Origin: Collinsella bouchesdurhonensis
GTDB lineage: Bacteria > Actinomycetota > Coriobacteriia > Coriobacteriales > Coriobacteriaceae
Assembly: GCF_900155365.1 (NCBI RefSeq)
Contig: NZ_LT699738.1
Coordinates: 45,025 to 109,024 of the forward strand
Direction of reading: 5' to 3'
Length of the DNA: 64,000 nt
Shown: positions 1 to 64,000 of the stretch, in pieces
Numbering within the stretch: position 1 is the stretch's first letter
Layout of the letters: each line of letters opens with the position of its first letter
Made by a program: the position numbers and the translations under genes
Notes under the pieces: generated by a model
The model's database searches: none
Told to the model about the DNA's origin: nothing
The model's input: only the letters and a program-made list of their open reading frames with translations

Positions 1-286
1 CGGCGAAGAGCCTGGCGGCCCCGTGCGCCGCGAGTCCCGGCAGGTACGCCGCCGACATCCCGGCCGCCCTGGCGCGGGCGAGCGCGAGGGCGCCTATGTT
101 GCGCGACTGGTCGACGACCACGAGCGCGTCGGGGAAGCGGACGAACAGCGAGTCCAGGTCGCCCTCCCTGTTCGCGACGGGGGCGCTCAGCAGCACCTCG
201 CCGTCTCGGGTCGCGACACATGCCCAGTGGGACGATTTCCCGACATCGAGCCCGATGACGGCTTCCGGCATTCTAGTTGGTGCCAC
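1..286 (-). CDS. IS110-family transposase, N-terminal part (cut by window edge)
   Basis: Only the first 95 or so residues are in the window; the gene runs off the left edge. The protein begins MAPTRMPEAVIGLDVGKSSH, and the GLDVGK strand carries the first Asp of the RuvC-like DEDD catalytic domain of IS110 transposases. The early VVVDQSRNIGALALARARAA and GMSAAYLPGLAAHGAARLFA segments also fit that family. I chose the GTG at 286 because GGAGGA lies 7 bases upstream; an ATG at 271 is the alternative. IS110 elements have no usual terminal inverted repeats, and their ends cannot be fixed from this half. The gene is GC-rich, unlike the AT-richer DNA that follows at 541-2500. Confidence 0.8.
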   Translation of the reverse strand, partial: MAPTRMPEAVIGLDVGKSSHWACVATRDGEVLLSAPVANREGDLDSLFVRFPDALVVVDQSRNIGALALARARAAGMSAAYLPGLAAHGAARLFA

Positions 287-540
287 GGTGGTATCCTCCA
301 ATCGGTAGGCCGATCGGAGCCCCTCCCCGCGACACCCACATTACCTGGCCGTGGCGCTTGCGCCCGGCAGTTTCCTATCAGTCGTCCGGAGCGGCGAGCG
401 CCCCCGGTGGCAACACCCCCCGGGCCCTCTACGGGGCAGGGGCAGACGGCCATCCGGAGGCGCCCGATCGGCGGCCCCTCGGGGCTTGCCCGTATCGTAG
501 GCAATGCGCCGAATGCTCGCCATCGAATTTTATCGATGGC
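287..540 (-). other. IS110 5' non-coding end, candidate bridge-RNA region
   Basis: This gene-free GC-rich stretch lies directly upstream of the transposase start. In the IS110 group the non-coding end upstream of the transposase encodes the bridge (seek) RNA that guides recombination, so one is expected here. I see GC-rich self-complementary segments, for example near 475-487. A perfect 8-bp inverted repeat (GCCATCGA / TCGATGGC, 519-526 and 533-540) lies where GC content drops, which may mark the element end or a terminator. RNA identity is inferred from position only. Confidence 0.35.
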
Positions 541-839
541 CTATTTCAGACTGTAATGGGGTGTTTGAAGGACATGCGGAGGACTATATCCAGATTCTTA
601 AGTAAAGTGGAGTCCGCTCAGCAATGAATTCATAAGGGCTATTTTGTCATCTAAATAGTAATAGCCCGATCCATCCCCGCTTTAAATTCAATACGCTCTC
701 CCCCCCATTCATGCATACAGATATTTGTTGCTCAACAGGTAAACAAGGTCGCTGAGGAATACTTTAAGGAATTATCGTCTCAAGAAAGAGGTTTTCATGG
801 TCCCCTCAGATACCGGATGCTTGCAGCAAGCCCTAATTA
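541..839. other. AT-richer gene-free stretch with one hairpin
   Basis: No gene with a convincing start is visible. A hairpin with 8-bp arms (GGGCTATT 636-643, AATAGCCC 660-667) could be a terminator remnant. An ATG at 797 opens a 30-codon hydrophobic frame ending at a TAG (887-889), just before the next gene's conserved part. Base composition is lower in GC than the rest of the window, in line with acquired DNA. Confidence 0.4.
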
Positions 840-1328
840 TTGCAGCAGGCGTTTGTTTTGGCTTATTACTATTCGCAGTCTGTGGCTAGGCGACTCGAAG
901 TTGCGCTCATTTCGAGCCGCAACATTTTGCCCTTATTTGCCGGTATTGCGTATCTTCTAAATAGGTACATCGTTTCTTTCGATTGTTTTCTACCTTATGG
1001 GTTCTCCCACTATCAGCTAGGTGATCTTTGCGGAGGAATCATCTTCCCCGCCTATGTAAATACCCTGAGTGAAGCCGTCTGTGGAAAAACGCTAATGAAT
1101 GGTTTACCGAGCAGCCTTATTTTATCGACGGGATGTTCACTTTGTTGGGAAGTACTGACTCCGGCGCTGTTTGATTTCAGTACTCCAGACATGCTCGATG
1201 CATGCATGTATTTCATCGGCGGCATCCTGTATTTAGTTGCCTTTAAGCTAGGCTCCACCGATCGAACCCAACCCGCACCAAGCAATTATTTGTCAGATAC
1301 GACTGAATGCAAAGCAGGTCAGAAGTGA
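840..1328 (+). CDS. small integral membrane protein, start uncertain
   Basis: The 162-codon frame from a TTG has several hydrophobic segments: about residues 30-42 (LPLFAGIAYLLNRYIV), 60-75 (GDLCGGIIFPAYVNTL), 90-112 and 120-135 (CMYFIGGILYLVAF). The run from GDLCGGIIFPAYVN to WEVLTPALF and the final GGILYL segment resemble small uncharacterised bacterial membrane proteins I cannot name. No ribosome-binding site precedes the TTG, and a hydrophobic 30-codon frame just upstream (797) may be the displaced N-terminus, so the gene may be frameshifted or start later. The last codons (KAGQK) are encoded by the left copy of the tRNA-terminator repeat. Low GC suggests transfer. Confidence 0.5.
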   Translation: MQQAFVLAYYYSQSVARRLEVALISSRNILPLFAGIAYLLNRYIVSFDCFLPYGFSHYQLGDLCGGIIFPAYVNTLSEAVCGKTLMNGLPSSLILSTGCSLCWEVLTPALFDFSTPDMLDACMYFIGGILYLVAFKLGSTDRTQPAPSNYLSDTTECKAGQK

Positions 1329-1384
1329 TAACACCTCTGACCTGCTATTTCTCATGGAGCCAGTGACGGGAATCGAGCCCGCAA
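1311..1384. repeat. left copy of tRNA-Thr 3'-end/terminator repeat (att-like)
   Basis: These 74 bases match 2512-2585 at 69 positions. The repeat holds the hairpin terminator of the tRNA and the last 30 bases of tRNA-Thr including CCA (1355-1384, minus strand). Similarity stops after GCAA. A full tRNA at one end and a 3'-end remnant at the other is the classic footprint of an element integrated at a tRNA 3' end. The 1.2 kb between copies holds one lipoprotein gene and no integrase, so this would be a decayed or minimal element. Confidence 0.75.
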
Positions 1385-1573
1385 TATAGTTAACCGTTTT
1401 TGCTTCATTTAGACCAATAAATGTCCTGAAACCCCTTTCGCTATTCGACCCCTCGATCTACGACAAGGTGCTGGCCAGGCGACCCCTTTTACCGAATTGT
1501 TCCATTTCTTAAGCCTTCAATAACATGAGGGTGATAGCCTAATCTTGCTTTGGTAAAAGGGAAAGGAAACGTC

Positions 1574-2365
1574 ATGAAAAAACGTCTTGCCGCACTGTTT
1601 ACGTGCCTAGTTATCCTAGTCGCTCTAGCCGCGTGCTCCTCAAATAGCAAAAGCGAGGAGCCTAAATACGCAGACGACACTGCCATGGAAACAATTGCCA
1701 AGGGTTTTGAAGCCCGCGCGGATGTCATTAACGAACAGGAACAAAACGGCGAATACGACGAAACTTCAAAGGTATACAAGAAATTTATTAAGGCCGAGCT
1801 TAACGTCGATAAAGACCTCAAGGATGCCAAGTTCAAAGATTCTAAAATGCAGGAGGACGTCCTCTCCTACATCAATTCCGTGCAGGCGCAATTAGATATC
1901 GTAGAGAACAACTCGCCATCGAGTGACTCGTTCTATCTGGAGTGGCAAGACGCATATGATAAGCGCGCCGCCGCCTTAAAGGTTCTTGTCGACAACTACG
2001 ACCTCACAGTGTCAGACAAGTACAAGGACGATTTTGACGAGCTTATTGCCAATGGCGCAGCCGCAACCAAGAAGAATGAACAGGACGAAGGCCTGATTAA
2101 TAATTTCAACAACGTCACTTGGGACATCTCCGATGACGGCTGGGGAAACTACACGTACTCCGCCGTAGTAGAGAACACCACCAAATACAACTACTCAAAC
2201 GTGAGCATCACGCTGGGATTATATGACGCCGATGGCGTAAGGCAGGACGAGGCATACGCAGATGTCAATAGCTGGGGCCCGGGTGAAAAAGTCCGCTTCG
2301 AAGCTTACGGAAGCGTCGATGCGCAAAGCGTAAAAGTTGAACCAACCTATTACGAAGCTAAATAG
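1574..2365 (+). CDS. lipoprotein with C-terminal FxLYD-like domain
   Basis: The 263-residue protein starts at ATG 1574 behind GAAAGGAA. It opens with a lipoprotein signal: MKKR, a hydrophobic core and lipobox LAAC with Cys21. The middle (about 30-170) is charged and helical. The C-terminal 90 residues (WDISDDGWGNYTYSAVVENT, ITLGLYDADGVR, PGEKVRFEAYG) form a beta-rich domain of the FxLYD type, often found in cell-surface lipoproteins of Gram-positives. It lies alone between the two copies of the tRNA-Thr end repeat, as if it were the cargo of a small integrated element, and is closed by a strong terminator. Specific function is unknown. Confidence 0.85.
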   Translation: MKKRLAALFTCLVILVALAACSSNSKSEEPKYADDTAMETIAKGFEARADVINEQEQNGEYDETSKVYKKFIKAELNVDKDLKDAKFKDSKMQEDVLSYINSVQAQLDIVENNSPSSDSFYLEWQDAYDKRAAALKVLVDNYDLTVSDKYKDDFDELIANGAAATKKNEQDEGLINNFNNVTWDISDDGWGNYTYSAVVENTTKYNYSNVSITLGLYDADGVRQDEAYADVNSWGPGEKVRFEAYGSVDAQSVKVEPTYYEAK

Positions 2366-2394
2366 CGTCTAAACAGAATTGCCAAAAACCATTC

Positions 2395-2421
2395 GGCCCC
2401 GCCCTTCAGGCGGGGCCTTTT
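2395..2421 (+). terminator. terminator of the lipoprotein gene
   Basis: Perfect 9-bp arms GGCCCCGCC / GGCGGGGCC around CTTCA, followed by TTTT, 29 bases after the stop codon. Confidence 0.9.
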
Positions 2422-2514
2422 CATGCCCTGCCACTCCACTGGACGTCTTCGCGTTCGTTGCAAATCGAAAAACAGACAAGATAGGATTAGGCATCAGCTG
2501 TTTTCAATAAGAAA

Positions 2515-2546
2515 GCAGGCCAGAAGCGATAACACCTCTGACCTGC
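2515..2546 (-). terminator. terminator of tRNA-Thr, right repeat copy
   Basis: Downstream of the tRNA on the minus strand a hairpin with arms GCAGGTCAGA and TCTGGCCTGC (one G-U pair) is followed by TTTCTTATT. It is part of the 74-bp repeat; the left copy at 1313-1345 has perfect arms. Confidence 0.75.
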
Positions 2547-2555
2547 TATTTTTCA

Positions 2556-2630
2556 TGGAGCCAGTGACAGGAATCGAACCCGCAACCCACTGATTACAAA
2601 TCAGTTGCGCTACCGTTGCGCCACACTGGC
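2556..2630 (-). tRNA. tRNA-Thr(TGT)
   Basis: On the minus strand a complete 75-base cloverleaf is present: acceptor GCCAGTG / CACTGGC, D-arm with GCGCAACGGTAGCGC, anticodon arm ACTGA-TTTGTAA-TCAGT giving anticodon TGT, T-arm with GGGTTCGATTCC, discriminator T and encoded CCA. Its last 30 bases are copied at 1355-1384, so this gene has probably served as an integration site. Confidence 0.95.
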
Positions 2631-2660
2631 ACGCTTGGCGCTCTCGCGCGAAGCTTGTTT

Positions 2661-2689
2661 AGGATAAAGGAATTAGAGCCGGGGCGCAA
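2661..2689 (-). promoter_or_regulatory. promoter of tRNA-Thr
   Basis: Minus strand: -35 TTGCGC (2684-2689), 17-base spacer, -10 TATCCT (2661-2666), about 30 bases before the mature tRNA 5' end. Confidence 0.6.
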
Positions 2690-2930
2690 CACATGAGCGC
2701 AGGGACACGACATAAACGGCAAGCTCAAACGACCGCTCCATACCGTCCGGATCGGATCCATCGTTTTCGCCAAAGCCAAATGTCCCTCGTCAAAACGAAT
2801 GGCTTCACGATTTAGATCATCCGTGAAGTTGCCGGCTGCTCAATATAATCCCGTCAGACGCACTGAGGCTCGCTCGTTGCAGAAATGAATCCCGTAAAGT
2901 GCACCAAGGTCCACGCATCTCCTAAATGAT
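2690..2930. other. gene-free stretch upstream of tRNA-Thr
   Basis: No coding frame with a start site or recognised motif, and no convincing hairpin or promoter beyond the tRNA promoter at its left edge. It leads into the repeat cluster. Confidence 0.5.
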
Positions 2931-2937
2931 TGAAAAG

Positions 2938-3241
2938 CCGCCAATCGTTCGAAGCGCCGGCGCAAGAAACGTTTCGAATCCGCCAGACATCTTCTTATCA
3001 TCCATCTCCGCGCCCATCTGGGACCGTCGTGTCAGACGACTGGCGGATTCTCGTACATTCAGAGACTCCGCCGGGAGAATGACTGGCGGCAATTTATACG
3101 TTTCGAAATGAATGGCGGAACCGATAGCGAAATTGAGCCGCTTCCCGTCTCAAAACGAGCGAGGACCCGCCACTCAGTCAGAAACGAGCGAGAAACCGCC
3201 ACTCAAACGCAGGAATCACTCGGGGTGGATCCCGCCACTCA
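2938..3241. repeat. cluster of eight CCGCCA/TGGCGG motifs
   Basis: The hexamer CCGCCA or its complement occurs about every 30-60 bases: forward at 2938, 2980, 3167, 3196 and 3232, reverse near 3041, 3083 and 3113. Orientation switches twice, giving blocks of 2, 3 and 3. Two copies share a longer unit, AACGAGCGAG then CCGCCACTCA, in tandem with a 29-base period (3155-3176 and 3184-3205). The palindromic piece CGTTTCGAA recurs near 2970 and 3099. No protein is encoded. It could be a regulator array, an unstructured repeat locus or a decayed element. Confidence 0.6.
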
Positions 3242-3358
3242 ACCACGGGGAACCCACCGGCACTGATTGTGGGCCTCGAAACGAACCAAGGCCTCGACCG
3301 CAATCGAACCAAGAACCACCGTTGCATTCCACGGCGCCGATATCGGCGAATGAAACCC

Positions 3359-3388
3359 ATGGGGCGGCGCTCATTCGCACCGCCCCAT
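3359..3388 (-). terminator. hairpin after yacP
   Basis: Arms ATGGGGCGG and CCGCCCCAT lie 6 bases beyond the yacP stop on the minus strand. The T tract is weak (GGGTTTC), so termination is plausible rather than certain. Confidence 0.5.
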
Positions 3389-3394
3389 CAAATC

Positions 3395-4081
3395 TCATCT
3401 TCCGCGCAATGCCTTGAGCTTGGCAAGTGCCTCGGGACTCAAACGGCTACCCAGGGTCATCTTGATCTGCGGAGCCTCCTCGACCTCGGCGACGTCACGA
3501 TCGATCTGCTCGATCTCGCCCAAAAGCATACGGGCAGAGATGCGCGTCACGCCCTTGCCCATCACCGTTGCTTGAATCATGGCGTCACTCGTCACCACCG
3601 TGCAGGCGCGGCCGGTCTCGCGCGCCTCGGTGCAAATACGCTGCACCACGGTATCGGCCGAAACCCCCGTGGGCGAAAACTCGATACGGCAGCCCGCCTG
3701 AGAGATATTCGGGCGCTCGGCAGAAACATTGCCCGCACCGTCGAAAACGATTACGGCCTCGTAGCGACCCTGGGCGAATGCAGCCACATCCGAGATGAGC
3801 GCCGTGCGCGCCGAGGCATGGACGTCGCGCGAATAGGGATCGTCCGAGCGATCGTACACCAGGCACTCGTAGCGCGGCGTCGAATGAATGATGTTGTAGC
3901 CATCGACCACCAAGAGCTCTCGTTTTCCCGACGCATTGGTACCACGCGGCGGAACATCGGGCGTCTCAAACGCCGCCGAAAATGCATTGCCCACTCCATA
4001 CGTGCTGGCCGAGACGGTCTCGCGCACCGAGCTCTCGCCGAATCGCTTCGCCTTGGCTTTAGCGCGACTCTTCTTTCCCAT
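3395..4081 (-). CDS. yacP: YacP/Rae1-like NYN-domain endoribonuclease
   Basis: The 228-residue protein has a Lys/Arg-rich start (MGKKSRAKAKAK) and then an NYN (PIN-like) nuclease domain from about residue 50. Acidic catalytic positions are visible in LLVVDGYNIIH, VIVFDGAGN and VVTSDAMIQ. Rae1 of Bacillus cuts mRNA in the ribosomal A site. The gene follows rlmB with 2 bases between the genes, in the conserved cysS-rlmB-yacP order, which suggests a translation or RNA-decay role. The N-terminal 45 residues are longer and more basic than in Bacillus Rae1. Confidence 0.85.
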   Translation of the reverse strand: MGKKSRAKAKAKRFGESSVRETVSASTYGVGNAFSAAFETPDVPPRGTNASGKRELLVVDGYNIIHSTPRYECLVYDRSDDPYSRDVHASARTALISDVAAFAQGRYEAVIVFDGAGNVSAERPNISQAGCRIEFSPTGVSADTVVQRICTEARETGRACTVVTSDAMIQATVMGKGVTRISARMLLGEIEQIDRDVAEVEEAPQIKMTLGSRLSPEALAKLKALRGR

Positions 4082-4083
4082 GG

Positions 4084-4983
4084 TTACTCCCCCAGCTCAG
4101 ATGCATTGCGACGCATCCACTCAAAGCACAGGGCGCATGCTGCCTGAGCGACATTCAGACTCTCGGTAAGACCACGCTGCGGAAGTTTGGTCAGAAAGTC
4201 GCACTTTTCGAGCACTAGGCGTGAAATGCCATCGCCCTCGGAACCCATGACAAGCGCAACGCGCCCCTGAAGGGGAGAGTCCCAGCACACATCTTGCGCA
4301 TGCTCGGAAGCGCCAGCCACCCAAAAGCCCGCGTCTTTAAGATCATCGAGCGCACGAGCGATGTTGGGGACCTGTGCAATAGGCAGGTGCATCACAGCAC
4401 CCGCCGACGTCTTATAGCTACCCACGGTGACGCCCGCGGCACGCTTGTTGGCGATAACCACGCCAGCAGCGCCCACAACCTCGGCAGATCGAACGATGGC
4501 GCCAAAGTTGCCATCATCGGTCACGTGGTCAAGCACGAGTACGAGGGCTGGGCCCTCACCCGCACGAGCGATGATGTCCGCGATGCCGGCATACGGGAAA
4601 GAACCTACCTCGAGCACGATACCCTGATGAGCACCATGGCTGGAAATGGCATCGAGCTGCGCTCGAGGCACCGTCTTGATGGGAATGTTCGCACGATAGA
4701 GGTCGTCAATCAGACGAGCGAGCGCCGCATCGGAGCCTTGGCCGTTGGCAACGAGAGCGCGCTTGACCGGAAAGCCCGTGCGCAGCGCCTCGGCGGCAGC
4801 ACGACGCCCCTCGATAAAGTCGCCCGCGGGTACAGCCACGCGCTCACGAGGCACACCACCGCGACGGGAAGGTTCACTCCCCTGTCTAGAGCCACGAGAG
4901 GGTGCCTTGCGCGAAGCTTGCGAACGGCCGCCACGAGAGGCGTCCTTCTTTTGGTTGTTTCCACGTGCGCGCTTGTCCGCCAC
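4084..4983 (-). CDS. rlmB: 23S rRNA 2'-O-methyltransferase RlmB (TrmH/SpoU family)
   Basis: This 299-residue protein starts at GTG 4983 behind GAGGAGAG. The first 55 residues are a basic, disordered Arg/Ser/Gly tail. Then come the substrate-binding domain (about 57-130) and the SpoU methyltransferase domain with its knot motifs: LDHVTDDGNFGAIVRSAEVV (motif 1), VALVMGSEGDGIS (motif 2) and LPQRGLTESLNVAQAACALC (motif 3). RlmB methylates the ribose of G2251 (E. coli numbering) of 23S rRNA, in the peptidyl-transferase centre. It lies between cysS and yacP on the same strand; the 304-base gap to cysS holds a pair of structured repeats. Confidence 0.92.
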   Translation of the reverse strand: MADKRARGNNQKKDASRGGRSQASRKAPSRGSRQGSEPSRRGGVPRERVAVPAGDFIEGRRAAAEALRTGFPVKRALVANGQGSDAALARLIDDLYRANIPIKTVPRAQLDAISSHGAHQGIVLEVGSFPYAGIADIIARAGEGPALVLVLDHVTDDGNFGAIVRSAEVVGAAGVVIANKRAAGVTVGSYKTSAGAVMHLPIAQVPNIARALDDLKDAGFWVAGASEHAQDVCWDSPLQGRVALVMGSEGDGISRLVLEKCDFLTKLPQRGLTESLNVAQAACALCFEWMRRNASELGE

Positions 4984-5082
4984 GATATCTCTCCTCGATT
5001 AAAGAAGGTTCAACAATAGATGCGCCGGCTCTCCCCCGCCCGCCGCGAGCACACCACCCTGGCCCCGGAGGCCGCGGGTTTT

Positions 5083-5168
5083 CCAGGTGCCCGAGATTGC
5101 CCTGAAAGAGGAGGGAAGCGTACTTGAGGTACGCGACCGATGATTGAGGGGCAAGGTCGGGTGCCTGG
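5083..5168. repeat. structured paired repeat, copy A
   Basis: Closing arms CCAGGTGCCCGA and TCGGGTGCCTGG pair through G-U wobbles. Inside are the conserved strings GCCCTGAAAGAGGAG and GATTGAGGGGCAAGGT, and a central hairpin GCGTACT / GGTACGC. Copy B starts 98 bases later. It lies between cysS and rlmB, both on the minus strand. Confidence 0.7.
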
Positions 5169-5180
5169 GCCCGGAAGTAC

Positions 5181-5280
5181 GACCGGTCACAGTGCCGCAG
5201 ATCGCCCCGAAAGAGGAGCGTTGCGTACCTGGGTACGCAAGCGACGATTGAGCGGCGAGGTGCGGTGCTGTGATCCGGTC
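5181..5280. repeat. structured paired repeat, copy B
   Basis: Outer arms of 19-20 bases (GACCGGTCACAGTGCCGCA at 5181-5199 with its partner ending at 5280) pair with one bulge and two G-U wobbles. Conserved strings are GCCCCGAAAGAGGAG and GACGATTGAGCGGCGAG; the central hairpin is TTGCGTACC / GGTACGCAA. It ends 7 bases before the cysS stop codon. Confidence 0.75.
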
Positions 5281-5287
5281 GTCGGGA

Positions 5288-6754
5288 TTAGGCCGATTTA
5301 ATACGGGTGCCCGCCGCCGTGTCCTCAATAACCAGGCCCAAATCCTTGAGTTGGTCACGAATGGCATCGGCAAGACCCCAGTTCTTGGCTGCACGGGCCT
5401 CGGTGCGGGCGGCCAAGATCTTCTCGGCAGCCTCCGCAACGTCGTCGCCCTCAAAATCAACCAGCTCGCGAGCCACGTCGAGCAAACCTGCGGGCAGCTC
5501 CTCCTCGGGCTCGGGCAACTCGATACCCAGCGTGGAGAGCAACTCTGCCAGAGCATCGGCTCCAGCAAGCGCCACCGGCGCCGCGACAGCGTCGCCCGCG
5601 GCCTCAAGATACTGGTTGCACTCGGTCACAAAACCAAAGACAGCGCCCAGGGCACCGGCGGTGTTGAAGTCGTCGTCCATGCACTCGGCAAAGCTCGCGC
5701 GAACGGCAGCGGTCTTTACATCAAAATCCTCGGCAAGAGCAACATCTGCCTGAGCCGTTGCATGCGATGCAGCCCAGCGCAGGTTCTGCACCGTACCGGC
5801 GATACGCGTCAGCGAGCTCTCGGCACCGTCCAAACGATCCCACGAGAAATCGAGCGGCGAGCGATAGCTTGTTTGCAGCATGAGCAGACGCAGTGCCGCG
5901 CCAGAGTGCTTCTCCAAAACCTCGGCCAGCGTAAAGAAGTTGCCAAGCGACTTGCTCATCTTCTCTCCATCGACCAAAAGCATGCCCGTATGCATCCAGG
6001 TATTGGAAAAGCCCTGATGCCAAGCGCAGCTGGCCTGGGCGCACTCGTTCTCATGGTGCGGGAAGGCGAGGTCGGATCCGCCACCGTGAATATCGATGGG
6101 CACGCCCAAATAGCGATGCACCATGGCAGCGCACTCAGTGTGCCAACCGGGACGGCCCTTGCCCCACGGAGAATCCCACATGGGCTCACCGGGCTTGGCG
6201 GCCTTCCACAAAGCGAAGTCGAGCGGATCGCGCTTGTCCTCGTTCTCCTCGATACGCGCGCCCACCATCAAATCGTCGATATTGCGGCCCGAAACCTCGC
6301 CATAGGTGGGATCGCTGCGCACGGCAAAGTACACGTCACCGTTGTCGGCGGCGTAGGCATGGCCCTGCTCGATCAAGGCCTTGATCATGCCGATCATAGG
6401 ACCGATCTCTTTGGTCGCACGCGGACGAATATCGGGATCGAGCACGTTGGCGGCGCGCATGACGCCGATGAACTTGTCGGAAAACTCGCTTGCCACCTCG
6501 GCGGCGGTGCGACCCTGCTCATTGGCGCGCTTGATGATCTTGTCGTCTACGTCGGTGAGATTCTGCGCAAAGGTCACCTCATAGCCCTTGGCCATGAGCC
6601 AGCGACGAATGACGTCGAAGCTAATAAAGGTACGAGCGTTGCCGATGTGGATATTGTCGTAGACGGTGGGGCCGCATACATACATGCGAACCTTGCCCTC
6701 TTCGATGGGTGCGAACTCTTCTTTTTTATGCGTGGCGCTGTTGTAGATACGCAT
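5288..6754 (-). CDS. cysS: cysteinyl-tRNA synthetase
   Basis: The 488-residue class I synthetase charges tRNA-Cys in the cytoplasm. It shows the N-terminal YNSATHKKEEFAPIEEGKVR and YVCGPTVYDN segments, with a zinc-ligand Cys in the CGPT stretch. The HIGH-type motif is HIGNART (about residue 36), other zinc ligands lie in GWHTECAAM and the HHENECAQ stretch, and the KMSKS loop is GEKMSKSLGN. The C-terminal DALR-type and anticodon-binding regions follow. Length is slightly above the usual 460-470. It follows ispF by 3 bases and is probably co-transcribed with ispF, rlmB and yacP. Confidence 0.97.
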   Translation of the reverse strand: MRIYNSATHKKEEFAPIEEGKVRMYVCGPTVYDNIHIGNARTFISFDVIRRWLMAKGYEVTFAQNLTDVDDKIIKRANEQGRTAAEVASEFSDKFIGVMRAANVLDPDIRPRATKEIGPMIGMIKALIEQGHAYAADNGDVYFAVRSDPTYGEVSGRNIDDLMVGARIEENEDKRDPLDFALWKAAKPGEPMWDSPWGKGRPGWHTECAAMVHRYLGVPIDIHGGGSDLAFPHHENECAQASCAWHQGFSNTWMHTGMLLVDGEKMSKSLGNFFTLAEVLEKHSGAALRLLMLQTSYRSPLDFSWDRLDGAESSLTRIAGTVQNLRWAASHATAQADVALAEDFDVKTAAVRASFAECMDDDFNTAGALGAVFGFVTECNQYLEAAGDAVAAPVALAGADALAELLSTLGIELPEPEEELPAGLLDVARELVDFEGDDVAEAAEKILAARTEARAAKNWGLADAIRDQLKDLGLVIEDTAAGTRIKSA

Positions 6755-6757
6755 TGA

Positions 6758-7252
6758 TTACTCCTCAGATTTCTTCTCGAGCAGGCACACGGCCCAGGCG
6801 CCGATGCCCTCGCCCTGGCCTTCCCAGCCCAGGTGCTCGGTTGTTGTTGCCGCGACGCCCACCGATTCGATATCGACCCCCAAAGCGCGGCTCAAGTTGG
6901 CGCGCATCTGGTCGCGATGAGGCGAGATCTTGGGCTCCTGACAAGCGATGGTGCAGTCGGCGTCGACAAATTCGAAGCCAAGGCCGCGCACATGTTCCAT
7001 GACGCGTGCGAGCAGCAACAGCGAGTCGGCACCCTCATAGGCAGGATCGGTGTCGGGAAAAAGCTTCCCGATATCCCCGGCACGAGCAGCGCCCAAGATG
7101 GCATCTGCCAAGGCATGAGCCAAGACGTCGGCATCGGAATGACCGAGCAGCCCTTTATCGTGCGGAATATCGACCCCGCCGATAATACATCGGCGCCCTT
7201 CCACCAGACGATGGACATCGTAGCCGTGTCCGATGCGAAGTTGAGAGGACAT
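6758..7252 (-). CDS. ispF: 2-C-methyl-D-erythritol 2,4-cyclodiphosphate synthase
   Basis: IspF makes the cyclodiphosphate intermediate of the MEP isoprenoid pathway. The 164 residues are normal for the family. Metal ligands appear in GHGYDVHRL (Asp and His near residues 10-12) and LGHSDADVLAHA (His about 44). Substrate and active-site segments are GDIGKLFPDTDPAYEGADS, DCTIACQEPKISPH and ATTTEHLGWEGQGEGIGAWA. It is the first gene of the ispF-cysS-rlmB-yacP block and is divergent from the acetyltransferase at 7493 across a 240-base gap. AAGGGG precedes the ATG. Confidence 0.96.
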   Translation of the reverse strand: MSSQLRIGHGYDVHRLVEGRRCIIGGVDIPHDKGLLGHSDADVLAHALADAILGAARAGDIGKLFPDTDPAYEGADSLLLLARVMEHVRGLGFEFVDADCTIACQEPKISPHRDQMRANLSRALGVDIESVGVAATTTEHLGWEGQGEGIGAWAVCLLEKKSEE

Positions 7253-7492
7253 GCAGACAGCCCCTTCATGTCAATGCCGATACGTCCGAACCATCATAGC
7301 ATTGACGAGCTGGTTGAACGTGAGGAGCACAACCGCCCCACGTTGCCGCTCGACCGATACGTAATATTGGCGAAGCTTGAAATACGGGATAATCGTCTTG
7401 AATGTGAGTCCCTCGCCATCCCTAACTTCAATGGGCTCTCGCATCGCTGCATTACACGTGCTGTTATTTGTAAATGTAAGGAGGAGTAACAT

Positions 7493-8260
7493 ATGAATGC
7501 ACTTGAATGCAAGGCATACCTGGAGCGCATCGGCTACCAGGAAGAGCCACATACAGATAAGGATTGTCTGGAAAAGCTTATGGAGCTGCAGCTTCAAAGC
7601 GTTCCTTTTGAAAATTTGGAGGTCTTCAAGGAGAAGAGGGTTCCCTCCCTCAAAACCGAGGACATCTTCCACAAAATCGTCCACCAAGAACGGGGCGGAT
7701 GCTGTTTTGAGCTGAACAAGATCTTCTACGAGCTCCTCAAGGGCCTGGGCTTTGACGTCACACCGCTTGCGATACGAATGCTGTGGAGCCCGGACGATTT
7801 TCGCCGCATCCTGCACAGGGCCACGATGGTTGTCTTGGAAGACGGTCCCTATTACTGCGACGTGGGCTACGGCGGTCCCGGTCCCCGGTATCCGGTCAAG
7901 CTGGAAGACGGCCTTCATACCGAGAAAAACGGCACCTTCCGCGTGACAATGGAGCCGCAGGGCACCAACGGGGAAATCCTGATGGAGCGGAAGCAGGACG
8001 GAGAGTATCGTCCCCTCATGAGCTTTACGCTGCACCCTGCGCAGGATGTCGATTTCGAAGTCCTTAACTACTACTGCTCGACCTCGCCGGACATGTGGCT
8101 TACGCAAAAAACGGCGGTCAGCATCAGCACACCTACAGGAAGCGTTGCCCTTACCGGAGACACGCTCACCATCCAGAAAGAAGACGGCAGCATAGAAAGC
8201 CACGTCTGCGATTCGCCAGAAACCGAGAAAACCTGGCTCAAGACCTATTTTGGACTGTAA
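7493..8260 (+). CDS. arylamine N-acetyltransferase
   Basis: This 255-residue NAT-family enzyme transfers acetyl from acetyl-CoA to arylamine or hydrazine groups through a Cys-His-Asp triad. The Cys lies in QERGGCCFELN (about residue 69), the His in RRILHRATMVV and the Asp in YYCDVGYGG. The N-terminal substrate-entry stretch VPFENLEVF is typical. A strong AAGGAGGAG site precedes the ATG. It stands alone, with its own terminator. In gut bacteria such enzymes act on 5-aminosalicylate and related drugs, but the natural substrate here is unknown. Confidence 0.93.
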   Translation: MNALECKAYLERIGYQEEPHTDKDCLEKLMELQLQSVPFENLEVFKEKRVPSLKTEDIFHKIVHQERGGCCFELNKIFYELLKGLGFDVTPLAIRMLWSPDDFRRILHRATMVVLEDGPYYCDVGYGGPGPRYPVKLEDGLHTEKNGTFRVTMEPQGTNGEILMERKQDGEYRPLMSFTLHPAQDVDFEVLNYYCSTSPDMWLTQKTAVSISTPTGSVALTGDTLTIQKEDGSIESHVCDSPETEKTWLKTYFGL

Positions 8261-8277
8261 TAGACAACGTTGAGCAA

Positions 8278-8309
8278 ACCGGGGAGCACAAGTTCCCCGG
8301 TTCTTTTTT
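8278..8309 (+). terminator. terminator of the N-acetyltransferase gene
   Basis: Arms ACCGGGGA and TTCCCCGGT around GCACAAG, followed by TCTTTTTT. Confidence 0.9.
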
Positions 8310-8315
8310 GCATAT

Positions 8316-8357
8316 GGAAAAGCAGGGGCCGCAACGGACATCCCGTTGCGGCCCCTG
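8316..8357 (-). terminator. terminator of the HTH-aminotransferase gene
   Basis: On the minus strand a 14-bp GC-rich hairpin (arms beginning CAGGGGCCGCAACG) is followed by CTTTTCC. It faces the plus-strand terminator of the convergent gene. Confidence 0.85.
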
Positions 8358-8383
8358 CCCCAAATAGACCGTCTTGCCCTGTA

Positions 8384-9943
8384 TTAGCTCTGACGATAAT
8401 GCGCGAAGAAATCGGCCAGGTCTTCCATCGACTCCTTGAGTACCTCCATGCGCGGCAGGTAGACGATACGGAAGTGGTCGGGCTCGCCCCAGTTAAAGCC
8501 GCCACCGCGGGTAATCAAGATCTTCTTCTGATGCAACAGGTCGAGCGCGAACTGCTCGTCATCCGTGATATTGAACTTCTTGACGTCCATCTTGGGGAAG
8601 ATATAGAACGCAGCCTTGGGCTTCACCGCCGTGATACCGTCGATGGCATTGAGCGCCTCGTACACGTAGTTGCGCTGCTCGTACACACGGCCGCCGGGAC
8701 GAATGTACTCGTTTACCGATTGGTAGCCGCCTAGCGCCGTCTGGACGATGGACTGCGCGGGCACGTTGGAGCACAGGCGCATGTTAGAGAGCATGTTGAT
8801 GCCCAGGATAAAATCCTTCATGCAGTCCTGGTTGCCGGAAAGCACCATCCAGCCCACACGGTAGCCGCAGACCATATGCGATTTGGAAAGACCGGAGTAG
8901 GTGACGCACGGCAGATCGGGTGCAAGCGAAGCGATGGAGATATGCTCGTAGCCATCCATGATCAGACGGTCGTAAATCTCATCCGCAAAAATCATGAGCT
9001 GATGCTTGCGGGCGATCTCGACGATGCCCTCCAAAATCTCTCGTGAATAGACAGCGCCCGTGGGATTGTTAGGGTTGATGACGACGATGGCCTTGGTGCG
9101 CTCGGTGACCTTCTTTTCCATATCCTCAAGGTCGGGGTTCCACTCGTTTTGCTCGTCGCAAATGTAGTGCACAGCGTTACCGCCGGCAAGCGTCACACAG
9201 GCAGTCCACAGCGGGTAGTCGGGCGAGGGAACGAGCACCTCGTCGCCATTGTCGATCAGCGCGTGCATAGAAAGCTGGATGAGCTCAGACACACCGTTGC
9301 CGGTATAGATATGCTTCATGTCCACGTTGGGGATATTGCGCAGCTGCGAATACTGCATGATCGCCTTGCGCGCCGAGAACAGGCCGCGCGAGTCGGAATA
9401 GCCCTCGCAGTCCGCCAGCTGCTGGCGCATGTCGAAGACAACCTCGTCGGGGGCGCGGAAACCAAAGGGCGCAGGGTTGCCGATGTTGAGCTTGAGGATG
9501 CGCGCACCATCGTCCTCCATACGCGCCGCCTCGTCGACCACGGGTCCGCGGACGTCGTACAAAACGTTATCGAGCTTATTTGATTTCTTGAACGTGCGCA
9601 TGGGTGCTCCCCCTGTTGTATGTGATGCGGAATTGCTGCGAATCGGTCGTGCTGGAGGCGCCGGGATCGAACCCGGCTTGGTAGCTCGTGCGGTATCGGG
9701 TCCCAGCCCCTCGCCTGTGGCGAGCCATTCCGCGTCCACCTCAAACACGGCGGCGAGCACGTCCATAACGTCTCGGCGCGGAATCGTCTTGCCGCTCACG
9801 TACTGGCTCACCTGGCTTTTCCCCAGATGCTTCCCGCGCGTTTGAGCCATGCGAATCACGTCCGCCTGCTTGGCGTCGCGCAGCTCCATCAGCTGTTTCA
9901 AGCGTTGTGCAAACGTTGCCTGGGCCACAGGGTCCTCTTCCAC
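8384..9943 (-). CDS. HTH (XRE-type) domain fused to alanine-type aminotransferase
   Basis: The 519-residue frame starts at GTG 9943 behind GAGGAGG. Residues 10-75 form a Cro/CI-like helix-turn-helix (GKSQVSQYVSGKTIPRRDVM is the recognition part). After a Pro/Ser-rich linker, residues 115-519 are a PLP fold-type I aminotransferase of the AlaA/AspC class: NIGNPAPFGF, INPNNPTGAVYS, DEIYD, Schiff-base Lys in YSGLSKSHMVCGYRVGWMV. RefSeq-type annotations of the same architecture exist in bifidobacteria. Residue 115 is an ATG (9601) with its own GGGGGAG site 5 bases upstream, so a separate aminotransferase may also be made. Inverted repeats over the promoter suggest autoregulation, perhaps sensing an amino or keto acid. 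Confidence 0.92.
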   Translation of the reverse strand: MEEDPVAQATFAQRLKQLMELRDAKQADVIRMAQTRGKHLGKSQVSQYVSGKTIPRRDVMDVLAAVFEVDAEWLATGEGLGPDTARATKPGSIPAPPARPIRSNSASHTTGGAPMRTFKKSNKLDNVLYDVRGPVVDEAARMEDDGARILKLNIGNPAPFGFRAPDEVVFDMRQQLADCEGYSDSRGLFSARKAIMQYSQLRNIPNVDMKHIYTGNGVSELIQLSMHALIDNGDEVLVPSPDYPLWTACVTLAGGNAVHYICDEQNEWNPDLEDMEKKVTERTKAIVVINPNNPTGAVYSREILEGIVEIARKHQLMIFADEIYDRLIMDGYEHISIASLAPDLPCVTYSGLSKSHMVCGYRVGWMVLSGNQDCMKDFILGINMLSNMRLCSNVPAQSIVQTALGGYQSVNEYIRPGGRVYEQRNYVYEALNAIDGITAVKPKAAFYIFPKMDVKKFNITDDEQFALDLLHQKKILITRGGGFNWGEPDHFRIVYLPRMEVLKESMEDLADFFAHYRQS

Positions 9944-10048
9944 AGTTCAACCTCCTCTTAAATTGAACTTTTCAAGCTGCAGTGCATCTCAAAAGTTCAA
10001 TTTAGATGGCAGTATACGACCTGAACGAGAAAAAAGGTTCAATTTTGA
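9942..10048 (-). promoter_or_regulatory. operator region of the HTH-aminotransferase gene
   Basis: A perfect 14-bp inverted repeat (TAAATTGAACTTTT 9959-9972 and AAAAGTTCAATTTA 9991-10004) with an 18-base spacer lies just upstream of the ribosome-binding site. A third half-site (GGTTCAATTTT) sits at 10036-10046, and TTGAACT overlaps the start codon (9943-9949). A minus-strand TATACT (10011-10016) is a possible -10. The likely binder is the HTH domain of the same gene. Confidence 0.7.
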
Positions 10049-10152
10049 AACTTTCCTGGCAAACGGCAGTATTTCACAGAGACGACACAGTGGAGCGCTC
10101 CTGCGCGAGCGGAGAACACCGTCCCGTTCACACGCGGCCCGCGCTATCTACG

Positions 10153-11334
10153 CTATCCGCGAGCACGCCTGATAGCAGGAAACAGCCAGGCTACCGTGCA
10201 GATAACGCCCACAGCGCCAATGCCTGCGCCCACGTAGCCGATGCCTGCAATGGTGCCCTGCGACACCACGGCACCACCAATAGCCGTGCCACAACCAATA
10301 CCCAAATTGAACAGGCCGGAGAAAATCGACATAGCGACAGCACTTGCCGAAGCCTGCGTAAACGAGATGACCTCGGCCTGAAACGCTACATTGAACGCAG
10401 TGGCGCACAGGCCCCAAAGCACACAGAGGGCAAGCACGCTCGCAAGCGAGAACGATGCCGCTTGCATAAGAAGAAGGGACAGCGCAAGCCCGCCGATCAC
10501 GCCGAGCAAAAAGCCAAAGCGATGCCCGTCAAAAAAGCGCGAGAACGAAACGGACCCAAGCAGGCCCGCAAACCCAAACACGGTAAGCGCCATAGTGATA
10601 GTGCCTGCATCAAGATGCGCCACCTGTTGCAAGAACGGCTCGATATAGCTGTACCCCACGTAATACGAGCAAGACATAAAGATCGTCACCGCATAGAGGG
10701 CAAGCAGCACGCGATTGCGCAGAAGCGAGGGGAGCTGCCCCAGGGTGAAGCGCTCGCCCGCAGGCATAACAGGAAAGACAACGGCCTGATACACGAGAAT
10801 CGCCGCTGCGACCGCTCCCACAACGCAAAAAGTCATGCGCCAGCCCACGGCAAGACCGATGGCGCGCCCCAGCGGCAAGCCAAAAATTTGCGCGATAGAC
10901 GAGCCCGTAGCGATCATCGAAAGCGCCAGCGCCCCGTGCTCGGCATCGACCAGACGCGCCGCCATCACCGATGCGATAGACCAAAAGATGGCATGCGCGG
11001 CGGCAACCACCAAGCGGGCAAGCACCAGAATGGGAAAGGTCGGCGCCACAGCAGAGAGAAACTGCCCGCACGCGAACAGCGCGATCACCGCAAGCAACAG
11101 GCGTCGCAGGTCAAAGCGCGAAGCGAACACCATAAGCGGCAAAGAGAGCAGCATGACGCCCCAGGCATAGACCGAGATCATCACGCCTGTCGCCGCCTCG
11201 CTGATATGAAAAGAAGCGGAGATATCGGTCAAAAGACCGATGGGCATGAACTCGGAGGTGTTAAAGATAAAGGCGGCGCACGTCAAACCAATCAATGGAA
11301 GCCATTGCCGTATCGTGATTCCTCGCTGCGCCAC
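10153..11334 (-). CDS. MFS transporter, sugar-efflux (SotB/AraJ-like) type
   Basis: The 393-residue protein has 12 predicted membrane helices and belongs to the DHA1-like drug/sugar exporter branch of the major facilitator superfamily. The N-terminal TSEFMPIGLLTDIS and GVMISVYAWGVMLLSLPLM segments and the LRRLLL loop after helix 2 are typical of the SotB/AraJ group. ATGSSIAQIFGLPLG in helix 5 is the exporter-type antiporter motif. It probably expels small molecules by proton antiport; the substrate is unknown. It is a single gene with no partner. Confidence 0.88.
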   Translation of the reverse strand: MAQRGITIRQWLPLIGLTCAAFIFNTSEFMPIGLLTDISASFHISEAATGVMISVYAWGVMLLSLPLMVFASRFDLRRLLLAVIALFACGQFLSAVAPTFPILVLARLVVAAAHAIFWSIASVMAARLVDAEHGALALSMIATGSSIAQIFGLPLGRAIGLAVGWRMTFCVVGAVAAAILVYQAVVFPVMPAGERFTLGQLPSLLRNRVLLALYAVTIFMSCSYYVGYSYIEPFLQQVAHLDAGTITMALTVFGFAGLLGSVSFSRFFDGHRFGFLLGVIGGLALSLLLMQAASFSLASVLALCVLWGLCATAFNVAFQAEVISFTQASASAVAMSIFSGLFNLGIGCGTAIGGAVVSQGTIAGIGYVGAGIGAVGVICTVAWLFPAIRRARG

Positions 11335-11482
11335 AGGTTTTCCTCCGCCATGCCTTTATGGTATCCATCAATGCCTGCGCGATTATACGCGCATGCCAGC
11401 AATGAATACCCCTCGTTGGGCACGCATCACAAGAAGCACGATGCCCCCTGCGCAGGGATTTTGAGCTAATCGTCAACACTCT

Positions 11483-11647
11483 CTAGCGTCCCGAGACCCT
11501 CCACAGCATCACGATCGCGCCCAGGCAAAGCACGGCCATGGCTGCCAAGCAGCATAGCCTGCTGCCCAGGGTTACGAAGGGGTTGCCCGGCACCTCCGAA
11601 GCAGTATCTGCATACCGGTCGATGTCATACGGTCCACGCGCGCTCAT
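11483..11647 (-). CDS. 54-residue single-span membrane peptide, unknown
   Basis: The frame opens at ATG 11647 with GGAGGAACGCC directly upstream, a strong site. The product begins MSARGPYDIDRYADTASEVP, continues with GNPFVTLGSR, then has one hydrophobic segment (about residues 31-49, LCCLAAMAVLCLGAIVMLW) and ends WRVSGR. The N-terminus would be cytoplasmic or external depending on insertion. I do not recognise a family. It stands alone between the MFS gene and the hydrolase. The good ribosome-binding site and the clean hydrophobic span support it as real. Confidence 0.65.
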   Translation of the reverse strand: MSARGPYDIDRYADTASEVPGNPFVTLGSRLCCLAAMAVLCLGAIVMLWRVSGR

Positions 11648-11892
11648 GGCGTTCCTCCTTCAAACAAGGTCTTACCTTGTCATCCATACTCGCGCGCGAC
11701 GATTACCCGTGCCATCGATTTGCCTTACACGCCGCTTTCCCTTTCGTAAGGTTTGCCAGGCGTCGTCATTAACCGGCCCCCTTCGTTACCTAATCTTTTT
11801 TGAACATTCGCCGATAGCTGCCATCATGCGCTGCGGTACCGCAAACATGGGGTGTACTATTCCAGGTACATCCACGAATGAGGAGGGGCATC

Positions 11893-12438
11893 ATGGGTCA
11901 GAGGTATTTAGTTGTCGTTGATATGCAGCACGATTTTGTCGACGGTGCGCTGGGAACGCCCGAGGCGCAGGCCATCGTAGCAAGTGTCGCCGCTAAGGCC
12001 CAAGCCTTTGATGGCACTGTCGTGTTCACCAAGGACACGCACTACAGTGACTACCTTCAGACCCTTGAAGGCAAGAACCTGCCCGTCGAGCACTGCCTAC
12101 ACGGCACGCCGGGTTGGGAACTCATGCCCGAGCTCCAGGCGATTCGCGACGAGCGCAACTCCTTTGTCTTCGAGAAAACGACCTTCGCCTCGCTCGACCT
12201 TGCCATGTGGCTCGCCGAGGAAAACGTCGCCGAACCCATCGAGTCCATCGAGCTTATCGGCTTGTGCACCGACATCTGCGTGGTCAGCAATGCGCTTCTC
12301 ATCAAGGGCTGGATTCCCGAGGTCCCGCTCAAGGTGGACGCGTCGCTTTGCGCCGGCGTCACGCCCGACAGCCACAAGGCGGCACTCGCCACCCTGCGCA
12401 GCTGCCAGGTGGAGGTCATTAACGACCCGGCACAATAG
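11893..12438 (+). CDS. isochorismatase-family hydrolase, nicotinamidase-like
   Basis: The 181-residue protein starts at ATG 11893 behind GAGGAGGGG. The Asp-Lys-Cys catalytic set is visible: VVVDMQHDFVDG, VVFTKDTHYSDYL and LCTDICVVSNAL. The Asp-x-His stretch in TKDTHYSDY and the first Asp fit metal-binding nicotinamidases. Such enzymes convert nicotinamide to nicotinate for NAD salvage, but family members hydrolyse many amides, so substrate assignment is tentative. The gene is monocistronic; a hairpin (CGCCCGC / GCGGGCG, 12469-12506) follows. Confidence 0.9.
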   Translation: MGQRYLVVVDMQHDFVDGALGTPEAQAIVASVAAKAQAFDGTVVFTKDTHYSDYLQTLEGKNLPVEHCLHGTPGWELMPELQAIRDERNSFVFEKTTFASLDLAMWLAEENVAEPIESIELIGLCTDICVVSNALLIKGWIPEVPLKVDASLCAGVTPDSHKAALATLRSCQVEVINDPAQ

Positions 12439-12570
12439 GCACCCGTTCACTCACATACGATTCAATACCGCCCGCGACGTTTCGCCTAGTGTCACCGTTG
12501 CGGGCGTTGCTATAGTTTGGTTGCCGAATAACCCGGCAACAAGGATGGTTTTGCAGAGGAAAGCACATAT

Positions 12571-13554
12571 ATGCAGACGGACAGGGATTCGAAAGACACA
12601 TCGGTCTCAAAAAAGAAGAATGTCGGCAAAGAAGGGCACGCGCATCTTCCCAATCTGGGCGAAGAATTCGAAAAGCTCCGCCGCCTGCGCCGCATTGCGT
12701 TTGTACGCAACCTGATCACTGCAAGCTTGGTTTTCTTGTCTGCGCTGCTGCAGGCCTTTACCATTCGCGCCTTTGTGACTCCTGCAAACCTTCTGTCCAG
12801 CGGCTTTACCGGACTCGCCATTCTCATCGACCGCATCACCTCGCTCGTGGGATTCTCATTCCCTACCTTCGTAGGCATGCTGGCGCTCAATATCCCCGTC
12901 GCGGCGATCTGCTGGAGGTCCATCAACCGCCGCTTCGTGCTCTTCTCCATGGCGCAGGTCTTTTTATCCTCGTTCTTTCTGCGCACCTTCACCGAGATGC
13001 ATATTCTGCCGCCCTTCCACAACATCTTGCTTGAAGTTGTGTTCGGCGGATTCCTCTACGGCCTCTCCATCGCGCTCGCCCTCAAGGGCGGATCCTCCAC
13101 GGCCGGCACCGACTTTATCTCGCTGATGGTCTCTAATCGCACCGGCCACTCCATCTGGGGGTTGATATTTGCGGGCAACTGCGCCGTCATCTGCATCTTT
13201 GGCGCCATGTTTGGCTGGGACCTTGCCGCTTACTCGATTATTTTCCAGTTCATCTCGACCAAAACGATCGAGACGTTCTATCACCGCTACGATCGCATGA
13301 CGTTGCAGATAACCACGTCCAAGCCAAAGCAGGTGCTCGAAGCCTATAGCATGCAATACCGCCACGGCTCCTCGTGCATCGAGGCAACGGGCGGCTACAG
13401 CGGCAACAAGTACTGGCTCATCTCAACCGTTGTCTCCTCCTATGAAGTGGGCGACATCGTGGCGCTCGTGCGCACCCAAGACGAGCGCGCTGTGATCAAC
13501 GTGCTGCGCACCGAGGACTTCTACGGCGGCTTCTACCGCGACCCCATCGGCTAA
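12571..13554 (+). CDS. YitT-family membrane protein (DUF161 plus DUF2179)
   Basis: A 327-residue protein. After a charged 50-residue tail come five or more membrane helices (about 45-225) with the YitT signatures TPANLLSSGFTGLAILIDRI and LKGGSSTAGTDFI. A soluble DUF2179 domain (about 235-325) follows, with TSKPKQVLEAY, EATGGYSGNKYWLISTVVSS and ERAVINVLRTEDFYGGFY. The family is widespread in Firmicutes and Actinobacteria and is of unknown transport function. GAGGAAAG lies 10 bases before the ATG. Confidence 0.9.
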   Translation: MQTDRDSKDTSVSKKKNVGKEGHAHLPNLGEEFEKLRRLRRIAFVRNLITASLVFLSALLQAFTIRAFVTPANLLSSGFTGLAILIDRITSLVGFSFPTFVGMLALNIPVAAICWRSINRRFVLFSMAQVFLSSFFLRTFTEMHILPPFHNILLEVVFGGFLYGLSIALALKGGSSTAGTDFISLMVSNRTGHSIWGLIFAGNCAVICIFGAMFGWDLAAYSIIFQFISTKTIETFYHRYDRMTLQITTSKPKQVLEAYSMQYRHGSSCIEATGGYSGNKYWLISTVVSSYEVGDIVALVRTQDERAVINVLRTEDFYGGFYRDPIG

Positions 13555-13768
13555 CGCACAGTATATCGCACACCGCGACAAACCGCAGGCGGGCCCCGTC
13601 ATTTTGAAGCGTTTTCCCAGCTCATAGCCCTATATCCCTTAATTGACCAGCACATTGGGCCATATGTCCCACTGGGTTGAGCACCTCGGGCCGCAGGGGC
13701 ATCGTGCAAAACTCCGCGCACCCCCATCATCTAAAGCGAAGAGCAACTCAAGATGATTGGAGGCTGCC

Positions 13769-14506
13769 ATGGGCTTCTTTGACAAGATGTTCGAAAAGAA
13801 AGAGTGCGCAATCTGCGGTACCGAGTTGGGACTTTTGGGAAAGACCAAAATCAACGAAGGGTATCTGTGCAAGGAGTGCGCAGGCAAGCTTTCGCCTTTC
13901 TTCCGCGGCCATCGCTCGAGCACTGCAGACGACATTCGCGAGCAGCTCGCTTATCGCGAGGCGAACGCGCAGCGCCTGGCTTCCTTCAATCCTACGCGCA
14001 CGCTTTCGGCCGGTCGCACCAACATCATGCTCGATGAAGATGCAAAGCTCCTGATCATCACCTCGGCGGCCCGCTGGCGCGACGCCAACCCCGACATCAT
14101 CGAGTTCACCCAGGTACTGGGCTGTGATACAGAGATTGAGGAGCATCGCACCGAGCAGTATCGCGAAAACAAGGATGGCGAGCGCGTGAGCTACAATCCC
14201 CCGCGCTACGACCTCGATTACGACTTCCATGTCACGATCCATGTCAACACGCCGTACTTCACCGAGATCAACCTGCGCGTCAACGATTCGACCATCGAGC
14301 AGCGCGGCTCCATCGAGTACCGCGAGGCGGAACGCCAAACAAACGAGATCCGCGATGCCCTGATGCAGTTGCGCCAGGAGACCCGCGACAGCGTCGTTGC
14401 TGCTCAGGCCCCCAAGACCGCGGTAACGTGTCCCTTCTGCGGCGCCACCACCATCCCCGATGCCAGCGGCCGTTGCGAATACTGCGGCGGCGCCATCGGC
14501 GCATAA
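13769..14506 (+). CDS. zinc-ribbon protein with DUF4428-like N-terminus
   Basis: The 245-residue protein starts at ATG 13769 behind GGAGG. The N-terminus (residues 10-42) has Cys pairs CAICG and CKEC as in DUF4428. The middle is a beta-rich domain of unknown role with DYDFHVTIHVNTPYFTEINL and a helical stretch. The last 25 residues are a second zinc ribbon (CPFCG...CEYCGG). It is first in a four-gene operon in which the next two products also carry zinc ribbons, suggesting one complex or shared control. The operon resembles Bacillus ydjG-ydjH-ydjI near pspA. Confidence 0.8.
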   Translation: MGFFDKMFEKKECAICGTELGLLGKTKINEGYLCKECAGKLSPFFRGHRSSTADDIREQLAYREANAQRLASFNPTRTLSAGRTNIMLDEDAKLLIITSAARWRDANPDIIEFTQVLGCDTEIEEHRTEQYRENKDGERVSYNPPRYDLDYDFHVTIHVNTPYFTEINLRVNDSTIEQRGSIEYREAERQTNEIRDALMQLRQETRDSVVAAQAPKTAVTCPFCGATTIPDASGRCEYCGGAIGA

Positions 14507-14541
14507 CGGGCGCATAACGCGACAACTGGGAAGGACCGGTC

Positions 14542-15858
14542 ATGGCGAACGAGAGCGTCAACTATCAATGCCCCGCATGCGGCGGACCTCTGCATTTTTC
14601 GAGCGCAGAGCAAAAACTGGCATGCGACTACTGCGATTCTCGCTTCGAGGTGGCAGAAGTTGAGGCTCTCTACCGCGAACGCCAAGCAAAGGCTGATGCC
14701 AAGGCAGACGCAGCGCCTGCACCGGCGCAGGCCGCGTCTCCCAGCGAAGCCGAAGTACTCGGCATGAACGCTGGCTATATCTGCTCTTCGTGCGGAGCCG
14801 AGCTGATTTCGGACGGTACCGTCGCCGTCAGCACCTGCCCCTACTGCGGCAACCCTGCCGTAGCGCCCGGACAGCTCTCGGGCTCGTTCTCCCCCGACCT
14901 TGTGATTCCGTTCAAGCTCGAACGCAAGGACGCCCTCTCTGCTCTCCAAGAGCACTACAAAGGCAAGATCTTGCTTCCCAAGAGCTTTATCTCCGGCAAT
15001 CATATCGACGAGGTCCAGGGTGTCTACGTGCCGTTTTGGCTTTACGGAGCACATGTGGACGGCGAGGTGCACTTCGATGCCGAAAACCACCGCGTGACCG
15101 AGTACTCCGATCGCACCGTCACGACCATCAATCACTACGATGCCTATCGCAAGGGAAACATGTCATTTGAGCGTGTGCCCGTCGACGGATCGACCAAGAT
15201 GCCGGATGGTCACATGGACGCCATCGAACCCTTTGATTACAGCTCGCTGCGCCCGTTCTCGGTAGCGTACATGCCCGGATTTATCGCCAATCGCTACGAC
15301 GAGGACAGCAGCATATGCAGGGACCGCGCCGAAAAGCGCATGGAGGGCAGCTTGATCTCGGCCTTCAGACAGACCGTCAGCTCCTACAACACCGCGTCCC
15401 TCATGAGCCAAAACCTCGATTACAACTGGGAGGATGCCGACTATGCGCTCTTCCCCGTTTGGATGCTCTCCACCTCGTGGAACGGCAAGAACTACCTGTT
15501 TGCCATGAACGGACAGACGGGCCGCATGGTGGGCGAGCTCCCCTGCTCCAAGCCCAAGCTCGCACTCGCCACGCTGATTTTCTTTATCGTGGCCTTTGTC
15601 GTCACGCGCTTTGCCTGCATGGGATCAAATGCCTTCAATCCGGCGTATTTCGACTTTGACCTCGAGGGCATTCTCATCAACATCGTCATTCCCCTTGTGA
15701 TTGCAGCCATCGCCGACCTGTTCTTGGTGGGCCAGCTCAAGACCGCGGTCGAAGCGACGAATGCCGATAGCTATTGCGGACAGTTCGACCTTACAGACGA
15801 AAGCGATACCTTCATCCGCACCGAGACCCGCGTCGAGATGAAGCAGCAAAAGAAGTAA
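14542..15858 (+). CDS. TFIIB-type zinc-ribbon membrane protein (YdjG-like)
   Basis: The 438-residue protein has two zinc ribbons (CPACGG...CDYC at 10-30; CSSCG...CPYCG at about 80-100) split by an Ala-rich linker. A soluble domain of about 230 residues follows (VYVPFWLYGAHVDGEVHFDA, YNTASLMSQNLDYNWEDADY, ALFPVWMLSTSW). Two membrane helices lie near 345-365 and 378-398. YdjG of Bacillus has the same plan and stands beside a PspA gene in a SigW stress operon. Here it is second in the operon, 35 bases after the first gene. Confidence 0.82.
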   Translation: MANESVNYQCPACGGPLHFSSAEQKLACDYCDSRFEVAEVEALYRERQAKADAKADAAPAPAQAASPSEAEVLGMNAGYICSSCGAELISDGTVAVSTCPYCGNPAVAPGQLSGSFSPDLVIPFKLERKDALSALQEHYKGKILLPKSFISGNHIDEVQGVYVPFWLYGAHVDGEVHFDAENHRVTEYSDRTVTTINHYDAYRKGNMSFERVPVDGSTKMPDGHMDAIEPFDYSSLRPFSVAYMPGFIANRYDEDSSICRDRAEKRMEGSLISAFRQTVSSYNTASLMSQNLDYNWEDADYALFPVWMLSTSWNGKNYLFAMNGQTGRMVGELPCSKPKLALATLIFFIVAFVVTRFACMGSNAFNPAYFDFDLEGILINIVIPLVIAAIADLFLVGQLKTAVEATNADSYCGQFDLTDESDTFIRTETRVEMKQQKK

Positions 15859-15906
15859 ACGATCACCCATCCCGTATACCACCCTCGATAGGAAAGGAAG
15901 ACTGCT

Positions 15907-17172
15907 ATGGGACTCTTGAAAGCTGGAATGGGAGCTGCCGGCGGCGTTATGGCCGACCAGTGGAAAGAGTATATTTATTGCGAATCGATGCCCGCTGACG
16001 TCTTGGCGTGCAAGGGCTGCAAGCGCACCGGCGATCGCAGCTCCAACGTTCACGGCGAGGACAACGTCATCTCCAACGGTTCCGTCATCGCCGTCAACGA
16101 CGGCCAAGGCATGCTTGTGGTACAAGACGGCAAGATTATCGAAGTGGCCCTCGAGCCCGGTAAGTTCGTCTTCGACACCGGCAGTGAGCCCAGCGTGTTC
16201 TCGGGCAACCTTGGCGACACCATCAAGGACACCTTCGCGCGCATCGGCAGCCGCTTTACCTTTGGCGGCGACGCCGGCAAGGACCAGCGTGTCTACTTTA
16301 TCAACATGAAGGAAATCATCGGCAACAAGTACGGCACCGCCGCGCCTGTCCCCTTCCGCGTGGTCGACAACAACATCGGCCTCGACGTCGATATCTCCGT
16401 GCGCTGCAACGGTGAGTACTCCTATCGCATCACCAACCCACTGCTGTTCTACACCAACGTCTGCGGCAATGTGACCGAAGACTACACGCGCGACAAGATC
16501 GACAGCCAGCTTAAATCCGAGCTGCTCACGGCACTTCAGCCGGCATTTGCCCGAATCTCCGAAATGGGCATTCGCTATAGCGCCATCCCCGGCCACACCA
16601 CCGAGGTCGCTCGCGCACTGAACGATGTGCTCTCGGCCGACTGGCGCGACCTGCGCGGCGTGGAGATCGTGAGCTTTGGCGTGAATTCCATCGCAGCTTC
16701 GCAGGAAGACGAGCAGATGATCAAGGACCTGCAGAAGGCAGCGGTCATGCGCGACCCGACCATGGCGGCAGCGAACCTCGCAAGCGCCCAGAGTGACGCC
16801 ATGCGCGCAGCGGCCTCGAACCCCAACGGTGCCATGGCCGGCTTCATGGGCATGGGCATGGCAGGCGGCATGGGCGGCATGAATGCGACCCAGCTCTTCG
16901 CTGCGGGCCAGGCACAGCAGGCGGCAGCCCAGGCGCAGCCGATGCCTGTCCAGCAGGCACCCGTCCAGCAGGCAGCGCCCGCGCCTGCGCCGGCACCTGC
17001 CCCCGCAGCCGGTGGTTGGACCTGCAGCTGCGGCGCCACCAACACGGGCAAGTTCTGCTCCGAATGCGGCAGCCCCGCGCCTGCGCCGGCGCCCACCAAA
17101 TGGTACTGCCCTAACTGCGGCACCGAAAACAACGGCAAGTTCTGCAGCAACTGCGGCACCCCGAGGCCCTAG
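15907..17172 (+). CDS. SPFH-domain (virion-core/YdjI-like) protein with double zinc ribbon
   Basis: This 421-residue protein has an N-terminal SPFH-type domain (about 1-290) with QWKEYIYCESMPADVLACKG and VNDGQGMLVVQDGKIIEVAL. A Gly/Met-rich segment (about 298-325, repeats of MGMGMAGGMGG) and a Gln/Ala/Pro-rich linker follow. Two zinc ribbons close it: CSCGATNTGKFCSECG and CPNCGTENNGKFCSNCG. SPFH proteins form rings or coats at membranes; YdjI-type members accompany membrane-stress proteins. It is third in the operon with a good AGGAAGGA site. A role in membrane protection with the two preceding zinc-ribbon proteins is inference from Bacillus. Confidence 0.85.
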   Translation: MGLLKAGMGAAGGVMADQWKEYIYCESMPADVLACKGCKRTGDRSSNVHGEDNVISNGSVIAVNDGQGMLVVQDGKIIEVALEPGKFVFDTGSEPSVFSGNLGDTIKDTFARIGSRFTFGGDAGKDQRVYFINMKEIIGNKYGTAAPVPFRVVDNNIGLDVDISVRCNGEYSYRITNPLLFYTNVCGNVTEDYTRDKIDSQLKSELLTALQPAFARISEMGIRYSAIPGHTTEVARALNDVLSADWRDLRGVEIVSFGVNSIAASQEDEQMIKDLQKAAVMRDPTMAAANLASAQSDAMRAAASNPNGAMAGFMGMGMAGGMGGMNATQLFAAGQAQQAAAQAQPMPVQQAPVQQAAPAPAPAPAPAAGGWTCSCGATNTGKFCSECGSPAPAPAPTKWYCPNCGTENNGKFCSNCGTPRP

Positions 17173-17253
17173 CGCCCAAGCATCGGCAACCCGCGCGGAA
17201 GCATAAGCCCCGCGCCTTGCATACATGGGTTTTCCAACCGTAAGGAGGACACT

Positions 17254-18099
17254 ATGAAGACCACAACGATCAAGAAATCGGCTCTCGCCCTCATGGCTTG
17301 CATCCTAGCGCTCGCCTTTGCCCTGGTGGGCTGCGGCGGATCAAAGGCCGACCCCGAGGAAGCATTCCTGGGTAGCTGGAAGCTCTCCGGCGGCGAGATC
17401 TACGGCGAGGAACTCGATGACGAGACCATCGAGACCATGGAAGAGTGGGGCCTCAACTGCATCCTGATCCTCGATGAGGACGGCGAGGGCCAGCTTGACC
17501 TCTTTGGCGATGTCGAAGACATCACCTGGAAGGTCAAGAGCGACGGCACCGCGAAGATCAGCGCCGAAGGCGTCGATTTCAAGGCAACCCTCAAGGACGA
17601 CACCCTCACCCTCAAGGACGGCGACGACAACATCTCCTTCACCAAGTCCAAGAAGGACCTCTCCGACACCGTGAAGAAGGACCGCGATATGGCGAAGGCC
17701 AACGAAGAGGCCGAAGAGGAAGAGGCTGAGGGCAAGGGTACCCGCAAGGCCATCACTCCCGCCGTCACCGTTGCCGACGACGACCTGTGCACCATCACCG
17801 TCACCGAGAAGTTCGAGGACGAGTGGGGAACCATCGGCCTGACCGTCGAGATCACCAACAAGAGCGACAAGGACCTGACGTTCTACTCCCCCAGCGGCAA
17901 GACCAATGTCGACGGCACCATGAAGGAGCCTTGGTTCTCCTGCGATCTGATGCCCGGCACCAACGCCACCGAGGAGTTCACGTTCTCGACTGGCGACCTC
18001 GATAGCATCGACGACCTCGTGAACATCACCATCGGCATCGATGCTTATGAGACCGAGACCTATGAGGACGTCGCTTCCTACAGCGCTCTCATCCCGTAA
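17254..18099 (+). CDS. lipoprotein of the zinc-ribbon/SPFH operon
   Basis: The 281-residue protein starts behind TAAGGAGGA. The signal peptide ends in lipobox LVGC (Cys at about 27). Then comes a lipocalin-like beta region (AFLGSWKLSGGEIYG to about 130), a Glu-rich stretch (NEEAEEEEAEGKGTR) and a C-terminal beta domain (LTVEITNKSDKDLTFYSPSG) of the type found in exported adhesive or binding lipoproteins. It is last in the operon and is followed by a strong terminator. It may report or bind at the outer face of the membrane guarded by the SPFH protein; this is inference. Confidence 0.85.
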   Translation: MKTTTIKKSALALMACILALAFALVGCGGSKADPEEAFLGSWKLSGGEIYGEELDDETIETMEEWGLNCILILDEDGEGQLDLFGDVEDITWKVKSDGTAKISAEGVDFKATLKDDTLTLKDGDDNISFTKSKKDLSDTVKKDRDMAKANEEAEEEEAEGKGTRKAITPAVTVADDDLCTITVTEKFEDEWGTIGLTVEITNKSDKDLTFYSPSGKTNVDGTMKEPWFSCDLMPGTNATEEFTFSTGDLDSIDDLVNITIGIDAYETETYEDVASYSALIP

Positions 18100-18143
18100 T
18101 GCGCGCAGCAGGCAACAACGAGCAGCGCCCACTCGAACAGCAA

Positions 18144-18186
18144 GCGGGGCCGCGAGGGAACACTCCCCCGCGGCCCCGCCGCTTTT
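18144..18186 (+). terminator. terminator of the zinc-ribbon/SPFH operon
   Basis: Arms GCGGGGCCGCG and CGCGGCCCCGC, then GCTTTT. It ends 24 bases before the stop codon of the convergent regulator gene. Confidence 0.9.
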
Positions 18187-18209
18187 ATGCATACGTTCTC
18201 AAACGCTAA

Positions 18210-18830
18210 CTAACGCTCCATGTTGGGAACGATGCTCCCCTCCGTCACCGCATGGACCGCCAGACGCATGATGTTGTCGTAGCCGGTCTTGTTGAGAATC
18301 TCCGAGATACGGCGCTTGACCGTACCCTCGCTCATAAACAACTCGGCTGCGATTTCGCGGCGGCTCTTCCCCTCGCAGGCGAGTCGCAAAATCGAGACCT
18401 CCACCTCGTCGAGTGCTGCTGTGCCCGAGAAGATGCTCTGTGGCGGCTTAGGGAAGGTGCAGTAGCCCGCAAGCGTGGAGCGCATCACGGCAAGCAGCTC
18501 CTCGATGCCTACGTTCTTGTACACAAAGCTATCGACACCCGCCTCGCGTGCTTGGTCGACAAAGGTGATCTCGGGCATGCCCGTCATGATAACGATGCGG
18601 CACTCTGGCACTTCCTCCTTGATGTGCCCAGCCGCAACGATGCCGCTGGAATCATGCTCGGTGCACACATCCATCAAGATCATATCGGGATGCTGCTCGC
18701 GCACGACATCGAGAGCACAAGAGGCGTCTGCGATAGCGGCAACCACCGTCATATCGGGCTGATCGGCAATGGAGCGCGCAAGGCTCTCACGCAGGATAGC
18801 TTGATCTTCGACGATAAGGACGCTGATCAT
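18210..18830 (-). CDS. NarL/FixJ-type response regulator
   Basis: The 206-residue protein has a receiver domain (1-120) with acidic pair E8-D9 (VLIVEDQ), phosphorylation Asp54 (ILMDVCTEHD), and a Lys in FVYKNVG. A LuxR-type HTH follows (about 140-200: LDEVEVSILRLACEGKSRREIAAELFMSEGTVKRRI). Its ATG overlaps the kinase stop codon by 4 bases, so the pair is translationally coupled. It probably controls transcription downstream of the kinase; the target is unknown. Confidence 0.93.
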   Translation of the reverse strand: MISVLIVEDQAILRESLARSIADQPDMTVVAAIADASCALDVVREQHPDMILMDVCTEHDSSGIVAAGHIKEEVPECRIVIMTGMPEITFVDQAREAGVDSFVYKNVGIEELLAVMRSTLAGYCTFPKPPQSIFSGTAALDEVEVSILRLACEGKSRREIAAELFMSEGTVKRRISEILNKTGYDNIMRLAVHAVTEGSIVPNMER

Positions 18831-20335
18831 GAGTTCCTCCTCTGGGCGGTGATATCGGAAGAGAGCGGGATGGATACAACGAGCGTGAACGGCGGTCCTG
18901 GGTCAACCTCAAGTGACCCTCCCAAGTCTTGAGCAACGTGCCGCATACCTGGAATACCCGTTCCCTCGCGAATCGATGCCGGGGCTGGAGTTCCGTCGTT
19001 CGAGACGGTCATGCGCGCCGTACGCCACGACTCGGCGCCCTCTTCCCAAAAGCGTACTTGGATTTGATGGGCCTGCGCATGTTTGGTTGCGTTGGTCGAG
19101 GCCTCGCGAACAATCTGCAAGAAGGCCGCAGCAGTGCGCACATCGACAGGAAGCTTGCCGTCAACAACGATGCGCACGCCCACCAAGGCAAAAGCGTGAA
19201 CGATATCGCCTAGCTCTTCGGCAGCGTCGCGCGTGCCGTCTCCGTCTTTTCCATGCAAGTCGATAGCAATGGAGCGCAGCAGCGGCTCGATCTGCTCGAG
19301 CGATTCGTCATCCAGGCGCCCCTCTTCCAAATAACGGTGCATGATGGAGAGACGCTGCCCGATAACGTCGTGAACACGGGCGCGCATGCGCAGGTACGCA
19401 GCATTGTCGGCAACTTTTTTGACCTCTTCGATCTGCACGCGAAGCTCTTTTGCCGCAAGCTCGAGCAAATGGTTCGCATGGGCCAGGCGGTCATAGGCAT
19501 GGGCATACTCAGTCACGTCGAGACCGATAATCCGCTCGAACGGACGGCCCGAGATGATGAGATTGTCCCGCACGAACAGACGAATCTCCGAAGGCGAGAG
19601 CTCGACAACCGAACGAGCGTCGCCAAAGCGCGCAAAGTCAAGGCGGTGGCCTCCTCCCCTCTCGTCGGACTCTTTCGCCCCCAGCTTGCGCAATTCGTTC
19701 CACGTTTCGCTCATATCGCGCAGATCGGTGGGGAGATGCAAGTCGGTAAGATTCGAGCGCATGCAGCGGTTCATAAGCAGCGGGCGACCCTGCAGGTCGA
19801 GGTAAAGAATGCCAACCGGAATCACATTGATAGTCTCGATCGTCGAGAATGCAGTGACGTCCTCTTGCCGATGGCACGCATCCAAAAGAAGCGCCGAAAT
19901 AGAGCGGAAGAGGAAAAACGCCCCTTCGATGATGGCAGCTCCGACCCATGCCGGCCCCAGCAGTTTCACGACGGGAGGAATCGACGCCGCGATAAGCGCC
20001 AACTCGGGAATCATGCAAGGACGGCGGTAGTACGCAGCAAGCCCAATACCAAAGGCGACAAGCAGCAGGTTAAGCCACAAGATGCCCGTCAGAGCATGCG
20101 CGATGGCAAACGGCGGTGCCAGCAAACGATTGCCCGTCGAGCATAAGAGGATATCGGCTACGATGGCCAGATGCACAACCAGGCTTGCCTCATAGATGCA
20201 TACCGCTATGCGGCTATAGGGCATGCGCCGCGAAGTGATAAGCGGCACATGGATGGTCTGCATACAGGCTGCCAGAACGTAGATCACATCGAGCAGTACA
20301 AACTGGGGAAGGATCAGATCAAATCGCATGGTCAC
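18827..20335 (-). CDS. membrane sensor histidine kinase, HisKA_3 type
   Basis: The 502-residue protein has about six hydrophobic spans in residues 1-165 and a PAS-like middle region (about 170-270). The HisKA_3 phosphoacceptor helix is RMRARVHDVIGQRLSIMHRY (His in ARVHD, about residue 319). The ATPase domain shows the N box EASTNATKHAQAH and G boxes GTGIPGMRHVAQDLGGSLEV. It starts at GTG 20335, or ATG 20329, overlapping the stop of the upstream gene. It pairs with the NarL-type regulator. No hallmark ligand domain is seen, so the signal is unknown. Confidence 0.92.
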   Translation of the reverse strand: MTMRFDLILPQFVLLDVIYVLAACMQTIHVPLITSRRMPYSRIAVCIYEASLVVHLAIVADILLCSTGNRLLAPPFAIAHALTGILWLNLLLVAFGIGLAAYYRRPCMIPELALIAASIPPVVKLLGPAWVGAAIIEGAFFLFRSISALLLDACHRQEDVTAFSTIETINVIPVGILYLDLQGRPLLMNRCMRSNLTDLHLPTDLRDMSETWNELRKLGAKESDERGGGHRLDFARFGDARSVVELSPSEIRLFVRDNLIISGRPFERIIGLDVTEYAHAYDRLAHANHLLELAAKELRVQIEEVKKVADNAAYLRMRARVHDVIGQRLSIMHRYLEEGRLDDESLEQIEPLLRSIAIDLHGKDGDGTRDAAEELGDIVHAFALVGVRIVVDGKLPVDVRTAAAFLQIVREASTNATKHAQAHQIQVRFWEEGAESWRTARMTVSNDGTPAPASIREGTGIPGMRHVAQDLGGSLEVDPGPPFTLVVSIPLSSDITAQRRNS

Positions 20336-22215
20336 TCACCCGCCCGCGGCATCAAGACAATCATGCGCAGCTCGCCCGGCTCGCCTTCCAGGCGATACGC
20401 GATGTCTCTTCCTTGCAGGGCACGCTCAAGCTCACGCGCCGCAGGAACCTCAGAAAGATCGATGTCATCAGTCGAGACCAACGTCGCGCGCAGCTCTACG
20501 TTACCTGGATCATGGTCGCTCAGGTGGTACATAAGGGCAGGGCGCTCAGTCGTATAGGCAAAGAATGCAAAATCGTAAACGCAGTCGTACAATGCACTCA
20601 CAGTGCTTGCATGCATCGGCTGTCCAATTGCGATAATCGAGGCGCAATCGACACCAAGCGTGCGCAGGTCACTTGCCAGCTCGTTTGCGATCAGCTGGAT
20701 GCGGTCGCGGTCAAAGCCACTTTCGCCGTGCTGGGCGAGCGTGAGGGACCCCTTACGCTTGCAGTAGGCGATATGCATTTTGGCACACTGCAGCAGCCGG
20801 TACCGCTCATCCAAAGACGTTCCGTCCGTAAGCGGCGGAAGCGAACTCAAAAGATCGTAGAGACTGCTCAACGAGCGCGCGAGCGCCTGGTCGACATCCT
20901 GTATGAGCAGCGCTTCGGCCTCTTGGTCGGCGAGATGCGCCTTGAGGTCGTAGTCGGCAGCAAGCAGCTCGTTTTGACGCTGAAGCTCAGCGCGACGATG
21001 CGCCAGCTCGCCGTTGAGCTCATTGAGCTCATGAACGTCCTGGGCAAGAAGGGCGCACCCGCCCATCAGCGGAAAGGCACGATAAATCACATCGGGCTTC
21101 GAAATCACGGTAAAGGCATGCATACGACCGTGCTCTTGTGCGCGCAGCTCATCGCACACGCCATCGGCAAGAGGTTCCGATGCTGGCGTAGCGTACGCCA
21201 CCTCAAAATCACGTGTCATGACCTTGAGGTCAAGCGGCAGTGTATCGAAGATGCCCGCAATGTCGTGATACGAGGGGAAAACGCCGCTTTCCAGGCAGAT
21301 CTCGAGGACCACCACGCAAAAGATGCAATATACCAGGGAAAAATTGAGCCTCCACGCCCACGGAACGCGCAGTGCGTAAGAGACGGCAAAGAATACGCCC
21401 GCACAGAAGACGAGCACAGCAGTAAACGTAAAGCGCCTGATTCGATACGAAGAAGATAGGCCAATCAAGATAAAGAAGCCCACGAAGTTGGCAACGCTCC
21501 ACACGAGAACAAGGACATATCCCCAACCATAGGTATAGTCGCTGCTCCAGTTATCGCTCGCGGGATCAAAGCAAAACACCTGATGGTGAAAGTCGTTGGT
21601 AAGAACAAAAAGAATAATGATGCCCGCTAGAGCCCACAAGACGTTGCGATAGCGGCGCCAAGGGCGACGCCGCTCCAGGCCCGCAAGCCTAAAGCCGCAC
21701 AGCTGGCACAAAATCGGAATGAGCGTCATGGGGACGTAGTAGAGGTACCACAGCAGCGAAGCGTATGCCGGCGTGAACGACTTGTACTTAACGATGACCT
21801 CGATCATCCAAAGCGTACAAATCGCAGCAATGGCAACGAGGCGCCGCCTGAGCACGGCATCCAAGCAGCGAAGATAGACGCTTACGCCCCAGATGGAAAA
21901 AACGATAGAGGCGATCAGCAACGGAAAGGAACTCGACCGCACAAGATTTTCGAGCACCTCCGTAGCGATTTCCTCATAGGCGGGCGTCCTTAAGGAGAGG
22001 AACGGATTCGAGCGAAATAGCAACGGGAGACTGGCGAACAGGAGCAAAAACAGGCCCGTAACGATAGCCGCAATCGCAAAAGCGCGATGACGATATATCT
22101 CGTGCGGCACGTCGGAAAGAAAGCGCGGCATGGCAAAAAGCCTGTTGCTTCGCAAATCTGCAGCAGGTATGAAAGGATTTGCCATGCGGCGGGTATGTCG
22201 CTCACGCGTTCTCAT
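20332..22215 (-). CDS. multi-span sensor protein with degenerate kinase-like C-terminus
   Basis: The 627-residue protein has about eight membrane spans in residues 45-310, a PAS-like stretch, then a coiled coil (about 395-440, ELNGELAHRRAELQRQNELL). The last 190 residues resemble the dimerisation and ATPase part of the kinase encoded next, but I see no N box or G boxes and no clear phosphoacceptor His. It is the first gene of the operon and overlaps the kinase gene by 4 bases. It may be a sensory partner or a pseudo-kinase. The start is uncertain: no good ribosome-binding site lies before the ATGs at 22215 or 22185. Confidence 0.75.
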   Translation of the reverse strand: MRTRERHTRRMANPFIPAADLRSNRLFAMPRFLSDVPHEIYRHRAFAIAAIVTGLFLLLFASLPLLFRSNPFLSLRTPAYEEIATEVLENLVRSSSFPLLIASIVFSIWGVSVYLRCLDAVLRRRLVAIAAICTLWMIEVIVKYKSFTPAYASLLWYLYYVPMTLIPILCQLCGFRLAGLERRRPWRRYRNVLWALAGIIILFVLTNDFHHQVFCFDPASDNWSSDYTYGWGYVLVLVWSVANFVGFFILIGLSSSYRIRRFTFTAVLVFCAGVFFAVSYALRVPWAWRLNFSLVYCIFCVVVLEICLESGVFPSYHDIAGIFDTLPLDLKVMTRDFEVAYATPASEPLADGVCDELRAQEHGRMHAFTVISKPDVIYRAFPLMGGCALLAQDVHELNELNGELAHRRAELQRQNELLAADYDLKAHLADQEAEALLIQDVDQALARSLSSLYDLLSSLPPLTDGTSLDERYRLLQCAKMHIAYCKRKGSLTLAQHGESGFDRDRIQLIANELASDLRTLGVDCASIIAIGQPMHASTVSALYDCVYDFAFFAYTTERPALMYHLSDHDPGNVELRATLVSTDDIDLSEVPAARELERALQGRDIAYRLEGEPGELRMIVLMPRAGE

Positions 22216-22304
22216 AGCTATTCAATTTTACCGACGGGACGTCTCGAAAAACGGGCCAGAAGTCCCAAATCTCGCAGACGGCGGGTGGGCGCAGGGCCCG
22301 CTCG

Positions 22305-23228
22305 CTACATCACGCGGGCAAGGAAGGACAGCGCGAGATTGAACCAGGGGCGCACGGCCTCCTGTTTTTCGGCATCGCCGTGTTCGGAATTGGCATTGGC
22401 AACCGAGCGGCTATGTCCTCCGCGGTCAAAAACATGCAGCTCATGCACCACGCCCGCCTCGGCAAGACGTTGCGCGAACGGATAGAGCTGCGCCACGGGC
22501 GCTGTGTCGTCATCGGCAGTGCCCCACATAAACACCGGCGGGACATGACGATCGACATGCATGGTGGGACAGATGGAATCAAGCGCGGCAAGCAGCTCAT
22601 CGTCCGTCGGCTCACCCTCGGCGATCATGCGGCCGTAATCGTTAAGAAGGTCACGACCTGTCTTGCCGCCCGTCTTGGGAACGCGCAGGTCAATACGGGG
22701 ATCTTTAAGCTGCATGCGGCACAAATGCGCATAGTCCAGCGCAGGATAGCCAAGCACCACCGCATCGGGGCGAATGGATTCCGAAGGAGCCCCCACGAGC
22801 TTAGGCAGCGCGTTTCCCCTCCATGAGGTTGCAAGGCTGGCGCATACAAAGCCGCCAGCAGAAAAACCCACAACGACAACGCGCGCAGGGTCTACGCGCC
22901 AATCCGCAGCGTTTGCGCGAACAGTCGCGACCATGCGCGCAAGATCGGCCTCGGGATTGGGATAGGAAACATCGCCGGTAGAACTCGTCACGTAATCGAG
23001 TGTGAACGCCTGGTAGCCAGCCTGCAAAAAAGCCAGGGCGACTGGCTCCTTCTCGTGCACCCCCACATGCGTGAAGCTTCCGCCGCCGCAGATAATCGCC
23101 GCCGGCCGACGCGCGTCCTCATGCTCTGGCATGGGGTCTGCCAAATACGTCGTGAACGTCGCGGGATGCTCCTGCGTGGCCTCGTCTCCCCAAAGGGCAA
23201 GCTGCTCGATGATCATTATGCTGTCCAC
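22305..23228 (-). CDS. alpha/beta-hydrolase, esterase/lipase type
   Basis: A 307-residue hydrolase related to BD-FAE-type esterases. The nucleophile elbow is VVGFSAGGFVCAS (Ser near residue 123), the acid lies in WGTADDDTAPV, and the His in DRGGHSRSVAN. The oxyanion stretch is CGGGSFTHVG rather than HGGG. The substrate is unknown; carbohydrate acetyl esters or small acyl esters are plausible. The start may be GTG 23228 or ATG 23216, the latter with GGTGG 8 bases upstream. It is monocistronic and not clearly tied to its neighbours. Confidence 0.88.
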   Translation of the reverse strand: MDSIMIIEQLALWGDEATQEHPATFTTYLADPMPEHEDARRPAAIICGGGSFTHVGVHEKEPVALAFLQAGYQAFTLDYVTSSTGDVSYPNPEADLARMVATVRANAADWRVDPARVVVVGFSAGGFVCASLATSWRGNALPKLVGAPSESIRPDAVVLGYPALDYAHLCRMQLKDPRIDLRVPKTGGKTGRDLLNDYGRMIAEGEPTDDELLAALDSICPTMHVDRHVPPVFMWGTADDDTAPVAQLYPFAQRLAEAGVVHELHVFDRGGHSRSVANANSEHGDAEKQEAVRPWFNLALSFLARVM

Positions 23229-23385
23229 CTATCCTTGTTGTTAATCGGGCACTAGCTTACCCTCACCGCCCGCTTTCGCCGTGCAATTTGAGCAATCGCC
23301 GTCAAACTTCTGCAGAGTCTCTCGCAAGGGCGCGCACCTCTTCGCCTTCCCGTGTAGACTGAGTTCATGAACTCAAGGGGGATGG

Positions 23386-25359
23386 ATGTACATGACGACG
23401 GAACCGAGTCGTACCGAATTGACGAAAGAGCAAAAACTGGCTGCCGAGCGATTTGGCAAAAAAGACATCAAGGGCTTTGCCCCCTGGCAATCAAAGCAAA
23501 CAAATACTGGGGCCCATGCGAAAAAGGCAGCTTCCCCTTCTTCGCGAATCCTTCCGCTTGATGGCCTGCGTGCGCTCGCCATCATCGGCGTCATCTTTTA
23601 CCACACGCGTCCATCGCTGCTCTCCGGCGGCTTTTTGGGCGTTACCTTGTTCTTTGTACTCGCAGGCTACTTTGCTACCCGGAGCATGGTGCACGAGCTT
23701 AAAGATACCGGATCGTTTGATTACAAACGCTACCTGGTCAAACGCCTGCGCAGGCTTATGCCGCCCGTGCTTGCGACAATCGCGCTTACGGCCCTTGCGG
23801 TCTACATTGCAAGCCCCAGCCTGTTGCCCAAGCTGCAGGCCGATGCGCTGCCCTCGGCGCTGTTTGTAAGCAACTGGTCCTATATCTTTCGTAAGGTCTC
23901 CTATTTTGATGCCGCAGGTCTCCCCTCGCCCCTCACCCACCTGTGGTACCTGGGCGTAAGCATGCAGTTCTTCATCGTCTGGCCGCTTGTGTTCCTGGGC
24001 CTGGCAAAGTTCACGCATAAAAGAAAGCCGCTCATGGTCTGCGTTACCGCGCTGGCACTTCTCTCTACGATCGCCATGGCACTGCAGTTCGTCCCCGGTC
24101 AAGACACGGCACGCGTCTATTACGGACTCGACACGCGCGCGGCGGAGCTGCTCGTGGGCGCCGAGCTCGCGCTGGGCTTTCCCTATGTAAAGCGACTGAT
24201 TGCCGGGCGCGCCCACTTGGTCAGGCATGTGGACACGGTGGCAAAGGTCACGCTTTTTGCGCTCCTCGTAGGCTTTATCCTGGCAACGGGCCAGGACACC
24301 TGGCTTTATCGCGGGGGCTTTTTGGCGACGGCGCTTGTCTGCGGCCTGCTTATCTGCACCGTCCAGCACCCGGATTGCAAGGTCGGACACGTGCTTTCGT
24401 CTGCCCCGCTTGTCTATCTGGGCAGCCGTTCGTTTTCCATCTACCTGGTGCACTACCCGCTGCTCGAGATCATGAACCCAGCAACGCGCACCCAGGCGCT
24501 CCCCTGGTGGGGATGGATTATCCAGATTGTCGTCATCCTGCTGGCGGCCGAGGTGTTTTATCGCCTGTTTGAGCAGCCCTTTGCCTCGCAAAAGCCCATC
24601 GCCGCGAGTAGGCGCATCGCTTGCGTCGTCGCCTGCGCAATGGTGCTTGCGCTCGCCATCGTGCCCGTGAACTGGGGCGATATTGCCCAAACACGTGCGG
24701 AGAAGCTGCGCCCCGAGCTTGCACAAACAAAAGCGACGCCCAAGCAAAAGGCAACCTCCAAAGCAGACGCAAAGGAGGCCGACGCAAAACAGAAGAAGGA
24801 AAAGGACAAAAGTCCTAAACCCGCAGCCGAGGTTGTGCCTAAAAATCTCGACCCCAGCCGCTGGACCTTCGACCCCAACAAGGGCACCTGCAGCGCCAAG
24901 GTTCTCTATATTGGCGACTCGGTAACCGAGGGAGCCGCACCCGCGCTGCAACAATACCTGCCCTGTGCCTATGTCGATGGCAAGGTAAGTCGCCAGCTTT
25001 TTGTAGGACAAGACGTCTACGCGCAAGATGTCGCCACCGGATACGACCCCGACGTTGTGGTGTTTGCGCTGGGAACAAATGGACTGATTCGCGACACGTC
25101 CACGGTACAGGCGCTCGTTGATGCCGTGGGCGGAAAGCCACTCTATTTTGTTACCATCCGCTGCCCCCTTGATCTGCAAGATCCCAACAACCAGGTCTTC
25201 CGCGACTTTGCCGCCAAGAACGACAACGTGGGCATCATCGATTGGTACGGCACAAGCGAGGGGCACGACGAATATCTTGCCGACGATGGCATTCACCTCA
25301 CCAGCGCGGGTAGGGACGCCTACGCCCTCATGGTGCGCCGCGCCCTGTGCGGGCAATAG
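23386..25359 (+). CDS. OatA-like O-acyltransferase with extracellular SGNH domain
   Basis: The 657-residue protein has an acyltransferase-3 membrane domain of about ten spans (residues 45-420), beginning LDGLRALAIIGVIFYH and including FFVLAGYFATRSM. A Lys/Ala-rich linker (about 440-480) follows. The outside SGNH hydrolase domain shows the GDS block VLYIGDSVTEGA and the Asp-x-x-His pair in DDGIHLTSAG. This plan is that of OatA, which O-acetylates peptidoglycan MurNAc and gives lysozyme resistance. GGGGGA precedes the ATG; a second ATG lies at 23392. A 14-bp hairpin follows (25395-25435). Confidence 0.88.
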   Translation: MYMTTEPSRTELTKEQKLAAERFGKKDIKGFAPWQSKQTNTGAHAKKAASPSSRILPLDGLRALAIIGVIFYHTRPSLLSGGFLGVTLFFVLAGYFATRSMVHELKDTGSFDYKRYLVKRLRRLMPPVLATIALTALAVYIASPSLLPKLQADALPSALFVSNWSYIFRKVSYFDAAGLPSPLTHLWYLGVSMQFFIVWPLVFLGLAKFTHKRKPLMVCVTALALLSTIAMALQFVPGQDTARVYYGLDTRAAELLVGAELALGFPYVKRLIAGRAHLVRHVDTVAKVTLFALLVGFILATGQDTWLYRGGFLATALVCGLLICTVQHPDCKVGHVLSSAPLVYLGSRSFSIYLVHYPLLEIMNPATRTQALPWWGWIIQIVVILLAAEVFYRLFEQPFASQKPIAASRRIACVVACAMVLALAIVPVNWGDIAQTRAEKLRPELAQTKATPKQKATSKADAKEADAKQKKEKDKSPKPAAEVVPKNLDPSRWTFDPNKGTCSAKVLYIGDSVTEGAAPALQQYLPCAYVDGKVSRQLFVGQDVYAQDVATGYDPDVVVFALGTNGLIRDTSTVQALVDAVGGKPLYFVTIRCPLDLQDPNNQVFRDFAAKNDNVGIIDWYGTSEGHDEYLADDGIHLTSAGRDAYALMVRRALCGQ

Positions 25360-25394
25360 AGGCAAAGCGGCGCTGACCGCGAAATCGCCACGAC

Positions 25395-25435
25395 GGACAC
25401 CGCGTGCCAAACCCGGCCATCGGCACGCGGTGTCC
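25395..25435 (+). terminator. 14-bp hairpin after the acyltransferase gene
   Basis: Perfect arms GGACACCGCGTGCC and GGCACGCGGTGTCC with a 13-base loop. It lacks a T tract, so it may work as a Rho-assisted stop or a transcript-stabilising stem. Confidence 0.55.
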
Positions 25436-25436
25436 C

Positions 25437-25505
25437 TGCTAGAATGATGAGCTGATTGGTTTTTGCACGATACGCAACGCAGGTACTTCGCCTTGTATAT
25501 CGTGC
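25437..25505 (+). promoter_or_regulatory. asnS promoter and leader stem
   Basis: An extended -10 (TGCTAGAAT, 25437-25445) is followed by an inverted repeat, GCACGATA (25465-25472) and TATCGTGC (25498-25505), ending 5 bases before the GGAGG of asnS. The stem could affect initiation of asnS. No T-box motif is seen. Confidence 0.4.
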
Positions 25506-25519
25506 CTAAAGGAGGATGC

Positions 25520-26923
25520 ATGAAACGCACGAAGATCGCCCAGCTTCACGCCGACGCCAAGGCGTTTGGCGGCCAGACCGTCACGGTTGCCGGTTGGGTC
25601 AAGTCCATTCGCGATATGAAGAACTTTGGCTTCGTGACCCTAAATGACGGCAGTTGCTTTGCCGACCTGCAGGTTGTCATGAACCGCGATGCTCTTTCCA
25701 ACTACGACGAGATCGCACATCAAAACGTCTCGGCTGCCCTCATCTGCACCGGCGAGGTTAAGCTCACGCCCGACGCGCCGCAGCCCTTTGAGCTCACCGC
25801 GACCGAAATTGTGGTCGAGGGCGTCTCCGACCCCAGCTATCCGCTGCAAAAGAAGCGCGCCACCGTCGAGTTCCTGCGCACGCAGCAGCACCTGCGCCCG
25901 CGCACGAACCTCTTCCGTGCCGTCTTCCGCATCCGCTCCGTCGCAGCGGCGGCCATCCACAGCTTCTTCCAGGAGCAGGGCTTTGTCTACGTGAACACGC
26001 CCATCATCACCACGAGCGACTGCGAGGGCGCCGGCGAGATGTTCCGCGTGACCACGCTCGATCCCCAAAATCCGCCCCTGACGGACGCAGGAGAGGTCGA
26101 TTGGAGCCAGGACTTCTTTGGCAAGCACGCAAGCCTCACCGTCTCTGGCCAACTCAATGCCGAGAACTTTGCCATGGCGTTTGGCGATGTGTACACCTTT
26201 GGCCCCACGTTCCGCGCCGAGAACTCCAACACCACGCGCCACGCCGCAGAGTTTTGGATGGTCGAGCCCGAAATGGCCTTCGCCGACCTCAACGATTACA
26301 TGGACAATGCCGAGGCTATGCTCAAGTACGTGCTCAACAAGGTGATGGACACCTGCCCCGACGAGCTCAATATGCTCAACAAGTTTGTGGACAAGGGTCT
26401 GCTCGAGCGCCTGAAGCACGTGGCCAGCTCCGACTTTGCCCGCGTGAGCTACACCGAGGCCGTCAAGATCTTGGAAGAGGCCGTTGCTGCCGGCCACAAG
26501 TTTGATTACCCCGTTAGCTGGGGTATCGATCTGCAGACCGAGCACGAGCGCTTCCTTACCGAGGAGCACTTCCGCCGTCCGACCTTCGTAACCGACTATC
26601 CGGCAGAGATCAAGGCGTTCTACATGCGCATGAACGACGACGGCAAGACCGTCGCCGCGGCCGACTGCCTGGTTCCCGGCATCGGCGAGATCATCGGCGG
26701 TTCTCAGCGTGAGGAGCGCCTGGATCTGCTTGAGGGCCGCATCAAGGACCTGGGCATGAATCCCGAGCAGTACAAGTACTACCTGGACTTGCGTCGCTAC
26801 GGCTCCTGCAAGCACGCTGGCTACGGCCTGGGCTTCGAGCGCCTGGTGATGTACCTCACCGGCGTGGGCAACATCCGCGACGTCCTGCCGCACCCGCGCA
26901 CCGTAGGCAACGCCGACTTTTAA
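25520..26923 (+). CDS. asnS: asparaginyl-tRNA synthetase
   Basis: The 467-residue class IIb synthetase starts at ATG 25520 behind AAAGGAGG. It has an OB-fold anticodon domain (about 1-110, [20 protein letters not shown]) and the class II core. Motif 2 is [25 protein letters not shown], whose middle segment is [17 protein letters not shown]. Motif 3 is [21 protein letters not shown]. Asn recognition over Asp is supported by the VEPEMAF and [11 protein letters not shown] segments of AsnRS. Direct charging implies that the organism need not make Asn-tRNA by amidation. Confidence 0.96.
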
Positions 26924-26967
26924 AAGTCAACTCAACCAGATCGGCCTGCCGTAGCACCGAATCTTGA

Positions 26968-27001
26968 TGTGACAAAAAGTCGACAGGTTTATTTTGTCAC
27001 A
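26968..27001 (-). repeat. 34-bp palindromic repeat, copy 1
   Basis: Reverse-oriented copy, identical to copies at 28416, 42522 and 52858. Arms TGTGACAAAA and TTTTGTCACA (10 bp) enclose an asymmetric core TAAACCTGTCGACT. It lies 44 bases after the asnS stop. Bases 26982-27025 are repeated with 38/44 identity at 27169-27212. Confidence 0.9.
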
Positions 27002-27077
27002 TTTTCACAGAGGCTTCATAACTGCCGTGCAAGCGTTGGCGAGCAACCACCCTCTGAGCTTTATAGCGGCACAAAGA

Positions 27078-27116
27078 AAGGCCGGCATGCTGTTCCAAAA
27101 GACGGCATGCCGGCCT
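27078..27116 (+). terminator. 13-bp hairpin between asnS and the dehydrogenase gene
   Basis: Perfect arms AAGGCCGGCATGC and GCATGCCGGCCTT, then GTTGAT. It could end both convergent transcripts. Confidence 0.6.
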
Positions 27117-27168
27117 TGTTGATCGCCCTATCGAGGCGGCCTGCAACGAGCTTCCGTAACACCAGCAA

Positions 27169-27212
27169 GACAGGTTTAATTTGTCACATTTTCACCCTGG
27201 CTTCATATATGC
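27169..27212 (-). repeat. partial copy of the 34-bp palindrome, copy 2, with flank
   Basis: Contains only the right part of the palindrome (GACAGGTTTA to GTCACA, 27169-27188), but also the shared flank TTTTCAC...GGCTTCATA seen after copy 1. The duplicated unit therefore extends beyond the palindrome here. Confidence 0.8.
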
Positions 27213-27240
27213 GGGAGAATGCTCGCCTTGGAGCCCATAC

Positions 27241-28200
27241 CTAGTACTTAAAGAAACCCTCGCCCGAAGACTCGCCAAGCTTGCCCTCGTCGAGCATCTT
27301 CTTAAGAACGGCTGCCATGGCTTTGAAGTTGTACGGCATCATCATCTTTTTGAGCAGCGGGCTCACAAGGCCGGGAACCTTCTGATACTGCATTACGATG
27401 TTGTAAGCCGTCTGGATGCCCACGGTGTCGAACACGCGGAACGGACCCTTGGGCGCGCCGGTACCGCGCGTCCAAGCAAGGTCGATGCTCTTGGGATCCG
27501 AGACGCCCGACACGTACAGGTCAAGGCCGGAAAGCAACCATGGCACCAGCATGGAATTGAGCAGATAGCCGTTCTTTTCCTTGTTGACGGGAAGCGCGAG
27601 CATGCGAATCTCGGTTGCAAACTCGACGAGCTCGTCAAAATAGCGCTTGTCGGTCTGCGCTTGTGCCATGACCTCGGTCATGTTGTTCTTCCAGATGGAA
27701 TTGGCAAAGTGGAGCGACAGGTACTTTTCTGGACGGCCCGTGTACTTGGCAAACGTGCTGGGCAGCAACGTAGACGAGTTCGTGACCACGACCGTCTTTG
27801 CCGGCAGCACCGGCGCAAGTTTTTGATAGAACTCAGTCTTTGCCTGCGTGTCCTCGGCCATACTCTCGATTACCAAGTCGGCATCTGCCACAGCGGCAGG
27901 CAGGTCGAGCTCAAGCTTGAGCGAGTTATACGCGCGCTCCACCGCATCGAGCGCCGCCTGCTTATCGAACGGCTCATCGCTATCGGCAATGCCCGGGCAC
28001 CACTCGCCCGTACCGTCCGCCATACCCTCGATAGCTGCGACGTATTCCTCGCGCACATGGTCGATCTTGGGCTGCGTACGGCCAATGGAGCCCTCGCTCC
28101 TCAGCCAAATAGTGACATCAAAGCCGCAATACGCTGCTTGGAACGCAATCTGACTTCCCAATACGCCGCCTCCGGCCACGCAAACGTTCTTGTAGCTCAT
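27241..28200 (-). CDS. 3-hydroxyacyl-CoA dehydrogenase (NAD-binding, short form)
   Basis: The 319-residue protein starts at ATG 28200 behind GAAGGAG. The N-terminal Rossmann domain has VCVAGGGVLGSQIAFQAAYC, a GxGxxG-like loop. DLVIESMAEDTQAKTEFYQKL matches the E(A)-type segment and SSTLLPSTFA the active-site Ser/Asn region. The C-terminal helical domain (about 190-319) matches the HAD dimerisation fold. It reduces or oxidises a 3-hydroxyacyl-CoA with NAD. It lies beside the dehydratase/activase gene, and both reactions could belong to one acyl-CoA route, although each has its own terminator. Confidence 0.88.
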   Translation of the reverse strand: MSYKNVCVAGGGVLGSQIAFQAAYCGFDVTIWLRSEGSIGRTQPKIDHVREEYVAAIEGMADGTGEWCPGIADSDEPFDKQAALDAVERAYNSLKLELDLPAAVADADLVIESMAEDTQAKTEFYQKLAPVLPAKTVVVTNSSTLLPSTFAKYTGRPEKYLSLHFANSIWKNNMTEVMAQAQTDKRYFDELVEFATEIRMLALPVNKEKNGYLLNSMLVPWLLSGLDLYVSGVSDPKSIDLAWTRGTGAPKGPFRVFDTVGIQTAYNIVMQYQKVPGLVSPLLKKMMMPYNFKAMAAVLKKMLDEGKLGESSGEGFFKY

Positions 28201-28337
28201 GGGGGTCTCCTTCTGCTCTTGGCAACCTTGCAATAGACACCATTAAAAATGATGCGGCGATACATGGAAGACACCCCTCGCCCAGCGGCGGTGGGTCATC
28301 GGGAAACGGTTACATCTGTTAGCTATCTTTTGTCTGT

Positions 28338-28372
28338 AAAAAAGACCGCCGTGGGCAACCCCACGGCGGTCT
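28338..28372 (-). terminator. terminator of the dehydratase/activase gene
   Basis: Minus strand: arms AGACCGCCGTGGG and CCCACGGCGGTCT, followed by TTTTTT. It lies 83 bases beyond the stop; the 34-bp palindrome copy 3 is in between. Confidence 0.9.
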
Positions 28373-28415
28373 GGCAATGTGCCGAGTGGCAGGTAACGAC
28401 CGGTGAACGGCAAAA

Positions 28416-28449
28416 TGTGACAAAATAAACCTGTCGACTTTTTGTCACA
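28416..28449 (+). repeat. 34-bp palindromic repeat, copy 3
   Basis: Forward copy, identical to the consensus. It begins 6 bases after the stop codon of the 1513-residue gene (minus strand) and is followed by that gene's true terminator, so termination alone does not explain it. Confidence 0.92.
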
Positions 28450-28455
28450 TTCGGG

Positions 28456-31400
28456 TTAATGGTGCGGGCGGAACTTGGAGTCCACTGCGTCCATCTCGAG
28501 CGGGGCGATGTGCTCCATCACGAAGCCCTTGCCGGCGCGCATGTTCTCCTTGGCCACGCTGATCATCAGCTTGATGCGATTAAGCTGGTTGACCTCCGAG
28601 GCACCTGGGTCGTAATCCACCGCCACGATGTTGCTCTCGGGATGCTGACGGCGCAGCTCCTTGATCACCGCCTTGCCCACCACGTGGTTGGGCAGGCACG
28701 CAAACGGCTGTGTGCAGATGATATTGGGCGCGCCGTGGTCAATAAGGTCGAGCATCTCGGCCGTAAGCAACCAACCCTCGCCCATGTTGTTGCACAGCGA
28801 CAGCACCTGCGAAGCCTTATCCGCCATAGCACTGATGGGCTCGGGAGCCTCAAAGCGATCGGACTTCTCCAGCAGATCCTCCACCGGTTTGCGCATCCAG
28901 TCCACCATGCCAATGAGCGCATCCATGCCCGCACGCGTGACGGCAGAGCTTCCCAGCTCGTCCTTCTGCAGGTTGGAATTGCTCATGGAGTACAGGAAGA
29001 AGTCGAGCAGACCCGGAACCACGGCCTCGCAGCCCTCGTTTTCGATAACCTCAACCACGTGGTTGTTTGCCGTGGGATGGAACTTGACGAGAATCTCGCC
29101 CACCACACCCACGCGCGGCTTGGTCCCCTCGCCCTCAAGCGGCATGGTATCGAACGCCTCGATAGCCTCGCGCGCCAGACGCGTGAAGTTGCGACGATTG
29201 AACTTGGGCGCCAGTGCACGGGCGCGCGCCATGTACTCGTCAAAGAGCGCATTGGCAGCACCAGGCGTCACCTCATACGGGCGGCAGCGATAGAGCATCT
29301 GCATCATCACGTCGCCAAACAGGATGGAGTAGACAGCAGCCTTGAGCATGGGAACCGTCAGCTTGAAACCGGGATTCTTCTCGTCGAGTTTCACGGCCGA
29401 AAGCGAGATGACCGGGATCTCGGGATGGCCCGAATCGCGCAGCGCCTTGCGAATGAGCGCGATATAGTTGGTGGCACGGCAGCCGCCGCCCGTCTGGCTG
29501 ATAACCACAGCGGTCTTGGTGAGGTCGTACTTGCCGCTCTCGATGGCCTCCATAATCTGGCCCGTCACGAGGATCGAGGGGTAGCAGATGTCGTTGTTCA
29601 CATAGCGCAGACCCGCCTCGACGGCACCGCGGTCGGTCGAAGGCAGGAGCTCCAGGTTGTAGCCATAAGCGTGGAATACCTCTTTGACCAGGTCAAAGTG
29701 GATGGGCGCCATCTGCGGGCACAAGATGGTGTAGCCCTCGCGGCGCATCTCCTCGGTAAACGGAACCTTATCCCATGCCGTGGACTTGCTCTCGCGTTGC
29801 GGCTCGATGCGGTACTTGTGAGTGTCAAAGACCGGCTGCTCGTCCGAAGGCTCGACCGGACTTGCCTCGCCCACCTTGTAGGCCTCGCCCGCGGCCTCGG
29901 CCTCGGCGCGGCGCTCGGCTTCTTGGTCCTTAAGGGCAGCCATGAGCGAGCGAACGCGAATGCGCGCGGCACCGAGGTTTGACACCTCGTCGATCTTGAG
30001 CACCGTGTAGATCTTGCCGGATGCCTCCATGATCTCTTGCACCTGGTCGGTGGTAAGGGCATCAAGGCCGCAACCAAACGAGTTGAGCTGAATGAGGTCG
30101 AGGTCGTTGCGCATGGTCACAAAGCGTGCCGCCGCGTAGAGGCGCGAGTGGAACATCCACTGGTCGACCACGCGGATGGGACGCTCGGGCTTGATGAGAT
30201 GTGCCACCGAGTCCTCGGTGAGCACGGCAAAGCCAAAGGAGCTGATGAGCTCGGGCAGCGAATGGTTGATCTCGGGGTCGTTATGGTAGGGGCGACCGGC
30301 GAGCACGATGCCATGGCCGCCGTGTTCCTCGATCCAATGGATGGTCTCCTCGCCCATGGTCTGGATGGCCTCGTGAAAGCGAGCATCCTCCTCATAGGCG
30401 GCGTTCACGGCAGCGTCAATCTCGGAACGCGTGATCTTAGGCCCTGTCACGCGGCCGCGGCCGGCCTCGGCATCGGCCACGCGGTCGACAGCGATGAGCT
30501 GATACAGGCGGCGCTTGAGCTCAACCTTATCGTGATACGGCACGAAGGGATACATGAACTCGACGTGCTGCTCGGAGAGCTCATCGATGTTGAGGCCGAG
30601 CGCGGTGGGATAGCTCATGACGATCGGGCAATTGTAGCAGTTGCCCGCCGTGGGATCTTCTTTACGCTCCCAGCGCACGCAGGGCATCCAGATAAAATCG
30701 GGGTCCTTGTCCAGCAGGTTCATGATGTGGCCGTGGCTGAGTTTGGCCGGATAGCACACGCTCTCGGACGGCATGGACTCGATGCCCGCCTCGTAGGTCT
30801 TTTTACTGGACTGGTCGGACAGCACGACCGAGAAGCCGAGCTCGGTAAAGAAGCGATGCCAAAACGGGTAGTTCTCGTACATATTGAGTGCGCGGGGAAT
30901 GCCCACAGTGCCGCGCGGAGCGTCCTCGGGTGCCAGGCACTCGCGGTCGAACAGCAGCTCGTTTTTACGTTTGAAGAGGTTCGGGGCCTCGCTCTTCTTC
31001 TTTTTGTGGCCCGCGCCGCGCTCGCAGCGATTGCCAGTGATAAAGCGACGACCGCCGCCAAAGTCGTTGATGGTGAGCTGGCAGTTATTGGAGCAACGGC
31101 CGCAGCGCGCATGCTTTTGCGTGACGGTGAGGGCAGCCACTTCCTCGGCAGAGAGAATGGTGGAGACGCCGTCTTCGCCCGCGCGGTCACGCGCGAGTAG
31201 GGCCGCACCATAGGCGCCCATGCAGCCGGCGATGTCGGGACGAACCGCGTTGACGCCCGTGAGCTTCTCGAAGGCACGCAGGGTGGCGTCAGACATAAAG
31301 GTACCGCCCTGAACGATCACGCTCGTGCCGATCTCCTTGGAGTCGCGCAGCTTGATGACCTTAAACAGAGCGTTCTTGATCACGGAGTACGAGAGGCCGG

Positions 31401-32997
31401 CGGCGATATCGCCCACGGTAGCGCCCTCTTTTTGCGCCTGCTTCACACGGGAGTTCATAAAGACGGTGCAGCGACTGCCCAGGTCGACGGGGTTTTTGGC
31501 ATTCACCGCCGCAGCCGCGAAGGCGCGCACGTCCATATTCATCGACACGGCAAAGCTCTCGATAAAGCTGCCGCAGCCCGAGGAGCATGCCTCGTTGAGC
31601 ATGATGTGCTCGATCACGCCGTCGCGCACGCGCAGGCATTTCATGTCCTGGCCACCGATGTCGAGGATAAACTGCACGCCGGGCAAGAACGCCTTGGAGC
31701 CGCGCAGGTGCGCGACCGTCTCGATCTCGCCGGAGTCGGCCTTGAGGGCCTCGATGAGCAACGCCTCGCCGTAACCGGTAGTGGTTACGTGGCCGATGGT
31801 GCAGCCCGCGGGAATGTGCTCGTAGAAATCGGCCATGATGACCTTGGCCGTACCCAGGATGTCGCCGTTGTTGTTACCGTACCAGGTATGCAGCAGCTGG
31901 CCGTCCTCGCCCACAAGCGCGGCCTTCATGGTGGTAGAACCAGCGTCGATACCGATGAACACGCGGCCCTGGTAATTGCCGAGGTCGCCCTTGGGCACAA
32001 CCTCCTTGTCGTGGCGGCTCTTGAACTCGTCGTACTCCGCAGGCGTGGCAAAAAGCGGCTCCAGGCGCGCGACCTCGGAACCCTGCGTGTCACCCAAGGC
32101 ATCGATTGCATCGATAAGCTGCGGGAACGTTGAGAGCTTGTTAGACTCATGAGCCATCGCGGCACCCGAGGCCACAAACAGGTGGGCGTTATTGGGAACG
32201 ATGCGATGTTCCTCGTCCAGTTCAAGCGTCACGTAGAAACGATGACGGAGCTCGGAGAGATATTGCAGCGGACCACCCAGGAAGGCGACATTGCCGCGGA
32301 TGGGACGGCCGCATGCAAGGCCGGAGATGGTCTGGGTCACCACGGCCTGGAAGATGGAGGCAGCGACGTCTGCGGGAGCCGCACCCTCGTTGAGCAGGGG
32401 CTGCACATCGGTCTTAGCAAAGACGCCACAGCGGCTGGCGATGGGATAGATAGTCGTGGCCTGCTTGGCGAGCTCATTTAGGCCCGCGGCATCCGTGTGC
32501 AAAAGCGTGGCCATCTGGTCGATAAAGGCGCCCGTGCCGCCGGCGCAGGTGCCGTTCATGCGCTGCTCGATGCCGTTATCGAAGTAGATGATCTTGGCAT
32601 CCTCGCCGCCCAGCTCGATAGCGACGTCGGTAGCGGGAATGAGCGTCTCGACGGCACGCTTGCTGGCGATGACTTCCTGCACGAACTCGAGGCCCAGCCA
32701 CTGGGAAAGCAGCAGGCCGCCCGAGCCGGTGATGGCGCAGGTCATCTGAGCCTCGGGCAGCAGGCCCGCAGCGCCCACAAACAGGTCGCGCGCGCAGGCA
32801 CGCACATCGGTATGGTGGCGCTGATACTTGGCGTAGACAATCTGGTTCTCGTCGTTCAGCACGGCAAGCTTGACGGTGGTAGAGCCCACGTCGATGCCCA
32901 GGTGCAGCTGGCCAGTCGCGGCCTCGGCGTTGTAGATGGCGCCCTCGGGAACCACGCCGGGACGGATCTCGCTCGTCTCCTCGTTCACTTCGTTCAT
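28456..32997 (-). CDS. fused 2-hydroxyacyl-CoA dehydratase activase/dehydratase-like protein
   Basis: A 1513-residue fusion. Residues about 30-300 and 345-620 are two BadF/HgdC-type ATPase (activase) domains, each with the phosphate-1 motif (GIDVGSTTVKLAVL and GIDAGSTTMKAALV). Each also has the Cys residues that bridge a [4Fe-4S] cluster (GTCAGGTGAF, SRCGVF; ACSSGCGSF, SRCTVF). A Cys cluster (ARCGRCSNNCQLT) and DUF2229- and HgdA/B-like dehydratase domains follow to the end. Activases drive ATP-dependent one-electron reduction of the dehydratase. The exact substrate of this large fused family is unknown. The TetR gene lies 3 bases upstream in the same operon. Confidence 0.9.
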   Translation of the reverse strand: MNEVNEETSEIRPGVVPEGAIYNAEAATGQLHLGIDVGSTTVKLAVLNDENQIVYAKYQRHHTDVRACARDLFVGAAGLLPEAQMTCAITGSGGLLLSQWLGLEFVQEVIASKRAVETLIPATDVAIELGGEDAKIIYFDNGIEQRMNGTCAGGTGAFIDQMATLLHTDAAGLNELAKQATTIYPIASRCGVFAKTDVQPLLNEGAAPADVAASIFQAVVTQTISGLACGRPIRGNVAFLGGPLQYLSELRHRFYVTLELDEEHRIVPNNAHLFVASGAAMAHESNKLSTFPQLIDAIDALGDTQGSEVARLEPLFATPAEYDEFKSRHDKEVVPKGDLGNYQGRVFIGIDAGSTTMKAALVGEDGQLLHTWYGNNNGDILGTAKVIMADFYEHIPAGCTIGHVTTTGYGEALLIEALKADSGEIETVAHLRGSKAFLPGVQFILDIGGQDMKCLRVRDGVIEHIMLNEACSSGCGSFIESFAVSMNMDVRAFAAAAVNAKNPVDLGSRCTVFMNSRVKQAQKEGATVGDIAAGLSYSVIKNALFKVIKLRDSKEIGTSVIVQGGTFMSDATLRAFEKLTGVNAVRPDIAGCMGAYGAALLARDRAGEDGVSTILSAEEVAALTVTQKHARCGRCSNNCQLTINDFGGGRRFITGNRCERGAGHKKKKSEAPNLFKRKNELLFDRECLAPEDAPRGTVGIPRALNMYENYPFWHRFFTELGFSVVLSDQSSKKTYEAGIESMPSESVCYPAKLSHGHIMNLLDKDPDFIWMPCVRWERKEDPTAGNCYNCPIVMSYPTALGLNIDELSEQHVEFMYPFVPYHDKVELKRRLYQLIAVDRVADAEAGRGRVTGPKITRSEIDAAVNAAYEEDARFHEAIQTMGEETIHWIEEHGGHGIVLAGRPYHNDPEINHSLPELISSFGFAVLTEDSVAHLIKPERPIRVVDQWMFHSRLYAAARFVTMRNDLDLIQLNSFGCGLDALTTDQVQEIMEASGKIYTVLKIDEVSNLGAARIRVRSLMAALKDQEAERRAEAEAAGEAYKVGEASPVEPSDEQPVFDTHKYRIEPQRESKSTAWDKVPFTEEMRREGYTILCPQMAPIHFDLVKEVFHAYGYNLELLPSTDRGAVEAGLRYVNNDICYPSILVTGQIMEAIESGKYDLTKTAVVISQTGGGCRATNYIALIRKALRDSGHPEIPVISLSAVKLDEKNPGFKLTVPMLKAAVYSILFGDVMMQMLYRCRPYEVTPGAANALFDEYMARARALAPKFNRRNFTRLAREAIEAFDTMPLEGEGTKPRVGVVGEILVKFHPTANNHVVEVIENEGCEAVVPGLLDFFLYSMSNSNLQKDELGSSAVTRAGMDALIGMVDWMRKPVEDLLEKSDRFEAPEPISAMADKASQVLSLCNNMGEGWLLTAEMLDLIDHGAPNIICTQPFACLPNHVVGKAVIKELRRQHPESNIVAVDYDPGASEVNQLNRIKLMISVAKENMRAGKGFVMEHIAPLEMDAVDSKFRPHH

Positions 32998-33000
32998 CGG

Positions 33001-33702
33001 TTACTCCCTCTCGTTGCGCTCGTCGGTGTCGTCGAGCTGAAGATTCAACAGTTTCATGCCATATGCCGGCACGTTGATATCAATAGGCTGGCCATACAGG
33101 TCGCCGGGACGCACAAAGGCGATCACCGTCATGATGCGCGCCATGGTTTTGGGCGATTCGGGCAGGCCGTTTTCGAACCAGCGCTGGACCACGCCCACCT
33201 CAGCGGTAACCACATAGCTCAGGTAATAATCGAAAAACGACCCCAAGAGCGCAGGGAAAATACCCGTCTGCATGCGACCCGAAATCTCGTCGCGCGCAAG
33301 GTCGATTAGGCGCTTGATAAAGGCAGGGTCACCGCCAGGGCCCAGCAACGATCCGATGAGGTCGCGATTGCCCGCCAGGTACTCGAGCAGCTCAACCGCG
33401 CCGGGCGCTGGCTCCAGCTCGTCGATGCTGTGATAAAGCTCGGGCAGCGTGGCTGCGCCGATATTGCGGACGAGCGTACGAATCTCATCCATAATGGCAT
33501 CTTCGACCTGTTGGATAAAATCGGGAATGTCTTTGTAGTGGCTATAAAACGTGCGGCGCGTCAGGCCCGCGCAATCGGTAAGCGACGCCACCGTGATGCG
33601 CGACAGATCCTCGCCCGCCCCAAGCTGTTGCACAAGTGCGTCCCGAAGCGACGTCTGCGAACGCAGAGATCGGGGGTCGCACTTAAAATCTGTTTGCGGC
33701 AT
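33001..33702 (-). CDS. TetR-family regulator of the dehydratase/activase operon
   Basis: The 233-residue protein has an N-terminal HTH (about 15-60, DLSRITVASLTDCAGLTRRTFYSHYKDIPD) typical of TetR/AcrR proteins of the DhaS/YxaF type, and a ligand-binding C-terminus. It is first in the operon with the 1513-residue gene, behind GAGGAGG. Direct and inverted repeats 17-51 bases upstream of its start are likely its own operator. The effector may be an acyl-CoA or acid, by context. Confidence 0.9.
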   Translation of the reverse strand: MPQTDFKCDPRSLRSQTSLRDALVQQLGAGEDLSRITVASLTDCAGLTRRTFYSHYKDIPDFIQQVEDAIMDEIRTLVRNIGAATLPELYHSIDELEPAPGAVELLEYLAGNRDLIGSLLGPGGDPAFIKRLIDLARDEISGRMQTGIFPALLGSFFDYYLSYVVTAEVGVVQRWFENGLPESPKTMARIMTVIAFVRPGDLYGQPIDINVPAYGMKLLNLQLDDTDERNERE

Positions 33703-33718
33703 AGGCCTCCTCGGGTGC

Positions 33719-33753
33719 TATTTCACACTCCGAGTATTATTTCACACTGTGTG
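33719..33753 (-). promoter_or_regulatory. operator candidate of the TetR-activase operon
   Basis: The decamer TATTTCACAC occurs twice, 19 bases apart (33719-33728 and 33738-33747). The second copy runs into the palindrome CACACTGTGTG (33743-33753). The pair lies just upstream of the TetR gene's ribosome-binding site, where a repressor would block RNA polymerase. Confidence 0.65.
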
Positions 33754-33770
33754 TATTTTATTCCACGCGC

Positions 33771-33788
33771 CACAAAGTCGACAGGTTT
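33771..33788 (-). repeat. partial 34-bp palindrome, copy 4
   Basis: Eighteen bases (ACAAAGTCGACAGGTTTG) match the left arm end and core of the palindrome in reverse orientation; the rest is absent or decayed. Confidence 0.6.
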
Positions 33789-33887
33789 GGCGCGTCGTTG
33801 CCCAGTGCGCCCGACGATTCCCTGCTTTTCCGCCGCGCCAAGCGGCAGGCCAGCGCGTCGCCCGGCACACCCGCTGTCTCCCTACTG

Positions 33888-34745
33888 CTAGGAAATCACG
33901 GTACGGTTGCGGTCGTTACGAAGTGTGGCAACCATATGGCGCGGCACAGCATGAGCCGCGCAGTTACCAATGACGTTGCCAGCCGCACGCTTGGCAGCAT
34001 CCGAACCATTGCTCGTGGCATAGGCGTGCTCAAAGCGATCGAGCATGACGATGTCGTTGCCGCCGTCTCCATAGACTGCCACCTCGTCTTCAGAGAAGCC
34101 CAGATAGTTAGCAAGCCAAGCCACGCTCTCGCCCTTATTGCAGGCGCGGTCGGTTATCTCGAACATCGCCGGATTAAACGGGGCGTTGACCACGGTGTCG
34201 GCGTGCTCGGCCAAAAACGCGTGAAGTTCGCGCTCCATGCCAGGATCGGGCACGCGGCAGTTTACCTTGCACACATCGTGCTGCAAGATCTCGGCGAGTG
34301 GCACCTCGTAGCGGTGGTGCGCCAAAAAGGAAGCTTTTGCGCGCATGCCGCGCATGAGAATGCGGCGCCAGGGGCTGTCGGTCACAAAACCCGCTTCGCG
34401 CACCTCGCGCGTGTTGCTCGAAAGAATCGAATCGCTCGTCACGCAGTCAAAGCAAATGCCAGGAAAAGCTGGGATAAGCTCTTCCAAAAACGCCGGGTCC
34501 ACGATGTAGGACTTAAGGACCTCGCCGTCGCGCCCGCGAATGATAGAACCGTTGGCGCAAATCGCCTCGATGGTTCCGGGCTCGAAACCACCGTCGGTGT
34601 ACCACACGCTCGTGCGGCCTGTAGCTGCGGCAACATGCGCGCCTGCATCGGTGATCTCGCGAATCGCTGCGAGGATTTTATCGTCGGTAGTATGAAAGAG
34701 ATTGAGCAGCGTACCGTCCAGGTCGCAAGCGAACAGTTTGATCAT
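33888..34745 (-). CDS. HAD-superfamily (Cof/IIB) sugar-phosphatase-like hydrolase
   Basis: The 285-residue protein starts at ATG 34745 behind GGAG. HAD motifs: I FACDLDGTLLN (nucleophile Asp), II AAATGRT, III Lys in the NKGESVAWLANYLG stretch, and IV VYGDGGNDIVMLDRF. The type IIB cap lies between II and III. Such enzymes dephosphorylate sugar phosphates or cofactors such as PLP and FMN; substrate cannot be told. It is monocistronic. Confidence 0.9.
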   Translation of the reverse strand: MIKLFACDLDGTLLNLFHTTDDKILAAIREITDAGAHVAAATGRTSVWYTDGGFEPGTIEAICANGSIIRGRDGEVLKSYIVDPAFLEELIPAFPGICFDCVTSDSILSSNTREVREAGFVTDSPWRRILMRGMRAKASFLAHHRYEVPLAEILQHDVCKVNCRVPDPGMERELHAFLAEHADTVVNAPFNPAMFEITDRACNKGESVAWLANYLGFSEDEVAVYGDGGNDIVMLDRFEHAYATSNGSDAAKRAAGNVIGNCAAHAVPRHMVATLRNDRNRTVIS

Positions 34746-34960
34746 ACCGGGCTCCATTCCGCGCGTTTTTCCCAGCATAGCGGAAAAGAAGGCGCGATAA
34801 GGCAGCGCAGCAGGTCAAGCGTCAAGTGCCCGGGGCGAATGGGCGAGCGGCGGTGTGCGCCGAAAGGCCGTGCGCCCCGTTGCGGGCGGTGCGCAAACGG
34901 CAAGCATGGCTTTTCCGGGTCCTATTTCACCGCCCACGTTGCCCTTTATGCCCCATCACG
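34746..34960. other. gene-free stretch upstream of the HAD gene
   Basis: No gene, repeat family or clear hairpin is seen apart from GC-rich runs near 34855-34905. It borders the large hairpin element at 34961. Confidence 0.5.
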
Positions 34961-35106
34961 CAACGAACTTCCTGATTTCAGTAGCAGTATTGCAACTGCG
35001 CGAGTAGCCGGCTCCTTTAATCTCGCGCCAACTGGGGTTTTGTTAAAGAAAGCCGGCGTCTACTCAGCAAAACGCAATACTGCTACTGAAATCAGGAAGT
35101 TCGTTG
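34961..35106. mobile_element. 146-bp hairpin element with perfect 33-bp terminal inverted repeats
   Basis: Arms 34961-34993 and 35074-35106 are exact reverse complements over 33 bases; both begin CAACGAACTTCCTGATTTCA when read inward from the ends. The inner part continues the pairing (GAGTAG then CCGGCT with a 3-base bulge). It encodes nothing. The structure fits a MITE-like non-autonomous element or a transcribed long hairpin. No clear target-site duplication is visible. Confidence 0.75.
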
Positions 35107-35228
35107 TCGAAGCGAGGATTGTGCCGCCCATCAGAGGCAGCACGCATCATGGAAACGGTGCGTTTTTGGCCTCGCAGACTGCGCCGGCGCGCGTCCATCA
35201 AACGCGACGAACGCGCAAACGCCGGTCC

Positions 35229-35864
35229 CTATCGCGATATCCTTTTGGTAACGAGCTTCTCGATCCCTTTGAGAACGACGTCGGCAACGAGCGCCACCGC
35301 CGCGCACAGGACAGTCCCGTCCACGATCTTGTAGACGTTCATGGTGCGCAGACCGCTGAAGAGGATAGTCCCCAGGCCGCCGGCGTTGATAGTCGCCGCA
35401 ATAGTGGCGATGCCGATGGTGCTGATCGCGGCAAGGCGAATGCCCGCCATGATCACCGGAAAGGCCAGGGGCAGCTCGACGCGCAGGAGCACCTGCATCG
35501 GACTCATCCCCATCCCCGTCGCTGCCTCGACCACGCCCGGGTCCACGCCGTTCAGCCCCTCGACGATGTTTCGCACGAGCAGGAACTGGTTGTACGCCAC
35601 CATGACGATCGTGGCAGACGTAAGCCCCAGGCCGGTGAGCGGGATGAGCAGCGAGAACAGGGCCAGGCTGGGAACGGAGTAGAGCGCGCCGAGGACCTGC
35701 AGGACCGCGCCCTCGACGCGGCGCGAGCGCCTGATCGCGAGGGTGACGAGCGCCGCCACCGCGAGGGACCACGCAAGCACAACCCCCATGATAACGAGGT
35801 GCTCGCCGAGCGCCGCCATGAACTTGTCCTGATGGCTCGCCCAGTATGCAACAAAATCACCCAT
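35229..35864 (-). CDS. osmolyte ABC transporter permease (OpuC/ProW type)
   Basis: The 211-residue membrane protein starts at ATG 35864, overlapping the ATPase stop by one base (TGATG). About six spans are visible. The binding-protein-dependent transport loop (GVVEAATGMGMSPMQVLLRVELPLAFPVIMAGIRLA) contains the EAA motif that docks on the ATPase. Its sister permease is at 37705. The pair with a glycine betaine/carnitine/choline-type binding protein makes an OpuC-like importer. Confidence 0.93.
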   Translation of the reverse strand: MGDFVAYWASHQDKFMAALGEHLVIMGVVLAWSLAVAALVTLAIRRSRRVEGAVLQVLGALYSVPSLALFSLLIPLTGLGLTSATIVMVAYNQFLLVRNIVEGLNGVDPGVVEAATGMGMSPMQVLLRVELPLAFPVIMAGIRLAAISTIGIATIAATINAGGLGTILFSGLRTMNVYKIVDGTVLCAAVALVADVVLKGIEKLVTKRISR

Positions 35865-36643
35865 CAGGCACCGTCCCTGCCGGCAACAGAGCAAAATGTC
35901 CCGCCGCCCACGCCGGAGCTCAGCAGCGCCCGTACGAACTCCGTAGCAGGCTGTTCGCGAATGCGGTCGGGAGTGTCATATTGCTGGACGCGGCCCCGGT
36001 CGATGATGAGAACCTTGGTGCCGAGCTTGAACGCCTCGGCGACGTCGTGGGTCACGAAGACGAAGGTCTTGCCCGAACCGCGATGGATGCGCAGCAGCTC
36101 GTCCTGCAGATCACCGCGCGTGATGGCGTCGAGGGCACCGAAGGGCTCGTCGAGCAGCATGAGCCTGGGCTCGGCGGCGAGGGCGCGCGCCAGGCCCACG
36201 CGTTGCTGCTGGCCGCCCGAGAGCTGAGAGGGCCAGCGATCGCGAAACTCCCCCGGGTCGAGCCCCACAAGGTCGAGCAGCTCGTCCACGCGCGCGGCGG
36301 TGCGGGCTCGGTCCCACTTGAGGATGCGCGGCACGGTGGCGATGTTCTCCCCCACGCGCATGTGCGGGAACAAGCCGATTTGTTGAATCACGTAGCCAAT
36401 ACCTCGACGAAGCTCCACCGGGTCGACCGTCGAGACGTCCCTGCCCTCCACGAGCACTTGGCCGGAATCGGCGTCGTGCAGGCGGTTGATGAGCTTGATC
36501 AGCGTGGTCTTGCCGCCGCCCGAGGTGCCGAGCACGCATACGAGCTCCCCCTCGTCGATCGTGAGGCTCACGTCGTCGAGCGCCGGGTGCGACATGCCCG
36601 CAAAGCATTTGGTCACGTTCTTGAATTCGACGGCCGCGGTCAT
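35864..36643 (-). CDS. osmolyte ABC transporter ATP-binding protein (OpuCA/ProV type)
   Basis: The 259-residue ATPase has Walker A GTSGGGKTT, Q-loop YVIQQIGLFPH, signature LSGGQQQR, Walker B LMLLDEPFGALD and H-loop FVTHDV. The IQQIGLFPHM and EPFGALDAI segments are typical of the glycine betaine family. It ends at about residue 259 and lacks the tandem CBS domains that sense ionic strength in OpuCA and OpuA, so gating must differ or be absent. It is third in the four-gene operon. Confidence 0.93.
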   Translation of the reverse strand: MTAAVEFKNVTKCFAGMSHPALDDVSLTIDEGELVCVLGTSGGGKTTLIKLINRLHDADSGQVLVEGRDVSTVDPVELRRGIGYVIQQIGLFPHMRVGENIATVPRILKWDRARTAARVDELLDLVGLDPGEFRDRWPSQLSGGQQQRVGLARALAAEPRLMLLDEPFGALDAITRGDLQDELLRIHRGSGKTFVFVTHDVAEAFKLGTKVLIIDRGRVQQYDTPDRIREQPATEFVRALLSSGVGGGTFCSVAGRDGA

Positions 36644-36706
36644 CTCGGCACTCCTTCAGGGAATCGACCGAGCCCCGTTGGAGCCCGGCGCTCGCATCTT
36701 TCACTT

Positions 36707-37642
36707 CTACAGGCTGTCGAAAAACTCGGCAGCAACGTCCTCGTAATCCTGCTTGTCGATATCGACCTTGGCGTTGAGCTCGGTCAGGCCCTTCGTGGTG
36801 AGCTGCTTGCTCACAGCATTGAGAACGTCCTCGATATCGGGATTGGCGTCGAGGACTTCGCCGCGCACCACGGGCGCCACGTTGTAGGGCGGCCACACGT
36901 GCTTGTCGTCCTCGAGCAGGGTGAATGCGTCGTCCACGAGCTGGCCCTCGGTGGTATAGACGGGCGCGACATCGGCCTCGTCGTTCCTGAGGACCTCGTA
37001 CTTGAGGCCGTTGTTGAAGCTCGTGTGCTCTTTCCAGTCAAAAGCCCCGTAGGCTGCCTCAAGGGCCGGCAGACCATCCGAGCGCTCGTCGAACTCACCC
37101 TGCGATGCGAAGCGCAGCTCGGAAGCATGGGCCTGCAGGTCGCTGATAGTCTTGATGCCGTACTGCTCGGCAGCCTTGGTGGTGATGACCAGGGCCTGGC
37201 TGTCGGCCGCCTCGGCCATATCGAGCCACACCAGGTCCCACTTCTTCTTGTACTGCTTCTTGACCGTTTCATAAACAGCCTGGGGGTCGGTTTCCATCTC
37301 CGCCTTGAGAACGGTGAGCAGCGCCGTACCCGTGTACTCGGGATACAGGTCAATCTCGCCCTTCTCGAGTGCCGTGGCGATCACCGAGCCCGCAATGTCA
37401 AACGAGCGCTTGACGGTAAAGCCAGCGTCCTCGAGCGCCAGGGCATAGATCTCGGAGATGATCTCGCCCTCGGTAAAATCCTTGGAGCCCACGGTGATGG
37501 TGCCGGCAGCGCCCTTGGAACCGCAAGCGGTGAGCGCGGCAGGAACGGTTGTAGCGAGAGCCGCCGCCGCGACGGCGCGAACAAACTGGCGACGCGTGAG
37601 GCCACCAGGCATCGGCGGCGCAGAATCGATAGATTGAGACAT
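36707..37642 (-). CDS. osmolyte ABC transporter substrate-binding lipoprotein (OpuCC type)
   Basis: The 311-residue protein starts at ATG 37642 with AAAAGGAG 6 bases upstream. Its signal has a twin-arginine motif (TRRQFVRAVAAAALATT) and a lipobox LTAC, suggesting Tat export and lipid anchoring. The mature part is the OpuAC-type fold: TITVGSKDFTEGEIISEIYA, DLYPEYTGTALL, and an aromatic/acidic binding region. The EYTG segment is usual in proteins binding quaternary amines. It is second in the operon, after a permease. Confidence 0.93.
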   Translation of the reverse strand: MSQSIDSAPPMPGGLTRRQFVRAVAAAALATTVPAALTACGSKGAAGTITVGSKDFTEGEIISEIYALALEDAGFTVKRSFDIAGSVIATALEKGEIDLYPEYTGTALLTVLKAEMETDPQAVYETVKKQYKKKWDLVWLDMAEAADSQALVITTKAAEQYGIKTISDLQAHASELRFASQGEFDERSDGLPALEAAYGAFDWKEHTSFNNGLKYEVLRNDEADVAPVYTTEGQLVDDAFTLLEDDKHVWPPYNVAPVVRGEVLDANPDIEDVLNAVSKQLTTKGLTELNAKVDIDKQDYEDVAAEFFDSL

Positions 37643-37704
37643 GTGCATCTCCTTTTCTGAATGATCTATATCAAGACGATTTGACATGACACGTTGGTGC
37701 TCCG

Positions 37705-38346
37705 TCATTGCTTGGCAAATTCGTACGGACGCATCCGCCGGTCGATTGCCGAGAGAAGCATACCCACTAAAAGGGAAAGAGCCGCAACTGATGCGCCGCC
37801 GATAACAAGCAGGTCGGTACGCATGAGGCCAAGGCCCGTGAAAATGATCTGGCCCAGGCCGCCCGCGCCAATATAGGCGGCAAGCGTCGCGGAGGCCACG
37901 ACCTCGGAAGCCGCTGTGCGAATGCCCGCAAAGGACACGGGAAACGCCAACGGCACCTTGATTTTGAAGAAGACCAAACGTTCGTCCATTCCCATGCCAC
38001 GCGCTGCCTCGAGGACATCGACGGGCACCGAACGAAAGCCGAGAGCCGTATTGATGAGAATGGGCGGGATGGCAAGCACGGTAAGCGCCACGACCGCAGG
38101 CAGCACCCCTGTGCCCAAAATCGGCACGCAAACGACGAGCACAGCAAGGCTCGGGATGATGCGCAGGATACCAGAGACCCCAACCGAGATCTTCTCGAGC
38201 AACGGGGACCGGCTGCAGGCGATACCGAGCGGCACGGCAACGAGGATGGCCACCGCAAGCGAAAGGATGCTGACATTCAGGTGCTCGAGCACCATCTGGA
38301 TGTAGTCCGCACCATGCGTCGAAAAATACGCGATAACGTCCTGCAA
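37705..38346 (-). CDS. osmolyte ABC transporter permease (first gene of operon)
   Basis: The 213-residue permease has about six spans and the EAA-type loop LEAARGMGMDERLVFFKIKVPLAFPVSFAGIRTA. It is about the same length as the permease at 35229, and the two are expected to form a heterodimer. The order permease, binding protein, ATPase, permease is that of osmolyte importers in Gram-positive bacteria. Upstream lies the repeat pair C/D, and no clear osmotic control site is visible. Confidence 0.93.
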   Translation of the reverse strand: MQDVIAYFSTHGADYIQMVLEHLNVSILSLAVAILVAVPLGIACSRSPLLEKISVGVSGILRIIPSLAVLVVCVPILGTGVLPAVVALTVLAIPPILINTALGFRSVPVDVLEAARGMGMDERLVFFKIKVPLAFPVSFAGIRTAASEVVASATLAAYIGAGGLGQIIFTGLGLMRTDLLVIGGASVAALSLLVGMLLSAIDRRMRPYEFAKQ

Positions 38347-38542
38347 TGCCTTTTACCTCCCCTTTCGCGCTCGCCATGCCCATCCATGCGTTGACGGGCC
38401 CTCGCATCATTCGGCAATGTTATGCGCTGCTCACGCGTCAACGTCAACAGCAAACTGCGCACACCGATGCAATCCATTATCTGACAAATGAGCCTGGCGG
38501 GCGGCCACACTTCTGTGAGGGGCAAGCAGTGCGCAAAGTACC

Positions 38543-38630
38543 GCAGTGCTGTAGGCCGACCAAAAAGAAGAGGACACCGCACCGAGCATGCGGCGCCCGA
38601 CGATTGAGGGCCGAGATGCACCGGCACTGT
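38543..38630. repeat. structured paired repeat, copy C (degenerate)
   Basis: The outer arms are short (CAGTGC / GCACTG). It keeps the strings AAAAAGAAGAGGA and GACGATTGAGGGCCGAGATG, aligned with copies A, B and D, and a central hairpin around GCACCG/CATGCGGCG. It begins 100 bases before copy D, repeating the 98-base period at the other locus. Confidence 0.6.
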
Positions 38631-38642
38631 CAACGCCCACAA

Positions 38643-38739
38643 GGGGCTGTAGCGCCGCAGGTTGCCCCGGAAGACAAGGGTGCACGCCTTGCGTGCGGCA
38701 CCCGCAGGCTTGAGGGGCAAGATGCGGTGCTACAGCCCC
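38643..38739. repeat. structured paired repeat, copy D
   Basis: The outer arms of 17 bases (GGGGCTGTAGCGCCGCA, 38643-38659, pairing with 38723-38739) have one G-U pair. An inner TTGCCCC/GGGGCAA stem and a central hairpin (GGGTGCACGC/GCGTGCGGCACCC) follow. Sequence between stems differs from B while the pairing is kept, which supports a structured RNA. The right arm overlaps the last codons of the next gene (38730). Confidence 0.75.
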
Positions 38740-39758
38740 TTGCGGCGGAAGAGGGCGTAGGCGTGGGCCTTAAGCCTCGTCGCCCTGATAACGCCTTCGT
38801 ACTTCATCATGCGCAAATGCGGAAACGCATTGAAGAAGCGCAGGTCGCGTTTGGAAATGGCAATCGCGCGCACCGAACGTTTAGACAGGCGCGGACGAGG
38901 CGCCGCATCTGCAAGGCGCTGTGCAACCAGGCGCAAACCACGGGCACCGTCGGCAATAAACGACGGTATCTCGACCTTCTCGCGCAAAGAATCCATCACC
39001 GCGTCGGAAATCTCGAGCAGCCAACCATTGATGGCGCGGCCACGCACATGCGCCGTCTGCGCAGAATCGAGGGCTGTCTCCGGAATACGCTCGACCAGCG
39101 AATCGGAAGCGTCTTTGAGCGAATCGTTGATGCGGTCGGCAAGCTCGCCGCGCAGCTCCTCCAGCGAGTCGGAAAGACGTCGGAAACTCGCCATCGATGC
39201 CACCGCGTCAACCGCAAGCAGCGTCAGCGCGGCCAAGGCAAGCGCCCTCACCGCCCACACCGGCATCGATGCAAGCATCCCCAAGAGCGCCGGCTCGGCA
39301 ATACGACAAATAAGCACGCACCCTGCGCCAAACATCAAAAAGCCGTACAGGCATATGCGTCCCTGAAAATTGAGCGGCATGTCCGAATAATCCCAAAAAC
39401 GCGCATGGGTCGTGACCTCGAGAATCACGCCCACAAGGTACTCAATACAACAACACAGCGCGCCCGCTGCCAAAAACTGCACCGGCACGTTTTCGATGCC
39501 GCGCAGCGCAAACCAACAGACAAGCGCGCCCGCGCCGTAAATAGGACAGCACGGCCCAAGCAAAAAGCCGCTATTGGAAAACGAGCCGTGGTTGAGCATG
39601 GCGCAAACCGTCGACTCCCACAGCCATCCCGCAAAGCCATACACCATAAAGGAAAGCACGAGTGCCGAAAGCGGAGCGCCCGGAATGGAAATCGCAACTT
39701 GAATAGCCAGAACAGCGGAAGTGATTGCCGCCATCGTATGCCTCAACGCACCGTTCAT
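38730..39758 (-). CDS. CmpB-type multispan membrane protein
   Basis: The 342-residue protein has six membrane spans up to about residue 195, with GFAGWLWESTVCAML and NSGFLLGPCCPIYGAGALV, hallmarks of the putative ABC-transporter type IV (CmpB) family. The C-terminal 150 residues are charged, helical and possibly coiled. The family's function is unknown. Its ATG overlaps the end of the HD-domain gene by 4 bases, so the two are coupled. The 3' end runs into repeat copy D. Confidence 0.85.
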   Translation of the reverse strand: MNGALRHTMAAITSAVLAIQVAISIPGAPLSALVLSFMVYGFAGWLWESTVCAMLNHGSFSNSGFLLGPCCPIYGAGALVCWFALRGIENVPVQFLAAGALCCCIEYLVGVILEVTTHARFWDYSDMPLNFQGRICLYGFLMFGAGCVLICRIAEPALLGMLASMPVWAVRALALAALTLLAVDAVASMASFRRLSDSLEELRGELADRINDSLKDASDSLVERIPETALDSAQTAHVRGRAINGWLLEISDAVMDSLREKVEIPSFIADGARGLRLVAQRLADAAPRPRLSKRSVRAIAISKRDLRFFNAFPHLRMMKYEGVIRATRLKAHAYALFRRKGL

Positions 39759-40297
39759 GCGCGCTTCCTCTTTCGTTTTACCTGGCGACTGCCGCCAATA
39801 CGCCCGTCAATCGTCTCGCCCAGCGCGCACGCCTTATCCGCCAAGCACACGATCCACGCCTCGCGGCACGCAGGCGGAATCGGCACAAGGGGAAACATAT
39901 GGCGAGCGATGATATTGCGCTCGATGGGGGTCAAGTCAAAATCTTCTTCGGCGCGCTCAAGAGCAAAAAAGGGGTGTTTGAACCCATGAAGGCGATGACT
40001 CGGATCGGAATCATGCCAGTCGTAGAGAAAGTAATCGTGCAAAAGCGCGCCGCGCACCAAGGCGTGCACGTCGACAGCTATACCCACACGAGAAAGCACA
40101 CGAGCCATGCAAATGCTCGTCTTTGCCACTGCAAGCACATGGTCATACACCGAGACGTCACCGTGCTGAATAAACGAGCGCGTCGCGCCCAGCCTTCCTC
40201 GCGCCTCCAGACGTTGAGCAAGGTCACGCACGTACGCCGCAGCATCCTCGACAGCAATCTTGCCGCGTCTTGTTGCGTAACCTTTTTTCACACGCAT
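39755..40297 (-). CDS. HD-domain hydrolase
   Basis: The 180-residue protein has the HD-type metal set: His in SVYDHVLAVA, the His-Asp pair in ALLHDYFLYDW, and further His and Asp in NIIARHMFPLV and WIVCLADKACA. This is a phosphohydrolase fold acting on nucleotides or signal molecules. It lies upstream of the CmpB-type gene with overlapping stop/start. Substrate unknown; the close coupling to a membrane protein is the only clue. Confidence 0.88.
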   Translation of the reverse strand: MRVKKGYATRRGKIAVEDAAAYVRDLAQRLEARGRLGATRSFIQHGDVSVYDHVLAVAKTSICMARVLSRVGIAVDVHALVRGALLHDYFLYDWHDSDPSHRLHGFKHPFFALERAEEDFDLTPIERNIIARHMFPLVPIPPACREAWIVCLADKACALGETIDGRIGGSRQVKRKRKRA

Positions 40298-40399
40298 TCC
40301 CCTCTATCTCACATGAGGCAGCCGCCACAGGCTCGCTATGCCACATTGAGCCAAAACCGAGAAGATCTCCCCGCTCCCAGCAGGATGATTGTTTGCGCG

Positions 40400-41605
40400 C
40401 TACTCTACCCAAGAGGCTTGAAGGATATTCACCACGTCATCATGAGAGAGCTGTGCCGGGTCATGCGCAAACAGGGCATCGTTGGTGTCAAGAGCGTTGC
40501 TCGCCATAGCATCAAACTCGTCGGGCGTGATGCCCCAGTCACTCATCTTGAGGTCGCCCATGTTGCACTCGTCAATCAAGCGCTCCAGCTCGACGATAAA
40601 ATCCTCGGGCTTGCTGGCAAGCCAATTGCCCATCAGACGCGCCATGTCGACATAGCGGTCATCGTACACGTGGGCGTCGATCATATGCTGATGATAGGCC
40701 ACGCTGATCATGATGAGGCCCGCCCCATGCGGCAGGTCGTGATGGTGCGCGCTCATGGCGTGCTCCGTTCCGTGGCAGCCCGCGCAACCCGAGCAAACCA
40801 TAGCGTAGCCGCCCAGGGTATTGGCAAAGGCAAGCTGCGTGCGCGCATGGAGGTCAAACCCGTCATGCACGCAGGCGGGAAGCGCCATGGCAGCGCTTCG
40901 GATGCCCTCACGGCAAATGATATCGCCCATGGGAGTGTGCGCATTGTTGATATAGCACTCCACGCAGTGGAACAGGGCGTCGAACCCCTGGAAAGCCGTG
41001 AGGTGCGAAGGGACCGTGAGCATGAGCTCGGGATCGACCACCGAAAGACTTGGAAACAGGCGAGGGTTGCCCAAACGAAGCTTCTCGTCGGTCTCCTCGC
41101 AAGAAAGCACGGCGCCCGCATCGACCTCGGATCCGGTGCCCGCCGTCGTGATCACGCACACCAACGGAAGCGGATCGTTTGGAATGGGGAGACCCTTTGC
41201 GGTACCGCCCATGGCATAGTCCCAAATGTCACCAGCGACCTCGTTACCCTCGACATCATGCCCGGGGTTGGCCGCCACCACGCAGATGCCCTTGCAGCCG
41301 TCCATAACGGAGCCGCCGCCCAGTGCGAGCACGAAATCGCAGTGTTCCACACGCGCCATCCAGCCCCCCGCGTTCACGGTGTCGCGCAAGGGGTTGGGCT
41401 CGATGCGGTCAAAGAGGACGTGCTCTACGCCGACGCGGTCGAGCTGAGCCTCCACGCGCGCAAGATAGCCATTTGCCTTAACGGACTTGCCGCCCGTGGT
41501 AACCAAAAGGGCGCGCTTGCCCGGCAGCTCCTGGTCTCCGAGCTCATTGAGCTTGCCTGGTCCAAATAGCAAGCGAGTCGGGGCAAAAAACGTGAATGAC
41601 TCCAT
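40400..41605 (-). CDS. iron-containing alcohol dehydrogenase
   Basis: The 401-residue protein starts at ATG 41605 behind GAGGAGG. The N-terminal dinucleotide-binding part has FGPGKLNEL and LALGGGSVMDGCK. The metal-binding helical part has FQGFDALFHCVECYI, ICREGIRSA and GCHGTEHAMSAHHHDLPHGA. The family reduces aldehydes such as butyraldehyde or lactaldehyde with NADH or NADPH. A CGHG/HDLPHGAGL-type block is typical of butanol or 1,3-propanediol dehydrogenases. It probably serves as a redox sink in fermentation. Confidence 0.92.
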   Translation of the reverse strand: MESFTFFAPTRLLFGPGKLNELGDQELPGKRALLVTTGGKSVKANGYLARVEAQLDRVGVEHVLFDRIEPNPLRDTVNAGGWMARVEHCDFVLALGGGSVMDGCKGICVVAANPGHDVEGNEVAGDIWDYAMGGTAKGLPIPNDPLPLVCVITTAGTGSEVDAGAVLSCEETDEKLRLGNPRLFPSLSVVDPELMLTVPSHLTAFQGFDALFHCVECYINNAHTPMGDIICREGIRSAAMALPACVHDGFDLHARTQLAFANTLGGYAMVCSGCAGCHGTEHAMSAHHHDLPHGAGLIMISVAYHQHMIDAHVYDDRYVDMARLMGNWLASKPEDFIVELERLIDECNMGDLKMSDWGITPDEFDAMASNALDTNDALFAHDPAQLSHDDVVNILQASWVE

Positions 41606-41682
41606 GATGTCCTCCTCATCGCCGGCATTCACCCGCATTGTCGTGCTTGGGTCACACAAGAGTTGCCCGCACCCGCGCAAAT

Positions 41683-41696
41683 TGCACAAATGTGCA
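41683..41696. promoter_or_regulatory. palindrome upstream of the alcohol dehydrogenase
   Basis: TGCACAAATGTGCA is a perfect 6-bp inverted repeat about a 2-base centre, 78-91 bases upstream of the start codon. It is in reach of a promoter and could bind a regulator; which one is unknown. Confidence 0.4.
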
Positions 41697-41803
41697 CAAA
41701 TTCGTAACATCTTTTGTTCATTGAAGTCACGGGCACTAGCCAAAAGGACTCTCTGGTCACCCCGGCGTCAATCAAAATGACATGGCTTGGGTGGCACCGC
41801 AGC

Positions 41804-42370
41804 CTAAACGTTAACCTGCTTGATATGGTTGCCATGCACCAGATAAGCGCGGCGCGCGAGCTTCATCATGGGCAGGTCGATCATGTTATCGCTATAGAAC
41901 TCGTCGGGCACAGCATCTGGCCCAAACATCTCGCGGAACACCTTGACCTTGTTAGTTCCAAAATTGAGGTGCTCGAGCTCCAAAGTATCGCGATTGACCG
42001 TCGAACAGACCATAGTCTTGATACCCAGACGCCGCTGAATCTCGTTCATGGTGTAGTCAAACGACCCGGTCATGATCACATCGTCAGGTTGCGGATGATA
42101 CCAATGCTTGATTTTATGCATGTGCGCGTCCCAAAAGGCGCTCACCATACCGTCGATATCATCAAAGGAGTTCAGATACGCCTTGAGGTACTTGGCCATG
42201 GCATGCTCGAGCTCCTCCAACGTGCATTTTTCCTTGGAGTAACGCATGCCGTAGTAGGCAAGCGGCGGCACGAAACGCACGACTTTCGGATTGTACTTGA
42301 GCGAGAACAAATAGAAGTCGTAAGGGCTCTCGCCGTCGTAGATGGTGTTGTCGAAATCAAAAACGCGCAT
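41804..42370 (-). CDS. HAD-IB-like phosphatase
   Basis: The 188-residue protein has HAD motif I MRVFDFDNTIYDGES, motif II VIMTGSFDY, and motif IV YSDNMIDLPMM, as in PSPase-like HAD-IB enzymes. The cap lies in the first half (KYNPKVVRFVPPLAYYGMRY). Substrate is not evident; members include phosphoserine phosphatases and lipid-phosphate phosphatases. It is a single gene. Confidence 0.88.
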   Translation of the reverse strand: MRVFDFDNTIYDGESPYDFYLFSLKYNPKVVRFVPPLAYYGMRYSKEKCTLEELEHAMAKYLKAYLNSFDDIDGMVSAFWDAHMHKIKHWYHPQPDDVIMTGSFDYTMNEIQRRLGIKTMVCSTVNRDTLELEHLNFGTNKVKVFREMFGPDAVPDEFYSDNMIDLPMMKLARRAYLVHGNHIKQVNV

Positions 42371-42521
42371 GCGCGGGCACGGTCCTCTTCAATCGTAATA
42401 GCGTTCGCTTCTACTGCTTCTACTATATCCATCTTCCGTGTCCGGCATGCAAGTGCGTACAGAACCGTTACATGCGGCCCAACAAGTCCTGCCGGAGCTC
42501 AATATGTAGGACCTGTGAAAA

Positions 42522-42555
42522 TGTGACAAAATAAACCTGTCGACTTTTTGTCACA
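42522..42555 (+). repeat. 34-bp palindromic repeat, copy 5
   Basis: Forward, identical to consensus. It abuts the TAA of the ABC transporter gene (42556-42558) with no spacing. Confidence 0.92.
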
Positions 42556-44520
42556 TTAGTCGAGTTCTTTGAGGCCCTGGTAAAGCTGCCAGTACTCGCC
42601 GTGCTGGGCCAGCAGCTCTTCGTGCGTGCCGCGCTCGACGATACGTCCATGCTCCAAAACGATGATGGCGTTGGCGTTGCGCACAGTCGACAGGCGATGC
42701 GCAATCATGAAGGTCGTACGGCCGTCCATGATGCGGTCCATGCCCCGCTCCACAAGCTTCTCGGTACGCGTGTCGATGCTCGACGTAGCCTCGTCCAAAA
42801 TCAGCACGGGAGGATCGGCCACCGCCACACGAGCGATAGCAAGCAGCTGGCGCTGTCCTTGGCTCAGGTTCGCGCCGTCGGAGGTCACCATCGTGTCGTA
42901 GCCATGCGGCATACGGCGAATGAACGAATCGGCGCAAGCCGCACGCGCTGCAGCACGCACTTCCTCGTCGGTAGCATCAAGCTTGCCAAAGCGGATGTTA
43001 TCGGCAATGGTCCCCGTGAACAGATGCGTATCCTGCAGCACGACACCGAGGCTTCGACGCAGATCTGCCTTGGCGATGTTGCGCACGTCGATACCATCGA
43101 AGGTGATTTCGCCCGCGTCAAGCTCGTAGAAGCGATTGATGAGGTTGGTAATGGTGGTCTTACCGGCACCGGTCGATCCCACAAAAGCGATCTTTTGGCC
43201 TGGTTTGGCAAACAGGTTGAGGTCGTGCAGGACCAGCCTCCCCGGCACGTAGCCAAAGTCCACGCCATGAAAGCGTACGTCACCTCGCAGCGGAACCGAC
43301 TCGACTGCCAGCAGCGTGCCATCTGTGCCCAGTGCTGTACGTTGCGGACGTGCGCCCGATGCCTCGGCATCCGCCACGCAATCAACCGCGAGGGCGGTCT
43401 GCTCTCCGGCATCCACATCGGCAGCCACGGGCACGAGCTTGCCATAGGCTCCCAGGCCCTGACCCTCCGGCAGCTTCCACGACCATTCGTCCTCGCTATT
43501 CTGCGCGAGCGTCACGCGGCCCTCATCGTACTCGCCCTCAAGCTCCATCGCGGCAAACAGACGCTCGGCACCCGCAAGGGCATTGAGCAAGAAGTTGCCC
43601 AGCTGCGTCACCTGATTGAACGGCATTGCCGCCTGGCGTACAAATACCAGGTAGCTTGCGAGCGCGCCCACGGTCGCCAGGCCATGGATGGCCAAGATTG
43701 CGCCCACCACGGCCACAATCGCGTAGTTCACGTACCCGATGCACACCGTGACCGGCACCATCGTTGCGGCATATGTCTGTGCCGAGGTTCCCGCCTGGCG
43801 CAAGTCCTCGTTACGGTCGGTAAACTCGGCAACATTTGCCTGTTCATGGTTGAAGACCTTGACAACTTTTTGCCCCGAGACCATCTCTTCGATATAGCCG
43901 TCGAGCGCACCCAACGCCTTTTGCTGACGCGCGTAGAACTTCTTGCTGCGCGTGCCCGAATAGCGCACGTGCACCACGATGGCCACGTCGCACGCCACAG
44001 TAATGAGCGCAAGACGCCAATTGAGAACAAACATCAAGACCAGCGTTCCCACCGTCTGCACGGCAGCCTGAATCACCGTTGCGAAGCTGTTGTTGAGCGC
44101 CTCGGAAACGGTATCCACGTCGTTGGTGAAAAAACTCATGATGTCGCCCGCCCGCGTACGGTCAAAATAGGCAAGCGGAAGCGTCTGGATATGCGCAAAC
44201 AGGTCGCGGCGAATGTCAAACACCACTCGCTGCGCCGCGCGAACCATAATCTGCGTGTAGCCCAGCGCGCAGGCCACGCCCAGCGCGTAGATGGTGGCGG
44301 TAAGCGCGATAAGCGAGCCCAGTCTAGCGGCATGTCCCGTGGTGAGCGCCGTCACAACGGGATTGATCATGTAGGTACCCAGCAGGTTAGCGAGAGCCGA
44401 AACAACGGCAAGCACGCTCACGATGCCAAGCGAGATCTTGGCGTGACCCATGTAGGAAAGCAGGCAACGCAGCGTATGCTTGAGGTTTTCCGGGCGTGCC
44501 TGAGCTGCAGTCTTAGGCAT
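42556..44520 (-). CDS. ABC multidrug-type exporter, second half-transporter
   Basis: The 654-residue fused permease-ATPase has six spans (about 20-330). A linker of about 80 residues follows with EDEWSWKLPEGQGLGAYGKL. The ATPase shows Walker A GSTGAGKTT, signature LSQGQRQLLAIARV, Walker B PVLILDEATSSIDT and H-loop IAHRLSTV. Its ATG overlaps the end of the partner gene by 8 bases. Together they make a heterodimeric exporter. The longer linker than in the partner is unusual but has a coherent frame. Confidence 0.93.
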   Translation of the reverse strand: MPKTAAQARPENLKHTLRCLLSYMGHAKISLGIVSVLAVVSALANLLGTYMINPVVTALTTGHAARLGSLIALTATIYALGVACALGYTQIMVRAAQRVVFDIRRDLFAHIQTLPLAYFDRTRAGDIMSFFTNDVDTVSEALNNSFATVIQAAVQTVGTLVLMFVLNWRLALITVACDVAIVVHVRYSGTRSKKFYARQQKALGALDGYIEEMVSGQKVVKVFNHEQANVAEFTDRNEDLRQAGTSAQTYAATMVPVTVCIGYVNYAIVAVVGAILAIHGLATVGALASYLVFVRQAAMPFNQVTQLGNFLLNALAGAERLFAAMELEGEYDEGRVTLAQNSEDEWSWKLPEGQGLGAYGKLVPVAADVDAGEQTALAVDCVADAEASGARPQRTALGTDGTLLAVESVPLRGDVRFHGVDFGYVPGRLVLHDLNLFAKPGQKIAFVGSTGAGKTTITNLINRFYELDAGEITFDGIDVRNIAKADLRRSLGVVLQDTHLFTGTIADNIRFGKLDATDEEVRAAARAACADSFIRRMPHGYDTMVTSDGANLSQGQRQLLAIARVAVADPPVLILDEATSSIDTRTEKLVERGMDRIMDGRTTFMIAHRLSTVRNANAIIVLEHGRIVERGTHEELLAQHGEYWQLYQGLKELD

Positions 44521-46288
44521 GGGCCTCGCCTCCCCTCAAAAAATCATCAGGCGTCGCTTTGTCGGCATGCCCCACCTGAGAAGCGTAGATTTCCTGGTAA
44601 ATAGCATCGGTCTCGAGAAGCTCCGCATGGGTGCCCTGCGCATGGAGATGGCCGTCATCCAAAACGACGATCTTGTCGGCATCCATCACCGAAGTGATGC
44701 GCTGCGCGATGATGATGCAGGTAACGCCCGGGATGCTCGCCAAGTTGGCACGGATCTTAGCCTCGGTGGCCATGTCCACGGCGCTTGTCGAATCGTCGAA
44801 GATCAAGATACGCGGACGCTTGAGCAGAGCGCGGGCGATGCACAGGCGCTGCTTTTGGCCGCCGGATACACCGGCGCCTCCCTGCCCCAGGTCGCCGTCG
44901 AGACCGCCGATACGATCCAAGAATTCGTCCACGCATGCCAGACGGCACGCCTCAAGGAGCTCTTCGTCGGTTGCCTCGGCATTGCCCCAGCGCAGGTTGT
45001 CGCGCACAGTGCCTGTGAAGAGCACGTTTTTCTGCAGTACCACGCCCACGGCGTCGCGAAGAACAGCCAGGTCGTACTCGCGCACGTCATGGCCGCCCAC
45101 CAGCACCTCGCCCGCCGTTGCATCGTACAAGCGCGCAATGAGCTGCACGAGCGAGCTTTTGCCCGCGCCTGTGCTGCCCAAGATGCCCACTGTGGAGCCG
45201 CTTGCGATATCGAACGAAATATCCTCGAGCACGTCCTCCTCCGCCTCGGCGCGATATTTAAAGGTGACATCGCGAAAGGAGACCGAGCCGTCTGGCACGG
45301 CTGTGAGCGCATGCGCAGCCGCCGGAGAGGCGATCAGGGGTTCTTCGTCAAGAATCTCACCCACGCGCTCCACGCTCGTAAGCGCACGCGTGAGCAGCAG
45401 GAAAACATTCGAGATCATCATCAGCGAGTTCATGACCTGCAAGACATAGCTCATGAAGCCCGTGAGCTCGCCCACGGTCAGGGTGTTTGCGCAAATCATC
45501 TGGCCGCCCACCCACAGCACGAGCGTGGCTGCCGTGTAGATTGCCGCTTGGAATACCGGCAGGTTGAACTGAGCGGTCCCAAACGTCTTGGTAGCCCCCT
45601 GTGCAAGCTCGCTGTTCACGCTGCCAAACACGTCGCACTGCTGCGGTTCGCGCACGTAGGCCTTGACGGCGCGAACGGCGGTCAGGTTTTCCTGCACCAC
45701 GCGGTTCACGTGGTCCATTGAGGTCTGAAGGCGCTGGTAGAGCGGAGATACGCGCCAGGTGATAATGCCGAGGGCCACCGCGAGGACCGGCAGAATGCAG
45801 ACGAACACCATGGCAAGCTCGCGGTTGAGCGAAAACGCGTAGACAAGCGACATGACGAGCATCATCGGCCCGCGCACACAGGGTCTAAAGCCGTTTGCCA
45901 TAGCGTTTTGAATGACGGTGATATCGGTGGTCATGCGCGTGATCAACGACGACGTTTGGTAATGGTCGAGGTTTCCAAAGGCGTAGCGCTGGATCTTCTC
46001 GTACTCCGCCTGACGCAAGTTCGCTCCGAGCCCCACCGAAGCCCTCGACGCAAAACGCGCGTAGAAAAAGCCCAGGGCAAGCGATGTGACCGCACAGGCA
46101 AGCATCAGTGCGCCCTGATGTAGGATGAGGGGGATGTCGGCATGCGCGATTCCCTCGTCGATAATGCGCGCCATGAGCACGGGGATAAAGAGCTCGATAG
46201 AGGTCTCGATAGCCACGATAAGGATGCCGAGCACGGCGTCGATCTTGTATGTTCCCAGGTAATGAATCATGCGACGCAGGTTATTCAT
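44513..46288 (-). CDS. ABC multidrug-type exporter, first half-transporter
   Basis: The 591-residue half-transporter starts at ATG 46288, within the MarR stop codon region. It has six membrane spans (about 15-320) and the ATPase motifs GSTGAGKSSL, VSGGQKQRLCIARALL, RILIFDDSTSAVD and IIAQRITSV. The Walker B glutamate is replaced by Asp (FDDS), the usual sign of a degenerate catalytic site in heterodimeric exporters such as BmrCD and TM287/288. The next gene supplies the canonical site (LDEATSS). Confidence 0.93.
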   Translation of the reverse strand: MNNLRRMIHYLGTYKIDAVLGILIVAIETSIELFIPVLMARIIDEGIAHADIPLILHQGALMLACAVTSLALGFFYARFASRASVGLGANLRQAEYEKIQRYAFGNLDHYQTSSLITRMTTDITVIQNAMANGFRPCVRGPMMLVMSLVYAFSLNRELAMVFVCILPVLAVALGIITWRVSPLYQRLQTSMDHVNRVVQENLTAVRAVKAYVREPQQCDVFGSVNSELAQGATKTFGTAQFNLPVFQAAIYTAATLVLWVGGQMICANTLTVGELTGFMSYVLQVMNSLMMISNVFLLLTRALTSVERVGEILDEEPLIASPAAAHALTAVPDGSVSFRDVTFKYRAEAEEDVLEDISFDIASGSTVGILGSTGAGKSSLVQLIARLYDATAGEVLVGGHDVREYDLAVLRDAVGVVLQKNVLFTGTVRDNLRWGNAEATDEELLEACRLACVDEFLDRIGGLDGDLGQGGAGVSGGQKQRLCIARALLKRPRILIFDDSTSAVDMATEAKIRANLASIPGVTCIIIAQRITSVMDADKIVVLDDGHLHAQGTHAELLETDAIYQEIYASQVGHADKATPDDFLRGGEAHA

Positions 46289-46811
46289 GCTTTTTGCCTG
46301 CCTCAAGCTCATCTGCCATATTCTTGCGTACGCGCTCGAGCATGTCCCTCAACGTAGCTTCTTCCTCTGAGGTAAAGCCGCGAAACATGATGCGATCGAC
46401 GCGACGGCACTCATCTTCCCAAGCGGCAAGGGCATGCCTGCCCTTCTCGGTGATATCGAGGGCGCGCGTGCGACGGTCGCGACCCGGAACGCTCGTCAAA
46501 AAGCCCTCGCGCTCCAGCGGATCGAGCAGGCGCGACACAGCCGAGGGATCGATGGAGTAGAAGCGGGCGATCTCGCGCTGTGTGCTCACGCCATGCACCG
46601 CGATATACGAAAGGATGCGAGGCTGGCCTTGCCCCAGCCCCAGGCTTCGGGCGCACGGGCGCGTCGTGTTGTTCATGGTATGGAATGCACGGCTGATGCT
46701 CATATGGATATCGTTGAGCGACATGCCCAAACGCATGTCTTCACGCATGTCTTCGTCGGAGGCCGATTGCTGCATCGGCGCGTCTGTTGAGATGGAATCA
46801 TCCTGTGCCAT
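46281..46811 (-). CDS. MarR-family regulator
   Basis: The 176-residue protein starts at ATG 46811 behind AAGGAG. The winged HTH (about 65-125) includes GVSTQREIARFYSIDPSAVSRLLDPLEREGFL and a DRRTRALDITEKG wing (R-R-T in the usual DRR position). It is the first gene of the operon with two ABC half-transporters; its last 8 bases are shared with the first transporter gene's start. It is the likely local repressor responding to an exported compound. Confidence 0.93.
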   Translation of the reverse strand: MAQDDSISTDAPMQQSASDEDMREDMRLGMSLNDIHMSISRAFHTMNNTTRPCARSLGLGQGQPRILSYIAVHGVSTQREIARFYSIDPSAVSRLLDPLEREGFLTSVPGRDRRTRALDITEKGRHALAAWEDECRRVDRIMFRGFTSEEEATLRDMLERVRKNMADELEAGKKHE

Positions 46812-46817
46812 CTTCAT

Positions 46818-46964
46818 CTCCTTGAATACTCAACTAATGACTACTCAAGTATTGTGAAAGGAGGCCCGGGGTCAAGTACCCGCCCGAATTTGTAACGTAA
46901 GTAACAAAGTGCACGACAGGGGCACGCGGCACAGCGCGGTGCCGGGGAGGGATGTGCACACGCG
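46818..46964. other. upstream region of the MarR-ABC operon
   Basis: An AT-rich stretch (46820-46860) with TACTCAA and TACTCAAG near 46826 and 46842 may hold promoter and operator. The GC-rich run at 46920-46955 is featureless. Confidence 0.35.
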
Positions 46965-46972
46965 CCAAATGG

Positions 46973-47026
46973 AGCAAAAAATCCCTTTTAGACCGCCTGG
47001 TAGACGCGCTAAAAGGGATTTTCTGC
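46973..47026. repeat. hairpin element with AAAATCCCTTTTAG arms
   Basis: Arms AAAATCCCTTTTAG (46978-46991) and CTAAAAGGGATTTT (47009-47022) are perfect 14-bp complements; the outer AGCA/TGCT part extends the pairing. The plan (A-tract, CCC, loop, GGG, T-tract) matches the hairpin at 52735-52792. It could be a bidirectional terminator between the toxin gene and the MarR operon. Confidence 0.65.
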
Positions 47027-47113
47027 TTCATTAAGGGGGCCTCAGAGAGCACGCGGCGGCACGACGTCCGTCCACTGGCCCGCATGGGGTTAGGGGAGCG
47101 AACGACGAGGCGA

Positions 47114-47455
47114 CTAATCATCTCCCCCTTTAAGTTCATTGCAAACGTCATAAGCGATGACAAGCGACGCATAATCCTGGCTTTGATGAAACACGTGAGC
47201 AATTTCGACATCGCTGCCTTCGTAGTAGTACAGCATGACATAAGAGTTCACGGAGCACGCGTGGTATCCAAGACCTCTCAACTCCCGCAGAAAGGAGAGC
47301 CCGTAGTCGGCAACCCCGCTCTGCAGAATCTCGAGTTGTTGCCGATATTTTGCCAAAAAGCGACGCGCGGTATTTACACCATGACCCATCAGATACTCAA
47401 CGATATCGTCAACCTCTTGCTCTGCTGTGGGGAGGATTTTGACGTTATAGGCCAT
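47114..47455 (-). CDS. RelE/ParE-family toxin
   Basis: The 113-residue protein starts at ATG 47455 and overlaps the antitoxin by 11 bases. It has the ParE/RelE-like plan: VKILPTAEQEVDDIVEYLM helix, FLAKYRQQLEIL helix, VMLYYYEGSDVEIAHVFHQSQDY strands. Such toxins cut mRNA on the ribosome (RelE) or block gyrase (ParE); the class is not resolved by motif. It is expected to be inactive in complex with the antitoxin. Confidence 0.85.
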   Translation of the reverse strand: MAYNVKILPTAEQEVDDIVEYLMGHGVNTARRFLAKYRQQLEILQSGVADYGLSFLRELRGLGYHACSVNSYVMLYYYEGSDVEIAHVFHQSQDYASLVIAYDVCNELKGGDD

Positions 47456-47714
47456 ATTTTGTCTCAAGATCACTCAAAGCCTCAAAGGCGCTGCGTCCTA
47501 AACCGGCCGCCCGCTCGCGCTCCGCAATCGCAACTCGCTCCATAAGACGGGCCTTGGCTTGCTCCTGGACCATGCGATCATAGTCCACCGAGCGCATGAC
47601 GACGAACTTGCTATAGCCATTCTTCGTCACCGTGATGGGACCCGGAGTAGACTCGACAAGCTCCGAGAACTTGGCGGTGTCACGCATATCTTTGATTGGC
47701 ACGCAAACTGGCAT
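47445..47714 (-). CDS. Phd/YefM-family antitoxin
   Basis: The 89-residue protein has the Phd/YefM N-terminal fold (MPVCVPIKDMRDTAKFSELVES, TPGPITVTKNGYSKFVVMRS) that binds DNA as dimers, and a charged C-terminal helix that blocks the toxin. It precedes the toxin gene and overlaps it. Autoregulation is expected. Just upstream, TATCATAATTATG and ATAATTATGATA (47724-47752) form a palindromic AT-rich stretch that fits an operator. Confidence 0.88.
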   Translation of the reverse strand: MPVCVPIKDMRDTAKFSELVESTPGPITVTKNGYSKFVVMRSVDYDRMVQEQAKARLMERVAIAERERAAGLGRSAFEALSDLETKYGL

Positions 47715-47724
47715 GGCACACTCC

Positions 47725-47752
47725 TATCATAATTATGTACACAATTATGATA
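47725..47752 (-). promoter_or_regulatory. operator/promoter of the toxin-antitoxin pair
   Basis: Plus-strand TATCATAATTATGTACACAATTATGATATA contains the inverted half-sites ATCATAATTA and CAATTATGAT around TGTACA. It sits 11-38 bases upstream of the antitoxin start, where YefM-type operators lie. Confidence 0.55.
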
Positions 47753-47812
47753 TAGCATTTTGGTCTAGAGCTTGAAGGAGTCTTCTTGAAACCCAAATGT
47801 CAGCATGTTTTT

Positions 47813-50041
<2,229 letters not shown>

Positions 50042-50044
50042 TCA

Positions 50045-50078
50045 TGTGTCAAAAAAACGACAGGTTTATTCTGTCACA
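50045..50078 (-). repeat. 34-bp palindromic repeat, copy 6 (variant)
   Basis: Reverse orientation with changes in both arms (TGTGTC, CTGTCACA). It faces copy 7 across 54 bases, giving an inverted pair upstream of ligA. Confidence 0.8.
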
Positions 50079-50132
50079 CTCTCCACGCGCCCGCGCAGCA
50101 CCGCATGCCCCCGACGCTGCATTTTTGTCGAT

Positions 50133-50166
50133 GTGACAAAATAAACCTGTCGTTTTGCTGTCACAT
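50133..50166 (+). repeat. 34-bp palindromic repeat, copy 7
   Basis: Forward, of the second subtype (GTCGTTTTGCTGTCACA right half), identical to copy 9. The outer GTCGA/TCGAC extends the arms to 12 or more bases. Confidence 0.9.
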
Positions 50167-50187
50167 CGACACGGACGGCAGCGATCG

Positions 50188-51039
50188 CTAGAACACGTTT
50201 CCGCTGCTTAACGGGTCATCAGAATCGTCAAGCGGGAGCCAGTCAAGAGAGCGCTCGATCCAGGTGTCCCAGAACTTCCAATTGTGTGCGCCGGGACCCT
50301 CGTGATAATCCACCTCAAAGCCCTCGCCTATCAACTTGTCTCGATACGCGCGGTTAGGTTCGAGCAGGTCATCGTCCTCTCCGCAAGCCATATAAAAGCT
50401 CGGCCGTGGACCATCCGAGGCGCCAACGCGCTCGGCCAGAGCATCATAATCGTTTTGCGAGCCACGCACCGCATCCAGCGGGCCGTAGACCGACTCGTAG
50501 AAGCCACGATTGCCCAGGATGCCTGGAGCATCGTATGTGCTTTCAAGAACCCGCTTCGAATTAAGGGAAAGGCCCGAGGACAACGCCACCACGTTGCTGA
50601 ACGTCTCGGGATGGCGCAGGGCGTTGACGATAGCACCGTAGCCGCCCATGGACAGGCCACCGATAAACGTATCCTTGCGCTCGCAGGAAAGACGGAAGAG
50701 CTTTCGCGTGAACTCCACCAGCTCATGACCGATAAATTCCCCAAACCGCGCGCCGTCGGCTCGGTCGTTATAAAAGCCGTTCTCGCCCGACGGCATGATA
50801 ACGGCAAGGTTTCGCGCCTCCGCAAGGCTTTGGATGCGCGTGCGCGTAACCCAATCCGTATAGTTGCCGTACACGCCATGGAGCAGATAGAGCGTCTTGA
50901 AAGGTCGTTGCTGATCACGCGGCACCGACCGTGCATAGCCCAACGAATCGATGGACGCCCAGTCTGCGGGGACAACGGCGTTAATTGTCACCGTACGCAT
51001 GAGCGAGGTGGAAAGGAAATCGACTTTGACGAGCGCCAT
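50188..51039 (-). CDS. esterase of the esterase D / tributyrin-esterase family
   Basis: The 283-residue protein starts at ATG 51039 with AGGGGG nearby. The nucleophile motif is FIGGLSMGGYGAIVNAL; an Asp (CGEDDDLLEPN) and a His (GPGAHNWKFWDTWI) complete the triad. The LLHGVYGNYTDWVTR segment near residue 55 holds the oxyanion region. Such enzymes cleave short acyl esters or S-formylglutathione. Monocistronic. Confidence 0.9.
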   Translation of the reverse strand: MALVKVDFLSTSLMRTVTINAVVPADWASIDSLGYARSVPRDQQRPFKTLYLLHGVYGNYTDWVTRTRIQSLAEARNLAVIMPSGENGFYNDRADGARFGEFIGHELVEFTRKLFRLSCERKDTFIGGLSMGGYGAIVNALRHPETFSNVVALSSGLSLNSKRVLESTYDAPGILGNRGFYESVYGPLDAVRGSQNDYDALAERVGASDGPRPSFYMACGEDDDLLEPNRAYRDKLIGEGFEVDYHEGPGAHNWKFWDTWIERSLDWLPLDDSDDPLSSGNVF

Positions 51040-51319
51040 CAAGGGCCCCCTTCTCTCGGGCGTCTTGGCAAGCAAGACGCAAACAAGCGTCAGCGCACGG
51101 CCGCCGCGGACAGGCGTGGGCATCGCATGCGGCAGCGCAATAATGTACCCTGCCGGCTCCAGGCGGCTGTGCCACGGCATCAGTGTAGCCGCAAGTCGGC
51201 GAACGGTCACGTGGCGGCAGCGTTCGTCGGTTTCCTCTGGAAAGGCACCCGACGCAGGCGCGATGGCCGGCGCTTTGATACCATAGGGCAGAAAAACCTA
51301 AGGATATGGGGGTTAAATC

Positions 51320-52060
51320 ATGAAAACAATCGCTATCATCGGCGCCCTTGAAAAAGAGGTTCGCGAGGTTGCATCCGCCGTTGACGGAGCCGTCACCACA
51401 CAAGAGGCCGGCCTCACGGTGCTCGCCGGCACCTACCATGGTGCCCGTCTTGTTGCCACCACGGCGGGCATGGGCACAGTCAACGCCGCAGCCGCCGCAC
51501 AGCACCTTATCAGCACCTATCATCCCGAGGCCCTCATCTTCTCGGGCATCGCAGGCGGCCTTAACCCCGTGCTGCATATCGGCGATATCGTGATCGGCGA
51601 GCGCCTGCGCTACCTCGATACCGACACGGCGCTTCTTGCCGAATCCGCCCCGGGACTCGAGGAGTACACCTCGACCCCAGCCCTTGTCGATGCTGCCGAG
51701 GCGCTTCTCACGAGCCGCGGCTACTGCAACGCGGCCGAGCAAGCAGCAGGTCCCGATAGCCTGCAATACCTGCGCGGAATCATCGCCACCGGCGATCGCT
51801 TCGTTGCGGGCGCCGAGATGCGCGAGCGCGCCATCGAGGCAACCCACGCGGACTGCGTGGAGATGGAAGGCGCCGCCATCGCGCACATCGCCGCCAAAAA
51901 CGGCATCGACTGCCTGGTCATGCGTGCCATTTCCGACAATTGCGACGAAGCATACGACGCGTTGTGCACGCGTGAATTTGACCTCGAGGAGTACGCACAG
52001 CGCGCAAGCAACATCACTCTCGGCATCGTCCGTCGCGTCATTTGCGGCAACGAGGCGTAA
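51320..52060 (+). CDS. mtnN: 5'-methylthioadenosine/S-adenosylhomocysteine nucleosidase
   Basis: The 246-residue protein has the phosphorylase-like fold: MKTIAIIGALEKEV (catalytic Glu), SGIAGGLNPVLHIGDIVIG, and CVEMEGAAIAHIA with the EMEGA ribose-binding block. The catalytic Asp lies in MRAISDNCDE. It cleaves adenine from MTA and SAH, clearing inhibitory by-products and feeding methyl-donor recycling. It is followed by ysxC 9 bases later, in the same transcript. Confidence 0.94.
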   Translation: MKTIAIIGALEKEVREVASAVDGAVTTQEAGLTVLAGTYHGARLVATTAGMGTVNAAAAAQHLISTYHPEALIFSGIAGGLNPVLHIGDIVIGERLRYLDTDTALLAESAPGLEEYTSTPALVDAAEALLTSRGYCNAAEQAAGPDSLQYLRGIIATGDRFVAGAEMRERAIEATHADCVEMEGAAIAHIAAKNGIDCLVMRAISDNCDEAYDALCTREFDLEEYAQRASNITLGIVRRVICGNEA

Positions 52061-52069
52061 AGGAGCACT

Positions 52070-52672
52070 ATGGCAAACCAGATCAACTACAACACCGTCA
52101 AGTTCGTCGCTTCATACGGCAAGGCTTCGCAGATTCCGCCTTCGACCTGCCCCGAGGTGAGCTTCGTAGGCCGCTCAAACGTGGGCAAGTCGTCTATCAT
52201 GAACAAGATCTTCAATCGTCGCAATCTCGTTAAGGTGTCGAGCACCCCGGGCAAAACGGCCAATGTGAACTTCTTCGAGGCAGACGGCGTGCACTTCGTC
52301 GACCTGCCTGGATACGGCTTTGCACAGCGCTCGAAGGGAGAGCGCGATCGCTGGGCGCAGCTTATCGGCGATTATTTTGACCTGGATCGCAGCTTCAACT
52401 TGGTTGTCTCGCTGGTGGATATCCGCCACGACCCCAGCAAGCTCGACCATCAGATGATTGAGTTTCTGCAGGAAGGCGAGTTCCCCTTTATCGTGGCGCT
52501 CACCAAGGCAGACAAGCTTTCGCGCAATCAGCAGGCAAAACAGACAGCAGCGATCAAGCGCCAGCTCAACGTCCCCGCTAAAAACGTCATCGTCACCTCA
52601 TCCGAATCGGGCCAAGGCATCGAGGAACTGCGCGAGATAATCGAGCAGTACTGCCTGGGCGAGGAGGAATAG
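52070..52672 (+). CDS. ysxC: ribosome-biogenesis GTPase YsxC/EngB
   Basis: The 200-residue TRAFAC GTPase has G1 GRSNVGKSSIMNK, G3 FVDLPGYGFAQ, G4 ALTKADKL, and G5 around TSSESGQG, as in the YihA/YsxC family. It helps assemble the large ribosomal subunit and is usually essential. RBS AAAGGAG. It follows mtnN, and its transcript probably ends at the hairpin 52735-52792. Confidence 0.95.
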   Translation: MANQINYNTVKFVASYGKASQIPPSTCPEVSFVGRSNVGKSSIMNKIFNRRNLVKVSSTPGKTANVNFFEADGVHFVDLPGYGFAQRSKGERDRWAQLIGDYFDLDRSFNLVVSLVDIRHDPSKLDHQMIEFLQEGEFPFIVALTKADKLSRNQQAKQTAAIKRQLNVPAKNVIVTSSESGQGIEELREIIEQYCLGEEE

Positions 52673-52734
52673 CCAAGGGCACACGAGCAAAAGAAGCGCA
52701 CGCAGACAGGCTGCCGTCTCCATTGTCGGCATTT

Positions 52735-52792
52735 GCAGCAAAAAGTCCCATTTGGAACGCCCATGGGTCCTCCAAGTGGGACTTTTTGCTGC
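52735..52792. terminator. 22-bp hairpin after ysxC
   Basis: Arms of 22 bases (52735-52756, starting GCAGCAAAAAGTCCCA, and 52771-52792) match at 21 positions around ACGCCCATGGGTCC. Its A- and T-tracts in the stem are as in the hairpin at 46973. Probably a terminator for ysxC. Confidence 0.7.
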
Positions 52793-52857
52793 ATTTAGCC
52801 CATGTTGAATCTAAGCTACAGCAGCCCTCGGTCGGCGTTGGGAGAGTAGCAGCAAAA

Positions 52858-52891
52858 TGTGACAAAATAAACCTGTCGACTTTTTGTCACA
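52858..52891 (+). repeat. 34-bp palindromic repeat, copy 8
   Basis: Forward, identical to consensus. It ends 15 bases before the ATG of the glycosylase gene, unlike other copies that lie downstream of genes, so it could affect that gene's expression. Confidence 0.92.
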
Positions 52892-52906
52892 TCGCAGGTG
52901 GGGTAG

Positions 52907-53440
52907 ATGGAAGCTCAGCATATCGAACATACGTTGGAACCGATTTTTGACGAGCGCTCGCACGTGCTCGTGCTGGGGACCATGCCCTCACCCAAGTCCC
53001 GTGAAGTCGGCTTTTATTACGGGCATCCGCAAAACCGCTTCTGGCGCGTGATGGAGGCGCTATTCGAGCTGCCCAGCCATTCTCTTGTCGAAAACAATGC
53101 GCGTCGCGCGTTTCTCCTCAAGCAGCATATTGCCCTTTGGGATGTGCTTGCCTCATGCACCATCGAAGGGGCTGCCGACGCAAGCATCGTCGACGCGATT
53201 CCCAACGATCTCACGCGCATCTTCGGCACGGCACCCATCACGCACGTCTTCACAACAGGAGGAAAGGCCACGCAGCTGTGTCAGCGCATGGATGGAGAGG
53301 TGCTCAGCGCTCGAAATATTCCGCTCACCGGCCTTCCATCCACAAGCGCCGCAAACGCGCGCGTGCGCTTGGACCAGCTTGTAGAAGCGTATCGACCAAT
53401 TGTACATGCCGTCACCGCAGGCAACTGCCATGCTAAATAA
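52907..53440 (+). CDS. DNA-deoxyinosine (hypoxanthine) glycosylase, UDG family 6
   Basis: The 177-residue protein has the motif LVLGTMPSPKSREVGFYYGHPQNRFWRVM near the start and GLPSTSAANAR near the C-terminus, which fit the HDG branch of the uracil-DNA glycosylase superfamily. It removes deaminated adenine from DNA. The Asn in GHPQNRFW replaces the usual catalytic polar residue of UDG. Its stop overlaps the next gene's start by 11 bases. Confidence 0.85.
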   Translation: MEAQHIEHTLEPIFDERSHVLVLGTMPSPKSREVGFYYGHPQNRFWRVMEALFELPSHSLVENNARRAFLLKQHIALWDVLASCTIEGAADASIVDAIPNDLTRIFGTAPITHVFTTGGKATQLCQRMDGEVLSARNIPLTGLPSTSAANARVRLDQLVEAYRPIVHAVTAGNCHAK

Positions 53441-54071
53441 TAGCCCCCGCGATAACGATATTGCCCAGTTAAAACGAGAGGTTCGCGCCCGGATCATCGC
53501 GCAGCGCGATGCTTTGGCCCCTGCCCTTCGCTCCCGCAAATCGAGCGCAATTTGCACCGATCTTGCAGATGCAGCCAAGCAAGCCCTCCCGACACGGATG
53601 AGCCGCCAACTCATCGTTGCCGTCTACTCCCCCATGGGAAGTGAAGTCGATTTGGGCGAATTCATCGCCGCCCTTTACGATGCGCCAGCGCGCGTCGCCT
53701 TCCCTGCCATGCTTCCAAATCTTCAAGATGGTCAGCGCATGCAGATGCGCATTGTCTCGTACAAGGATTATCTCGACGGTTCCGCCCCGTTTATCGCACA
53801 TCCGGTGCGGCCCTTTTTGCCTGTCGGTAATGCTGAAAATGGGCGCTATCCCGCTGTCGCCCCGCATGAACTCGACGCAATCGTAGTCCCCCTTGTGGGA
53901 TTCGACGCCACTGGCATGCGTTTAGGCTATGGCGGCGGCTGCTATGACCGCTATCTTCCCAAGCTCCAGCCCCGTTGCTTCGTAGTCGGCGTCGCCTTTA
54001 GCGAACAACAGGTCCCGCGCGTACCCGTCGATACCTTCGACCTTCCCCTTCCGCGCATCATCAGTGCCTAG
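53430..54071 (+). CDS. 5-formyltetrahydrofolate cyclo-ligase
   Basis: A 213-residue protein. LKREVRARIIAQRDALAP is the N-terminal helix that begins 5-FCL proteins, and LVGFDATGMRLGYGGGCYDRYLPKL is the ATP/folate-binding block with the Gly-rich loop. It converts 5-formyl-THF to 5,10-methenyl-THF, returning folate to the one-carbon pool. The start overlaps the glycosylase stop, so the two are coupled; a further start at TTG 53400 is less likely. Confidence 0.92.
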   Translation: MLNNSPRDNDIAQLKREVRARIIAQRDALAPALRSRKSSAICTDLADAAKQALPTRMSRQLIVAVYSPMGSEVDLGEFIAALYDAPARVAFPAMLPNLQDGQRMQMRIVSYKDYLDGSAPFIAHPVRPFLPVGNAENGRYPAVAPHELDAIVVPLVGFDATGMRLGYGGGCYDRYLPKLQPRCFVVGVAFSEQQVPRVPVDTFDLPLPRIISA

Positions 54072-54109
54072 CACCGTGAACGCGAAGAGACGTTCGGCGA
54101 ACGGTCGAA

Positions 54110-54143
54110 TGTGACAAAATAAACCTGTCGTTTTGCTGTCACA
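54110..54143 (+). repeat. 34-bp palindromic repeat, copy 9
   Basis: Forward, identical to copy 7. It lies between the convergent 5-FCL and HtrA genes, next to the HtrA terminator. Confidence 0.9.
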
Positions 54144-54144
54144 T

Positions 54145-54177
54145 AAAAAGAGGGCGCTGGGAAAACCAGCGTCCTCT
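54145..54177 (-). terminator. terminator of the HtrA-like gene
   Basis: Minus strand: arms GAGGACGCTGG and CCAGCGCCCTC, then TTTTTATG. Confidence 0.85.
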
Positions 54178-54186
54178 CACGGGAAG

Positions 54187-55656
54187 CTATCTGCCGGCGC
54201 CGCCATTGCCCATGAGCTCCCGTAGATACTCGAGGAACTCCTCCTCGCTCATGCCGTTGCCGGCTCCCTCCGCGCTGTCGGTGTTGGTCTCCTCGCCTTG
54301 CGACGTTTGCGCATCGGCGTCAGAGCCCAGCTTCACATCGATCTTCTTCTCGTTCTTGCCACGCTGGACAGTGAGCGTCACCGTGTCGCCCACGTCGTAA
54401 GAGCGCAGGGCGATGATCAGGCTGTCTGCAGAGGAAATCTGCTCGTCGTTAACCTTGGTAACAACATCGCCCTTCTTGATGCCCGCCTCATCTGCTGGGC
54501 TGCCGGCAATAACCTCGCCAACATAGGCGCCCTCATTGACCGAAAGGTCATTCTGGCGCGCGTTGGATGCGGTCACCGTACCCAGGCGAACACCCAAATA
54601 CGCATGCTCCGGCGTCTTGCCGCTAATGATCTGCTTGGCGATCTTCACCGCATAGTTGGACGGGATGGCAAAGCCCACGCCTGAGCTGGAGCCCGAATAG
54701 CTCTCGATAATAGAGTTGATTCCCACAAGCTCACCGTTATCGTTCACGAGTGCGCCGCCGGAGTTACCCGGATTGATGGCAGCATCGGTCTGGATCATAT
54801 TGGCGTAGATATACGTGCCGCTCGTGGTGGGGAGCGCCGTGGAACGATACAGCGAGCTCACGATACCCGTCGAGACAGACTGCTCGTTACCAAAGGGGCT
54901 GCCGATAGCCATAACCCACTCGCCCACGCTAAGGTCATCGGAGTCGCCGACCTCGATGGGTGTGAGGTTCTTGGCATCCACGTCCTTAAGCTTGATCACT
55001 GCAAGATCGCTCGAGGTGTCGGCACCCACGAGCTCGGCCTCATAGCTCTCGCCATTAAGGGAAACAGTGATGTCGGTTGCGCCCTCGACCACATGGTTGT
55101 TCGTGAGAATGTTGCCATCGGTGTCGAGCACCACGCCCGAACCGATGGAGCCGGAAGCCTCGGAATCATCGCCCTGCATGACGTTCTCGGACGAACCCGA
55201 GCTCCATGCCGTAATGGATACCACGGAAGGCAAGGCCTTTGCCGAAACAGCCTCGGCAAGCGTCGTGTCCTCGGCATCGATCTTGATGGTCTGAGAGCCG
55301 CCGGAAGACTCGCTTGTTGCGGTTGCGGTGCCGGCGTCGCGGTTGACGTTAAGCGCGCCCGTCATGATAAGCGCCACGACCAAGACAGCGCCCACAACCA
55401 TGCCCGCCAAGGAGCACAGGAACACCGGCAGCTTCTTGGTCTTGGTCTTCACCACCGTGTGCGCCACGGTCTGCGTCTGGGCGGCGTACGGATTGCCGGC
55501 ATTGAAGGGAGGCTGCGTCGCAGCTCCTGGAGTCGCAGCCTCAGGACCTGGCTGTGCCTGCCCGGCAGGCGCCTGCGGTGTGGGCTCAACGGCGACGCGT
55601 GGCGCCGGCGCGGTAGCACCCGAGTCGTCGCGACGCGAATCGATATCTTCACTCAT
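54187..55656 (-). CDS. HtrA/DegP-type membrane-anchored serine protease
   Basis: A 489-residue protein. The Pro/Ala-rich cytoplasmic tail (1-70) precedes one membrane span (VFLCSLAGMVVGAVLVVALI). The trypsin-like domain (about 130-350) has the triad His in ILTNNHVVEGA, Asp in SSDLAVIKLKD and Ser in NPGNSGGALVNDNG. A PDZ domain (about 360-450) and an Asp/Gly-rich end follow. It degrades or refolds damaged exported proteins. It is upstream of the hairpin at 54145 and monocistronic; a promoter palindrome lies at 55736. Confidence 0.93.
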   Translation of the reverse strand: MSEDIDSRRDDSGATAPAPRVAVEPTPQAPAGQAQPGPEAATPGAATQPPFNAGNPYAAQTQTVAHTVVKTKTKKLPVFLCSLAGMVVGAVLVVALIMTGALNVNRDAGTATATSESSGGSQTIKIDAEDTTLAEAVSAKALPSVVSITAWSSGSSENVMQGDDSEASGSIGSGVVLDTDGNILTNNHVVEGATDITVSLNGESYEAELVGADTSSDLAVIKLKDVDAKNLTPIEVGDSDDLSVGEWVMAIGSPFGNEQSVSTGIVSSLYRSTALPTTSGTYIYANMIQTDAAINPGNSGGALVNDNGELVGINSIIESYSGSSSGVGFAIPSNYAVKIAKQIISGKTPEHAYLGVRLGTVTASNARQNDLSVNEGAYVGEVIAGSPADEAGIKKGDVVTKVNDEQISSADSLIIALRSYDVGDTVTLTVQRGKNEKKIDVKLGSDADAQTSQGEETNTDSAEGAGNGMSEEEFLEYLRELMGNGGAGR

Positions 55657-55735
55657 GGATTGGTCTTCCTTTCCATATGCCCTTAATCAAGCACCGTTGT
55701 ACCCCATTGCGAGCACCATTGTCCCCAACAACGAG

Positions 55736-55758
55736 TACCTTAAGCTAAATCTAAGGTA
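55736..55758 (-). promoter_or_regulatory. inverted repeat upstream of the HtrA-like gene
   Basis: TACCTTA (55736-55742) and TAAGGTA (55752-55758) are perfect 7-bp complements around 9 bases, 80-102 bases before the start codon. It could be an operator for a stress regulator. Confidence 0.45.
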
Positions 55759-55780
55759 TGCACAAAGAGGCTTCAATATA

Positions 55781-55808
55781 AAAACGCGGCGACACCATTG
55801 CCGCCGCA
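55781..55808 (-). terminator. terminator of the GlnR-like gene
   Basis: Minus strand: GCGGCG / CGCCGC arms and then GTTTTTAT. Confidence 0.7.
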
Positions 55809-55843
55809 TCCAAAGATGATTCTTCCGCTTTTGCCACAAGCAC

Positions 55844-56506
55844 TTAGAGCTTGAACAGATAGCCCACACCGCGAACGGTGGTGATGTGCGCCGCAATCTG
55901 CGGGCCCACCTTGGAACGAATACGCCTGATGTGTACGTCAACGGTACGCGTACCGCCGCAGTACTCAAAGCCCCACACGCGATGCAGCAAGACCTCGCGG
56001 CTATATGCACGATTGGGATGCATAGCCAAGAACGAGAGCAGCGAATACTCCATAAGCGTAAGGTCAACGGGTTCGCCGTCCAGATACACCTGGTAGGTTG
56101 CCAGATTAATCACAAGATTGTCGATATGCAAAACATCATCGACCGAAAACGACTCTTCCTCGCCCAGCAAACGACGCACGCGCGCTTCAAGCTCCCCCGT
56201 CGAACCTCCCGAGCAGATGAAGTCGGCATGACCATGGGCGGGGATGCGCAAGTCAGGCAAAGCATCTTCGTCCACAATCAGCAGCATGGGAATGTTGCCA
56301 CGATCGTCCAGCCACTTGGCAATCTGCTCGATACGATCATTGCGAATGCCGTCGGCGTCGAGCACGAGCAGGTCGAAGTCGTGTGCCGCGGTCGGCGAAT
56401 CGGGAGTCGCAGCAAAAACCTCCGCTCCCATGGTCTGAGTGAGGGAACGCGTGAATTCGTGGTATCGCGTAGTGCGAGCCATGAAAAGGATGTTTTTCTC
56501 TGACAT
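55844..56506 (-). CDS. GlnR-like orphan OmpR-family regulator
   Basis: The 220-residue protein starts at ATG 56506 behind AAGGGGG. The receiver-like domain (1-110) begins MSEKNILFMARTTRYHEFTR, lacking the usual acidic pair after strand 1, and has DLLVLDADG for the phospho-site strand. The conserved Lys region reads FICSGGSTG. The winged HTH C-terminus (about 125-220: LDLTLMEYSLLSFLAMHP, GGTRTVDVHIRRIRSKVG) is close to GlnR. In Streptomyces, phosphorylation-independent GlnR controls glnA and nitrogen genes. Here it lies directly downstream of glnA on the same strand, with no kinase partner. Confidence 0.82.
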   Translation of the reverse strand: MSEKNILFMARTTRYHEFTRSLTQTMGAEVFAATPDSPTAAHDFDLLVLDADGIRNDRIEQIAKWLDDRGNIPMLLIVDEDALPDLRIPAHGHADFICSGGSTGELEARVRRLLGEEESFSVDDVLHIDNLVINLATYQVYLDGEPVDLTLMEYSLLSFLAMHPNRAYSREVLLHRVWGFEYCGGTRTVDVHIRRIRSKVGPQIAAHITTVRGVGYLFKL

Positions 56507-56609
56507 ACCAAACCCCCTTACAGGGTACATTTTAGCAGCTCATACGGGTCACATACGGTAAGGCGAGGCAATTTGGGCCACACAGGCCCCATATGCCCTT
56601 GGCTGGCCT

Positions 56610-57950
56610 TTATGAGTTGGAAAGATATCGGTCGACTTCCCATTGCGAGACGCATGAAGCGTATTTCTTCCACTCCAAGCGCTTCTTGGTAAGGAAGAAG
56701 CTGTGGATATGCTCGCCCAGAGCATCCTTCATGAACTGAGAATCCTCAAAGATGTCCAGCGCCTCTTCAAGATTGCGCGGAAGCTGCGTGTAACCCGCCT
56801 GCTCGAGCTCGCGCTCGGACATGCGCAAGGCAGCCGCGGTGGTCTCCGCCGGAAGCTCGAGCTTGCGCTCGATGCCGTCAAGACCAGCCGCCAGCGTTAC
56901 GGCGTTCACCAGATAGGGGTTGGCCATGGGATCGGGGCTGCGCAGCTCGATACGGGTGGAAAGCTGCTTGCCCGGCTTGTAGATGGGAATGCGAATCATT
57001 GCGGAGCGGTTGCGCAGACCCCACATGGCGTACTCGGGCGTCGTGCCCTCGCCCGTGGTAAGACGCTTATAGGAGTTCACCGTGGGGTTGGTGATAGCCG
57101 AGATCTCGCGTGCATGCGCCAGGATGCCCGCCATGTAATGCTTGGCCGTATCGGACAGATGGTAGACCGGGTCGTCATCGCCATAGAACACGTTATTGCC
57201 CTCGCGGTCAAAGAGGGATTGGTGCAAAAACATCGCAGACGAGGGAGCCTTCGAGAGAGGCTTGGGCATAAATGCGGCGTGGCACCCAGCCTCAAATGCC
57301 TCCAAGCGAATGATATGCTTCGCGGTGGTAATGGCATCGGACATCGTGAGGGCCTCGGCGTGGCGCAGCGAGATGCCGTGCTGGGAGGGGCCGGCAGAGT
57401 GGAACGTATACTCCACCGGGACGCTCATCTTCTCGAGCGTAAGAACGGTGTTGCGGCGCAGGTCGCGAGCAGAATCGGACTCGGAAAGGTCAAAGTAGCC
57501 CACGTTGTCCAGGGGCTCGGGAACCTGGTCGTTCTTAAAGTAGTAATACTCCAGTTCGGCGCCCACGTTCATGATAAAGCCGGCCTCTTCGGCACGATAG
57601 AACATAGCGCGCAGACATTCGCGGGGGTCGCCCGCAAAAGGCTTGCGATCGGGTGTGCAGATGTCGCAGAACACACGCGCAACGCCGTTGTCGCTCGGAC
57701 GCCAAGGAAGAACCTGGAATGTAGACGGATCGGGGAAGGCCAGCATGTCGGCCTCTTCAGGCGTGGCAAAGCCCTCGATAGCAGAGCCGTCAAAACCCAC
57801 GCCCTCTTCGAAGGCGACCTCAAGGTCCTCGGGGCTGATGGCAAAGCTCTTAAGACGACCCAACACGTCGACGAACCACAGGCGCACAAAACGGATGTCA
57901 CGCTGTTCGACGGTTCGGAGCACGAAGTCGATATTCTGCTGCTGATTCAT
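56610..57950 (-). CDS. glnA: glutamine synthetase type I (alpha subclass)
   Basis: The 446-residue protein starts at ATG 57950 with GAAGGGA upstream. GS motifs: DGSAIEGFA (loop and metal site), AELEYYYFKN, HSAGPSQHGISLRHAEALT, FMPKPLS and RIPIYKPGKQLSTRIELRSPDP. It is the short type without the adenylylation region and its Tyr; such GSI-alpha enzymes are controlled by feedback and by the transcription factor. It makes glutamine from glutamate, ammonia and ATP. The GlnR-like gene follows 103 bases downstream. Confidence 0.96.
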   Translation of the reverse strand: MNQQQNIDFVLRTVEQRDIRFVRLWFVDVLGRLKSFAISPEDLEVAFEEGVGFDGSAIEGFATPEEADMLAFPDPSTFQVLPWRPSDNGVARVFCDICTPDRKPFAGDPRECLRAMFYRAEEAGFIMNVGAELEYYYFKNDQVPEPLDNVGYFDLSESDSARDLRRNTVLTLEKMSVPVEYTFHSAGPSQHGISLRHAEALTMSDAITTAKHIIRLEAFEAGCHAAFMPKPLSKAPSSAMFLHQSLFDREGNNVFYGDDDPVYHLSDTAKHYMAGILAHAREISAITNPTVNSYKRLTTGEGTTPEYAMWGLRNRSAMIRIPIYKPGKQLSTRIELRSPDPMANPYLVNAVTLAAGLDGIERKLELPAETTAAALRMSERELEQAGYTQLPRNLEEALDIFEDSQFMKDALGEHIHSFFLTKKRLEWKKYASCVSQWEVDRYLSNS

Positions 57951-58000
57951 GGGGCATCCCTTCACGCACACAGCAAAGTTGCCGAATCGATACGTTAGAC

Positions 58001-58037
58001 ATTTTACTTTCTCACACGATTGTTTCGGTGGAGTTTC
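58001..58037 (-). promoter_or_regulatory. glnA promoter with GlnR-box-like repeats
   Basis: On the minus strand GAAAC-N6-GAAAC (58037-58033 and 58026-58022) fits half of the GlnR box (GTnAC-N6-GAAAC) with its 11-base repeat. A candidate -10 TAAAAT lies at 58006-58001, with the box over the -35 region, as for activated promoters. Start codon 57950 is 50 bases further. Confidence 0.6.
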
Positions 58038-58130
58038 CCGGGCGCGCCTATATCAGGCGCACCAACAGGCCTGCCCACATGCCCGTCCAAGCAACGCACT
58101 TTTTGCGTCTCGAGCAGATGCGATGATGGG

Positions 58131-58823
58131 CTAGATAGCCGAGTCTTTAGACGGCTCAAAATAGTCGGGATGTAAGGCGATAACCGGGCCCTGTTCCTCG
58201 GGCATCAGGTGCAGGTGCGTCTCTGCCAGATAGCTCGCCGTGTCGGTATCGCCCCTCTTAATGGCCTCGAGAATCCGGCGATGCTGCCGACGAATCGGCT
58301 CCCAATCCAGATCCTGCGACACCATACGCAACCAGTTGTATCGCTCAAAATGCGTATTGACGCTCTTCATCCAATCCCACAACATATGGCGGCCGGCAAT
58401 CTCAAAACACGTCTCATGAAACAGGTTATCCAAGTCGAAAAAGCGACGTGTTTCGCTATGGTCAAGCGACTCGGACTCGGCAAGAATCCGCTCGAGCCGA
58501 TGCTTGTGCTCGGGCGTGGCGGCAGAGCAACATTTAATAAGCACGCTTCTTTCGAGTTTCTCGCGCAAGAAACAGGCGTTCTCGGCGCGCTCCATGCTGA
58601 TTTTTGAGACATAGGTGCCGCTTTTGGGACGAGTTTCCACCAGCTCCTGCTCGCGCAGGCGCACAAAAGACTCGCGAATGGGCGTGCGCCCGATTCCCGT
58701 CTCCTTTTCCAGACCAATCGCCGAAAGACGCGTGCCGGGTTTGAGCTCGGCATAGATGATCTTGGAGCGCAATGCGTTGTATGCCTGATCTTGCAAGCTC
58801 TGATAATGCTGGTGCTGTTCCAT
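58131..58823 (-). CDS. GntR-family (FCD) regulator
   Basis: The 230-residue protein has a winged HTH (about 10-75: AYNALRSKIIYAELKPGTRLS, TGIGRTPIRESFVRLREQELVE) and an FCD C-terminal domain. Metal-binding His and Asp are seen in FDLDNLFHETCF and in RQHRRILEAIKRGDTD / AETHLHLM. Such proteins sense carboxylic acids. It lies after the truncated oxidoreductase gene and may once have controlled it. Confidence 0.9.
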   Translation of the reverse strand: MEQHQHYQSLQDQAYNALRSKIIYAELKPGTRLSAIGLEKETGIGRTPIRESFVRLREQELVETRPKSGTYVSKISMERAENACFLREKLERSVLIKCCSAATPEHKHRLERILAESESLDHSETRRFFDLDNLFHETCFEIAGRHMLWDWMKSVNTHFERYNWLRMVSQDLDWEPIRRQHRRILEAIKRGDTDTASYLAETHLHLMPEEQGPVIALHPDYFEPSKDSAI

Positions 58824-58918
58824 AAAGCCCTCGGATGAAGCTCACGGTTTGTCGAATATCGCCACGTAATACTATCGCATCCCCCATCCCCTCAGTTGCG
58901 GCGAGATGGGAGAGGTAT

Positions 58919-59248
58919 TTAGGCGGGGTGGAAGAGCTGCGGCATGATCTTGCAGCCGTACTCGTGGACGGCCGCGGCGAGCTTTTCCCAGCCGGGGATA
59001 AACGTGTCGTCGTAACAGCACATGTCACCCGGCAGATAGGTATAGGTAGGCTCGACCGTCACGACCTCGGTGATGATCAGGCCCACGCCGCCCTTGGCGC
59101 GGGCACGGTAATGATCGACCAAGTCATCGGTCACATAGCCATGATCGGCCAGGTTGGTGGACACCGGCGGCATAAAGACGCGGTTCTTGACCTCGGTCGT
59201 ACCGACCTTGATCGGACTAAAGAGCATCGGGTAGGCGGAGGACTCCAT
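58919..59248 (-). pseudogene. truncated old-yellow-enzyme (NADH:flavin oxidoreductase) gene
   Basis: The frame of 109 residues starts at ATG 59248 behind AAAGGAA and matches the N-terminus of FMN-dependent OYE proteins: MLFSPIKVGTTEVKNRVFMPP, DHGYVTDDLVDHYRARAKGG, GLIITEVVTVEP, and ends at QLFHPA then TAA, where the family continues with G-R. A normal member has 350-650 residues. So this is the 5' fragment of a fadH/baiCD-like gene whose rest is lost. It may still be transcribed. Confidence 0.8.
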
Positions 59249-59366
59249 ACAGGGTTCCTTTCGTTTGAGCCGCTCGGCGGCAGTTGCTGACACACCTATC
59301 GTATCAGTACCCGCCGCATTCGCACTCGCTCGCACTCCCCACCTTCAATCCCGACCCGCACAAAAA

Positions 59367-59433
59367 AGTTGCGGTGGAATACGGAGTAGATAAGGCCTTT
59401 GACAGCCAAAACAGTCCGTATTTCACCGCAACT
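59367..59433. repeat. 67-bp hairpin element with 19-bp arms
   Basis: Arms 59367-59385 (AGTTGCGGTGGAATACGGA) and 59415-59433 pair at 18 of 19 positions with a 29-base loop. It resembles the longer hairpin at 34961 in plan, not in sequence. No gene; it may be a MITE-like remnant or a terminator. Confidence 0.6.
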
Positions 59434-59596
59434 GATGGGCGGGGTGGAGTTAGGGGCCCAGGTAGGCAATCATACCTTCGACGGCGAGTTTAGCGCCGGC
59501 CACGGCATGGACGACCGCGAGCGGGCCGTTGACCACATAGTTAACGATACCCAAAAAATACTCTTCAACTCGCCGCGCTCGCGTCCAAATGCGCAA

Positions 59597-59628
59597 AGTG
59601 CCCCGCGAGCGGATGCCCGCGGGGCACT
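59597..59628 (-). terminator. terminator of the FeoB-associated gene
   Basis: Arms AGTGCCCCGCG and CGCGGGGCACT with a 10-base loop, followed by TTTGCGCATTT on the minus strand; 15 bases after the stop. Confidence 0.75.
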
Positions 59629-59642
59629 TGGATGTCTGAGCT

Positions 59643-59843
59643 TTACTTGATACCGCGGCCCAAGTCTTCGGCGATTTTGTCCACGTCCTTAAGCGCGGCG
59701 CACGTCTTTTTGTTGGAGCAATGCCCCGTGCAAACGCCACCCTGAGCGCAGTCGGCGCAGGTGCCCTTGCGGTAGATGCGCACGCACACCGCCACAAACG
59801 CGATGGCGACAAGCAGCAAAATAACGATATCGATAGGGGCCAT
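59643..59843 (-). CDS. FeoB-associated Cys-rich membrane protein
   Basis: The 66-residue protein has one membrane span (residues 4-24) and then a Cys-rich tail KGTCADCAQGGVCTGHCSNKKTC with six Cys in a compact block, followed by a helix. It is the typical small partner encoded beside feoB in anaerobes. It lies 145 bases beyond the feoB stop, after a terminator, so it may be expressed separately or by read-through. Its role in ferrous-iron uptake is by association. Confidence 0.88.
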   Translation of the reverse strand: MAPIDIVILLLVAIAFVAVCVRIYRKGTCADCAQGGVCTGHCSNKKTCAALKDVDKIAEDLGRGIK

Positions 59844-59913
59844 CGACGCCTCCCTTTCATAAGTTTTCCTACTGCAACTTTACCCTATAGGCCCAGTTTC
59901 AACGCCATCTTCT

Positions 59914-59952
59914 CAAAAAAGCCGCCCGCGGGCACAGACCCACGAGCGGCTG
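59914..59952 (-). terminator. terminator of feoB
   Basis: Minus strand: arms GCCGCTCGTGGG and CCCGCGGGCGGC, then TTTTTTG. Confidence 0.88.
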
Positions 59953-59987
59953 GGGAGAAGGCGGGGAGTTGAAACCCTACGCACCTT

Positions 59988-62546
59988 TTAAGCGGTGGCG
60001 TTCACCACACTGGAGGAGTTGGTCTCATCCTCATCCGTCCATGCAAAGTGAGGCATAGGACGGAAGATCTGGAAGAGCATTCCCGCCAGCAGTACAAAGG
60101 CGACAATCGTCCAAAAACCAAACTGACCCAGCACGATCAGCTCGTAGAGCTGGTTGATGATAAGGCCGATCACCCAGGCAAAGGCGCACTCGTAACCGAT
60201 GGCGATAGCCGTCCACTTACCGGAGTTCATCTGGTTGCGGATGGTGCCCATGGCCGCGAAGCACGGAGCGCACAGCAGGTTGAAGGCGCCGAATGCCACG
60301 CAGGCACCCATCGTGGGGAACATAGCGGCAAACGCGGTCCAAAGACTCGGATCGGTCTCGCCCACGTCACCCACCGAAAGAAGCGAACCGGCGGTCGCAA
60401 CGACGTTCTCCTTGGCTACAAGGCCAGAGACGGTAAGGGCCGTTGCCTGCCAGGTGCTAAAGCCAAGCGGAGCGAAGATCCAAGCTACAAGGTTGCCAAG
60501 CATGGCAAGCACGGAGTAGTCCATGAACTCCTCGGGGATGCCCTCCATGGAAGGCAGGTAACCAAAGGCGCCCTCGAACATACCGAAGTTGGAAAGGAAC
60601 CACACCACAACGGTGGAGGCGAAAATAACCGTACCGGCCTTCTTGATAAAGGCCCAGCAGCGCTCCCACACATGCAGCGCCCAAGAGCGAATCGCCGGGA
60701 AGTGATAGGCGGGCAGTTCCATGACAAACGGAGTCGGACGGCCGGCAAAGAGCTTGGTCTTCTTGAGCATCAGACCAGAAGCGATGACGGCAAACACGCC
60801 CAGGAAGTAGAAGAGCGGAGAAATCCAGCTGGCGCTCGTCGAGGAATCGCCGATGATCGAGCCCATGAGCAAGGCGATGATCGGCAGCTTGGCGCCGCAG
60901 GGAATGAACGTCGTGGTCATGACCGTCATGCGGCGGTCTTTCTCGTTCTCAATGGTCTTGGTGGCCATGACGCCCGGGACGCCGCAGCCAGAAGAGACGA
61001 GCATCGGAATGAACGACTTACCAGACAGGCCAAAGCGACGGAAGATGCGGTCCATGATGAAGGCGACGCGGGCCATGTAGCCGCAGTCCTCCAGGAAGGA
61101 GAGCATCACGAACAACAGGAACATCTGCGGGACGAAGCCCATGATGGCGCCGATGCCGCCCACGATGCCGTCGCAGACGAGGGAATCGACAAGACCGCCG
61201 TCCTCGGTGCCGCCCGCCACAAGGGCGTCATGCACCGCGGTGGTGATGCCGGGGACGAACGGACCGTAGTCGGCGGGGTCGGGCTCGGCAACATCGAGGT
61301 CCTCGACCGCCTGAGACGCAGTGACGGTGGCGGCAGTCGTGCCAGCGTCCTCGTCCTCCTCGACCTCGCCCTTCACGGACGCGGCCTTGGGCTCGGCTGC
61401 GATGGTCTTGAGTGCGTCGGCGGCAGCGTCGCCGTCCTCGGCGTCGACAGCGTCGTTATAGGCAGAAACGTCGATACCCTTGGCGTCGGCAGCGTCGATA
61501 AACGCGGCGATTTCGGCCTGGGCCTGTGTGTACTCGCCAGCAGCCTCGTCATATGCATCGCGGCCCTGGCCCAGCACGAACCAGCCATCGGTGCCAAAGA
61601 GCTGATCGTTGGTGAAGTCGGTCACCGTACCGCCGAGCGTGGAAACGGCAATGTAGTAGACAGCGAACATGATGACGATAAAGATCGGCAGGCCAAGGAT
61701 ACGGTTGGTGACTACGCGGTCGATCTTCTCGGAGGTACTCATCTTTGCCGGAGCCTTGGTGAGGCACTCGTCGATGATATGGGCGATCACGCCGTAGCGC
61801 TCGCCGGTGATGATGGACTCGGCATCGTCGTCGCAGTCCTTCTCGCACTGGGCAACGAGCTGCTCCACGCGTTCGGCGTGGTCCTTCGTGAGGTTGATAA
61901 GCTTGCACGCAGCCTCGTCGCGCTCAAAGAGCTTGACGGCGTAGTAACGGCGCTTCTCGGCGGAGACGCTTGCGGGGAGCAAGTTCTCGATATGGGTGAG
62001 AACGTCCTCGATAGCGGAGTCGAACTTGTGCTCGGGCACGCGGCCCTTAGTAGCAGCAGACTTCTTGACCTGAGCAAACAGCTCGTCGATGCCTTTGTTC
62101 TTAAGAGCAGAGATCATGACGACGGGGCAGCCCAGACGATCGGAGAGCTTCTTGACGTCGATCTTGTCGCCGGACTTCTCCACAAGGTCGGCCATGTTGA
62201 GGGCAGCCACGACGGGCAGGCCCGTCTCAATAACCTGGAGAGCCAGGTACAGGTTGCGCTCGAGGTTGGTGGCGTCGATCACCTGGACGACGACATCGGG
62301 CTCGCCGCTCATGAGGTAGTCGCGCGAGCACTGCTCCTCGGGGCTGTAGGGCGACAGTGAATAGATGCCCGGAAGGTCCGTGATGGTTACGCTCTTGTCG
62401 CTCAAGAGCTTGGCTTCCTTTTTCTCAACCGTGACGCCCGGCCAGTTGCCAACGTAGCCATTGGCACCGGTGATCAGGTTGAACAGCGTGGTCTTGCCGC
62501 AGTTGGGGTTACCCGCAAGAGCAACATGGATCTGAGAATCCGCCAT
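59988..62546 (-). CDS. feoB: ferrous-iron transporter FeoB
   Basis: The 852-residue protein has an N-terminal G domain: G1 GNPNCGKTTLFN, G2 around GNWPGVTVEKKEA, G3 DLPGIYS, G4-like AALNMADLVEK. A helical inhibitor segment and the membrane domain follow, with gate motifs (SSGCGVPGVMATKT, FIPCGAKLPI). The loop after the first span (about residues 328-427) contains about 100 extra Ala/Asp/Glu-rich residues, much more than usual. FeoB imports Fe2+. feoA lies 108 bases upstream across an operator candidate. Confidence 0.95.
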   Translation of the reverse strand: MADSQIHVALAGNPNCGKTTLFNLITGANGYVGNWPGVTVEKKEAKLLSDKSVTITDLPGIYSLSPYSPEEQCSRDYLMSGEPDVVVQVIDATNLERNLYLALQVIETGLPVVAALNMADLVEKSGDKIDVKKLSDRLGCPVVMISALKNKGIDELFAQVKKSAATKGRVPEHKFDSAIEDVLTHIENLLPASVSAEKRRYYAVKLFERDEAACKLINLTKDHAERVEQLVAQCEKDCDDDAESIITGERYGVIAHIIDECLTKAPAKMSTSEKIDRVVTNRILGLPIFIVIMFAVYYIAVSTLGGTVTDFTNDQLFGTDGWFVLGQGRDAYDEAAGEYTQAQAEIAAFIDAADAKGIDVSAYNDAVDAEDGDAAADALKTIAAEPKAASVKGEVEEDEDAGTTAATVTASQAVEDLDVAEPDPADYGPFVPGITTAVHDALVAGGTEDGGLVDSLVCDGIVGGIGAIMGFVPQMFLLFVMLSFLEDCGYMARVAFIMDRIFRRFGLSGKSFIPMLVSSGCGVPGVMATKTIENEKDRRMTVMTTTFIPCGAKLPIIALLMGSIIGDSSTSASWISPLFYFLGVFAVIASGLMLKKTKLFAGRPTPFVMELPAYHFPAIRSWALHVWERCWAFIKKAGTVIFASTVVVWFLSNFGMFEGAFGYLPSMEGIPEEFMDYSVLAMLGNLVAWIFAPLGFSTWQATALTVSGLVAKENVVATAGSLLSVGDVGETDPSLWTAFAAMFPTMGACVAFGAFNLLCAPCFAAMGTIRNQMNSGKWTAIAIGYECAFAWVIGLIINQLYELIVLGQFGFWTIVAFVLLAGMLFQIFRPMPHFAWTDEDETNSSSVVNATA

Positions 62547-62605
62547 GCAATCCTTCTTCCCATTGCGCTCGGACTGCTTCCATACCGTCCGAGTTGGATG
62601 TCTTT

Positions 62606-62625
62606 AAGTTAGAAATTCCTAACTT
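62606..62625 (-). promoter_or_regulatory. palindromic operator candidate between feoA and feoB
   Basis: AAGTTAGAAATTCCTAACTT is an inverted repeat (7-bp arms AAGTTAG / CTAACTT) that resembles DtxR-family boxes. It lies 60-79 bases before the feoB ATG, so feoB may have its own iron-controlled promoter. Confidence 0.65.
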
Positions 62626-62654
62626 TACCTGCATAAATGTTCGTTTGGGTCAAC

Positions 62655-62876
62655 TTACTGAACCTCGACGACAGCTGCCTCCTCCTTGCGGATAGACAGC
62701 TCGTAGCCGCGAACGTTGATCTCGACAGGGTCGCCCAGCGGTGCAACCTTCACGACCTTGAACGAGGTGCCCTTGATGAGGCCCAGGTCCATAAGGTGAC
62801 GACGAAGCGCACCCTCGCCGTGCAGTTTCACGATCGTGGAGCTCTCGCCTACCTTGACGTCTCCCAGAGTTTTCAT
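62655..62876 (-). CDS. feoA: FeoA, ferrous-iron transport accessory protein
   Basis: A 73-residue SH3-like protein starts at ATG 62876 behind AAGGGGG. The FeoA fold is clear: MKTLGDVKVGESSTIVKL, LRRHLMDLGLIKGTSFKVVK, VEINVRGYELSIRKEEA. FeoA is thought to interact with the G domain of FeoB. It is the second of two feoA-like genes. Confidence 0.92.
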   Translation of the reverse strand: MKTLGDVKVGESSTIVKLHGEGALRRHLMDLGLIKGTSFKVVKVAPLGDPVEINVRGYELSIRKEEAAVVEVQ

Positions 62877-62996
62877 TGCATCCCCCTTCCGGATACTCGT
62901 GCTTGCGATTTGCATATCACCTTCACGCACGAGAATCTTGGCCGCCGGCGTGCATTCGGTCGCCAAGAATCTCGCTGCGAAATGTGCTTGGATAGG

Positions 62997-63242
62997 CTAG
63001 GCGGCGACAGTCATAACGTGTTGGGCAACCTTGGTGTCCAAGCCAAAGCGCGCGCCCAAAATGGTGACGATGATGTTCGCCCCGCTCGAGCTCACCACGT
63101 GAATCTCGTTGCCCTCGACAAAACCGATGTCGTTGAGGTGGCGCTTCATGTCATCGCCACCTTTGACGCGGGAAACCTTGACGGTCTCCCCTGCCTTGAC
63201 CAGCGATAATGGCATTGCCGGCATCATGGGTTTGTTCGTCAT
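62997..63242 (-). CDS. second FeoA-like protein
   Basis: The 81-residue protein starts at ATG 63242 (AAGGATGGA upstream) and has the FeoA plan (MPLSLVKAGETVKVSRVKGG, MKRHLNDIGFVEGNEIHVVS, GARFGLDTKVAQHVMTV). Two distinct FeoA-type proteins before FeoB are common in anaerobic Firmicutes and Actinobacteria. It is the first gene of the feo operon, behind the palindromic region at 63295-63354. Confidence 0.9.
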   Translation of the reverse strand: MTNKPMMPAMPLSLVKAGETVKVSRVKGGDDMKRHLNDIGFVEGNEIHVVSSSGANIIVTILGARFGLDTKVAQHVMTVAA

Positions 63243-63294
63243 GTCGCTTCCATCCTTTGCATACATCGAGCTGGCTTTTGACAACGCCTGTGTG

Positions 63295-63354
63295 CCAAAA
63301 AGTTAGCCGTCTCTATGTTTACTTAAGTAAACTAGCACGTGGTTAACTTTTTGG
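63295..63354 (-). promoter_or_regulatory. nested palindromes upstream of the feo operon
   Basis: Outer arms CCAAAAAGTTAGCC (63295-63308) and GGTTAACTTTTTGG (63341-63354) pair at 13 of 14 positions. A perfect 16-bp palindrome GTTTACTTAAGTAAAC lies inside (63317-63332). The AAGTTAG half-sites match those of 62606-62625, so a common iron regulator is likely. Confidence 0.65.
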
Positions 63355-63452
63355 GAAGGCTTGCAGGCCCATTTTCTTCAAAATGTTTCCATTGGTTAAC
63401 GCTAGGCTGATGTGGAGTGTAATCGGCAAACGGCCGTAGTAGCTCAGGCAGC

Positions 63453-63469
63453 GGGTGAAAATCCCGCGA
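63453..63469 (+). other. small GC-arm stem with GGTGAAAATCC-like loop
   Basis: GCGGG-TGAAAAT-CCCGC forms a 5-bp stem. The string resembles part of a cobalamin riboswitch but the other conserved parts are missing and no gene follows on this strand. Confidence 0.25.
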
Positions 63470-63492
63470 AAATGGGATGCCAACGTGCGAAA

Positions 63493-63530
63493 AAGCGGTC
63501 CGCCCCACTCGATGGCAAGGCGGACCGCTT
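63493..63530 (-). terminator. terminator of the partial gene at the right edge
   Basis: Minus strand: arms AAGCGGTCCGCC and GGCGGACCGCTT, followed by TTTCG. Confidence 0.85.
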
Positions 63531-63564
63531 GATCTCAATGCGATCTTGGATTGTTGCGTGATGG

Positions 63565-64000
63565 CTACTTGAGCGTTATGCAGCCCGCCAGCGCATCGCC
63601 GTAGTCCTCCAGGGACATTCCGAGGGCTTCTTGCGCGGTCACTCCGCCAACAAGCAGCTGTACCGTTCGTCCCTTAGAAGATCCGAGCTCTTTTGCATAG
63701 CCGCAGCCGTAACCCGGCATGCCCTGTTCATACGTCACGATCATGAAGTCTGCATCATCATTTGCATCTCCGTTCCGAATGAAATTCGTCACGCTCCAAT
63801 TGCCAGTCCCGCCACCATAGTCAGGGCGCTCCTCGGTTTTGTACTCAAATTCGTCAATGGGAAACCAGTCGGGCAAGACCATGGTGAAGTAGTCGGTGTC
63901 GATCGTGCGCGCCCGCTTTGCCTCCTCGGCGCGCTTTGCGGCCTCCTCCTCCGCCTTCTTGGCCGCCACGGCGTCGTCACGGCGCTTGGCCGCCGCCGTC
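63565..64000 (-). CDS. partial protein with Ala/Glu/Lys-rich helical linker and a C-terminal domain
   Basis: The frame stays open past the right edge, so the N-terminus is missing. At least 145 residues are present. The first 45 are Ala/Lys/Glu/Arg-rich (VAAKKAEEEAAKRAEEAKRA), probably a helical linker. The C-terminal 100 residues (TDYFTMVLPDWFPIDEFEY, NFIRNGDANDDADFMIVTYE, GYGCGYAKELG) form a small alpha/beta domain seen in exported or membrane-anchored zinc-ribbon proteins of this group; I cannot name it. Confidence 0.7.
   Translation of the reverse strand, partial: TAAAKRRDDAVAAKKAEEEAAKRAEEAKRARTIDTDYFTMVLPDWFPIDEFEYKTEERPDYGGGTGNWSVTNFIRNGDANDDADFMIVTYEQGMPGYGCGYAKELGSSKGRTVQLLVGGVTAQEALGMSLEDYGDALAGCITLK

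Follow-up and report, generated by a model that had tools for sequence, protein, structure and literature searches.

A predicted one-gene feedback circuit in fusions of a CI-type HTH with an AlaA-type aminotransferase

We propose that a gene of Collinsella bouchesdurhonensis that joins an XRE-type HTH to an AlaA-type aminotransferase is a single-gene negative-feedback circuit with a second, HTH-free product; for this explanation as a whole we would put the probability at roughly 80%. The fused protein itself is very probably an autorepressor with a single target, because its TTGAAC half-sites track the fusion, are phased with the DNA helix and form an arrangement unique in the genome, and because a relative of its HTH binds AGTTCA. 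The gene lies in a 64,000-nucleotide stretch of the genome, which we refer to as the window.

In the mechanism that we have in mind, the full-length protein would dimerise through its AlaA-type domain (fold-type-I transaminases are dimers) and set two CI-like HTHs on TTGAAC(T) pairs that lie on the same side of the double helix over the promoter, the transcription start and the leader. Flexible linkers would let it use pairs in direct, inverted or everted arrangement that are whole turns apart, and the protein, once abundant, would block RNA polymerase at its own gene, as the positions of the sites suggest. From the same mRNA, an internal ribosome-binding site and ATG would direct synthesis of the aminotransferase without the HTH, supplying enzyme, and this shorter form could dilute the repressor via mixed dimers. 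A more detailed version, to which we would give somewhat less than an even chance, has a captured phage-type CI HTH on a transaminase of central metabolism repressing its own promoter through the phased array, with the HTH-free enzyme titrating the repressor via mixed dimers and the ratio of the two ribosome-binding sites setting the enzyme level.

The fusion protein and its linker

The HTH and the aminotransferase domain are both present and both conserved (Table 1). The window protein matches the Pfam family Aminotran_1_2 (class I/II aminotransferases) with an E-value of 2e-51, and E. coli AlaA (PDB 4cvq) aligns end to end with residues 115-518 (E 7e-166); K354, the active-site lysine of the GLSKS motif, is invariant among the fusions. 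Given the end-to-end alignment and the invariant lysine we predict transaminase activity, the domain probably being an active glutamate-pyruvate transaminase. The HTH_31 score of the window protein is 24.7 bits, slightly below the Pfam cut-off of 27, and the HTH_3 scores of orthologues are 34.1, 33.3 and 26.6 bits against a curated cut-off of 23, which places the domain in the XRE (Cro/CI-type) family. Pfam gave no GntR match for the HTH; the profiles and the predicted fold are those of XRE. While the AlphaFold model of the whole protein, made from an alignment of 13 rows, is poor, with a pLDDT below 50 in the linker, the HTH modelled alone is good (mean pLDDT 92).

Table 1. Features of the fusion gene and its upstream region (window coordinates)
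Feature	Position	Strand	Basis or remark
Half-site 1, TTGAAC (within AAAATTGAACC), upstream promoter region	10037..10042	(-)	sequence, conserved in relatives
-10-like TATACT, kept in Collinsella relatives	10011..10016	(-)	sequence
Half-site 2, TTGAAC, inside arm 9991-10004, immediately 3' of -10	9995..10000	(-)	42 bp (4 turns) from half-site 1
Half-site 3, TTGAAC, opposite orientation, inside arm 9959-9972	9963..9968	(+)	32 bp (about 3 turns) from half-site 2
Shine-Dalgarno AGGAGG for full-length product	9951..9956	(-)	sequence
Half-site 4, TTGAAC only, between Shine-Dalgarno and GTG	9945..9950	(-)	least certain, off helical phase
Fusion gene, XRE-type HTH and AlaA-type aminotransferase, 519 aa, GTG start 9943-9941	8387..9943, stop 8384-8386	(-)	ORF, domain matches, orthologues
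HTH domain, residues ~8-83, five-helix XRE fold	9695..9922	(-)	structure model, sequence profile
Recognition helix KSQVSQYVS, residues 42-50		(-)	
Linker, variable, presumably flexible	9602..9694	(-)	length/composition among fusions, low pLDDT
Internal Shine-Dalgarno GGGGGAG	9607..9613	(-)	sequence, conserved among fusions
Internal start codon ATG, first residue of AlaA domain	9599..9601	(-)	conserved among fusions
AlaA-type aminotransferase domain, residues 115-519; also predicted separate 405-aa product	8387..9601	(-)	homology to 4cvq

Among the fusions the linker between HTH and enzyme is 12-101 aa long and rich in A, S, P, G and T, with a composition that is not conserved. This bears on the possibility that the autorepressor is gated by metabolites, the state of the substrate or of PLP (alanine, pyruvate, glutamate, PMP) altering DNA binding by analogy with MocR or PutA, in which case the circuit would report metabolite level as the original prediction supposed. 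The HTH is after all joined to a domain that aligns with AlaA along its whole length and keeps the active-site lysine; MocR proteins use an aminotransferase-like domain as a sensor, and the preference of PdxR for a given repeat geometry changes with PLP (PMC5320631). However, a linker so variable in length and composition argues against a conserved mechanical relay, and an internal start that uncouples the enzyme from the HTH suggests control of its level. We therefore consider metabolite gating rather unlikely; it would in any case extend our favoured explanation and not replace it in full. With a linker of 12-101 residues rich in Ala, Ser, Pro and Gly, feedback on protein concentration is a simpler reading than metabolite sensing.

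Several other features of the region were recorded. Within the part of the gene that encodes the linker, at 9630-9700 on the (-) strand, lies GCCGGGTTCGATCCCGGCGCCTCCA, reminiscent of a tRNA T-arm or the 3' end of tmRNA; an RNA element of this kind was rejected, as ARAGORN and Rfam report no RNA gene there. Directly after the fusion gene, at 8322-8360, a strong perfect hairpin is probably a terminator. It lies between the fusion gene and a convergent neighbour (7493-8260) that is arylamine N-acetyltransferase-like (Acetyltransf_2), and the same positions give a sub-threshold Rfam match to ncr1175 on the (-) strand. Further perfect inverted repeats with arms of at least 14 bp are found in the window at 25395/25422, 46978/47009 and 52734-52780.

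A predicted second start within the gene

The original prediction does not include an internal start. Yet where the AlaA domain begins, at most 12 codons from the conserved K[ST].KL motif, all 62 non-redundant fusions carry a start codon in frame, and in 60 of them it is ATG. It is preceded by a Shine-Dalgarno sequence of -6 kcal/mol or stronger in 53 of the 62, compared with 13% for other in-frame ATGs of the domain and 15% for linker positions, and its predicted strength is about that of the Shine-Dalgarno at the main start. P values for the internal start overstate certainty because the sequences are related, and we take the effect sizes as the evidence. The gene thus probably makes two proteins, a repressor-enzyme and an enzyme free of the HTH.

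The internal Shine-Dalgarno and ATG might instead be an unused relic of the unfused gene: the ATG coincides exactly with the position at which alaA begins when unfused, and in L064 and a few other fusions a good site is missing. We find this improbable. Although linkers have become too different to be aligned, a strong Shine-Dalgarno has been kept in differing reading frames (AGG AGC, GGA GGA, GGA GAA), and where the ATG has been relocated (L056, L057, L138, L154, L157, L158 and L168) the Shine-Dalgarno has shifted with it. Its mean strength, moreover, exceeds what synonymous codons would give, with -7.6 kcal/mol observed versus -4.1 kcal/mol expected under synonymous recoding.

The half-site array and what would bind it

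The promoter region contains a perfect 14-bp inverted repeat with arms at 9959-9972 (TAAATTGAACTTTT) and 9991-10004 (AAAAGTTCAATTTA) and an 18-nt spacer. The original prediction, that this repeat and two further half-sites extend over the promoter, leader and start codon, is borne out in its coordinates, and perfect 14-bp inverted repeats were absent from all 40 Markov-shuffled windows. A promoter scan gave no match to a full sigma-70 consensus at the fusion gene, and the exact positions of the promoter and of RNA polymerase are for that reason inferred from the conserved TATACT. Sites placed over the -10, the start and the leader would fit repression.

By chance, the window should contain 0.08 pairs of the form TTGAAC..GTTCAA no more than 30 bp apart; the entire genome of 1.88 Mb has a single one, at the fusion promoter. 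Direct half-site pairs elsewhere lie inside open frames or lack flanking A/T, and single WAATTGAAC matches are isolated and mostly within open frames. A regulon elsewhere in the genome was accordingly rejected. Across 18 other genomes the inverted pair is about as frequent as a control pattern with the sequence reversed, being somewhat commoner than the control in several Atopobiaceae-like and Eggerthellaceae-like genomes. The TTGAACAATCCGTTCAA pair recurs away from the fusion gene in two Collinsella genomes (G001:C1:882850 and G023:C1:2179155).

Fusion orthologues were gathered by genome searches and come from Coriobacteriia and Clostridia, that is, from two phyla. TTGAAC is the commonest 6-mer upstream of 37 non-redundant fusions, at 4.08 per 200 bp, whereas its density is 0.18 ahead of 33 alaA genes without the fusion and 0.12 over the remainder of the same loci; these statistics count related genes as independent, so that P values are too small, and the effect sizes are large. 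Four of the six sites in the unfused set come from L071, which is really a fusion with an assembly gap. With 40 more loci, which brought in further Coriobacteriia, the set grows to 67 non-redundant fusion upstreams, with a mean of 4.2 TTGAAC and at least three copies in 62 of them; the half-site consensus is AAATTGAACTT. The same half-sites are thus found beside orthologous fusions, where the original prediction had proposed to look for them, and are nearly absent at unfused alaA genes. The prediction has in this way withstood its own refuting condition, a lack of half-site conservation at other fusion genes. A split of the fusion gene in Collinsella intestinalis (L071) was considered and rejected, the break being an assembly gap of N. 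In C. intestinalis (L071 and L169) an extra AAATTGAACC is present in the coding sequence near the end of the HTH and may be an additional operator.

In a tree of the aminotransferase domain the fusions form one well-supported clade, within which four unfused genes are nested (L074, L075, L093 and L151). These HTH-less genes have 0-1 copies of the half-site in non-coding sequence. A single origin of the fusion followed by loss of the HTH is the simplest reading, and more gains are also compatible with the tree.

The spacing of half-sites has peaks at about 10, 20-21, 31-32, 41-42 and 51-52 bp, whether a pair is direct, inverted or everted, with an additional 7-bp direct overlap. The best spacing period is 10.5 bp, with a power of 0.42, while none of 2000 jittered sets exceeded 0.175. 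In the window, half-sites 1 to 3 are separated by 42 and 32 bp and half-site 4 is off-phase. Sites that lie whole turns apart on the same side of the helix would fit a dimer with flexible arms.

Among solved structures, TP901-1 CI has in its N-terminal domain the closest relative of the HTH (Z 12.5 across 76 residues), with 434 Cro and P22 c2 also matched. A sequence profile of the HTH finds this domain too, at E 3e-16, the helix LSKSTLSQYV aligning with LGKSQVSQYV. In a study that includes gel shifts, phi13 CI binds operators with half-sites of the TP901-1 consensus, AGTTCAYR, and its affinity is low once this becomes AGTTGAYR (PMC8516035); the OL site of TP901-1 is GTTCATGAAACGTGAACT (PMC4941734). 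The half-site of the fusions, AGTTCAA (TTGAACT), agrees with AGTTCAYR at the sequence level over the first six letters, the core AGTTCA. This match was unplanned, since the fold search came after the motif had been fixed. The idea in the original prediction that the fusion controls itself through its own HTH thus gains support from the conservation of half-sites with the fusions and from the AGTTCA-binding nearest relative.

Half-site and HTH helix sometimes seem to change together, which is suggestive only: L067-L069 have half-sites ATAAAC/GTAAAC and an altered helix, LSKSQMSQYLSGR, whereas L059 has half-sites altered to ATGAAC and an unaltered recognition helix. L067, L068 and L069 form a Lachnospiraceae clade and possibly represent a natural change of specificity.

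Since XRE HTHs are common, some other regulator could bind the half-sites, with the fused HTH binding elsewhere or nowhere. However, in both phyla the sites go together with the fused HTH and become scarce in genes that lack it, the nearest characterised relative of that HTH binds AGTTCA, and the inverted pair is found nowhere else in the genome; given this co-occurrence and the relationship of the HTH, we regard binding by another regulator as very unlikely. Scarcely credible is a leader RNA hairpin that controls translation and involves no operator: the window leader does fold at -20.3 kcal/mol (z -2.6), ending beside the Shine-Dalgarno, but the hairpin arrangement is not conserved (all half-sites have the same orientation in 9 of the 67 upstreams, and a hairpin-capable pair is present in just 39), sites also lie 5' of the -10, their spacing tracks the DNA helix, and they accompany the HTH.

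Comparison with known systems

If autorepression by the fusion is true, it would constitute a widespread family of trigger enzymes, with hosts that are common in the gut (Collinsella, Eggerthellaceae, Atopobiaceae and Lachnospiraceae), in which a phage-type repressor domain is tied to central nitrogen metabolism and one gene holds the entire feedback loop. It would also be a naturally occurring design by which an enzyme module limits itself. The letters of the operator, the rule for its spacing, the internal start and the cases of natural HTH loss have all been defined, which puts every part within reach of simple reporter or binding experiments.

Trigger enzymes are enzymes with a DNA-binding domain that regulate genes, for example PutA, NadR and BirA (PMC8249747). 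A mark of the class is that expression is adjusted to the availability of substrate; for the fusion the regulatory evidence concerns the operator. Like the fusion protein, these are enzymes bearing their own DNA-binding domain, and PutA also resembles it in that it appears to have one target region, which includes its own gene. NadR carries an XRE-type HTH, as does the fusion protein, and the DNA-binding domain of PutA is, unlike that of the fusion, a ribbon-helix-helix. While PutA responds to proline, the fusion contains an alanine-type transaminase and has a phased-array operator and a predicted second start for an HTH-free enzyme.

The CI proteins of TP901-1 and phi13 share with the fusion the HTH, the helix KSxxSQYV, the core AGTTCA, a flexible linker to an oligomerising domain and several operators (PMC4941734, PMC8516035); in the fusion a metabolic enzyme replaces the CI C-terminal domain, and the spacing and orientation of the array are varied. 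E. coli AlaA (4cvq) corresponds to the enzyme domain from end to end and is without an HTH. The gene-within-gene rpnL/rpnS yields long and short products in one frame by way of an internal ribosome-binding site (PMC10327210), as we predict for the fusion gene; here, however, the short product would be an enzyme and the long one an enzyme-repressor, and the two are no toxin-antitoxin pair. Our literature search, limited to open-licence papers, found no published XRE-aminotransferase fusion. Each component has precedents; their combination, a CI-like HTH on a full AlaA with a phased operator array and a conserved second start, did not turn up in the open-licence literature searched and is apparently undescribed.

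The overall layout is that of MocR/GabR/PdxR, in which an N-terminal DNA-binding domain is followed by a linker and a fold-type-I aminotransferase-like domain, and which use direct and inverted repeats as operators (PMC5320631). The fusion shares this order of parts and both kinds of repeat. However, MocR proteins combine a GntR winged helix with a sensory aminotransferase-like domain, whereas the fusion combines an XRE/CI-type HTH with an AlaA-like transaminase. Judged by domain make-up, the fusion is of independent origin, and would, if our reading is true, represent a second, separate route besides MocR by which a transaminase has been united with a DNA-binding domain.
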